This document shows positions 1-34,375 of a stretch of DNA of 34,375 bases, one piece after another. The notes beneath the pieces are model-generated. The model was given only the letters and a program-made list of their open reading frames with translations, was not told the origin of the DNA and made no database searches. The DNA is taken from contig JARGOP010000007.1 of assembly GCA_029233965.1 (NCBI GenBank), positions 1 through 34,375 of the forward strand, written 5' to 3'. The position numbers and the translations under genes are program-made. Every line of letters starts with the position of its first letter. Positions within the stretch are counted from its first letter, which is position 1. The DNA is from Verrucomicrobiales bacterium. Lineage in GTDB: Bacteria > Verrucomicrobiota > Verrucomicrobiia > Verrucomicrobiales > DEV007.

Positions 1-2
1 AG

Positions 3-362
3 CGGAAGAAGTGGATCGAACGGCAGAAGCAATGGCTCAAACAGAACCGGGCCGGACAGGTCCTGCCTACTTTGAAGAAACATCTCGAACCCGCCGGCGT
101 AGCCAACGAGAATGCGCCGGTGAGGAAATGCTGGCGGTATCTGAAAAACAGGCGCGACCAACTCGACTACGAGGGCGCTTTGGAAAAGGGGCTGCCCATC
201 GGATCAGGAGAAACCGAAAGCGCCCACCGCCATCTCATCCAGCGAAGATTAAAGCTACCAGGGGCATGGTGGAAGCGTGAGACTGCCTCGGATATGGCTC
301 AACTCCGCGTCACCCGCGCCAACGGAAATTGGAAAGACTTCTGGTCGAACAAAGCCGCATAA
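3..362 (+). CDS. Transposase C-terminal fragment, ISKra4-like (5' end outside window)
   Basis: The reading frame is open from the window edge and stops at 360-362, so only the last ~119 residues are visible. They contain the motif LPIGSGETES followed by an RRLKLPGAWW segment and LRVTRANG. This is the C-terminal signature (GSGxxE, then RxKxxGxxW) of ISKra4-type DDE transposases, where the Glu of the GSG motif is thought to be the last catalytic acid. The frame shows no internal stop, so this end looks intact, but completeness of the element cannot be judged. No terminal inverted repeat can be assigned because the left end is missing. The element ends about 100 bp from the 3' end of the heat-shock gene pair. 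Family assignment is from memory of the motif; a related GSG-type IS family is possible. Confidence 0.75.
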   Translation, partial: RKKWIERQKQWLKQNRAGQVLPTLKKHLEPAGVANENAPVRKCWRYLKNRRDQLDYEGALEKGLPIGSGETESAHRHLIQRRLKLPGAWWKRETASDMAQLRVTRANGNWKDFWSNKAA

Positions 363-396
363 CAGGCACTTTCCTTCACACCCTCCCTGGAACGGA

Positions 397-428
397 AAAC
401 GGTCACCGCTGGATAGCGATGACCGTTT
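397..428 (-). terminator. Strong hairpin between transposase and hsp20 3' ends
   Basis: AAACGGTCA at 397-405 pairs perfectly with TGACCGTTT at 420-428. The stem continues inward through CGCT/AGCG after one mismatch, leaving a GGAT loop. Read on the minus strand it lies about 40 bp past the heat-shock gene stop and is followed by TTTTCCGTT, so it may be a weak terminator for that operon. It could instead be part of the insertion element end. Confidence 0.5.
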
Positions 429-466
429 GCAATGGCGGAGGATTTCCGCCCCTCTGCCCGGGACCC

Positions 467-865
467 TTACTTCACCTCAATCTTCCGCGGCTTCACTTCT
501 TCGCGAAGCGGGAGCTCGAGGGTGAGGACCCCGTCCTCAAGGCGTGCGGAGATGCCGGAAGGATCCACTTCAGGACCCACATCGAGACGCAGTCGGTAGT
601 TCTTCTCCGCCGGATAGTCCGCAAGGGGGCGCCAGCCTTCGGGAACATCAAGAAGACGCGTTGCCCGAATTTCGAGAATCTCATTCTCGGCAGTGACATC
701 GAGATGATCCTTGACCACCCCGGGCAGACTCACTGTGACTTCCCATGCATTCTCGCTGTATCGGGACTGATACTTCGGCTTGTAGACCACTCCGGGGCGA
801 ACCTGAAGCGAAGTCGAAGCACCGGCATTGGGTTTCGAGGTAGAAAGTTCGTTTTTTTCACTCAT
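467..865 (-). CDS. Small heat-shock protein, Hsp20/alpha-crystallin family (132 aa)
   Basis: Small heat-shock proteins are ATP-independent cytoplasmic holdases that bind unfolding proteins. The alpha-crystallin domain runs from about residue 35 to the end: it begins with SENAWEVTVSLPGV, has a central strand NEILEIRATR, and ends with the characteristic LEDGVLTLELP followed by a basic Pro-Arg-Lys tail (PRKIEV). The N-terminal arm is short and Ser/Thr-rich. The ATG at 863-865 is preceded by a GAAAGGAA Shine-Dalgarno-like stretch at good spacing. It lies 33 bp downstream of a second Hsp20 gene on the same strand, so the pair is probably one transcript. The two proteins differ strongly in sequence, as is common for paired sHSPs that form mixed oligomers. 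The canonical I-x-I tail motif is present only loosely (KIEV). Confidence 0.9.
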   Translation of the reverse strand: MSEKNELSTSKPNAGASTSLQVRPGVVYKPKYQSRYSENAWEVTVSLPGVVKDHLDVTAENEILEIRATRLLDVPEGWRPLADYPAEKNYRLRLDVGPEVDPSGISARLEDGVLTLELPLREEVKPRKIEVK

Positions 866-898
866 GACTTTTCCTTTCTTTTCTAAGTTCTGTTCGGG

Positions 899-1318
899 TT
901 AGCTGACTTTGATACTGACCGGCTTTCGCTCGGGAGTCTTCGGAAACGTAAGGTCGAGAATTCCGTTCTCCAGTTTGGCAGTAATACCGGCTTCATCCGT
1001 TCCTTCAGGAGTGCGCAGATAGCGTTCGAATTTCTCCCCCCCGCTATCTTCCCCGCGATGAACCGCTTTTTCGTAACTGAGCCGGACCAGACCGTCCTCA
1101 GCATCAAGATTCAGGGCTTTCTTAGCGACTCCGGACAGCTCAACCCGGGCATAAAACCGCTCGTCATCTTCGTACCACTCCACCTCGTGTTCCGGCTTGG
1201 TGAAAGCAGACGTGGTTCGAGGGGTGAAGAGTGGAGCAAAGGCCCGGAAGGGATCCGCAAAAAACGAATCCCAGTCGTTGTAGTAGTTGGTTGGATCGTT
1301 GTATCGAATCATTTTCAT
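899..1318 (-). CDS. Small heat-shock protein, Hsp20/alpha-crystallin family (139 aa)
   Basis: This is the first gene of a two-gene Hsp20 operon. The alpha-crystallin domain starts around EVEWYEDDERFYARVELSGV and includes a strand resembling DGLVRLSYEK. It ends with AKLENGILDLTFPK and the tail motif KPVSIKVS, whose I-x-V resembles the I-x-I oligomerisation tail. The N-terminal arm is rich in Asn, Tyr, Trp and Phe (NDPTNYYNDWDSFF, FRAFAPLF), typical of substrate-binding arms. I chose the ATG at 1316-1318; a second ATG lies two codons later. The frame is open further upstream to a GTG at 1390, but that extension is unlike the family. No strong Shine-Dalgarno is visible. Expected to be heat- or stress-induced; the palindromes upstream may be operators. 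Confidence 0.88.
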   Translation of the reverse strand: MKMIRYNDPTNYYNDWDSFFADPFRAFAPLFTPRTTSAFTKPEHEVEWYEDDERFYARVELSGVAKKALNLDAEDGLVRLSYEKAVHRGEDSGGEKFERYLRTPEGTDEAGITAKLENGILDLTFPKTPERKPVSIKVS

Positions 1319-1638
1319 AGGTTTTTGGGTTGGATTGAATTTCCGCCAGAAGTGGAATGCAGAAGCTGTGCCAGAAGCTTCAGCATTCACTCAACTGATT
1401 AATAGTGAATAGATTGCGAAGTTTTTACAATCCCGATACGCTAACAGAATGAGCCATTTTGGCACTCAACAGGAATCCAAAGTGCCATTTTTGAGTGTCA
1501 TTTCGACACACATTTCATGACATTATGGGATTCTATTTTATTGTAGAAATCCTTTTCCGTTCCGCTCCGGCGTGGAAAGGATAGGGAGACCGGACCCAAC
1601 CCTGTTGGGTTCTTCACCCAACCCTGTAAAGTCCCGCC
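1319..1638. other. Divergent intergenic region with two inverted repeats
   Basis: This 320-bp gap separates the minus-strand hsp20 pair from the plus-strand HAD gene. It holds two inverted repeats: ATTCACT (1385-1391) with AGTGAAT (1404-1410), spacer 12; and TGGCACT (1460-1466) with AGTGCCA (1481-1487), spacer 14. GCCATTTT is also directly repeated at 1453-1460 and 1484-1491. The half-site TTGGCACTC resembles the left half of a CIRCE element (TTAGCACTC), but the N9 spacing of CIRCE is absent. I see no small ORF or RNA gene here. Confidence 0.5.
1402..1430 (-). promoter_or_regulatory. Possible promoter for the hsp20 pair
   Basis: On the minus strand, TTGTAA (1425-1430) and CACTAT (1402-1407) are separated by 17 bp. 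They match sigma-70 boxes at 4/6 and 3/6 positions, so this is a weak prediction. The proposed -10 overlaps the inverted repeat ATTCACT/AGTGAAT (1385-1391 and 1404-1410). Confidence 0.3.
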
Positions 1639-2250
1639 ATGGTGAATGCCTTTTTGTTCGACGTCGGAAACGTGATCATTGCCTTCGATTTCAGGAAGGC
1701 GGCGCGAAAGATCGAGCCGTGCTGCGACTGCTCCGCCGGGGAAATCCTCGCGCGGGTTTCTCCTCTTACCGACACCCTTGAGCGCGGAGAGATTACGCCG
1801 GATCAATTCTACGATGAGACAACCCGACTCATCGGGTATCAGGGGGATCGGGATTTTCTGGCCCGTTCCTTCGAAGACATCTTTGAACTCAATGAACCGA
1901 TGGTCGAGTTCATTCAAGCCCGCCATGCCGAGGGAATCCCCCTACATCTTCTTTCCAACACCAACGGTATTCATGTCCCGTTTTTCGAAAAAACCTATGA
2001 GGTGTTCGACTGCTTCGACGGCCGTATCTATTCCCACGAAGTCGGCTGCATGAAGCCGGATCCTGAGATCTACCGGATCGTCAAAGAGAGGCTTCCGCTC
2101 GATCCCGCGACAACACTCTACATCGACGACCTCCCCGCCAATTGCGAAGCCGGGCGCGAGGCCGGCTTCAGGATCAACCAATACGACAGACAGAACCACG
2201 GTTCTTTTCTTCGACAGATTGCCGCGCTTTGCGGAAAAAACGGGGACTGA
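1639..2250 (+). CDS. HAD superfamily hydrolase, YihX-like (203 aa)
   Basis: A haloacid-dehalogenase-fold hydrolase, probably a sugar-phosphate or nucleotide phosphatase. Motif I is FDVGNV with the nucleophile D8. The usual second Asp is Gly, as in the YihX-type FDLGNV sequence (alpha-glucose-1-phosphatase family). Motif II is LLSNT (S106), motif III is the Lys of MKPDP (K139), and motif IV is YIDDL (D163/D164), all in normal order and spacing. The region between motifs I and II (about residues 18-85) is the helical cap of subfamily I. Length is normal for the family. The cap carries an unusual CCDC cluster near residue 28-31. It is a single gene on the plus strand, divergent from the hsp20 pair. 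The substrate cannot be told from sequence. Confidence 0.85.
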   Translation: MVNAFLFDVGNVIIAFDFRKAARKIEPCCDCSAGEILARVSPLTDTLERGEITPDQFYDETTRLIGYQGDRDFLARSFEDIFELNEPMVEFIQARHAEGIPLHLLSNTNGIHVPFFEKTYEVFDCFDGRIYSHEVGCMKPDPEIYRIVKERLPLDPATTLYIDDLPANCEAGREAGFRINQYDRQNHGSFLRQIAALCGKNGD

Positions 2251-2362
2251 TCACGTGCGGAAGGCCTTTTGACACTCGTGGGAAACGGGGGAACTTTTGG
2301 GTCGGAAACGGGCGATTCATCTCCTGAGGTGACGCTTTCTCTGAGACGATAAGACTATTTTT

Positions 2363-3715
2363 ATGAGCGAAAAAACTGACAACTCCCCCGGTGAAACCTC
2401 ACGACGTGACTTCGTGAAAAAGACAGGAGCCATTGCCGCCACTGGCGCAGCGATCGGCTTTCCTTCCGTTACCTTCGGCGCCCCGAATGACAAGAAGCTG
2501 AAAATTGGTGTCGTCGGCACCGGTGGACGCGGCGGCGGCGCGATGATGAATGCCATGAATGCAGACGACAACGTCGAGCTGTGGTCCATGGGCGACCTCT
2601 ACATGGAGGAGGCAACCAAGAAACTCGAGATGGTGCGCAAGTATGCCTCCGTCCGCGACAAAGTCAGCGAGAGCATCGACGGACGTGTCTTCAGCGGTTT
2701 GGATTCCTATGAAAAGGTGATCGATTCAGGAGTCGACGTGATCCTTCTCACAACTCCGCCGGCCTTTCGCCCCCGGCATTTCAAGGCAGCGGTTGATGCC
2801 GGCATTCATGCCTTTGTCGAGAAGCCCTGCGCCACCGACGTCGCGGGGGTCTTTGACTTTCTCGAAACGAGCAAGCTCGCGGCGGAAAAGGATCTCTCCG
2901 TATTGTGCGGATTCTGCTACCGCTACAGCCAGCACGGACGCCCTCTCTTCGAAAAGATTCACGACGGTGCTATCGGCGAAGTGGAGAGCATTCACTCCCT
3001 CTACTACGCAGGCCCCGTCAAAGCGATGCCCGATCCCGAGAGCCGTCCTGATGGCATGAGCGATACCGAGTGGCAGCTCCAGAACTGGTACAACTTCACC
3101 TGGCTCAGTGGAGATGGCATTGTGGAGCAGGGATGTCACAACGTGGACCGGATTTCCTGGGCGATGCAGGACACTGATCCTGTTGCGGCTTTCGGTAGCG
3201 GCGGCCGGACCCGTCCGAACAACGAGGGCAACATCTACGATCACTTCAGCATCACCTACGAATACGAAAACAACGTGAACTGCCACGTCGAATGGCGACA
3301 GTTCCTCGATTCCTACAACTTCACCGGTGACACGATCTACGGCACCAAAGGAATTGCGAAATTCGGCACGAGCTCAGCCGAAATCATCGGCGAAAACCCC
3401 TGGAACTGGCGCAAGCCCCGCACCGTGAAGAGCATGTATGACCTCGAGCACGAAGAGTTCTTCGGCGCGATTCGCTCCGGCGAGCGCAAAGATGACTCGG
3501 AGTGGATCGGTCACTCGACCCTTCTCGCGATCCTCGGACGCACTGCCTGTTACTCCGGCAAGCGCATCACCTGGGAAGACATGACCAAAGCCGAGCAGAA
3601 GCTTGTCCCGGACAACATCGACATCAACGGCGAGCTTCCGATCCGCCCGTCGAGGATCCCCGGCGTCCCTGAGACTCAGGACACCGTCTTCCCCGAAGAT
3701 AATCAGAACGCGTAG
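2363..3715 (+). CDS. Tat-exported Gfo/Idh/MocA family oxidoreductase (450 aa)
   Basis: A predicted NAD(P)-dependent sugar or inositol-type dehydrogenase exported folded by the Tat system. The N terminus has the twin-arginine motif SRRDFVKK (R14, R15), then an Ala/Gly-rich hydrophobic stretch. The Rossmann fingerprint GVVGTGGRGG is at 49-58, and the conserved EKP motif (E153-K154-P155, in FVEKPCATDV) marks the cofactor/substrate site. The C-terminal half matches the substrate-binding alpha/beta domain, with a typical GxVEQGCHNVD segment. Such secreted, Tat-dependent members are greatly expanded in Verrucomicrobiota and Planctomycetota and are usually linked to polysaccharide or polyol breakdown. 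It is monocistronic: a long leader upstream and a strong terminator 30 bp past the stop. The substrate is unknown. Confidence 0.92.
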   Translation: MSEKTDNSPGETSRRDFVKKTGAIAATGAAIGFPSVTFGAPNDKKLKIGVVGTGGRGGGAMMNAMNADDNVELWSMGDLYMEEATKKLEMVRKYASVRDKVSESIDGRVFSGLDSYEKVIDSGVDVILLTTPPAFRPRHFKAAVDAGIHAFVEKPCATDVAGVFDFLETSKLAAEKDLSVLCGFCYRYSQHGRPLFEKIHDGAIGEVESIHSLYYAGPVKAMPDPESRPDGMSDTEWQLQNWYNFTWLSGDGIVEQGCHNVDRISWAMQDTDPVAAFGSGGRTRPNNEGNIYDHFSITYEYENNVNCHVEWRQFLDSYNFTGDTIYGTKGIAKFGTSSAEIIGENPWNWRKPRTVKSMYDLEHEEFFGAIRSGERKDDSEWIGHSTLLAILGRTACYSGKRITWEDMTKAEQKLVPDNIDINGELPIRPSRIPGVPETQDTVFPEDNQNA

Positions 3716-3744
3716 GCTGCGGTTTACCTGAATTGATTTCAAAG

Positions 3745-3775
3745 AAGCCCCGTCCGGAAGGACGGGGCTTTTTTG
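3745..3775 (+). terminator. Rho-independent terminator after the oxidoreductase gene
   Basis: An 11-bp perfect stem, AAGCCCCGTCC (3745-3755) with GGACGGGGCTT (3760-3770), closes a GGAA loop and runs directly into a T-rich tail. It starts 30 bp after the stop codon of the Gfo/Idh/MocA gene. Confidence 0.93.
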
Positions 3776-3810
3776 TTTAGGCTGGCGCTGAAAGCTGAGA
3801 GAATCACTGC

Positions 3811-4395
3811 ATGAGAAAACTGAAAGCACTCTGGGCAATCATCTGGAGAGCATCACTGATCCTAGCGATCATAGCGGGAGGATTATTTGCTTTACGGATC
3901 CTGCTTCCACTCATCCTTCCACTCATGTTTGGAAGTGCCAAAGATCACGGAAACACCGCACGCGCACAAAACACCGCCTACAATCTAAAAAACGCCATTT
4001 CAGCGTACTTCACCGAATATCGCAAATATCCGCTCGAAATCCGGAAAGCAGATCTCACGACGACAACCGGACATCCTTTGCTCACGATACTGGTGGGAAA
4101 TAACGATCCTGCTGCGATGACATACAATCCAGGGAAAATCGCGTTTTTCTCCGGGAAAGCGGCGCGACTCAAAGATGGCCGCTACACTCGCGGGATCGAA
4201 TACAACGAAGACGGCCCCAGCTATCTTTGGGATTCGTGGGGCAATCTCTATCACGTCCGCCTGGACACGAATCACGACAACCAAATCGACGACCCCGAGT
4301 TCCCCGGTCAGCTTCTTTCCCATTCTATTCTCGTCTGGTCTGCCGGCCCCGACGGCAATTTTTCAACTTGGGATGACAATGTCAAAACGTGGTAG
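3811..4395 (+). CDS. Membrane-anchored GspG-like pseudopilin-domain protein (194 aa)
   Basis: One strongly hydrophobic N-terminal segment (about residues 12-40) is followed by an amphipathic helix, NTAYNLKNAISAYFTEYRKYP-like, that closely resembles the helix-to-loop region of type II secretion major pseudopilins (GspG). The C-terminal part has WDSWGNLYHVRLD, a Asp/Asn-rich loop and the ending ILVWSAGPDGNFSTWDDN, equivalent to the GspG DPWGNPY segment and its calcium-binding end. I see no prepilin peptidase site (Gly followed by Phe-Thr-x-x-Glu), so it may stay as a simple transmembrane-anchored periplasmic domain. A paralogue with the same C terminus follows 211 bp downstream. The role is unknown; a type II secretion or pseudopilus accessory role is inference from the domain only. 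Confidence 0.75.
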   Translation: MRKLKALWAIIWRASLILAIIAGGLFALRILLPLILPLMFGSAKDHGNTARAQNTAYNLKNAISAYFTEYRKYPLEIRKADLTTTTGHPLLTILVGNNDPAAMTYNPGKIAFFSGKAARLKDGRYTRGIEYNEDGPSYLWDSWGNLYHVRLDTNHDNQIDDPEFPGQLLSHSILVWSAGPDGNFSTWDDNVKTW

Positions 4396-4413
4396 CAGTT
4401 TCAGGTCCGACGC

Positions 4414-4433
4414 GGACAAGACGGAGCTTGTCC
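4414..4433. repeat. Small palindrome GGACAAG/CTTGTCC
   Basis: GGACAAG (4414-4420) pairs with CTTGTCC (4427-4433) across a 6-nt loop, 18 bp after the first GspG-like gene. There is no T-run, so it is not a convincing terminator. The adjoining TGTCCCTCCAG also occurs near the right end of the window (34340-34350). Confidence 0.6.
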
Positions 4434-4462
4434 CTCCAGGCTCAACCGATACCGGAATCGCT

Positions 4463-4543
4463 TTCAGTGTGTTCTGAGTATTCCGTGGTTCCAACCGGCG
4501 AAGGCTTCGGGATTTGACCACGGAAAATACGGAATACACTGAA
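4463..4543. repeat. 81-bp imperfect REP-like palindrome
   Basis: A 28-bp left arm (4463-4490, beginning TTCAGTGTGTTC and ending CCGTGGTT) and a right arm (4516-4543) are inverted repeats. By hand alignment 22 of 28 positions match, around a 25-nt loop. The arms contain the text TATTCCGTGGTT, which recalls dispersed intergenic palindromes in other large bacterial genomes. It lies between two tandem paralogous genes. Confidence 0.7.
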
Positions 4544-4606
4544 CCGGGGCAGCGCGGAGAGGGCTTTTTTCTCGGCTTGAATCGCGAAATCTTCTAAAAG
4601 CTTGTG

Positions 4607-5179
4607 ATGGGATTCATCTCTCAAGGGCTGCGAAAGCCATCGACTCAGCTGTTAGTTCTGATAGCCATAGCAGCAATTGGATTCTTACTATGGCCTACAG
4701 TGAGCTGCACGCCCCTCCCTGCGAGCTACTCCATCACCGCCAATAACGCCTACCACCTCAAGAATGCGATTCAGGCCTACCACACTGAGTTCGAGCAATA
4801 TCCCCTCGAAGGCTTTGAGGGGCCGCTTTCGTCCGGTAGCGAACAGCCTCTAATGTCCATTTTGCAGGGAACCATGAGCCAGCAACTGGAGCCGCAAAAT
4901 CCACGCCGAATCGACTTTTTCAGCGGAAAACCAGCAAAAACAAGAAAAGGCAAACCACACTCGGGATGGTCTCTGAATCCTGAGGGAAGCCGCGGCCTTT
5001 GGGACGCGTGGGGCAATCCCTATCGAGTTCGACTCAATTACGATCAAAATCATCGCGTTGAGAACCCTGAGCCGAACCCGAAGATTGGCGGCTCCGCAAT
5101 TCCCGAATCCATCCTCGTCTGGTCCGCCGGCCGCGATGGCAACTTCTCAACCTGGAAGGACAACATCAAAACGTGGTAG
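4607..5179 (+). CDS. Membrane-anchored GspG-like pseudopilin-domain protein, paralogue (190 aa)
   Basis: A diverged tandem duplicate of the preceding gene. It has an N-terminal hydrophobic segment (about residues 14-33), then NNAYHLKNAIQAYHTEF with a following YP, a central variable region, and WDAWGNPYRVRL. The C terminus, ILVWSAGRDGNFSTWKDN, is almost the same as in the paralogue. Both end in Lys-Thr-Trp. Like the first copy it has the GspG-type globular domain but no recognisable prepilin peptidase cleavage site. The TVSC sequence after the membrane segment is a poor lipobox. I take the ATG at 4607; a GTG one codon upstream is possible. The paralogues are separated by two palindromes and may be transcribed separately. 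aroD follows after 57 bp. Confidence 0.73.
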   Translation: MGFISQGLRKPSTQLLVLIAIAAIGFLLWPTVSCTPLPASYSITANNAYHLKNAIQAYHTEFEQYPLEGFEGPLSSGSEQPLMSILQGTMSQQLEPQNPRRIDFFSGKPAKTRKGKPHSGWSLNPEGSRGLWDAWGNPYRVRLNYDQNHRVENPEPNPKIGGSAIPESILVWSAGRDGNFSTWKDNIKTW

Positions 5180-5236
5180 GATTTTCCTGACAGAAACATT
5201 GCGTTCTTTCCCTGTTTATCGTTTCATCGATGCACT

Positions 5237-5926
5237 TTGAAACCGGATCTTTCTTCCAAACCTCATGTCGTCGCGACCGTTACCCAACCGGCCGACCTGA
5301 TTTATTTCTTCAACGGCGGAACCTCAAAGGCTGATATCCTCGAGTTCCGCCTCGACACCCTGCACGCCGAAATTCACGACGCCTTCGTCACCGTCGTCGA
5401 CTCGGAGTACCCCGTCCTTGCGACGGCACGTCGCGCCAAAGAAGGCGGCAGCCTGAAACTCAGCGACGAAGCACGGATCGAACTTTACGAGCGATTCCTC
5501 CCCGAGGTGGATATCATCGACACGGAGATCGCTTCGCTCCGGACTGCGCCGTTCAAATCCTTTCCCAGGCTGGTATCCTCGAAGAAGGTTCAGTTGCTGG
5601 GCTCGTTTCACGATTTCGAGAAATTCCCGGGCCTCCAGTCACTGAGCGACAAGGTCTCCGAAGCCTTTGATCTCGGGGCGGATATCGCCAAGATCGCGGT
5701 GATCATAGAGGAGATGTCCGACCTCTTTTCTGTCGTTGAACTGGTGGAACGCCACCGCAGCGAGGGACGTCTAATTTCCGCGATGGGGATGGGGCCGCTC
5801 GGCAAACTCTCCCGCCTCGTCCTCGCCCGGGCAGGGTCGTGTCTGAACTACGGTTACCTGCAGTCGCCGAACGCGCCCGGTCAATGGCCGGCCGATGAGC
5901 TTGCGGGCTTGTTGAAGAAAATTTGA
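5237..5926 (+). CDS. aroD: Type I 3-dehydroquinate dehydratase
   Basis: Catalyses the third step of the shikimate pathway, dehydrating 3-dehydroquinate to 3-dehydroshikimate through a Schiff base. The class I residues are visible: E36 and R38 in LEFR, the TAR motif near 63-65, the catalytic His H125 in SFHDF, the Schiff-base lysine K152 in AKIAV, and R193 in the GPLGKLSR segment that binds substrate. At 229 aa the length is normal for a stand-alone enzyme. No ATG is available at the right place, and the frame starts with TTG at 5237; an ATG at 5230 is in another frame. The gene lies in a loose plus-strand series and converges on a HAD gene downstream. No other shikimate gene is nearby. Confidence 0.93.
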   Translation: MKPDLSSKPHVVATVTQPADLIYFFNGGTSKADILEFRLDTLHAEIHDAFVTVVDSEYPVLATARRAKEGGSLKLSDEARIELYERFLPEVDIIDTEIASLRTAPFKSFPRLVSSKKVQLLGSFHDFEKFPGLQSLSDKVSEAFDLGADIAKIAVIIEEMSDLFSVVELVERHRSEGRLISAMGMGPLGKLSRLVLARAGSCLNYGYLQSPNAPGQWPADELAGLLKKI

Positions 5927-6042
5927 TTGGGCCGGTGATTCCGGAGTGACAGGGTTGGAGTTCACCCCGCAGCTCGCTTCCGGCCCGCTCCACCCCAGGG
6001 CGCAAACAGCAGTCAGGGTGCTCCGGGCTGCCGCAAGTTTCC

Positions 6043-6921
6043 TTAATGTGTCGGCGCCGCCACGGTACCTTCGACGAGTTCCTGACGACGCAGCTCGACG
6101 ATGCGGCCCGCGATTTCGAGAATCGTTTCCTCGAGCATCAATCGAAGGTGACTTCCGGCACGATAGTCAGCCGGCGCGATGTGTTTGATCCGCCCGGAAA
6201 CCCCCGCGAGCTGAAAGGCTTTGCGGAAGCTGATCCGGGTTTTATCCTCAGGGTTGTAAACGGCTATACTGTGCCCGCCGAACCGCTTCATGACGGTGAA
6301 ACAAGGGACATCGGTCGGTCCGTCGCCGAGATAGATCATGTTCGGAAACGGGATGGGGCGAAGCTCATCCGCCATGTGGTCATTCACATCCTCGGAAGGG
6401 TCGAGCATTCCTTTATTAATCCGGAAGAGATACTGAGTCTTCGCCGTGTGCGAAATGACGCGCCGGGGAAAGGAAATCCGACCGGCACTGTTCTCGGCAA
6501 ATTCGCAGCCGAAGATTTCGGTGAGGTAGGGCTTGAGGCGGCTTCCGTCGATGAGCGCCTTGATTCCGCTCGACACGATGTAGTGCTCAATCTTCACCCC
6601 CATGGCGCGGTGTTCATCACTGAGAAGGTCTTCCAACTCCTCGAACATTTCAGGAAGGCCGGGGAAAAATTTCAGGCCTTTCCCCAGTTCCTCGAGATCC
6701 CTGTTGCTGGGCCCGTCCATTTCGAGGTAGTCGATCATCGCCTTGAGATAGGCGAGTTCATTTTCGTAGCCCTCCTCTTCGACGAGCTTCTTGCAGCGCT
6801 TCCAGAACTCCGCAGGATTGATCCCGAATTTTGGAAAGAGCACCTCGTCCTGCATGTAGGTGGGGCTGAGAGTCTGGTCGTAGTCGTACACGATCCCGAT
6901 CACATTTTGAGGAGCTGCCAT
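6043..6921 (-). CDS. HAD superfamily phosphatase, phosphoserine-phosphatase-like (292 aa)
   Basis: A cytoplasmic HAD-fold phosphatase of the subfamily that includes phosphoserine phosphatase. Motif I is VYDYDQTL with nucleophile D13 and general acid D15. Motif II is IVSSG (S117/S118), K161 fits motif III, and motif IV is LGDGPTDVP (199-206). The cap between motifs I and II is about 100 residues, rich in charged helices. The protein is longer than SerB (~220 aa), so a different substrate is likely. The start ATG (6919-6921) is clear. It is the downstream member of a minus-strand pair with a TIGR01777 epimerase gene 51 bp away. A long opposite-strand ORF covers the same region but is a shadow. 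Confidence 0.85.
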   Translation of the reverse strand: MAAPQNVIGIVYDYDQTLSPTYMQDEVLFPKFGINPAEFWKRCKKLVEEEGYENELAYLKAMIDYLEMDGPSNRDLEELGKGLKFFPGLPEMFEELEDLLSDEHRAMGVKIEHYIVSSGIKALIDGSRLKPYLTEIFGCEFAENSAGRISFPRRVISHTAKTQYLFRINKGMLDPSEDVNDHMADELRPIPFPNMIYLGDGPTDVPCFTVMKRFGGHSIAVYNPEDKTRISFRKAFQLAGVSGRIKHIAPADYRAGSHLRLMLEETILEIAGRIVELRRQELVEGTVAAPTH

Positions 6922-6972
6922 AAGTGCGCTGAATTTACCATGAAATCCTGCTTTTGCAGGTACCGATGAAGC

Positions 6973-7872
6973 TCAATTGAGACCTTCAATATCGCGAAGC
7001 GCATCTTCGAGACCAGGGAATTCCCACTCAAAACCAAATGCGTTCAATGCGGCCGGCTCAGCACGCTGGCTGTCGAGAAAGAGCGAACTCATGCCGCCGG
7101 GAAGCCACTTCAAAACGAAAGTGGGCACAGGAATGAGCGCTTTGCGGCCGAGCACCCGTGCGTAGATCGCCGTAAATTCACGATTCGTCGCCGCGAGCGG
7201 GCTCACGCAGTTGACCGCGCCCCTCATACTCGATGAATTGTCCGCCGCATCGGCAAAGACGCGGGCAAGATCACGCAAATGAATCCAGGACATCCATTGC
7301 AATCCCCTGCCAAGACGCCCCCCAAGCCCCAGCTTAAAGACCGGACGCAAACGCTTCAAAAATCCCCCGCTGCCAAGGACGATGCCAATCCTCGGATTCA
7401 CGACCCGGAGACCAAGCTTTGCAGCTTTTGCCGAAGCTTCCTCCCAGTCGCGGCACACATCGGAGAGGAAGCCAAAGCCGACATCACTGTCTTCATCGAG
7501 CCACTCGTCCCCTCGATTGCCGTAGAAGCCAATGGCGGAAGCACTCACGAGTGAGGTCGGGCGTCGACTGCGGGAAATTTTTCCGATCGCTTCGACAAGA
7601 TCCGTCGTGAGATCGATCCGGCTGTCGTAGATTCTCCGGCGCTTTTCCTTCGACCACCAACCGACAATCGGCTCACCGGCGAGATGGATCAGTGAGTCGA
7701 TTTCGCTGAGGTCAATATTTTCAGGATCAGCCAGCGAGCGAACCTCATCGGCCCCTTCCACGGAGCGGTCCGGATTTCGCGAGAAAGCAACCACAGACCA
7801 GCCGCGTCCTTTCGCTTCTTCGATAATCGCAGCTCCCAGGAAGCCGCTCGCGCCGGTAATACCAATTTTCAT
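6973..7872 (-). CDS. TIGR01777 family NAD(P)-binding epimerase-like protein (299 aa)
   Basis: A member of the extended short-chain dehydrogenase branch called TIGR01777 (E. coli YfcH; plant SulA-like). The N terminus has the glycine-rich TGASGFLG motif (6-13). Family hallmarks follow in order: LIHLAGEPIVGWWSKEKRRR, SASAIGFYGNRGDEWLDE with the Tyr of the active site, CRDWEEAS, LRVVNPRIGIVLGSGGFL, WMSWIHLRDL and the C-terminal LLDSQRAEPAALNAFGFEW-type segment. The length is standard. Function is not well defined in any bacterium; some members are linked to cell division or nucleotide-sugar handling. It probably shares a transcript with the downstream HAD phosphatase. Confidence 0.93.
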   Translation of the reverse strand: MKIGITGASGFLGAAIIEEAKGRGWSVVAFSRNPDRSVEGADEVRSLADPENIDLSEIDSLIHLAGEPIVGWWSKEKRRRIYDSRIDLTTDLVEAIGKISRSRRPTSLVSASAIGFYGNRGDEWLDEDSDVGFGFLSDVCRDWEEASAKAAKLGLRVVNPRIGIVLGSGGFLKRLRPVFKLGLGGRLGRGLQWMSWIHLRDLARVFADAADNSSSMRGAVNCVSPLAATNREFTAIYARVLGRKALIPVPTFVLKWLPGGMSSLFLDSQRAEPAALNAFGFEWEFPGLEDALRDIEGLN

Positions 7873-7966
7873 CTCCTCCGCTCAGCGTTCCACGCTGACA
7901 GCGGCAGAGCGTAGGCCTGAACCGCGCGCCTGAAAAGACAGAATCGTTCGAGACAACTGGATTGGA

Positions 7967-8731
7967 TCAGGCGCCGACCGAAGCCTTCTGCTGATCAAGC
8001 ACTTCGACAAACTCACGGGAACGCTCGCGAAGACGGGCCATTCCCTGAGACGAGGTGGGAGAAATCGAAGGCTCCATCATGATAAGTTCCGCGAATCCCG
8101 TGACCGAGCCGATCATGTTGCGGAAATCATGCCGGAGCTCTTTGTCATGAAGGGAGAAATCTTCCACTGTGTTCAGTTTCTTGCGAATTTCAGTTCCGGC
8201 AGACTCGATGTAACCGAAGAGCTCAGGACCGTCTTCACCGTATTCAGGAAGGAACGCCTTGAGTCGCTGAGTCGTGTTTACAATGTCGCGAACAACTTCC
8301 CGGAGCCGGTTCAAAGAAGGGTCACGGGAGACAACGTCGGTAACTTCGTTCTCATCAGGCGCCCCGGCTGCCGCAGAGCGGGAGTTCAGCGCTTCAATAA
8401 CCGTCTTCGTGCCTTCGTGAGTCGGGAAAACCATGGAGAACCCGGCCGCCTTCGCTTTTTCAAGCAGTTGCGGACTTCCTGTCGATGAAAGCCCGAGAAA
8501 GGGAATGTTGGCCAAAGTACTGATCCCCTTGACTGCTTGGACCGCACTCCAGAGCCCGTATTCTGCAAGGTCGAGGTCAGCGATAAGAAAATCAGGTTCG
8601 TGCTGACGGCAAAACTCCACCATTTGCATCGGGTTCCAGACCACTGCAGTCTGATAACCTGATTCTCCGAGAGCCTGCTGAAAGCGCTCTCCAGTGGTTC
8701 GCTCTCCAGCGACGATTAAGACACGGTTCAT
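7967..8731 (-). CDS. Pseudo-receiver protein with C-terminal histidine-kinase H-box, no ATPase domain (254 aa)
   Basis: Residues 1-115 have the outline of a response-regulator receiver. The phosphoacceptor-position Asp is kept (D52 in LIADLDL), but the acidic pair after the first strand is Ala8-Gly9 instead of Asp-Asp, and the conserved Lys of the KP motif is Thr (VFPTHEG). Residues 140-250 form a helical region holding a histidine-kinase-type H-box, LRHDFRNMIGSVTGF (H201), followed by a second helix. There is no N/G1/G2 ATP-binding domain. It may be a phosphotransfer adaptor or pseudo-kinase that receives phosphate from a partner; that is inference. It is transcribed away from the blue-copper gene through an AT-rich spacer. 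Confidence 0.7.
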   Translation of the reverse strand: MNRVLIVAGERTTGERFQQALGESGYQTAVVWNPMQMVEFCRQHEPDFLIADLDLAEYGLWSAVQAVKGISTLANIPFLGLSSTGSPQLLEKAKAAGFSMVFPTHEGTKTVIEALNSRSAAAGAPDENEVTDVVSRDPSLNRLREVVRDIVNTTQRLKAFLPEYGEDGPELFGYIESAGTEIRKKLNTVEDFSLHDKELRHDFRNMIGSVTGFAELIMMEPSISPTSSQGMARLRERSREFVEVLDQQKASVGA

Positions 8732-8927
8732 TTGAAGAATAAGGAAAGATGAGAATTTCTGTTAAGAATCTAATTTCCATAAAATTACCGTTTATTGAAT
8801 TTTTTCCAATCGATTTTTTAAAATTTCTTAGCGATTTCTTTCGAATGAAGCCATTGCACCTTGGATGTCGTATCCTAAATTACTTCCCATTCGCGGAGAA
8901 TTCCTCCCTATCCTACTGAATCAATCT
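8732..8927. promoter_or_regulatory. AT-rich divergent promoter region
   Basis: The spacer between the pseudo-receiver gene (minus) and the blue-copper gene (plus) is markedly AT-rich at about 8756-8840 (ATAAAATTACCG, GAATTTTTTCC, TTTTTTAAAATTTC) against GC-rich flanks. This is consistent with promoters for both genes. I could not single out convincing -35/-10 pairs. Confidence 0.4.
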
Positions 8928-9392
8928 ATGAAAAGCACCCTGACCAGCCTCGTCGCTCTATCTATCCTCGCAATCTCTTCCCTTGCGAAAGCGGAAGAGG
9001 TTTTTGAAATCACTATCACTGCCGACAAGGTGCAGTTCCTTTACGATGTGAAGGAGTTCACCGTGAAGCCGGGCCAGAAAGTGAAGCTCACTCTCATCAA
9101 CCCAGCTGACAGTGTCACCCGCCAGCCTCACAACCTTCTCATCGTAAAGCCCGGCAAGAAGGACGTCGTCGGGATGGCCGCGAACGCCGGCATGACGGAT
9201 CCAACTTTCCTCACCGAAAAGAACGCAGTGCCTGAATCCGAGGATGTTCTCTTTCACTCGAAGCTGATCCAGGCGGCGGAACAAGATGTCATGGAGTTCA
9301 CCGCGCCTGAAGAGGCTGGTGATTATCCTTATCTCTGCACCTACCCCGGACACTGGGCCATCATGAATGGAGTCATGAAGGTTGCTGAATAG
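8928..9392 (+). CDS. Secreted blue copper protein, azurin/plastocyanin-like (154 aa)
   Basis: A periplasmic type 1 copper electron carrier. A cleavable signal peptide covers residues 1-22, with likely cleavage after AKA. All four copper ligands of a type 1 site are visible: H68 in QPHNLL, then C137, H142 and M146 in the loop CTYPGHWAIM. The FTVKPGQKVKLTLINP segment is the typical cupredoxin second strand. The mature size (about 132 aa) fits azurin-like domains. I chose the ATG at 8928 because it starts directly at the signal peptide; the frame is open further upstream. It has its own strong terminator. The electron partner is unknown; verrucomicrobial membrane-bound dehydrogenases or oxidases are candidates by inference only. 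Confidence 0.9.
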   Translation: MKSTLTSLVALSILAISSLAKAEEVFEITITADKVQFLYDVKEFTVKPGQKVKLTLINPADSVTRQPHNLLIVKPGKKDVVGMAANAGMTDPTFLTEKNAVPESEDVLFHSKLIQAAEQDVMEFTAPEEAGDYPYLCTYPGHWAIMNGVMKVAE

Positions 9393-9415
9393 CTCTCAGG
9401 TATCTGAATTCCAAG

Positions 9416-9453
9416 CCCGCGCGTTGCCCCCCCGGACAGCGCGCGGGTTTTTT
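9416..9453 (+). terminator. Rho-independent terminator after the blue copper gene
   Basis: The stem CCCGCGCGTTG (9416-9426) pairs with CAGCGCGCGGG (9437-9447), including one G-T pair. The loop is C-rich and the stem is followed by six T. It begins 23 bp after the stop codon. Confidence 0.92.
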
Positions 9454-9540
9454 ATTATAAAAATCACTCATTCAACTTTTCTTTAATTTAATTATTGTAA
9501 TTATCATAATTTTAATTTAGAATTTCATTTCCATCGGTGA
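9454..9540. promoter_or_regulatory. Very AT-rich upstream region with a short palindrome
   Basis: About 80 bp of almost pure A/T precede the receiver gene. They include the inverted repeat AATTAT (9490-9495) with ATAATT (9506-9511). This is a likely promoter or UP-element region for the following gene. No single -10/-35 pair stands out because many AT hexamers fit. Confidence 0.4.
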
Positions 9541-10122
9541 ATGAAGGCCACTATCCAGATTATCGACGACAACGTAGCGCTGACGACTTTGCTCGCCAAG
9601 ACGCTCGCGAAGTTCGATTTTAAACCGGTTGTGGAGAACAATCCGCTGCTCGCGATCAACACGGCGCGCCATTACCTGCCGGATCTGATCCTCCTTGATG
9701 TCATGATGCCCGAGCGTGACGGGGGACGGGTTCTTGCTGACCTCAGGGCTGACCTTTCTCTCCGCTACATTCCCGTGATTCTGTTCACTGGCATTGCCCG
9801 TGAAGCCCAGGCCCTCGCGGAAACCGGCGGCATCAAGAGTGTAATTCTCGCGAAACCGGTCCAACTTGAGGAACTCCTCGCAACGATCGATGCGGAGCTC
9901 AATGCCGCCATGACCTATCAGGAAGAAGAGGGCATGAAGCCTCATCATCATACTCTCGATGGAGATGATAACACAGTCCAGCTTTCCGATTTCGACCGGC
10001 TCGCCCCGCCCGATGAAAGCGAAGCAGGCGCAGCCTTTTGCAGTGAGGCGACCGCAAACGTTGATTTCTCGTTCCCGGAACGTCCTTCCGATCCCGGCGC
10101 GGAAACAAAAAACGCCCGGTAG
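9541..10122 (+). CDS. Receiver-domain response regulator with a variable C-terminal tail (193 aa)
   Basis: A complete CheY-like receiver occupies residues 1-125: acidic pair D9-D10 in IIDDN, phosphoacceptor D53 in LLDVMMPE, T83 in LFTG, and K105 in AKPVQ. The remaining ~65 residues have no recognisable output domain. They are acidic and include a His-rich patch (PHHHT) near 134 and many Pro/Glu residues, so they look disordered. It probably works as a single-domain signalling protein with a partner kinase not found here. It converges on the EboE-like gene with a gap of only 9 bp. The ATG at 9541 follows an AT-rich leader. Confidence 0.88.
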   Translation: MKATIQIIDDNVALTTLLAKTLAKFDFKPVVENNPLLAINTARHYLPDLILLDVMMPERDGGRVLADLRADLSLRYIPVILFTGIAREAQALAETGGIKSVILAKPVQLEELLATIDAELNAAMTYQEEEGMKPHHHTLDGDDNTVQLSDFDRLAPPDESEAGAAFCSEATANVDFSFPERPSDPGAETKNAR

Positions 10123-10131
10123 AATCGCGGT

Positions 10132-11340
10132 TCAGGCGAGGCCGTTTTCCTGAAAGCAATTCAGGCACCAGTCGTACTCCGAGACGAGTTGATCCACGAC
10201 ATCTCTCGAGCGGATCGCCTCGGGCAGCACTTCCCAGGTGTAGGTCTCCATTTCAAAGTGTCCACACCAGCCCGGATCCTGCCCGAGCAACTCAAGAACA
10301 CCGGGAATGTGCTCCCTCGTATCCGCGAAAAGAGCTTCCGGCTGACTGTGAATCGGAACATGAAAATGAACCCGCCACTCGTCACCGGCGTCTTCCGGCG
10401 ATTCGCGGTTCCATGCGAAAGCTTCCGGCAGATCACGAAAACGATTCACTGCTTTGCCACCCTTACCGACCACGACCTGATGGAGATACACCTCATCCTG
10501 AAAGGCGCTGAGTCGCTCCACAGCTTCAGGCGCGGGGTGAAGACGCAGCGCCGAACTGAGGTGAATTTTGCTGATCCTCACCCCCGCATCGCGAAGAGAA
10601 CCGATCGCATCGGCTGGCTCCTCGAACTCAACCGCGAGATGACAGGTATCGTAATTCACGCCGAGATTGCGCTGAATTCTCTCACTCTCCGCGGCGCTTG
10701 CCCCGTCGTGCAGCCGTTCAAAGAAGGTCACGGTTTCCGCACTGGTTTCGAAGAGTCCGAGCGGCTCAGGCTCGAGACCGAGATGGATGTCGCGACCACT
10801 CGAGTCGCGCAACTGCTCGATGTGATCCGAGCAGGCCCTTAGATTTTTCACCATGGCATCGATTTGCTCCTTTTCGGTCCCGGACTTGATGAACTCCTTA
10901 AACGAACCGGGCAGCGTGCTGACGCTGACCGGCTCTCCGGCGGGCGCCATTTTGTCGATCAAATCGAACAACAGCGTGGAGTAATCGAGCCGCTCCTGCG
11001 TAGTCCAGTCAGGCACGTAAACCTGCTCTTTGACCCGGCTCCCGTGAAAGGTGCCGTAGGGAAATCCATTGATCGTGAAAATGTAGGACTGCTTCTCTTC
11101 CATCCAGCGCTTGAACTCGTCGAGCCGCTCCGGATGATCCCGCAGTTCCTCCGCCGCATTGGCGCTGAGGCGTAATCCGATTCCGTAGGGGCGATCGGGA
11201 CAGACCCGCTGACGCACCTGATCGGTGTACCGGCTCAGACCGGCGAAGGTTTCCGACCACGTCTCCCCCCGATGGATATTCGTGCAATAGGCGAGATGGA
11301 TGTCGTGTTTTAAACGCATAGGTCGGCAACCAAACCCCAT
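10132..11340 (-). CDS. eboE: EboE-like TIM-barrel protein (402 aa)
   Basis: A xylose-isomerase-like TIM barrel matching the EboE family, which takes part with EboA-D and EboF in trafficking of prenylated or other metabolites to the periplasm in several phyla. Family features seen include the N-terminal HLAYCTNIHRGETW, GIGLRLSANAAEEL, INGFPYGTFHG, VYVPDWTT, LGLEPEPLGLFET, NYDTCHLAVEFE and a C-terminal HFEMETYTWEVLP. The His, Glu and Asp residues in these segments are plausible metal ligands. The ATG at 11340 is preceded by AAGGTGG at six-nucleotide spacing, which decides the start; a second ATG at 11319 would begin closer to the conserved part. No other ebo gene is in the window. Family assignment is from remembered motifs. 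Confidence 0.78.
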   Translation of the reverse strand: MGFGCRPMRLKHDIHLAYCTNIHRGETWSETFAGLSRYTDQVRQRVCPDRPYGIGLRLSANAAEELRDHPERLDEFKRWMEEKQSYIFTINGFPYGTFHGSRVKEQVYVPDWTTQERLDYSTLLFDLIDKMAPAGEPVSVSTLPGSFKEFIKSGTEKEQIDAMVKNLRACSDHIEQLRDSSGRDIHLGLEPEPLGLFETSAETVTFFERLHDGASAAESERIQRNLGVNYDTCHLAVEFEEPADAIGSLRDAGVRISKIHLSSALRLHPAPEAVERLSAFQDEVYLHQVVVGKGGKAVNRFRDLPEAFAWNRESPEDAGDEWRVHFHVPIHSQPEALFADTREHIPGVLELLGQDPGWCGHFEMETYTWEVLPEAIRSRDVVDQLVSEYDWCLNCFQENGLA

Positions 11341-11456
11341 CTCAAACCACCTTCAAGACAAAGCAATCTCATCAAATCAGTTTCAAAATCAGAATTTCCG
11401 TGCTCGACAACGTTTCAGGGATTATCAAATATGCGAAACGACCCGTTTTTTCTCAG

Positions 11457-12320
11457 ATGAGTATCGGACTACCAGACGAATCCAGCCCCCTGAAATCTCC
11501 ACCTTCCCCCGGAAACGCAGGCATCCTGGTTGTCGATGAGGATCCTGCTTTTCAGCTCGGTTTAAAGACTTTCCTCCGGGAATACGTCGGCTTTGATCAG
11601 GTCTTTTCCGCTCGAAGCGGTTCTGAGGCTCTCGACCTTCTCGAAACCGAGGAGTCGATCGACGTGATCACCCTGGATTACCGGATGCCGGGAATGAATG
11701 GCATCGAGTTCATGGAGGAACTCAGCGAATGCGCAACGCGGCCGCTCAGCGTCATCATGATCACCGGCTACCCCTCCGAGGAACTCGAAGGGGAATTCCG
11801 GAGCTTTTCCTCCCCCACCCTGCTCGCGGATCATTTCCTGCACAAACCGGTCGAATTTGAAAAGCTGGAGCTGCTCGTGTTGAAAGCGCATCAGGAGTTG
11901 CTCTCTGCCCGCGTCGCGGCCGAAGAGGCAGCCCTTGCAGCCCTTGCAGCCGAAGAGGCAGCCGTCGCGGCCGAAGAGGAGCCACTCCTTATCGAAGAAG
12001 AACCAGCCATGAACACAAGAGGCATCGAAACGAGCCTTTTCCGTCAGGAAACCAAAATTGATGCGCTCAAGGAACAGGTCAGAACGCTGCGCAGGAAATC
12101 ACGGCGCGACACAATCCTTCTCGGGCTACTCATTGTGGGAATGGGAGCGGCAATCCACTTTGGCTGGCTCGGAGTTCTCGAAACCGCGTGGAAGGATGCC
12201 CAATCAGATCTTCAACGCGTCTTTTCCGGGGCCCCGGCTGCACCCTCAACCGCCGAAGAAGAGGCCGCCCCGACGAGTCTTTCAGCTCCCGGTCCGGACG
12301 AATCCAATAAGCCCCTCTGA
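11457..12320 (+). CDS. Receiver-domain protein with a C-terminal membrane anchor (287 aa)
   Basis: Residues 20-145 are an intact receiver: D27/E28 acidic pair in VVDED, phosphoacceptor D74 in TLDYRMPG, T103 in ITGYP, and K130 in HKPVE. Then come an Ala/Glu-rich linker (about 150-185, with the repeated AAEEAALAALAAEEA pattern), a charged coiled-coil-like stretch (195-217), one transmembrane helix (about 219-240) and an Ala/Pro/Glu-rich tail of ~45 residues. A receiver tethered to the membrane by a C-terminal helix, with no DNA-binding or enzymatic output, is unusual. I chose the ATG at 11457, 19 codons after a GTG at 11400, because the extra residues do not fit the family. It is divergent from the EboE-like gene. 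Confidence 0.82.
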   Translation: MSIGLPDESSPLKSPPSPGNAGILVVDEDPAFQLGLKTFLREYVGFDQVFSARSGSEALDLLETEESIDVITLDYRMPGMNGIEFMEELSECATRPLSVIMITGYPSEELEGEFRSFSSPTLLADHFLHKPVEFEKLELLVLKAHQELLSARVAAEEAALAALAAEEAAVAAEEEPLLIEEEPAMNTRGIETSLFRQETKIDALKEQVRTLRRKSRRDTILLGLLIVGMGAAIHFGWLGVLETAWKDAQSDLQRVFSGAPAAPSTAEEEAAPTSLSAPGPDESNKPL

Positions 12321-12346
12321 TTACAAAGCGCGGCGCGCATTATAAT
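12317..12346 (+). promoter_or_regulatory. Predicted sigma-70 promoter for the small hypothetical gene
   Basis: A perfect TATAAT lies at 12341-12346, with CTGATT (12317-12322) 18 bp upstream as a weak -35. It overlaps the stop codon of the receiver gene. It would give a leader of about 48 nt before the ATG at 12401. Confidence 0.5.
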
Positions 12347-12400
12347 GGAGGGGAGGCATGACTTCCCGGATACTGGCACCGTTATCAAACGAAGACAGAT

Positions 12401-12835
12401 ATGAATCAAGATCGTCCCCCCATTCCAGCCTCCCCGGAGTCAGCACCCGGGAACGGGCCGCAGCCAACCCCGGAAAGCGCACCGAATCCGTCCGGTGAAC
12501 GCCCTTCAGGCGTCAATTTTGACGGGTTCGCCAAGGCGGTCGAAGACGCCGTCAACAATGGTCGCGAAGACGCGAAGAAACTCTTCGAAGACGCGATTCC
12601 GAAAGCGAAGGAAGACATCTCCAAAGGAGTTCACGATATCGCCTACGCGCTCGCCTATGCGACCGCCTTCACCGGCGCGATCATTCGCGAAGTCGCTCCG
12701 GACAGCCTCGTCGACGGACTTCGCGAAGGCGTCTCCGCCGGCCAACGCGCCGCCGAAGAAGCGGCTCGCAATCGACGCGGGAAACAGGACGAGACGAACG
12801 ATCCCACCAACGAGGTGGGTTCAGTTCCAGTCTAG
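12401..12835 (+). CDS. Hypothetical protein, Pro-rich N terminus and helical Ala-rich core (144 aa)
   Basis: Not recognised. The first ~38 residues are Pro/Ser/Gly-rich and probably disordered. Residues 40-125 are helical and charged, with repeated alternation of acidic and basic residues (AKAVEDAVNNGREDAKKLFED, KAKEDISKGVHD shown in part) and a less polar centre, AYALAYATAFTGAIIREVAP (about 81-100). That centre could be an amphipathic or membrane-associated helix. There is no signal peptide. Codon use looks like the neighbours, and the gene has its own perfect TATAAT box, which supports it being real. It is the last plus-strand gene before a convergent lipoprotein gene. Confidence 0.72.
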   Translation: MNQDRPPIPASPESAPGNGPQPTPESAPNPSGERPSGVNFDGFAKAVEDAVNNGREDAKKLFEDAIPKAKEDISKGVHDIAYALAYATAFTGAIIREVAPDSLVDGLREGVSAGQRAAEEAARNRRGKQDETNDPTNEVGSVPV

Positions 12836-12914
12836 ACTGCTTGCAAAGAGGGTGTTCGTGAAAAAGCTGCGTCAGAAATTCGTGTGGGCAGGCGCGTCGG
12901 AGAGAGCGAAGCCA

Positions 12915-13050
12915 GCTTCATGACCGAAGGCGGAACACCGCCACGGGGATTTCCGGCCAACTCACCCGGCGTTTCGAGCGGAGCGGGCATTTCCTCTCCA
13001 TCCGAAAAACCCTTCTTGTTTGCGAACAGAGTTTTAGCAGGCAGTCCAAG
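12915..13050 (+). repeat. Dispersed 136-bp repeat, copy A
   Basis: Reverse-complementing this segment and aligning it without gaps to 19992-20127 gives 128 identical positions out of 136 by hand count. It sits in a gap between convergent genes, as does copy B. Seven of the eight differences would change the amino acid in the only long shared frame, so it is conserved as DNA or RNA and not as protein. Confidence 0.92.
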
Positions 13051-13093
13051 CTCTGCCTTTCCGCCAACACGCAACAGGGTGAGCTCGATGACC

Positions 13094-13125
13094 TGACCCT
13101 GTTTTGTCTTGACCCTGTTTTGTCT
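13094..13125. repeat. Two perfect tandem copies of a 16-bp unit
   Basis: TGACCCTGTTTTGTCT occurs at 13094-13109 and again at 13110-13125 without a gap. Upstream, AACAGGGT (13073-13080) is the inverse of the start of the first unit, so a hairpin with a 15-nt loop is possible. Confidence 0.9.
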
Positions 13126-13137
13126 GGTCAAAGAGAC

Positions 13138-14172
13138 TCAGTTTTCGCTGGTGACCTGGACTTCGCGAACCGTGACCGAATCCGGGTTCAGGATGTCACT
13201 GAGAACCGCGGGAGAAGCAACCTCGCCGGTCGCAGCCCACTCAATGCCGCGAAGAAGCGTTTCCTGAAATCCAACGCAACTCATCGCGGTCACGTCGTGC
13301 CCGAGGGTGGTGTGGAAGACTTTACCCTGACCGTATTCAATGGTCATCAACATTGGCTCAGTCTCGCCGGATCCACCCGTGTCCTCCGCGGAAAAAGCCG
13401 CCCCGAGCACCGTGACATTCTGAGCGGGTCCACGGAGGCGGTCATAGAGCTCGTCCTCGGCGTGAAGCCACTTCTTCGGAATACCGTCAGTGATGGGATG
13501 ATCGATATCCGTCATTTCGACAATAAACTCATGACGCTTTCCGTGAGCACCGCCGCGGCCTTCGGTCGTGTCCTGAGTCCACCTGCCTTCGCGCAGCCGA
13601 AGATAGGGGCCGGAAAGCTCGGAACGGCCTCCCCAGCCTCCGACGCCGATCATTTCGTTGTAGGCAGTCCACTGAGGGAAGGCGTTGTTGGCCGCGTGAA
13701 CGCTGACAAATCCCCCGCCGTTTTTCACGTAATCCTCGAAAGCCTTTTGCACCGGCTCAGGCCAGAGGTCTCCGTTGTAATTGGAAACGACAACATCGTA
13801 GGAAGCAAAGTCAGGGCGCCACTGCTCCCATTCCGCCGCCGAGGTCTCCTTGGCCCTGGCAGCTGCTGCTTCCCAGGCCTGGATCGCTTTCTTAAAGGCC
13901 TGATCAGATTCAGGGGTTTTTTCTTTGGGCTTGCGCGGCGGCTTCGGGGCGCCGGCGGGAGAAGTTGAAACCGTCACTTCAAACCGGCCGGACTGTTCCA
14001 TGAGCGCAACGAGAACGGGAGAAGTCTCAACCCAGTTATGATTGTTTTGCCCATCGATGAGCAGAACCGAAATCTTCTCTTTGGCCGCATCAGGCTGAGA
14101 ACATCCGGGGGTGAAAAGCATCGCGCCGAGAAGGGCGAGGCCGGGAAGAACAGTGAGAAGAAATCGCTTCAT
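13138..14172 (-). CDS. ThuA-like domain lipoprotein (344 aa)
   Basis: A predicted lipoprotein with a class I glutamine-amidotransferase-like ThuA domain. The signal ends in a lipobox around LFTPGC (C24). The core shows ISVLLIDGQNNHNW, YDVVVSNYNGDLWP, a glycine-rich turn with FVSVHAANNAFPQW, DIDHPITDGIP, a LHAEDELYDRL segment and a C-terminal GKVFHTTLGHD with an ending like LLRGIEWAATGE. All of these are typical of the ThuA-like proteins that are numerous in Verrucomicrobiota and Planctomycetota and often found with sugar dehydrogenases. A Lys/Pro/Glu-rich insertion lies near residues 75-115. The enzymatic role is not established for these secreted forms. Next upstream on the same strand is a hydrolase lipoprotein gene, 55 bp away, so they may form an operon. 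Confidence 0.9.
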   Translation of the reverse strand: MKRFLLTVLPGLALLGAMLFTPGCSQPDAAKEKISVLLIDGQNNHNWVETSPVLVALMEQSGRFEVTVSTSPAGAPKPPRKPKEKTPESDQAFKKAIQAWEAAAARAKETSAAEWEQWRPDFASYDVVVSNYNGDLWPEPVQKAFEDYVKNGGGFVSVHAANNAFPQWTAYNEMIGVGGWGGRSELSGPYLRLREGRWTQDTTEGRGGAHGKRHEFIVEMTDIDHPITDGIPKKWLHAEDELYDRLRGPAQNVTVLGAAFSAEDTGGSGETEPMLMTIEYGQGKVFHTTLGHDVTAMSCVGFQETLLRGIEWAATGEVASPAVLSDILNPDSVTVREVQVTSEN

Positions 14173-14227
14173 GCGACGAGAGTAGCGGCAATCAGACGGA
14201 TGAAAAGCGCAGATTCACGTGCCCTCG

Positions 14228-15814
14228 CTACGGGAGCTTCAGGATGCGGATGATCTCTTCAATACCGCCATCGGTTCGATGGACTCCATGAGAAGAACGA
14301 AAGACAACTTTCTCGGAAACGACTCCATCGATATGGGAACTGGTATAGGGAACGACTCCGTCAGTGGTCTCCGCCAGCGGTTTGGAAGGGTTGGAATCCT
14401 TTCTTCCGATGATGGAATAGAATTCGACTGCGGGATTCAGAGGCTTGTACAAAAAATCAGCCGTTACCTGCGAGGTGGGCCTCAATTGATCGAGCGAAGT
14501 CGCGCGATGTTTGGCTATCTCCATGCCGAGGGGAGTCAGCGCATAGCTACTCTGTTTCACAATATCGGTCGTCAGTTGAGCAATCTGTGTCGGCACCTGG
14601 ATGAGATCACCGACAATCCTCGCACCCGGCTTCGCCGCAAACTTACTGCCCCGGTGGGGGACTGCGCAAAAGATGACCCGCTCGACCTCATCAATCGGCA
14701 GGTAGTAGATCATGTTTCGCAACACTTCGCGATCCTGAGAATTCACACGCAGCTGGTCGATCGGAACTTTGAACAGCTTGTTCCAATCCTCATCACCACC
14801 TTCCTGGGTAACTGCCTTTGCGAGGATACCGCCCATGCTGTGCCCGACTATGGTCACTTTTTGATTTACGGCTCCGCGGCGCTGACGAAAAGCCAGCATC
14901 TCGTGCATCGAATCGCGAAGCTTCGCCGCAAGGTAGGGAATCGGTGCGCCACTCGGATACCCAAAAGTCCAGAACTCATAGCGCTCCCGAATTTCTTCAT
15001 CCGCGAAGGTCCTGTTCAGTGCTTCGTGCCAGGTATTGGGACTCGAATTGATCCCGTGAACGAGAACACACACCTCCTTCTGCTCATTCAGAGCGGAAAC
15101 CCGGTACAGCCCCATCCGGTCCGCAAATTTTTCGAACCGGAGCAACGCCGGAACTTTGGCGAATTGAAGTTGTCGCTCCTGAAAATCCCGCGCAAAGGTC
15201 GCGGTATAATTCACCGAAAGCGGAAACTCCGTCCCCGACCGCAGAATCGTGCTCCCGTCAGTGGGGTCATACAGTTTCAAGACCGGGGTGCTCGGGACAT
15301 CCAGATCAAGAACTCCCGTCACCGGGTACCAGATCCCGCTTTTAGGAATCATGGGATCACTCTCTGACCAGGCCTTCCGAACCATGAGTGCCGCTCCGAC
15401 ACCCTCAATATGCGTTTGGGATTCAAATCCCCGCTTCACCCGGATGAATTCGGCCGGCACGACCTCCTCGACCAGATTCATTCCGGGAACATTGATGGAC
15501 TCAACCCTGAGATTCACTCCTCCCTGAGTCGTCTGAAGGAGAGAGAGGGAACGTTCCGGCGATATCTGGTTCCGGGCGACCTGAACGACAGTCTTCCGGA
15601 CCGCCTCATTGTAGAGCTCAAGTCGCTCCGGATCAGGCATTTGCCCGGAGGAAATCTCCTCCCAAACAGAAGCAACCCGGTCGAGCGGAACCTCAACAGG
15701 ACCGGCGACTTTCCAGTCCTCACGAATCTTGACGGGAACCGAACAACTCGTGACGCCCGGAAGGATTAACCCGGAAAGGCTCAACGTCAGAATAATCTTT
15801 GCAATTCGGGTCAT
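14228..15814 (-). CDS. Alpha/beta-hydrolase (lipase-like) lipoprotein (528 aa)
   Basis: A large secreted serine hydrolase. The N terminus is a lipoprotein signal with GVTSC (C24). The hydrolase fold is in the C-terminal half: the oxyanion-hole segment LVHGINSSPNTW (252-262) and nucleophile elbow GHSMGG (S326). D485 in TTDGVVPY and H509 in SSHGVHR are the likely remaining triad members. The ~240-residue N-terminal region has no motif I recognise, although a beta-rich domain around YPVTGVLDLD is likely. Similar large proteins with a PGAP1/lipase-like core are known in this phylum. I start at the ATG at 15814 because it begins the signal sequence; the frame extends to 15910. It is divergent from the MotA-like operon, with a 169-bp shared upstream region. 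Confidence 0.85.
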   Translation of the reverse strand: MTRIAKIILTLSLSGLILPGVTSCSVPVKIREDWKVAGPVEVPLDRVASVWEEISSGQMPDPERLELYNEAVRKTVVQVARNQISPERSLSLLQTTQGGVNLRVESINVPGMNLVEEVVPAEFIRVKRGFESQTHIEGVGAALMVRKAWSESDPMIPKSGIWYPVTGVLDLDVPSTPVLKLYDPTDGSTILRSGTEFPLSVNYTATFARDFQERQLQFAKVPALLRFEKFADRMGLYRVSALNEQKEVCVLVHGINSSPNTWHEALNRTFADEEIRERYEFWTFGYPSGAPIPYLAAKLRDSMHEMLAFRQRRGAVNQKVTIVGHSMGGILAKAVTQEGGDEDWNKLFKVPIDQLRVNSQDREVLRNMIYYLPIDEVERVIFCAVPHRGSKFAAKPGARIVGDLIQVPTQIAQLTTDIVKQSSYALTPLGMEIAKHRATSLDQLRPTSQVTADFLYKPLNPAVEFYSIIGRKDSNPSKPLAETTDGVVPYTSSHIDGVVSEKVVFRSSHGVHRTDGGIEEIIRILKLP

Positions 15815-15983
15815 CAATTCTGGAAACACTACAGTCAGCCATCCGCTGAAACACGTGATTTTAAAAGGTCTTCTAAAATTTTTTCTCGAAATCCTGACGA
15901 GACAGCGCATATGATTCGCCCTCCATTCGCCGGTAGCGCAACAGTTACGACGGTGGTCATGCCTTCTCTTTCAAAAATACCCT

Positions 15984-17348
15984 ATGAATTTCGCCTGTCC
16001 GACCTGCAACATCACCCTGCAAGCCGAGCCTGATCTCGCCGGAAAAACTGTAAAGTGCCCCGGATGCTCAAGTCGAATTCAAATCCCTGAGGATTTCGGC
16101 ACTCCGCCTCCCACCGGTGCGGAACATGAGCACTCGGCCGAGGACATGGCAGACGAGCACTATGACCGGATTCCCGAGTTGGACGTTTCGTCACCAGCTC
16201 CCAAGACTCACCCCTCGTTCGTTAATGTCTGGATCGCCGGGGGAATCGGAATCGCAGCGACCTTCCTCTGGTTTCTCGTCATGTATCTTCTCCCGGTTCG
16301 TGAAACCGTTGATTCTCCTCACAATGCCGGCAGCTATTTCCGCGAACTCTTCACTCAGCGCGGGTGGCCCCAGTACGTGACCACCCTGCTCATGTTCTGG
16401 TGTCTCGCGATTCTTGTCCTGAAATGGCTCAACATTCAAAAACAACGTCGCGCCATGCTCATTCAGGCCCTGCCGACCGATATCAGCGATGAGATCAATC
16501 CAGGCAACCTCAAAGAGTTTCACGATCATATCATCAACTTTCCCGGCCCGCTGCGTAACACCTACATCGTGAACCGGATCCGGAAGGCGCTCGAATTCTT
16601 CTATGTGCGCCAGAACAATCCGGACGTCGCTCAAATGATCACGGCGCAGTCGGAGATCGATGCCGCCAAGGTGAGCAGCAGTTATTCCATGGTGAAGGTT
16701 TTCCTCTGGGCGATCCCCATCATGGGATTCATTGGAACTGTCCTCGGTATTGGTGCAGCGATCGGTGGTTTCGGGGCTGTCTTCGGGGCCGGCGAGGGTG
16801 GCGACATGAGCCAGATCAAAGAGCCTCTCCTCAACGTTCTCGGTTCCATGGGGGTGGCGTTCGACACGACGCTTCTTGCGCTTGTCTTCAGTATTCTCCT
16901 CAGCTTCCCCGCCAGTGCGCTGCAGAATCAGGAGGATGACCTCGTCACCGACGTCGACGAATACTGTATCGACCACCTCCTCAAGCGCCTTAACGACGGA
17001 GGTGCCGCTTCCAACTTCGGATCCGACGCCGGCCTCCTCAAAGCAGTGGGTGATGCCATGGCCGCAAACCAGCAGGACCTCATGTCCCGCTTCGAATCGG
17101 TGCAGAAAGGAATGTCACAAAGCCTCGGCAACCAAACGAAGCAATACGAGAAGGTCGCCGAAGCGGTCGAGAAGCAGATCGCAGCGATCGACGAACGGGC
17201 TGAAAAATATGGCAGCAAACTTGATCGCTCCCTCGACGCACAGGTAGCTTCGTTGTCCGAAGGAATCCAGAATCTCAATGCCGTTCTGAAAGAGCTCAAC
17301 GGCAAACAGGTTGTCGTGCAGAAAAAAGGCTGGTTCAGCCGCGGGTGA
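15984..17348 (+). CDS. Zinc-ribbon MotA/TolQ/ExbB-family proton channel protein (454 aa)
   Basis: The channel subunit of an ion-driven motor. Residues 1-36 are a zinc ribbon with CPTC (C5, C8) and CPGC (C25, C28), which would lie in the cytoplasm. Transmembrane helices are at about 82-103, 130-150, 238-262 and 285-310. The third has the TolQ/ExbB signature IMGFIGTVLGIGAAIGGF and the fourth has VAFDTTLLALVFS, whose Thr residues line the ion path in this family. A long coiled-coil tail covers about 355-440 (VEKQIAAIDERAEK). It heads a three-gene operon with two ExbD/MotB-like genes (27 bp and 19 bp gaps). The tail recalls long-tailed MotA relatives such as ZorA, but the partners are not ZorB. 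The function driven by this motor is unknown. Confidence 0.9.
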   Translation: MNFACPTCNITLQAEPDLAGKTVKCPGCSSRIQIPEDFGTPPPTGAEHEHSAEDMADEHYDRIPELDVSSPAPKTHPSFVNVWIAGGIGIAATFLWFLVMYLLPVRETVDSPHNAGSYFRELFTQRGWPQYVTTLLMFWCLAILVLKWLNIQKQRRAMLIQALPTDISDEINPGNLKEFHDHIINFPGPLRNTYIVNRIRKALEFFYVRQNNPDVAQMITAQSEIDAAKVSSSYSMVKVFLWAIPIMGFIGTVLGIGAAIGGFGAVFGAGEGGDMSQIKEPLLNVLGSMGVAFDTTLLALVFSILLSFPASALQNQEDDLVTDVDEYCIDHLLKRLNDGGAASNFGSDAGLLKAVGDAMAANQQDLMSRFESVQKGMSQSLGNQTKQYEKVAEAVEKQIAAIDERAEKYGSKLDRSLDAQVASLSEGIQNLNAVLKELNGKQVVVQKKGWFSRG

Positions 17349-17375
17349 CGCTTGTTCTAGAGAGAGTTATTTCTG

Positions 17376-18209
17376 ATGGGTAGAAGATCACAGGACGACG
17401 GAGGCTCAGTCAGCCTCTTTCCGTTTCTCAGCATCCTGATTTGTATCATCGGATGCCTGACCCTTATCATTGTGGTCATCAACCTGATCGCGATGAATAA
17501 AGGGGAGGGCCGCACCTCCGAAGAGGTGGAGCGGGCTCGCGAGTATGTCCTCCTTGAGCAGGAAAAAATTGAGAAACAGGAGCAACAGGACAGGCTGCGC
17601 CAGCTCATCGAAAACCTGATCCAGCAGAACAAAGACACTCTCGCGACCCGGGATCGCCTCGTGATCCTGAAAGAAATGTTCGACAATCAGGAGGAGATTG
17701 AGAAAAGCCGCGACGAACTGATCGCCAAGTTCAATCTCCTTCAGCAAACAAACAAGCAACTCGTTCAGGATGAGGCTCTTCTTCTTGCCGAAATCAAAGT
17801 GAAAGAGGAAGAAATCACAAAGAGAAAGCTTCCCCCTGAAGCGGCTCAGCTTCGCGTGCGCCCCAGCGGTTCGAGCACCTCGAACCGTCCTTTCTTCGTC
17901 GAAATTTCCGACCGTGGCGTCTACCTCCACAAAAGCCTTTCGGAAGAAGCGGAAGTGATTCCGATCGCGACCCTGAATCAAAATGAAGAGTTTATCGAAT
18001 TACTCAAAACGATAGGTTCCAGCAGTCAGAACACGCTGATTTTTCTGGTTCGCGGCAATCCCGCAGCCGTCGGAACGCTTCAGAAGGCCTCTCAACTGGT
18101 TTCCGCGTACAACCGGGCGAACGGCACTGAAATCATTCCCGGGCGGCTTCCGCTGCCGGGTGAGGGCAAAGTGGACCTTCAAATGTTCGCCCAGTTCCTG
18201 GAGCCTTAA
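17376..18209 (+). CDS. ExbD/MotB-like stator partner lacking the conserved Asp (277 aa)
   Basis: Single-pass inner-membrane protein with a long periplasmic coiled coil. A short basic/acidic N terminus (MGRRSQDDGG) leads into one transmembrane helix at about 14-39. The sequence SLFPFLSILICIIG aligns with ExbD PFIDVML, and the proton-carrying Asp is replaced by Ser19. Two Asp residues (D7, D8) lie just outside the membrane. Residues 46-165 are a strongly charged heptad-like coiled coil. Residues 168-277 form a compact domain with FFVEISDRGVYLHK, TLIFLVRGNPAA and a final LPGEGKVDLQMFAQF segment. This is not an OmpA-type peptidoglycan-binding domain. It is co-transcribed between the channel gene and the second partner. 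Confidence 0.85.
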   Translation: MGRRSQDDGGSVSLFPFLSILICIIGCLTLIIVVINLIAMNKGEGRTSEEVERAREYVLLEQEKIEKQEQQDRLRQLIENLIQQNKDTLATRDRLVILKEMFDNQEEIEKSRDELIAKFNLLQQTNKQLVQDEALLLAEIKVKEEEITKRKLPPEAAQLRVRPSGSSTSNRPFFVEISDRGVYLHKSLSEEAEVIPIATLNQNEEFIELLKTIGSSSQNTLIFLVRGNPAAVGTLQKASQLVSAYNRANGTEIIPGRLPLPGEGKVDLQMFAQFLEP

Positions 18210-18228
18210 TCCTTTTTCACACAACCAC

Positions 18229-19899
18229 ATGGCACGCAGAAGACGAGGAGACGAAGAGCGCAGCATGGACGCACTCATGGATGCCCTGACCAACGTGGTC
18301 GGCATTCTTCTTCTCATTCTCATCGTGAGTAGTCTCGGCATCAGTGCTGCCGTGAAAAAGGTCGTCGAAAATCTTCCCGAAGTGAGTCAGGAGGAATTGG
18401 AGGCCATGCGCATCAGCCGCGACAAAACACTGAAAAACCTTCAGGAACTGCAGCAGACTCACAATACCACGATCGACAATCTCCCGACCGAAGAGGAAGC
18501 CAAAGCACTCGTCGCTGAACTCGAGGACTTTGAGCAGGAAAATTCAGACCTCGCCGAAAAGACCTCCGATATCGAGGAGTGGATGGCCAAGGTCGAAGAG
18601 GAAAAAACGAAGCAGGAGGAATTCACGGAGAAAGTCTCTGTCGCCGACACGAGGAATCGCGAACTCGCGGCCATCCTTGCACAAACGCCCGAAGTGGAGG
18701 TCAAAGAAGCCAAAGATGTCGCGATGCCGAACCCGCGCGTTGCCGACAAAGAGTCCAGTGCATTTTATCTGATTTGTAAGTTCGACCGCCTTTACTTCAT
18801 TGGAGACCCCTACGAACACGCCTTCAGAATCCGGGACGTCATCGATCAGAATTTCGCGGACCTCGTTTACACGGGCAATGCGATTGGCTCCTACACCTAC
18901 CAGATCAAGGACACGAGCCGGAACGACAGCGGTGCGCTTGAACCGCACCTTGAGAAATATCGTCTCAGCAGACGTGAGAGAGAAGCACTCTCGGCGTGGG
19001 ATCAGCTGAAACCGGTCTGGAAAAACCGCGAAGGAGTGGAGTCGAAGGAGGCAAGTCTCCTTACCCGGATCTTCGGAGCCGACGAGGAGGCTGAGCTGGC
19101 GGTCTCAAAGTTCCGGTTTGATATGGCGAAGATCACGAATTTTTTCGGCGACGGGAAATTCGGTCCTGCTGACTTCAAGTATCATGTTCTTCCCGGGGGC
19201 GGAGACCGCATCAAGCTGGCCCTCGAACCCAAGCCTGAAGGTGGCTGGACGGTGGATCAGTTTCTGGCCGCAGGATCACAGTTTGAGCAGTATTGCAAAC
19301 AGGCCGCCACGTCGCGCCGGGTTCTTTTTTACTACTACGTCGCCCCCGACAGCTTTGACACCTATCTCCAGGCTCGAGCCAAGTCTGAGGAGTTCCGCGT
19401 TCCCGCCGGCTGGACGGTTTGGGATCAGGATAAAGTCGAGCCGCGAGCCGTCCCGACGCGCGAGACGACTCGCTACAATCTCGATGTTCTTCCTGACGAT
19501 GCCTACATGAAGGTCGCCAACGCGGTCGGTCCGAACATGGTCGCCGAGTTGAACAAAGAGGCGGCGGAGTTTACCGCGAGAATCGAGGCTTCCGTTCCCG
19601 AAGAGGTTAAGGACCCTGCCGCCCGAACGAAATTCATCACCGATCTCACCAAAGAGCGCAATGATTGGAACGCCTCACGTTTCCAGAGCTACGTCCTGAG
19701 CATCTTCCAAACCGCACTTGCCGCCGAAGAAGCCGGCGGTGAGGTCGTTGCATCGCTTGAAATTCATCCCCCGGAGATTCCCGGGATTAGAATTTTCCAG
19801 CCATCCCGTCCACCGAGCAAGCCGACACCTCCGCCGGATCCGACAAAGAAGCCGGAACCGCCGAAGCCCCCAACCGGGAACACGCTCATTCTGGACTGA
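18229..19899 (+). CDS. ExbD/MotB-like stator partner retaining an Asp, large periplasmic domain (556 aa)
   Basis: Second single-pass partner of the channel protein. After MARRRRGDEERS, the membrane helix (about 15-38) begins MDALMDALTNVVGILL. D18 and T21 align with D32 and the following Thr of MotB (DFMTAMMAFF), so this subunit could carry the proton. A coiled coil covers about 43-145. A large periplasmic region follows, containing FYLICKFDRLYF, a YYYVAPDSFDTYLQA segment resembling the C-terminal domain of the first partner, and other unassigned sequence. The last 30 residues are Pro/Lys-rich (PTPPPDPTKKPEPPKPP), possibly reaching the peptidoglycan. I use the ATG at 18229; the frame is open from 18160 but that would overlap the previous gene. 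No strong ribosome binding site is visible. Confidence 0.83.
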   Translation: MARRRRGDEERSMDALMDALTNVVGILLLILIVSSLGISAAVKKVVENLPEVSQEELEAMRISRDKTLKNLQELQQTHNTTIDNLPTEEEAKALVAELEDFEQENSDLAEKTSDIEEWMAKVEEEKTKQEEFTEKVSVADTRNRELAAILAQTPEVEVKEAKDVAMPNPRVADKESSAFYLICKFDRLYFIGDPYEHAFRIRDVIDQNFADLVYTGNAIGSYTYQIKDTSRNDSGALEPHLEKYRLSRREREALSAWDQLKPVWKNREGVESKEASLLTRIFGADEEAELAVSKFRFDMAKITNFFGDGKFGPADFKYHVLPGGGDRIKLALEPKPEGGWTVDQFLAAGSQFEQYCKQAATSRRVLFYYYVAPDSFDTYLQARAKSEEFRVPAGWTVWDQDKVEPRAVPTRETTRYNLDVLPDDAYMKVANAVGPNMVAELNKEAAEFTARIEASVPEEVKDPAARTKFITDLTKERNDWNASRFQSYVLSIFQTALAAEEAGGEVVASLEIHPPEIPGIRIFQPSRPPSKPTPPPDPTKKPEPPKPPTGNTLILD

Positions 19900-20206
19900 T
19901 TTTGCGTTTCACGAAGAGGCGTGCAATCCTCAGTTTCGTTTTTCGCCGCGAGCAGCCCTGCGGCGCGAGGGCACATCAGTTGCACGCTTATCTTAGACGG
20001 CCTGCCAACACTCTGTTCGCAAACAAGAAGGGTTTTTCGGGTGGAGAGGAAATGCTCGCTCCGCTCGAAACGCCGGGTGAGTTGGCCGGAAATCCCCGTG
20101 GCGGTGTTCCGTCTTCGGTCACGAAGCCGGGGCGAGCCGATCCACCCGGTGCCGCATTTTTCGCTCAGCCCCGCTGCGACATGGACCTGAAATAAGGCAC
20201 CTCGCT
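19900..20206. other. 307-bp convergent intergenic region holding repeat copy B
   Basis: Between the stator operon and the plsC-like gene I see no gene. The region holds the 136-bp repeat copy B (19992-20127). A plus-strand frame of 97 codons spans it, but it reads out of the previous operon into the repeat and lacks a start signal. Confidence 0.7.
19992..20127 (-). repeat. Dispersed 136-bp repeat, copy B (inverted relative to copy A)
   Basis: Matches the reverse complement of 12915-13050 at 128 of 136 positions with no gap. Beyond both ends the similarity drops sharply. It lies about 90 bp past the stop of the second stator partner and about 80 bp from the stop of the convergent acyltransferase gene. 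Confidence 0.92.
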
Positions 20207-20842
20207 TTATTCCACGGGCACCTCGAGGGCAGCAATCGCCTCCATGATGCGATTTACGATGAGCTGATACTTTTCCTTCGTCCCCATGGCGGAGTCGTTG
20301 ACCAAATCATCGAAGTTGATCGGCTCTCCAACAACCAGTTGCACCGGAGTTCTCACGAGCTTCTTCCCTCCACGTGGCAGCGCCTTCTCTGCCCCGAAGA
20401 TTCGAATCGGGAGAACGGGCTTTTTTGACTTGGCGACAATCATTCCGATCCCCGGCTGGGCCTCCATATTCATCACCCCGTCCCAGCTGCGTTCGCCTTC
20501 GGGGAAAATGAGGACCTGCTTTTCCTGCTTCAACAGTTCGATGATCTGCTTGAGCACCGAAATTTCCGGCTTGTCCTGATTAACGGGCAGGGCATTGCAA
20601 CGCGTGAAGAGATACCCTGAAACCGGGTGATCAAACAGAGTCTTGCGGGCAAAATAGTAGATCGGAGTTCGAATGGCACTCCCAATCAATGGCGGGTCGA
20701 GGAAGCTGACATGGTTCGAGGCAATAATCGTTCCCCCGTCCATGGCGTCGAACGCTTCACGATTGAAGACCCGATAGGAGAACATGAATTTCCCCAGCAA
20801 TTTCGCGATCGTGTGTCCGATTCGGTACCAGAATCCCATCAT
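20207..20842 (-). CDS. plsC: 1-acyl-glycerol-3-phosphate acyltransferase family protein (211 aa)
   Basis: A PlsC-type acyltransferase acting at the inner membrane in phospholipid synthesis. The catalytic HX4D motif is NHVSFLDP (H44, D49), and the substrate-binding motif is FPEGERSWDG (112-121). A VLPIRIFG block follows, as in the family. The N terminus is amphipathic without a clear transmembrane helix. The length is slightly short but normal for compact PlsC homologues. Two ATG codons stand in tandem at the start. It is the last gene of a six-gene minus-strand operon dominated by membrane proteins of unknown function and lies 26 bp after a small lipoprotein gene. Which acyl acceptor it uses cannot be told. 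Confidence 0.9.
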   Translation of the reverse strand: MMGFWYRIGHTIAKLLGKFMFSYRVFNREAFDAMDGGTIIASNHVSFLDPPLIGSAIRTPIYYFARKTLFDHPVSGYLFTRCNALPVNQDKPEISVLKQIIELLKQEKQVLIFPEGERSWDGVMNMEAQPGIGMIVAKSKKPVLPIRIFGAEKALPRGGKKLVRTPVQLVVGEPINFDDLVNDSAMGTKEKYQLIVNRIMEAIAALEVPVE

Positions 20843-20868
20843 AACCTGAAAAGTTCGCTGTGAGTGCC

Positions 20869-21060
20869 TTACGAATAAACTGCGATACCGACTTCGCGCT
20901 CGAGATCAGGAATCCCGTCGATGAATCGAATGTCCAGCTCAACTCGAAACGGGGCGGAAAGAAGCCGACGCGCGTTGTGAACCTGGTGAGCAACCAGCCC
21001 GCAGGAACTGAGGGAAAACGAACAGGTTACGGCGAGAGCCAACAAAACAATTGAGCGCAT
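20869..21060 (-). CDS. Small lipoprotein (63 aa)
   Basis: Not a recognised family. The first 20 residues form a signal peptide ending in the lipobox FSLSSCGL (Cys20). The mature peptide of ~44 residues begins GLVAHQVHNARRLLSAPF, a basic amphipathic stretch, and ends IPDLEREVGIAVYS. Small lipoproteins of this kind, with a basic helix after the Cys, are common in Verrucomicrobiota. It is placed tightly between the DUF4350 gene (30 bp) and the acyltransferase gene (26 bp) on the same strand, which supports it being a real gene. Its function is unknown. Confidence 0.65.
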   Translation of the reverse strand: MRSIVLLALAVTCSFSLSSCGLVAHQVHNARRLLSAPFRVELDIRFIDGIPDLEREVGIAVYS

Positions 21061-21090
21061 GAAATCAGTTCGCGGAGATCGGCGACTTTG

Positions 21091-22386
21091 TCAACGCTTG
21101 CTGAGGCATTCGGTGAGACGACGATACGTGGACACGGCATCGTGGTTTCTCCTGTCGGACTCATGCTCCGCGAGCACTTCTTCGATCTCCTTCTCCACGG
21201 CTGCCGGAATACTCCTTCGGTGTGATTCCTTCCAGAGCCCCACACACTGAGGAAGCAATTTGGACGGCGCGATGCTCTTCCTGAGCATTCGAACCAAGCC
21301 ACTCGCCGTTTCCTCGCCGGCAACCGCCCCTCCACCGCCTACCAATCCACGGTCGTAATCATCGTCTCCGGGAGCGAGAGGAGACGAAGTCCTCCACGCC
21401 CACAAAGCGATAAAGAGAATCAGCCCGAAAAAGACACCATGAATCCGGTATCGCCGCATAAGCTTCATCGCCCCCCCGGTTTCACGGGACCCGTGGATCG
21501 TTTCATCAAAAATGATCCGGGACTTCCCCCCGAGCATCCAGGCAAGAAAACCGGGAACCGGCTCAAGGTGGAGCGCCTCGTTGCTCACAAAAAAGGAATC
21601 ACTGGCGAGAACAATAGTCCCCTTTCCATAGCTACGTTCGAGCACGACCGGGCCTCCCTCGGCTTCCGCAATGGTTTTCCAGGCATCTGTTTCCGGTTTG
21701 AAGCGAAACTGGGAATACCAGCTCGGCAGAGAGAGCTGAGAGGCATCCCCGCCCGGGCTCAGATCCCAACCTCCGTCGGGACGCTCGAACTCCTCCAGGC
21801 TCTCCAACTCAACCTTCAAGAGACGCGAAATCCTAATGCCAAGGGCTTCGTCCATCGCAAGCTCCAGTTCCTCCTCCTCGTCGATCGCTTCCTCTTCCTC
21901 CCCGTCTTCCGACCCGTCCTTCTTTTCAGAACGGATTTTCTCCTCCCGCAGTTTTCGGCGGCGTTCGAACCAGTCCTCTTCCTCTTCCGTCCGGGCAGGT
22001 TGAAATTTTTCCGGAACCAGTCCCGGGTTGATCGTGACAACGAGGCGCCCGCCCTCCTTCACCGATTTGAGGACCGGCGAATCATCGTCGCCACGGAGAT
22101 CCCCCCAACTCTCTCTCGGCAGTCCGAGGAGAAGCAAAACCGTATTTTTATCCAGCCCGCCGACCGATTCAAGATATTGGATATTCCTCGAAACCGTATT
22201 TCCCTGAATCGAGGAAAGCGCTTCGAAAAGGGCGCTTGTCCCCAGAGGGTCACTGCGATAACTCGCATAGTGAGGGTAGACGCCGCCTTCAGCAAAACGC
22301 TTTTCCAGCACTTCGAGAAACCCGAGAGAGAGAACAACCGCGAGTGCGATGAGTCCAAACCAGGTAAAATAGCGGCGTGATAGCAT
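21091..22386 (-). CDS. DUF4350-domain membrane protein (431 aa)
   Basis: A membrane-anchored protein with one N-terminal transmembrane helix (WFGLIALAVVLSLGF) and another near residue 325 (GVFFGLILFIALWAW). Between them lies a periplasmic domain with DPLGTSALFEAL, GGRLVVTINPG and YGKGTIVLASDSFFVSNEAL, followed by FDETIHGSRETGG. These are DUF4350 hallmarks, related to the GATase-like domain found with MoxR/DUF58 operons. An unusual Glu/Asp-rich insertion occupies about 155-185. The C-terminal cytoplasmic region is helical. The ATG at 22386 lies four nucleotides after the stop of the DUF4129 gene, so I prefer it over an overlapping start at 22422. It probably works in a membrane complex with the DUF4129 protein. 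Confidence 0.82.
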   Translation of the reverse strand: MLSRRYFTWFGLIALAVVLSLGFLEVLEKRFAEGGVYPHYASYRSDPLGTSALFEALSSIQGNTVSRNIQYLESVGGLDKNTVLLLLGLPRESWGDLRGDDDSPVLKSVKEGGRLVVTINPGLVPEKFQPARTEEEEDWFERRRKLREEKIRSEKKDGSEDGEEEEAIDEEEELELAMDEALGIRISRLLKVELESLEEFERPDGGWDLSPGGDASQLSLPSWYSQFRFKPETDAWKTIAEAEGGPVVLERSYGKGTIVLASDSFFVSNEALHLEPVPGFLAWMLGGKSRIIFDETIHGSRETGGAMKLMRRYRIHGVFFGLILFIALWAWRTSSPLAPGDDDYDRGLVGGGGAVAGEETASGLVRMLRKSIAPSKLLPQCVGLWKESHRRSIPAAVEKEIEEVLAEHESDRRNHDAVSTYRRLTECLSKR

Positions 22387-22390
22387 GGGA

Positions 22391-24151
22391 TTACAGAGCG
22401 AGAGGCTCACCGGCTGACGCATAGCGACTTTTGCCGGCTTGCTTCGATAGATTCACGATGACTTCGTGATTTTTCAAAAACGACTCAACGATCTCTGTGC
22501 TCACCTCGTGCGATCCATACCAGGCCCGCTCGAACAGCTGAGTATTCACCTCAAAAGCGGAGATCATTTCATCCCACTTCCTTGCTTTCCTTTGCAATTC
22601 ACGGCGATAGTCCCGGTTCGATTTAAAGCGTGCGATCGTAATGAGATTCTCGTCGCCGAGCTTGGCGAGTGAAGCGAGGAAGAGCGCACGAATCGCGAGA
22701 CGTCCATCACCTCGTTCGATCTGTTCGCGGGCGAGACGCAACCACTCATCCTCAGGGAGCTGCGAGGCCACGATATCCTCCCTTTGCAGGTCGACCACTT
22801 CCACCGCATTCCCCTCCTCCATTTCTTCGCGATCACTGTTCCTGTATTTCCGATAAATGAGCAGGGCCAACCAGACCCCCAGTCCGGCCACCAAAAGGAT
22901 GAGTCCGATCGACAGCGCTGAGCTGATGCCATCAAAGACCTTCGAGTTCTTCTTCGGTTCATCCGTCTTCCGGGATTCCTGCCGGTCAAAACGCTCGAAC
23001 AGCTCATCGAGCCAATCTGAAAAATCTTTCGCCATGGCCCGGAGCGAAATGCCGAGTTCATACAATTGTTGGGCCAGCCACCCCCGCTCCGATTCCTCTT
23101 CCGGAAGATTCTGAAGACGACGGGACAACTGCCACTGATATTTTTTCTGCGTCATCGTCTCACCGATACTCTTCTCAAGCTGTCCTGCCGCTGTGTCTCC
23201 GCTGACTTCGGACTCCTCACCCACCATTGGCGAGATCGAAACCGCCAGGATCAAAAACGCGACCATCGCCGCGCGACCGGCTCCTGAACTCTTGATTCTC
23301 TCTGCTCGAAGCGGGGAACCCGCTTCACGGGAGGCGGCCAGGCGGCTCAGTAAATCCTCGCCTGAGCTCCGCGACTGAGCGTAAAAGCAGCGGAGCGTGT
23401 AGGTGGCCTTTAGAATCGGAGAGATCACGAGATAAGTGAGAAGGATGGATCCGAGGGCAAAGGTCGTGTTTAAAATCGCGGCTTGAGGACTGATCGTGAA
23501 GACGCTTTCCACGCCCAGAAATGATTTCGCAAACGAGGCAAGGATGAGGCAGGTCGCAACCAGATTCACCCAGGTAAAAAAAGTCACAATCGCGATAACC
23601 AGCAGCACCCCATGGTTCTGAGCCCACTCGTAGTGAGCAAATTTCAAGCTGTCGCCCATCATTTTTCGCAGTGCCTGAGACGATGAGGAACGTGTCAGTG
23701 AAAGCACCGTCGAGTTCTGCAGGAAAGCAATGATCCAACCAAGTGGAAGCGCGAGCAACACGCCGATCACGAGCAGCGGAAACTGAAATGCCTGAATCAG
23801 GAAAAGAGCCGCCAGCTGCTTGAACCGGTCGACCGGCTCCTCCATCAAATCGCTTTCCGGCTGAATCGTTTTCCAGAGGCCGCGACAAAAAACGGCCTGA
23901 CTGAAACGGAGCCAAAGATACAATCCCGTCATGATAAGTGAACTCCGGAGTATCGACTCCTCCGCGAGACTGCTTCGGCTCATATCCGCAGCAAAGTAGA
24001 GGAGCGCCACCACAAAGGGCACCGCCCCGGCAAAGAACACCCAGTAATATCGAAGATCGACCGTGCGAAGGAGGTGGAACGATTCTTCTAGCATCTGCAG
24101 CGAAGATTTCTCGACGTGACGGGTTTTCTTTCTGCGACCGGGAACACTCAT
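22391..24151 (-). CDS. Multi-pass membrane protein with C-terminal DUF4129 domain (586 aa)
   Basis: Six or so transmembrane helices occupy the first ~300 residues (for example WVFFAGAVPFVVALLYF, FPLLVIGVLLALPLGW, LLVIAIVTFFTWVNLV). A further hydrophobic segment near 310-325 (MVAFLILAVSISPMVG) looks like an internal signal sequence before a periplasmic helical region, and another helix (SIGLILLVAGLGVWLALL) precedes the cytoplasmic end. The C-terminal ~110 residues match DUF4129: RLAIRALFLASLAKLG, then a segment with RDYRRELQRK and FERAWYGSHEVS. Proteins with DUF4129 usually belong to MoxR/DUF58/transglutaminase operons. AGGAG before the ATG at 24151 is a good ribosome binding site. It is preceded by a zinc-finger gene with a 6-bp gap. 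Confidence 0.82.
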   Translation of the reverse strand: MSVPGRRKKTRHVEKSSLQMLEESFHLLRTVDLRYYWVFFAGAVPFVVALLYFAADMSRSSLAEESILRSSLIMTGLYLWLRFSQAVFCRGLWKTIQPESDLMEEPVDRFKQLAALFLIQAFQFPLLVIGVLLALPLGWIIAFLQNSTVLSLTRSSSSQALRKMMGDSLKFAHYEWAQNHGVLLVIAIVTFFTWVNLVATCLILASFAKSFLGVESVFTISPQAAILNTTFALGSILLTYLVISPILKATYTLRCFYAQSRSSGEDLLSRLAASREAGSPLRAERIKSSGAGRAAMVAFLILAVSISPMVGEESEVSGDTAAGQLEKSIGETMTQKKYQWQLSRRLQNLPEEESERGWLAQQLYELGISLRAMAKDFSDWLDELFERFDRQESRKTDEPKKNSKVFDGISSALSIGLILLVAGLGVWLALLIYRKYRNSDREEMEEGNAVEVVDLQREDIVASQLPEDEWLRLAREQIERGDGRLAIRALFLASLAKLGDENLITIARFKSNRDYRRELQRKARKWDEMISAFEVNTQLFERAWYGSHEVSTEIVESFLKNHEVIVNLSKQAGKSRYASAGEPLAL

Positions 24152-24157
24152 TTTCTC

Positions 24158-24469
24158 CTATTCCCAAATGGTACCATCGTGAAAATCATCGGGGATATCT
24201 CCGAGTGTTTGAGCAAAAAAATAGAAAACCAGCAGAATCACGGCGGTCGCGACGAGGCACTGCAGAATCGCAGCGAGAGGAAATGACCTCACCTTCTCTA
24301 CCCGAACCGGTTTCACCGACTTGAGTTCGAGACAGGCCGCACAAATCATCCTTCCTTCATGCTCGGTAATACACTCCGAACAGTAGAACTGACGACAGGA
24401 AGGACACCGTGCGACCGACAGGCGGTCCGCATGGGTCACGCAGGAGGTATCACCGAGAATGCTCGCCAT
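24158..24469 (-). CDS. Small zinc-finger membrane protein, B-box-like (103 aa)
   Basis: The N-terminal half has a B-box/treble-clef-like set of metal ligands: C10, H13, C22, C25, C30, C33, H37, C43 and C46, within CVTHADRL, CPSCRQFYCSEC and CAAC. One transmembrane helix follows (about 64-86, LAAILQCLVATAVILLVFYF), then a short acidic tail (DIPDDFHDG). The zinc domain is probably cytoplasmic. The arrangement recalls the B-box regions fused to rhomboid or DUF4129-operon membrane proteins in this phylum. It is translationally tight with its neighbours: 2 bp after the upstream gene's stop and 6 bp before the DUF4129 gene. Its role is probably to recruit a partner to the membrane complex; that is inference. 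Confidence 0.8.
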   Translation of the reverse strand: MASILGDTSCVTHADRLSVARCPSCRQFYCSECITEHEGRMICAACLELKSVKPVRVEKVRSFPLAAILQCLVATAVILLVFYFFAQTLGDIPDDFHDGTIWE

Positions 24470-24471
24470 GA

Positions 24472-25515
24472 CTATTCCGAAAACGGGGGCTCAAGCTCTG
24501 CCGGCACCTCTTCCGCTTCTTGAATCAGGCCCTTCCATTTCAATGACATCAGGATTCCAACCAGCCCACACGCGAAAAACCCCAGGGACAGGCCCAGAAA
24601 CATGAGATAGAAACCCAGTCCTCCTCCGCTTGCGACTCCGGTGAGCGCTTCCAGAGGCCCCATGAAATCGAGAGTGTAGACAGGATTCCGCGCCGCTGAG
24701 ATCAAGAGATAGACCGTCGCTGATCCCACGAAAACGAAGAGAAGCCCCATCGCAATCCAGAGAGTGGATCGAATCGCTTCGGGGGTGAGTTTTCTGACCG
24801 AAGCGATTAAGGAGAAATTGAGAGAAAAGCTGACCAGTAAGAGGAGCAGGAGCATCAACGCTGTCAGGATGAGGCTCTCAAGATGTAAGGTGGCCAGGGC
24901 ACCGATACCGAGGAGAAGCACGCCGGCAAAGGTCGGAATCACCGGTGCGGGGATGGAAAAGGTCTCGGCTTCTTTTCGACTTTGACGCTGGAACTCCACC
25001 ACTTCAGCCCGGGCCGCCTCCCGGAGGGGCTCCTGAGCAGCCTGTATTTTCCCGGCGAGAGAATCAACACACTGACGGGCTGCGTGAAAGCGGTTCAGCG
25101 GCTGGATGCGATCTCTCGAGAGGCTTGTTTGAAGATCACAGACACAGGTTGGACCGAGGATGAGATGGCGAAGGAGCAGGCTGGTGAAAAGAAGTGCCCC
25201 CAACGCGAGAACCGAAATCGATACCGCTGCTCCCATCCCGAGTTCCCCTTCTTCCATCAACGCCAGGACGAGAACAAGAGGCCCGGCAAAGCTCAACAGT
25301 CCGAGGCCATAAAGAATCGCCGCCCCGATGCGGGACTTCTTCGAAATCGCAATCGACTGAATATCTTCGAAGCGATAGCGCTTATACTCTTCGGAAAGCG
25401 GAATCAGGTATCCGCTCCCCCGAACGTAGACGAGGTGATCCCGCCCCATCCAAAGGCTGGACATACCAAGGAAGCTTTTCGCAATCCGGGAATAATCTTT
25501 TAAAGCATCGCTCAA
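24472..25515 (-). CDS. Multi-pass membrane protein of unknown function (347 aa)
   Basis: The first gene of the six-gene minus-strand operon. Residues 20-60 (DHLVYVRGSGYLIPLSEEY and the following IQSIAIS) look like a bacterial PH-like sensor fold, but that is a weak resemblance. Two transmembrane helices follow (about 63-87 and 93-113), then a charged helical segment (about 125-185), and four more hydrophobic helices between 188 and 330. The protein ends with an acidic tail. I do not recognise a family. The start is a TTG at 25513-25515; no ATG fits the N-terminal PH-like region as well. Its position at the head of the operon with the zinc-finger, DUF4129 and DUF4350 proteins suggests one membrane complex. 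Confidence 0.7.
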   Translation of the reverse strand: MSDALKDYSRIAKSFLGMSSLWMGRDHLVYVRGSGYLIPLSEEYKRYRFEDIQSIAISKKSRIGAAILYGLGLLSFAGPLVLVLALMEEGELGMGAAVSISVLALGALLFTSLLLRHLILGPTCVCDLQTSLSRDRIQPLNRFHAARQCVDSLAGKIQAAQEPLREAARAEVVEFQRQSRKEAETFSIPAPVIPTFAGVLLLGIGALATLHLESLILTALMLLLLLLVSFSLNFSLIASVRKLTPEAIRSTLWIAMGLLFVFVGSATVYLLISAARNPVYTLDFMGPLEALTGVASGGGLGFYLMFLGLSLGFFACGLVGILMSLKWKGLIQEAEEVPAELEPPFSE

Positions 25516-25582
25516 CTAACTCTAATGAAAGGCTGCCGCCGCGCTGCGGTCAAGATGGAAAGGGCCTCACCCGCGTCGAAAC

Positions 25583-25595
25583 GGGGGGGGGGGGG
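25583..25595. repeat. Homopolymer of 13 G
   Basis: Thirteen consecutive G residues lie between the head of the six-gene operon and the stop codon of pdxJ, 6 bp past that stop. It is either a hypermutable tract or a sequencing artefact; it is outside coding sequence. Confidence 0.95.
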
Positions 25596-25601
25596 ACGAG
25601 A

Positions 25602-26393
25602 TTACGTCATGACATCCAATCCGGCGGAGAGTTGAGGATAGGAGGCCATCAAGGTTTTCATCTCCCTGACGGCACGCCCGAGACCGATAAATACTCCTCT
25701 CGCGACCAGGTGGTGGCCGACATTCAGCTCTGCCAGATGCGGTAACTGCATCAACTTCGGTAAATTCATCAGGGTAATTCCATGACCGGCATTCACCTGG
25801 AGACCTGCGGCATGGGCAAGACGACACGATTCGTAGAGCTTCTCCCATTCCTCCTGCCCACCTTCGGGGGACACGTTTGCGAAAGCGCCGGTGTGAAGTT
25901 CGATCATGTCCGCTCCGATCGCTGCAGAGGCCTCCACAGTCTCCGGGGCCGGATCCACAAAGAGGCTCACTTTGGAACCGGATTCCTGAAGCGTCGCAAT
26001 TGTCGCCTTCAGAGCAGCGGCATTCTTCAACACATCAAGACCTCCCTCGGTCGTGATCTCCTGACGGTTTTCAGGAACGAGACACACGAAGTCCGGCTTC
26101 ACCTTCAAAGCAATCTCAAGAATCTCAGCTGTATTTCCCATTTCGAGATTGAGCTTCGTGTGAATTTTCTCCTTCAGTTCGAAAACATCACGATCCTGAA
26201 TATGACGCCGATCCTGTCGGAGATGTACGGTGATGGAGTCAGCCCCGGCCGCTTCCGATTCATGGGCCGCCGCGATCAAACAAGGCTCAGCGTTGTGAGC
26301 ATCCGGCAGTAAAGCGTAGCGCGCCTGCCGGAGGGTAGCGACATGATCGATGTTAACACCCAGTTTAAGGGCAGAGCCTAAGACTTCACTCAT
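25602..26393 (-). CDS. pdxJ: Pyridoxine 5'-phosphate synthase
   Basis: PdxJ condenses 1-deoxyxylulose 5-phosphate with 3-amino-2-oxopropyl phosphate to make pyridoxine 5'-phosphate (DXP-dependent vitamin B6 route). All conserved blocks are present in order: LGVNIDHVATLRQAR (with the catalytic His), ITVHLRQDRRHI, LNLEMGN, VPENRQEITTEGGLDV, SLFVDP, IELHTGAFA, VNAGHGI and LNVGHHLVARGVFIGL. The length of 263 aa is slightly longer than E. coli PdxJ (243 aa). It has its own upstream region and lies 86 bp upstream of the TTG-start membrane protein gene on the same strand, from which it is separated by a G13 tract. No other B6 gene is visible. Confidence 0.96.
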   Translation of the reverse strand: MSEVLGSALKLGVNIDHVATLRQARYALLPDAHNAEPCLIAAAHESEAAGADSITVHLRQDRRHIQDRDVFELKEKIHTKLNLEMGNTAEILEIALKVKPDFVCLVPENRQEITTEGGLDVLKNAAALKATIATLQESGSKVSLFVDPAPETVEASAAIGADMIELHTGAFANVSPEGGQEEWEKLYESCRLAHAAGLQVNAGHGITLMNLPKLMQLPHLAELNVGHHLVARGVFIGLGRAVREMKTLMASYPQLSAGLDVMT

Positions 26394-26430
26394 GCTGTAT
26401 TCTACGTTGTGGAGTCCACCGGAAAAACAA

Positions 26431-26461
26431 AAAAGCGGTCCCGGACTCCGGCACCGCTTTT
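26431..26461 (-). terminator. Rho-independent terminator after the L,D-transpeptidase gene
   Basis: AAAAGCGGT (26431-26439) pairs with ACCGCTTTT (26453-26461) around a 13-nt loop. On the minus strand the stem runs into TTTTTTGTTTTT. It lies 26 bp past the stop of the L,D-transpeptidase gene and ahead of pdxJ. Confidence 0.85.
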
Positions 26462-26486
26462 CAAAAACGAATGACTCCGGAAAGGA

Positions 26487-27701
26487 TCAGTGCTTGATCG
26501 TCACTGATGTTCCCACTCCCACCTTCGAGTAGATCAGTGGCTGGATCGCACTGGGGACACGAATGCATCCGTGACTTGCAGGGTAGCCCGGAACGTATCC
26601 GATGTGCATTCCGATCCCGCCGTTGATGCGCATCCAGTAAGGCATCTCCGCACCCACGAAGTGAGAAGCTCCATAGGGACGCTGGCGACTGTCACCACTG
26701 CTCCTCACTGTCGCTCCCGATCCGGACACCCACGTTCCGTAGAGCGTAGAGCGCTTGTGAACCATCTTCTCTTTGATGCGGAATGACCCAGTCGGGGTTG
26801 TGTGTCCCGACTTCCCGGAGGAAATGGCGGTATCGATCACCAACTGCTCCCCACCTCCACCAGTCATGTAGATCCGGGCACGTTGATCACTGAGATCGAC
26901 CTCAATGTTCGCATTGGAAGCGTTCAATGATCCCAAAAGTCGCTGATTCACGAAGATATCGTGCCCTTCGCTCTTATACTGGTTCGGGGTTCCAATCGCG
27001 AGACGGGAGAAAAAACCACCCCCACCGCTGCGGTCGGCCACAGCGGCAACCTCGCGGGATGCCGCTTCTCCGTTCCGACGGGCGAGACGGCGCGCTTCGC
27101 GTTCCTCATCCGCTTTCTTCTTTGCAGCAAGACGTGCCTCCTCCTGAGCCGCTTTCTCAGCGAGCTTTTTCTCACGGGCTTCATTCTCAGCCGCTTCTTT
27201 CCGGGCCTCTTCCTCCGCCTTCTTCTCCGCCAACAGTTTTTTCTCTGCCTCCTCTTTCTTTTCCTTCGCCGCCAGTTCTTTTGCTTCGGCTTCTTCCCGC
27301 TTTTTCCTCTCCGCGAGTTCTACGGCCCACGCCTTCTCGGCTTCCGCCTTTGCTTTCTCCCGCTCCTCGCGAGCCGCCTGCATTCTCTCGACAAAACTTG
27401 GTCCGGCCTCTTCGGCTGCTTTCTCCTCAGCCTTCTTCTTCGCAGCAAGTTCTTTCTCCTTCGCTGCCTCAGCGGCGGCACGCTCTTTCTCGCGCTCCTC
27501 GCGGGCTTCCATCATTTTTTCGGCCCAGCTTTTTTCCCCTTCCGTGCTTACCGTGGAGGTTTTCTTTTTCGTCGCACTCCCTGATCCGTTTCCGGCGGCG
27601 AAGAGGGCGGCATCCTGATCGACAGTGCAGGAGGAAAAAAGCAGGGAGAACGCAAGAGCGAGACTGGCGAGAGAAAAGACGCGAAAGGAAGCGAAACTCA
27701 T
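26487..27701 (-). CDS. L,D-transpeptidase (YkuD) lipoprotein with long charged linker (404 aa)
   Basis: A cell-wall cross-linking or lipoprotein-attaching enzyme of the ErfK/YbiS/YkuD family. The signal has lipobox LLFSSC (C25). Residues ~62-215 are an extreme Ala/Glu/Lys-rich helix with repeated EREKAKAEAEK-like units, probably a long rigid spacer across the periplasm. Next comes GGGGFFSRLAIGTPNQY, then a segment with HDIFVNQRLLGSL. The C-terminal catalytic domain ends with HIGYVPGYPASHGCIRVP, in which H377 and C379 are catalytic. GTWVSGSGATVRSS and the preceding TPTGSFRIKEK are also family features. I chose the ATG at 27701, which begins the signal peptide; the frame extends to 27758. It has a terminator and may head an envelope locus. 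Confidence 0.93.
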   Translation of the reverse strand: MSFASFRVFSLASLALAFSLLFSSCTVDQDAALFAAGNGSGSATKKKTSTVSTEGEKSWAEKMMEAREEREKERAAAEAAKEKELAAKKKAEEKAAEEAGPSFVERMQAAREEREKAKAEAEKAWAVELAERKKREEAEAKELAAKEKKEEAEKKLLAEKKAEEEARKEAAENEAREKKLAEKAAQEEARLAAKKKADEEREARRLARRNGEAASREVAAVADRSGGGGFFSRLAIGTPNQYKSEGHDIFVNQRLLGSLNASNANIEVDLSDQRARIYMTGGGGEQLVIDTAISSGKSGHTTPTGSFRIKEKMVHKRSTLYGTWVSGSGATVRSSGDSRQRPYGASHFVGAEMPYWMRINGGIGMHIGYVPGYPASHGCIRVPSAIQPLIYSKVGVGTSVTIKH

Positions 27702-27883
27702 GAACTGGTAGGAATACTTCCAGGAGAATCTCAGCTTTTGATCCCTAGTCAATCGCAAGGTCAGATTTTTTTCTAAGAATCACGTTACGAAAACGTTCCT
27801 CTCAAATTCAGGGCAACCCTGCGACAGGAAAAGTTCTCTCAAATCCCTGAAGATTGTTCCCGTCGTCGCGGACCCGGGCCGTC

Positions 27884-29806
27884 TCAAAAGCCGGAGTCTT
27901 CCGCCTCTATCGCCGAAAGCTCGTCGCCCCCTTCAGGCAGGATTTCATCAATAACCCGCTGAATTCCATCCGTCGCAAATTCACTCTGAGGGTACATCTG
28001 GCGGGCGGATAGAAACCAGGTCAAACTCGATCCATACTGCTTTCGATTTTCAAGATTCTCGGCATTTTTCAAGGCTTTTACGAAAGTCGCCACATCGGTT
28101 GCCAAATCCGACCGCTTCGAACTCAAAATGACATCGTCGGGAAACTTTTGAAAGGTGCGCTCGACGATCTCCCAGGCGGCATGGGCATTCCCTGCCTTGC
28201 TGAGAGTCTCGGCCTGCTTCATCACCGTCTCAATTTCCTGAATGTTCCCCACAATCTGATTCAGGGCTTCCTGGCGCTCGGCATCATCCACCGTCGCAGC
28301 AATGAAGCGCGCTTTGTTATCGAAAATCTGGCGGAAACTCTGGGTTCCGAGGAGACGATCAAATTCCAGTTTGGCCTGTTGCTGAACATCGGCGGAGTCG
28401 GCAATGAGATTGAACTGCTCTTTCAGCATCGGATTGGTCGGCCAGATCTGAGCCGCCGCCGTGATATTTTCCTGGTAAGCCTCTTCATCGCCCTGAAGCG
28501 CTGCGTTCTTCGCAGTACGGATCCGCATGTTGCTGCTGAGACGGGCTGCCTCGATTGCCGCAGTGGGCTTGGAGTAATCAAAATCACGGGCCTGAACCTT
28601 CATTCTGCCAACCAGCTCTTCCGCAAGAGTGTAATCCTTGACCTCAATGGCATTCACCAGCTGGAACGAATCCTGTGCGTAGCCGAGAACCTCCCGCTTG
28701 TCTTCCCGCGGCACACTCTGGACGGAAGGGAGATGTTCTCCCGTCACAAAAGCCTGTTGCAACTGCCTCATCGCTCCGTCGATCTCCCCCTGCTCACGCA
28801 GAAAGTGGAAGGACTCAATCTGTTGATTCACATCACGGATTGCTTCATTAGCGAAGGTATCAAGCGTCGTGATCGTCGGATTGAATCCAATCGTTTTGCT
28901 GAAGCTCTGCTCAATTTCGGAGCCTTCTTCAAACTCGAGGCGGCCCGCGCCATCCTGGAAAAACTCGGTGTACAACCGCGCCGCCATGATGACATGCTCG
29001 AATCTCCGCTGAATAAACAACTGCACCACAAGTGCCTGAAACTCGATCTTCGCCTCCACCTCGGAAAGCTCCATCTTCGCTTTGTTGGCAACCCGCTCGG
29101 CCTCGACTTCAGCGATCCTTTGTACATAGCGGGAAATGTGACCTGCGCTGCCGATTTCCGGTCCCTCTTCCTGCTCGGGATCATCACTGAGCTTGCGTTC
29201 TCTTCTCACATTGGATGGCTTCGTCCAGGTATCGAAACTCCAATCCAACTGGCGGCGTTCTTCATCGAGTTGCGCATTCAGCTGTCTCAGCTGCGAAGCA
29301 CTCTTCTGAGCGAGAAAAACACGATAGACGGCATTCGCGAGCGAGTCACAGAGCCGGGCATCCTGCGGAAACTGAGAGGTGTATTGAAGCTTCGCGACTG
29401 CTTTCGCAAATTTGGAACCGTCCCGGTTGTGCGGGGAAAGCATGTCGATAATCGACTGCAGGGATTCACGGTAAGCAATATCCTGCTCCGAGCTGGCGGC
29501 TTCGGAATTCAGATATTTTTCGAACCGGGCGCGGAAGACCCGGTTGTCATTCACGTTGAAGGCCTTGCCGTCAAAGGTAAAAACATCTGTGGTCGGGTCA
29601 AAGTAGGGAATATCGTTCCCGACCATTTGCTGACTCCCCTGCTGTCCGCCGGACCCGCCACTTTGATTGATCACGGTTGTGTTGCCACCCTGACCTCCGC
29701 CACCACCTGGACTCGAAGTGGACTGCGTGGGCGGAGTGTAAACCTGAGCCTGCGCGGCAATCAGCCAAAAACAGCTCGGAAAGATAGAGAGCAGGAGGGT
29801 TTTCAT
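27884..29806 (-). CDS. Large secreted helical protein of unknown function (640 aa)
   Basis: A signal peptide (residues 1-20, cleaved near AQA) is followed by a Gly/Ser/Gln-rich low-complexity region (about 25-60). From about residue 65 the protein is mostly alpha-helical, with many TPR-like amphipathic helices but no canonical TPR motif run. It contains coiled-coil-like stretches such as AEVEAERVANKAKME and EALNQIVGNIQEIE. The end is acidic (EILPEGGDELSAIEAED). I do not recognise a family; similar long secreted helical proteins are common in Verrucomicrobiota envelope clusters. Its gene is 19 bp after the small anchored protein gene (29826-30263), so the two are likely co-transcribed. A role as a periplasmic scaffold is inference. 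Confidence 0.7.
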   Translation of the reverse strand: MKTLLLSIFPSCFWLIAAQAQVYTPPTQSTSSPGGGGGQGGNTTVINQSGGSGGQQGSQQMVGNDIPYFDPTTDVFTFDGKAFNVNDNRVFRARFEKYLNSEAASSEQDIAYRESLQSIIDMLSPHNRDGSKFAKAVAKLQYTSQFPQDARLCDSLANAVYRVFLAQKSASQLRQLNAQLDEERRQLDWSFDTWTKPSNVRRERKLSDDPEQEEGPEIGSAGHISRYVQRIAEVEAERVANKAKMELSEVEAKIEFQALVVQLFIQRRFEHVIMAARLYTEFFQDGAGRLEFEEGSEIEQSFSKTIGFNPTITTLDTFANEAIRDVNQQIESFHFLREQGEIDGAMRQLQQAFVTGEHLPSVQSVPREDKREVLGYAQDSFQLVNAIEVKDYTLAEELVGRMKVQARDFDYSKPTAAIEAARLSSNMRIRTAKNAALQGDEEAYQENITAAAQIWPTNPMLKEQFNLIADSADVQQQAKLEFDRLLGTQSFRQIFDNKARFIAATVDDAERQEALNQIVGNIQEIETVMKQAETLSKAGNAHAAWEIVERTFQKFPDDVILSSKRSDLATDVATFVKALKNAENLENRKQYGSSLTWFLSARQMYPQSEFATDGIQRVIDEILPEGGDELSAIEAEDSGF

Positions 29807-29825
29807 AGAGTTCTTGCAGGGAGCA

Positions 29826-30263
29826 TTATTGGTCGATCAATTCCGCCACGAGGGTGCCGTCACGATCCACCCGGACGACGAGATTCAACTCGGATCCACG
29901 CTCAATATTCACATTGCTGAAATCTTCGGGCACCAGAACCGGAACCGGAATGGAGAGGGTCGCGTCATTCGCCTCAAAGCTGATGAGGCGGCCTCGATCC
30001 GGAGTCCAGCGAAGCGTTTCCTCAACACGGCCTTCGACCCGGTAAATATTTCCCCGGAGGCTGTTGCCGTTGTCCCGATAGGTCACGAGATTCAGGGCCG
30101 TTGCTTTTGCATTCGCTCCCCCGGAACCGCTCTCGCTTCCACCGAACATATCCCCGGCAATGAGGCGGAACAGCAGGGCTGCCACCACCATAAATCCCAG
30201 AATCGCCGCCGCTATTCCGGCAATCATTCCCACATTGGCTCCTGAACTCGCTCTTCTCGGCAT
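29826..30263 (-). CDS. Membrane-anchored small protein with OB-like domain (145 aa)
   Basis: A single N-terminal transmembrane helix (about 11-36, MIAGIAAAILGFMVVAALLF) after MPRRASSG, then a Gly/Ser-rich linker (GGSESGSGGAN). The C-terminal ~90 residues are beta-rich: IYRVEGRVEETLRW, RGRLISFEAND, SIPVPVLVPED and ELNLVVRVDRDG. This pattern of alternating strands resembles an OB-fold such as in tRNA-binding or NfeD-like domains, but I cannot name a family. The protein has no signal-peptidase site, so it should remain anchored. It is the upstream partner of the large helical protein and is preceded by the terminator of the SH3-domain gene. Confidence 0.7.
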   Translation of the reverse strand: MPRRASSGANVGMIAGIAAAILGFMVVAALLFRLIAGDMFGGSESGSGGANAKATALNLVTYRDNGNSLRGNIYRVEGRVEETLRWTPDRGRLISFEANDATLSIPVPVLVPEDFSNVNIERGSELNLVVRVDRDGTLVAELIDQ

Positions 30264-30317
30264 GGTCGCTTAAAAATCTCTAAGAGTGCAGCTTAGCACA
30301 AAGAGATTTTTTTCGGG

Positions 30318-30366
30318 AGAAAAAAGAAGAGCCGGGGAAGGATTTCCGGAATCCCGAAAATCCCCG
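30318..30366 (-). terminator. Terminator after the SH3-tailed secreted protein gene
   Basis: On the minus strand CGGGGATTT (from 30366 leftward) pairs with AAATCCTTCCCCG (ending at 30333), with an inner GGATT/AATCC-type stem. The hairpin is followed by a pyrimidine run CTCTTCTTTTTTC (about 30331-30319). It lies about 20 bp past the stop codon. Confidence 0.7.
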
Positions 30367-30385
30367 AAAATGGAAGCGCCTGACC

Positions 30386-31966
30386 TCAGTTCGACGGAGC
30401 GAACTGCCCACCCGCTTCTGCGCCTGAGGCACCGCGCAGGAACTTGTTCTGCACAATCCCCGACGACCCGTTCGGCAATTGAATCGAAGCCCACTGATCA
30501 CCCGGCTTCGTCATGCGAACCACACTGCCGGCAGGAAGCGCACGAACCTCAGACTGCATCTGATCATCGCCATACACCATGAACTGCGCCGTGCTCGTCA
30601 CCACATAGTAGTCATTTCCTGAGCTGTTGATCGTCGTCAGAGTCGGCACGGACGAACCGGACGATCCTCCGCCACTTCCGATACCTGGAATCGACAGGCT
30701 TGGCTTAGGAATGGAGAATCCGGAACGTTTCTCAGTCGATGCCTCCCCGGGCAGGTCAATGCTTCCCGTCGAAGAGGGAACCATCCGGCTTTCCTGCACA
30801 ACATCATCAGCCGTGTAACCGCCCCCCAGAGAACCTCCCGTGGGAGCCTGTGCCGCCGCCCCGTCAGGAAACAGACTCGCGTCGATCCCCGGAGCGCCGG
30901 AAGACGAAGATTCCTTCTTCTTCCCGAAACCGAAAAATCCACCGCCGCTGTCGGAGGATGACGAGGCCGGAGTGTCCGATTTGAAGCGGGAAAAGAAGCC
31001 GGTCTTTTCAGGCTCGTCGCCCGGAAGTGACGCCGGAGCACTGGACGATGGAGCCGCCGAATAGGGATTGGAGGAATTGTTTCCGACCTGCTGGTTCACC
31101 GGGGAAGCCCCGTCAACAAGTTCCGCTCCGGAAATTCTCGGAACGACTCCGGGGGAGGCGGAGGTCGTTGCCACAGCCGGCTGCGGACGCGGCGCCGGAC
31201 TGCTGGAGGAATTTGCGACAAACTGCGGCTCAGCTGTGGCCGGATTCGGGATCTCTGCAGGCTCATTCCGGCCTCCGATTTTCGGAACCTTCAAACCGCT
31301 GAAAAATCCGCCGCCACTATCGCTTTGAGCGGCGGGCAGCGCCGCCGACGGAGCAGCCTCGACGTAGTCGTCATTACCACCCGAAAACATCTGGAACGGA
31401 CTCGTAAGAACCGCAGCGGTCGACTTGAGCGGTGTGAACCCCTTTTTGGGTTTTTCCAAAGTCCCGCGCTCCATCGCACGCTGCTCTTCTTCGATAAGAG
31501 AAGCCAGAAACGGATCGGGAACATTGCGCTCCACCCGGACGTTGCCGCTCGAGGTGTTCCAGGCAGACATGTCCTGGGACGAAACCTTATTGACCTGAGT
31601 TGAATTCGCGCGGTCCCACTTCAAGCGCTCCGCCATGGAACGCTTGATCGCTTTGATCTCGCGGGCGGACTGCAAGGTCCGTTCCCGATTCTGATTTTCG
31701 ATCGTTTCGTCAACGCTCCGCGCCATGCTCGCGGCGACGGCATCCCCCTGGGCAGACTGAGCTTCCGTCCGAACCCGCATCATTTCGATCTGCTGATTCG
31801 TGAGGCCGTTTGGCAAACCACTGGTCATCCCGGCTGCGGCACTGGGATCCTGATAAGGGGAGGCCGCCGTCGCCTGGGCTTTGACGTATTCTGTCTGAGA
31901 CCCGGCCAGAAAGATCAGGCCGAGCAGAGAAAGAGTCCTGTGCGGGGGACAGATTTTATTAATCAT
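30386..31966 (-). CDS. Secreted low-complexity protein with C-terminal SH3-like domain (526 aa)
   Basis: The start at 31966 gives a signal peptide ending near KAQA. Residues ~45-165 are charged and helical. Residues ~170-450 are Ser/Ala/Pro/Gly-rich and low-complexity, with recurring short blocks: DSGGGFFSGLKVPKIG, KTGFFSRFKSD and DSGGGFFGFGKKK. The C-terminal ~65 residues, YYVVTSTAQFMVYGDD, LPAGSVVRMTKPGDQWASIQ and GSSGIVQNKFLR, form an SH3-like (bacterial SH3_3) fold of the kind that binds cell wall peptides. An envelope or peptidoglycan-associated role is likely. The upstream extension to 32062 has no family support. The gene is divergent from the TPR/secretin-N protein. Confidence 0.75.
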   Translation of the reverse strand: MINKICPPHRTLSLLGLIFLAGSQTEYVKAQATAASPYQDPSAAAGMTSGLPNGLTNQQIEMMRVRTEAQSAQGDAVAASMARSVDETIENQNRERTLQSAREIKAIKRSMAERLKWDRANSTQVNKVSSQDMSAWNTSSGNVRVERNVPDPFLASLIEEEQRAMERGTLEKPKKGFTPLKSTAAVLTSPFQMFSGGNDDYVEAAPSAALPAAQSDSGGGFFSGLKVPKIGGRNEPAEIPNPATAEPQFVANSSSSPAPRPQPAVATTSASPGVVPRISGAELVDGASPVNQQVGNNSSNPYSAAPSSSAPASLPGDEPEKTGFFSRFKSDTPASSSSDSGGGFFGFGKKKESSSSGAPGIDASLFPDGAAAQAPTGGSLGGGYTADDVVQESRMVPSSTGSIDLPGEASTEKRSGFSIPKPSLSIPGIGSGGGSSGSSVPTLTTINSSGNDYYVVTSTAQFMVYGDDQMQSEVRALPAGSVVRMTKPGDQWASIQLPNGSSGIVQNKFLRGASGAEAGGQFAPSN

Positions 31967-32285
31967 GAGGATCGTTCCTGAAAAACTTTTAAAATTTACG
32001 CCGAATTTGAGCGTTCGTCCATGCCCGGAGTTGATTTCTCTTCTAGTTTTAATAATTCCCAACTCTTAGAGAATCATGAAAATCATCAGAATTGATCAGA
32101 GGTGCCCCGCGAGCGGGAAGGTCTGGTTTCGTAAGCTTGTAACGCATTTGCGTTTACATAAATTAGAGAATTTGATAGCCTCGACTCTGAAATACCGGTC
32201 GATGCGGTTTCTCTGAGGGACTTCCCGTTAGGGAAACGGTTTCGAGCACTCAGCCAATCCAACCCTCATCTGATCCCTACTGAAT
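31967..32285. other. 319-bp divergent intergenic region
   Basis: This gap separates the SH3-tailed gene (minus) and the TPR protein gene (plus). It is AT-rich at both ends. It holds a small palindrome, CCCGC (32106-32110) with GCGGG (32113-32117), and one promoter candidate for the plus-strand gene. No gene or RNA signature is seen. Confidence 0.5.
32153..32181 (+). promoter_or_regulatory. Possible promoter for the TPR/secretin-N-like gene
   Basis: TTTACA (32153-32158, 5/6 match to TTGACA) and TAGCCT (32176-32181, keeping the key T-A and final T) are separated by 17 bp. The predicted leader would be about 98 nt. This is a modest prediction. Confidence 0.35.
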
Positions 32286-32912
32286 ATGAAGTCATTCTCT
32301 ACCCCGGTCACTCTTCTCGTCGCTTTGGTGCTGGGCCTTTCCTCCTTCGCTCAAGGCCAAACCCTCCAATCAGTTTTCAACGAAGGCGTCGCGCTCTACA
32401 AGCAACAGGACTACGTGGGCGCGCTCCGGAAATTTGAGAAAGTGCTCGAGGCCAAGCCGGGCTACGTTTATGCGCGCAACTACGCCGGAAAGTGCAAGGC
32501 CGAAATCGCAAAAGGAGCCGGTCCAAAAAACGAAACCGAGGCGATCATTGCCAAAATCATCATTCCTGAAATCAATCTCACCGATGCTCCGATCGGTGAT
32601 GTCCTGACCTACCTGAGCGATCGTGCCGGGGAACTTACCAGCGGAAAAGTGGTTCCTAATTTTATCTATCAGGGCACCGGCGAGCAGCGTCAGAACACCC
32701 TGATCTCTCTGAGCCTTCGCAACGTCCCCATGACCGAAGCCATTCGATACATCGGCCAGCTCAGTCGCACCGATTTTCGCTACGACGCGCATGCCATCGT
32801 TGCCACTCCACGCGGATCACAGCCGACAACGACCGGCACGGAGAGCGCCCCGTCTCCTCAGGAGAAACCCGGCACCGTCTTCGGCGAGCCGGTCAAAAGT
32901 GTCTTTGACTAG
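32286..32912 (+). CDS. Secreted TPR protein with secretin N-domain-like region (208 aa)
   Basis: Signal peptide residues 1-24 (likely cleavage near AQG). Residues ~31-65 form a TPR, FNEGVALYKQQDYVGALRKF followed by EKVLEAKPGYVYARNYAG. Residues ~85-170 resemble a secretin N0/STN domain: IIIPEINLTDAPIGDVLTYL, then a strand-helix pattern and ISLSLRNVPMTEAIRYIGQL, FRYDAHAIV. In type II secretion GspD and TonB-dependent receptors this fold follows the same pattern: the domain interface sits near LRNVPMTEAI. The protein stops before any secretin beta-barrel, so it is a free N-domain protein. The low-complexity C terminus is Pro/Thr-rich. It may be an adapter for a secretion or uptake channel. Confidence 0.8.
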   Translation: MKSFSTPVTLLVALVLGLSSFAQGQTLQSVFNEGVALYKQQDYVGALRKFEKVLEAKPGYVYARNYAGKCKAEIAKGAGPKNETEAIIAKIIIPEINLTDAPIGDVLTYLSDRAGELTSGKVVPNFIYQGTGEQRQNTLISLSLRNVPMTEAIRYIGQLSRTDFRYDAHAIVATPRGSQPTTTGTESAPSPQEKPGTVFGEPVKSVFD

Positions 32913-32951
32913 GAGCCTCTCTACCGCGACCTCTCATTTCGACCTCTTCCT

Positions 32952-33599
32952 TTGAGCAGTAAAATCGCGGTCATCACGGGAGGTCAGGGCGACCTCGCGA
33001 AAGGCATTGCCAGGAGTCTTTGCGAGGCCTCTTTTGAGGTCAGGGCTCCCTCCCGCACTGAGCTTGATGTCACGGATGCCTCCTCTGTGAGCCGCTATTT
33101 CGACTCCCTCGAACGCCTCGACCTGCTCGTGAACAACGCCGGAATCACCGGAGACGGTCTCATCGCCAGGCAGAAGCCGGGAGATTGGTCAGCGGTCATC
33201 GACACCAGTTTGAAGGGAGCACACCTTTGCAGCCAGGCCGCGGCCCTCATCATGATGCGGCAACGGGACGGCCACATCGTCAACATCGGCAGCTACTCAG
33301 CCGACCATCCCCCTGTCGGCCAGACCGCTTATGCGGCAGCCAAAGCCGGGCTCGTGGGACTGACCAAGAGTTTCGCGAAAGAGCTCGGAAAACGAAACCT
33401 CCGCGTCAATTGCGTGCTCCCCGGATTTCTGGAAACGAAGATGACCGCGAACCTCTCGGAGGCGGCGATTGCTGAAGCAAAAAAGCGACATCAGCTCGGG
33501 CGGTTCAATACGGTGGAGGAAGCCTCACACTTCATCACTTTCCTCGCGACGACCGAACACATTTCGGGGCAGGTTTTTCAACTGGATTCGAGGGCGTAG
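32952..33599 (+). CDS. Short-chain dehydrogenase/reductase, FabG-like (215 aa)
   Basis: A classical SDR, compact at 215 aa. The cofactor loop is ITGGQGDLAKGIA, with Asp-Leu-Ala in place of the usual Gly-Ile-Gly. NNAG (61-64) is present, the catalytic Ser is S114 in NIGSYS, and YxxxK is Y127/K131 in TAYAAAKAG. The C terminus has VNCVLPGFLETKM and ISGQVFQLDSRA, as in FabG-type 3-oxoacyl-ACP reductases. The start is TTG at 32952, with no ATG nearby. It begins 39 bp after the TPR protein gene on the same strand, so the two may share a transcript. The substrate is unknown: FabG-like fatty-acid reduction or an alcohol/sugar is possible. Confidence 0.88.
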   Translation: MSSKIAVITGGQGDLAKGIARSLCEASFEVRAPSRTELDVTDASSVSRYFDSLERLDLLVNNAGITGDGLIARQKPGDWSAVIDTSLKGAHLCSQAAALIMMRQRDGHIVNIGSYSADHPPVGQTAYAAAKAGLVGLTKSFAKELGKRNLRVNCVLPGFLETKMTANLSEAAIAEAKKRHQLGRFNTVEEASHFITFLATTEHISGQVFQLDSRA

Positions 33600-33607
33600 C
33601 GCAACCA

Positions 33608-34279
33608 TCAACCTTGCCCGCCTTTCGCTCTTTCACGAAACCAGAGAACGAAGATCGCGGTGAGACCCCAGAGATAAACGGAGAACAACACGCTCCATTC
33701 GAGGATCACCAGCCACCAGAAACCCGGTCGGAGAAAACTCGCAGGATCCGCAATGAAACGAACAGCCGATTCTTTGGGAAAAACAAGAAAGCTCACGAGG
33801 CAGAGGCTCGCGATCACCCCCGCGGTGACCATTTTTCCCGACGGCACCCGATTCCAGCGCGGGAGGAACGCAAAGCTGAACAAAATTGCGGTCACAAGAA
33901 ACGACCAGAAAAAGGCCGCAGCCGCGATGAGATGCGGCTTGAGGTCATCGATCGGAAGCAGTCCCACCGCTACGCCTGCGCCGAGCATCATGATCCCACT
34001 CACCATCGCCACATACCCGGGGCGCGTTCCGATTTCGCGGCCCAGCGTCCACATCATCGGCAGGTAGGCGAGACAGCAAATCACCAGCCCGACATTAAAG
34101 AAGGCGGCCGAGGGCGAGACCCGCTTCCACCCCAGTTCGGAAATGAAATGATTCGTGATCGAATAGGGCTCCCCGGAGAATCCGGAAAAATCAGAGGCAC
34201 TCAGGAGAATCCCCGCCGCCAAAAAGATGCCCCCGCCGATGGCGATTCCCGCAGCGGGCGTGATCCGATTCGATTTCAT
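33608..34279 (-). CDS. DUF998-like integral membrane protein (223 aa)
   Basis: Six predicted transmembrane helices spaced across the protein: AIGGGIFLAAGILLS, FFNVGLVICCLAYLPMM, GIMMLGAGVAVGLL, AAAAFFWSFLVTAILFSFAF, VTAGVIASLCLVSFLVF and LVILEWSVLFSVYLWGL. The N-terminal loop contains SITNHFISELGWKRVSPSAAFFNV, shown in part, which corresponds to the N-x-ISxLG hallmark of DUF998 proteins. No catalytic residues or known function. I start at the ATG at 34279; two earlier in-frame ATGs (34306 and 34330) would include a region carrying a short direct repeat. It converges on the SDR gene, with only 8 bp between the stops. Confidence 0.78.
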   Translation of the reverse strand: MKSNRITPAAGIAIGGGIFLAAGILLSASDFSGFSGEPYSITNHFISELGWKRVSPSAAFFNVGLVICCLAYLPMMWTLGREIGTRPGYVAMVSGIMMLGAGVAVGLLPIDDLKPHLIAAAAFFWSFLVTAILFSFAFLPRWNRVPSGKMVTAGVIASLCLVSFLVFPKESAVRFIADPASFLRPGFWWLVILEWSVLFSVYLWGLTAIFVLWFRERAKGGQG

Positions 34280-34304
34280 GGACTCTGGATTGCCATCTCG
34301 ATCC

Positions 34305-34345
34305 ATAGCCTGTCCCCCGGCAGCATGCAATCAATAGCCTGTCCC
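34305..34345. repeat. Short direct repeat ATAGCCTGTCCC
   Basis: The 12-mer ATAGCCTGTCCC occurs at 34305-34316 and at 34334-34345, a period of 29 bp. The second copy continues as TCCAG, sharing an 11-mer with the area near 4430. It lies upstream of the DUF998-like gene. Confidence 0.75.
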
Positions 34346-34375
34346 TCCAGCCCGTGGCGCGCAGCTCAAAAACAA

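Follow-up and report, generated by a model that had tools for sequence, protein, structure and literature searches.

Rotary motors of the 5:2 type consist of a pentameric channel and two axle chains. The AglRQS gliding motor of Myxococcus xanthus is described as one channel with two non-identical ExbD/TolR partners encoded in one gene cluster (PMC3169522, PMC9389320), and according to a 2022 review it is undecided if these partners associate with the channel as hetero- or homodimers (PMC9389320). Channels with heterologous tolR pairs were described in PVC bacteria in 2025 (PMC12204202). The window, the whole 34,375-nucleotide stretch of a Verrucomicrobiales contig analysed here, encodes a similar trio: one MotA/TolQ/ExbB-type channel and two different partners (P1 and P2), clustered as in AglRQS and found in the same phylum group as the PVC tolR pairs. 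The window's genome and its relatives also carry tandem ExbB-ExbD-ExbD(-ExbD) operons, in which two or three different ExbD genes lie downstream of one channel gene. The initial annotation assumed that the two partner subunits of known motors in this family are always identical; all three systems contradict this. The window trio nonetheless differs from each of them. AglQ (162 aa) and AglS (194 aa) match Pfam ExbD, and the conserved Asp is described for each, whereas the window partners (277 and 556 aa) match no Pfam or NCBIfam family above cut-off and P1 can lack the Asp. The section of the 2025 report dealing with tolR pairs makes no mention of a missing Asp, a zinc-ribbon channel or core exchange (PMC12204202). 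In the ordinary tandem operons, Asp was present in 33/33 ExbDs from 14 loci, 22 of them taken from a hydrophobicity scan and 11 from a pattern that itself required Asp (the PF02472 matches listed for those operons).

The trio comprises three co-directional ORFs on the + strand. The first (15984..17348) encodes the 454 aa channel subunit, which matched Pfam MotA_ExbB (PF01618; E 4.2e-7, 30.2 bits, above the curated cut-off of 22.9) and has four hydrophobic segments (residues 77-106, 127-153, 233-271 and 282-315). Its N-terminus forms a putative zinc ribbon (Cys5/8/25/28; 15996..16067), of which Cys25 was kept in 34/34 rows and Cys5, Cys8 and Cys28 in 33/34; one of the rows is a split ORF. The earlier description of a zinc-ribbon MotA/ExbB-type protein with four helices was thus borne out. 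The channel also has a long cytoplasmic tail. A phmmer search against PDB sequences returned three chance-level matches only. T252 and T296, in TM3 and TM4 respectively, were invariant in 85/85 rows and presumably line the pore. Asp294, Thr295 and Thr296 are encoded at 16863..16871; positions 294 and 296 are invariant, and 295 switches together with residues of the partners. The ExbB channels of the tandem operons differ in having a non-acidic residue at the position of Asp294 (14/14), and 12/14 of these ordinary ExbBs have TT at 295/296.

P1 (277 aa; 17376..18209) and P2 (556 aa; 18229..19899) were confirmed by their ORFs and AlphaFold2 models as non-identical single-pass proteins with long helices followed by a globular domain. 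P1 has one hydrophobic segment and carries Ser19 (17430..17432), within FPFLS, in place of the membrane Asp of the ExbD/TolR family. The P2 start was set at ATG 18229 by the starts of homologues, rather than at GTG 18160 as proposed by the ORF caller; the residue numbers given in the initial annotation fit this ATG, and its contrast between Ser19 of P1 and Asp18 with Thr21 of P2 is correct. P2 Asp18 (18280..18282) was present in 85/85 rows and in 116/116 rows with P2, and Asp14 (18268..18270) lies one turn ahead of it. P2 further has a Pro-rich tail and a nearly invariant C-terminal Leu-Asp. VIA-align ranked TolR 5by4 first for both models, at Z 7.0 (3.0 A, 88 residues) for P1 and Z 6.9 (4.0 A, 95 residues) for P2, with ExbD 8vgd at Z 5.4 for P1; a Z below 8 can reflect a common arrangement, and unrelated folds can attain a Z of about 7. 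With this middling strength, P1 (domain at approximately residues 162-261) and P2 (with a large insertion) look like the ExbD/TolR fold in their predicted structures. Plain Foldseek searches of the PDB matched neither partner at E <0.001, PF02472 (ExbD) did not match either at E up to 1, and the 25 families listed for 18 relatives each of P1 and P2 did not include it. A relative of P2 from another cassette type (type C, below) matched PF02472 at E 0.019, below cut-off. A PADLOC AbiC match to P1 was weak (E 5.5e-4), and the weak matches to the partners cover chiefly their helical parts.

Across Verrucomicrobiales, the trio forms a conserved chromosomal cassette. The order channel-P1-P2 was kept at 73/80 named loci, the other seven running into a contig end, and P1 was found in 64/68 genomes of one related family; the trio is therefore no chance array. 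Loss of a partner gene, which the initial annotation had raised as an objection to its own reading, was not seen at these loci. Trio rows numbered 113, of which 84 were distinct; the addition of 64 new rows gave 116 distinct rows, thinned to 104. L396 (without channel), L399 (without P2) and L415 (genome without match) were left out. Cassettes of the window's kind are termed type A, and those of types B and C were identified by profiles of P1 or P2, leaving out weaker matches (e.g. G222:C2, G307:C69, G196:C134) as well as L289 and L290.

Within type A, the membrane residues of the three proteins vary together. Among 115 complete trios, a set that excludes L098 (P2 N-terminus missing) and L217 (P2 beyond the locus, mis-assigned), 75 combine P1 Ser19, P2 Asp14 and channel Thr295, 40 combine Asp19, Val14 and Ala295, and none is mixed. 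The absence of Asp from P1, on which the initial annotation had placed weight, is unusual beside ordinary ExbDs but is not universal: 117 type A rows, window included, comprised 76 with Ser and 41 with Asp at residue 19, so that Asp is found in a minority of homologues within this cassette type. All 25 columns that discriminate the two kinds lie within or beside membrane segments of the three proteins. From segment identities and separate trees of cores and tails, the membrane cores that switch together were delimited as channel residues 76-312 (16209..16919), P1 residues 1-45 (17376..17510) and P2 residues 1-47 (18229..18369). A tree of the soluble parts of 56 rows, a hand-picked set from the clade that showed switching, contained 12 Ser/Asp switches, 11 of them on well-supported branches, and a single Asp clade was rejected (AU p 4.2e-38). 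For the same rows the membrane-part tree, built like the others by a quick method and from short segments, had one switch (support 99), or still one (support 92) after removal of the 25 columns; the Ser-type L092 was sister to the Asp clade. Across independent pairs, P1-19 was concordant with both P2-14 and channel-295 in 11/11 (p 0.001). Single-protein trees of 60 hand-chosen rows gave eight switches for the P1 tail, 13 for the P2 tail and two for the channel, and a concatenation of the 104 thinned rows that retained the channel core, without motif stretches, gave four. The trees that include the channel core thus had fewer switches (four and two), and we count this against the proposal of core exchange.

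Comparison with ftsY placed these trees against the genomes that carry the cassettes. A flank search yielded six loci only and was followed by a genome-wide search, with G391 excluded from the comparison. Core type did not cluster on the ftsY tree, which covered 29 genomes (11 changes against a shuffled mean of 9.8). Distances in ftsY were correlated with those of the tails (Mantel r 0.76), and weakly yet not negligibly with those of the cores (r 0.22, p 0.002). Because the soluble parts track ftsY and the cores barely do so, and because the soluble tree has 12 switches where the membrane tree has one, the sequences indicate that the membrane segments of channel, P1 and P2 are exchanged as a matched set. 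This is strong indirect evidence of a single complex that includes the channel as well as P1 and P2, and indirect evidence, in partial support of the initial annotation, that their three membrane parts work as a matched unit. Evolution serves here as a test of the pairing question posed by AglRQS: the membrane part of the channel changes in step with those of P1 and P2, and no trio was found to mix the two kinds.

We consider it probable, from sequence comparison, that the trio forms a single ion-driven motor of the inner membrane, belonging to the MotA/ExbB superfamily, with one channel, two different axle partners and exchanged, matched cores. The channel, probably a pentamer by analogy with known relatives, would enclose two unlike axle helices, one from P1 and one from P2 (5:1:1). 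P2 would provide the invariant ion-binding Asp18, with P1 as an unequal mate: in the window's lineage P1 has Ser for Asp and P2 a second acid, Asp14, while in the other lineage P1 keeps its Asp and P2 has Val14. Ions may pass between the axle acid or acids and a channel Thr ring (T252, T295/A295, T296), with Asp294 alongside, and their passage would rotate ring and axle against one another. The two TolR/ExbD-like periplasmic domains could then relay force on their long helices to a target in the envelope. The initial annotation had posited a single protonatable subunit; the difference between Ser19 and Asp18 is real, but that picture is too simple given P2 Asp14 and the invariant channel Asp294. 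A search of neighbouring genes gave no candidate for the force target, and Pfam identified no TPR, vWA or defence gene among ten neighbours of the window trio.

The same channel might instead pair with a homodimer of P1 in one 5:2 motor and with a homodimer of P2 in another, the matching arising because both partners must fit one channel rather than each other. Matched exchange does bind each partner to the channel as well as to the other partner, and the choice between homo- and heterodimers is left open for AglRQS itself (PMC9389320). A Ser-type P1 homodimer would, however, have no axle acid, although channel Asp294 could substitute, and the co-switching of P1-19 with P2-14 in every independent pair argues against separate motors, which we regard as unlikely.

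Cassette types B and C bear on whether P1 is part of the axle at all. P1 could act inside or next to the channel as a non-motor component (a plug, a clamp or an adaptor to the target), with the working axle made from P2 only, and its acid has been lost in two cassette types: to Ser in the window kind and to Ala, Ser, Cys or Asn in type C, where it was acidic in 0/18 genomes. In contrast, Asp occupies the ExbD position in the 40 type A trios noted above and in 24/24 type B tree rows, which marks an axle site in relatives, and P1 has a TolR-like domain as P2 does; we consider a non-motor P1 quite improbable. In one type B locus (L287) it is the P2 Asp that is lost. A general rule of two acids per axle was ruled out by a type C subclade of seven genomes in which P1 has Asn and position -4 of P2 is not acidic. 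The heterologous tolR systems of PVC bacteria (PMC12204202) may be the counterpart of type B cassettes. At the type B locus L110, Pfam found neither TPR nor vWA domains in three neighbours, one of which appeared vWA-like by eye.

Returning to the heterodimeric motor, the two cores would most simply be Na+ and H+ versions, a hypothesis drawn from residue comparison. By motif (GxxxT and TT, read by eye), PomA T158/T185/T186 correspond to channel T252/T295/T296, and Thr occupies PomA positions 158 and 185 in the Na+ stator where the two H+ stators compared have Ala (PMC10374538). PomAB and MotAB differ from the trio, in which no OmpA-type domain was found, there are two different partners, and the channel has the additional Asp294. 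Thr295 alone is no proof of Na+ use, since TT also occurs at 295/296 in channels of types B and C and in most of the ordinary ExbBs. Our fullest reading is tentative and possible rather than probable: a heterodimeric-axle motor with two mutually incompatible cores, one asymmetric (Ser19, Asp14 and Asp18, Thr295) and one two-sided (Asp19, Asp18, Ala295 with His126 and His258), which would have switched at least 11 times by joint replacement of membrane segments with soluble domains kept, a repeated natural re-engineering between Na+ and H+. The two core types offer natural pairs for locating residues of ion choice, and could show whether one acid-bearing axle chain suffices to drive a motor.

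The direction of exchange might also be reversed, with soluble tails moved by gene conversion or domain replacement onto two old cassette lineages whose cores are not functional types. In favour of this, G008, from the window's genus, has cassettes of both types in one genome. DNA comparison of pairs with differing core type showed mosaic blocks, which we count for the motor with matched cores; they were less distinct in L173/L207 than in the other three pairs, and same-type pairs likewise dip at the channel linker (approximately residues 31-90). At codon sites encoding the same amino acid, only two of six cases being clear, the core was nearer the tail sister in L207 (0.62 vs 0.58) and L401 (0.59 vs 0.51), near ties were seen in L410 and L093, and the core was nearer the same-core relative in L385 (0.71 vs 0.56) and L366 (0.64 vs 0.56). 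The last two cases run against tail exchange, as does the closer agreement of ftsY with tails than with cores, and we give it a low probability.

A Zorya-like phage defence motor, suggested by the long channel tail and by its weak PADLOC ZorA matches (best E 1.2e-6, 25.7 bits), is very improbable and was rejected as an identity: NCBIfam ZorA scored 18 bits against a cut-off of 500, ZorB models were absent from partner matches at E up to 1, Pfam found no defence gene among ten neighbours of the window trio, and P1 is too widespread within one related family for an accessory defence gene. A simple habitat reading of the core types was likewise set aside, as the RE- series of MAGs has both (L186 Ser, L200 Asp). 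In the Roseibacillus group, the 12 rows examined, ten of them titled Roseibacillus, were Ser-type.

The window carries three co-directional genes. They encode a 454 aa MotA/TolQ/ExbB channel (15984-17348), whose N-terminus forms a zinc ribbon and whose tail is helical, and two single-pass partners, P1 (277 aa; 17376-18209) and P2 (556 aa; 18229-19899, with its start at 18229). The initial annotation had placed Ser19 in P1 and Asp18 with Thr21 in P2, and all these residues are correct in the sequence. Neither partner had an above-cut-off match in Pfam or NCBIfam. AlphaFold2 models (mean pLDDT 81.9 for P1 and 84.2 for P2) each combined a membrane helix and further long helices with a globular domain, and second-look alignment of Foldseek candidates ranked the periplasmic domain of E. 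coli TolR first for P1 (Z 7.0) and P2 (Z 6.9), values near 7 being suggestive rather than proof. Because this domain ranked first for both, the modelled partners look like ExbD/TolR-type proteins, a large insertion being present in P2. The C-terminal Leu-Asp of P2 (window 19891-19896; alignment A5), preceded by a Pro-rich tail, is nearly invariant and is a possible docking signal. At one related locus (L185, 8122-9269) P2 was divided between two reading frames, likely through a frameshift or an assembly error.

Cassettes of the window's kind, designated type A, carried one of two matched residue sets. Across 115 complete trios, window included, P1-19, P2-14 and channel-295 were Ser, Asp and Thr in 75 (Ser-type) and Asp, Val and Ala in 40 (Asp-type), with no mixed sets, whilst P2 Asp18, channel Asp294 and channel Thr296 were invariant. 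All three sites switched together in 11 of 11 independent pairs. The columns separating the two types, as defined from 21 Ser-type and 30 Asp-type rows, numbered 25 and were found only in channel 125-135, 239, 258 and 295, P1 12-27 and P2 7-37.

Trees, all built with a quick method only, differed between the soluble and the membrane parts. With the soluble portions of the three proteins (56 rows), 12 type switches were needed, 11 of them forced by starred branches, and a single Asp-type clade was rejected (AU p 4.2e-38); the membrane segments united all Asp-types in one clade, which held without the 25 discriminating columns. In three Ser-/Asp-type sister pairs, P2 domains were 91-93 % identical, P1 N-termini 49-58 %, P2 N-termini 49-53 % and channel helix segments 22-68 %. 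The same blocks were visible in DNA windows of Ser-/Asp-type pairs, clearest in three of four, and the dips in partner N-termini were absent from same-type pairs. On an ftsY tree of 29 genomes type did not cluster (11 changes, 7 forced; shuffled mean 9.8), and ftsY distances correlated with those of the soluble tails (Mantel r 0.76, p 0.0005) and weakly with those of the membrane cores (r 0.22, p 0.002). Many of the genomes are metagenome assemblies, although the Asp-type G040 and the Ser-type G047, which are close by ftsY, are near-complete in about 30 contigs. Judged by codons for shared amino acids, core DNA clearly derived from same-core relatives in two of six cases, with two near ties and two opposite results at high saturation. 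From these sequence comparisons we conclude that the three proteins have had their membrane segments replaced together and that these must match; this argues strongly, though indirectly, for both partners working with one channel. Among the listings, abstracts and passages that our search of the openly accessible literature gave, we saw neither a partner lacking the Asp nor core exchange described.

In a mechanism modelled on 5:2 motors, P2 Asp18 would take up ions that pass the channel Thr ring, with P1 as a second axle helix unequal to P2. The earlier proposal of one protonatable subunit must be extended in two respects: Ser-type P2 has a second acid, Asp14, one turn earlier, and the channel has its own invariant Asp294 beside the Thr pair. 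In contrast, the corresponding place was non-acidic in all 14 channels read from the ordinary ExbB-ExbD-ExbD(-ExbD) tandem operons of the window's genome and relatives, used as a control. Published work on PomAB describes Na+ coordination by T158, T185 and T186, with Ala replacing T158 and T185 in two H+ stators (PMC10374538; PMC6677748). Matched by eye on motifs, T252, T295 and T296 of the window channel occupy these places, and in Asp-type channels residue 295 is Ala, with His alone at 126 and 258. This parallel makes it attractive that the two cores may represent a Na+/H+ switch, which we offer only as a hypothesis because 12 of the 14 ordinary ExbBs in these genomes likewise had Thr-Thr at the 295/296 places, as did the channels of types B and C, further two-partner cassettes of the phylum.

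Asp was kept in 33 of 33 ExbDs read from the ordinary tandem operons (n=14). Every type B P1 in the tree (24 of 24 rows) had Asp, within an FQD motif, and type B P2 retained Asp in 23 of 24. The exception (L287, genome G166) displayed the reverse asymmetry in a single case, with Gly-Pro at the P2 position and the P1 Asp kept. In type C the P1 position was Ala (3), Ser (2), Cys (6) or Asn (7), acidic in 0 of 18 genomes, whilst P2 kept Asp in 18 of 18, G152 being taken as identical to G138 over the first 80 residues. Profile comparison related type A P1 to type B P1 over the full length (99.4 %), type A P1 to type A P2 over the first 150 residues (98.6 %, coiled coil in part) and the P2 domains of types A and C (96.4 %). 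Given these residues and at least four changes in P1 acid status on a joint channel tree (106 rows), the P1 acid has been repeatedly lost or regained; loss of the P2 acid was seen in one row. Next to type C loci L223-L239 lie genes for a FabA/FabZ-like dehydratase and for a hexapeptide transferase resembling LpxA, which suggests an outer-membrane lipid link, and in some type C cassettes about 2 kb of other genes separate the channel and P1. A fourth two-partner pair (L307-L309; motifs MTPFLD and VTSFCD, Asp in both) lies behind a related channel.

Among 56 relatives, matches were found in 38 genomes for P1, 37 for P2 and 39 for the channel (two of these by zinc ribbon only). The trio was complete and ordered at 73 of 80 named loci, the remaining seven stopping at a contig edge. 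P1 was present in 64 of 68 genomes of one related family (45 of 47 good ones), and a phylum-wide sample of 288 genomes gave 30 with a P1 match, 12 of them at E below 1e-39. The trio thus looks like a chromosomal function, as a rule with one strong copy per genome, rather than a mobile system. One member of the window's genus (G008) carried both a Ser-type (L117) and an Asp-type (L100) cassette. Neighbours in the window encode a hydrolase, ThuA, a response regulator, an acyltransferase, DUF4350, DUF4129 and PdxJ; in relatives, ribBA-ribH-nusB lay upstream at 10 loci and ftsY directly upstream at nine. No candidate force target was suggested by neighbours in the window or relatives. At Verrucomicrobiaceae-type loci (L174-L177 and others) the trio was co-directional with the preceding ribBA-ribH-nusB or ftsY. 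A 139 bp inverted repeat (94 % complementary; window 12912-13050 and 19992-20130) bounds a 6.9 kb stretch containing the trio, hydrolase and ThuA genes, and is possibly a dispersed repeat, or an inversion or mobility end.
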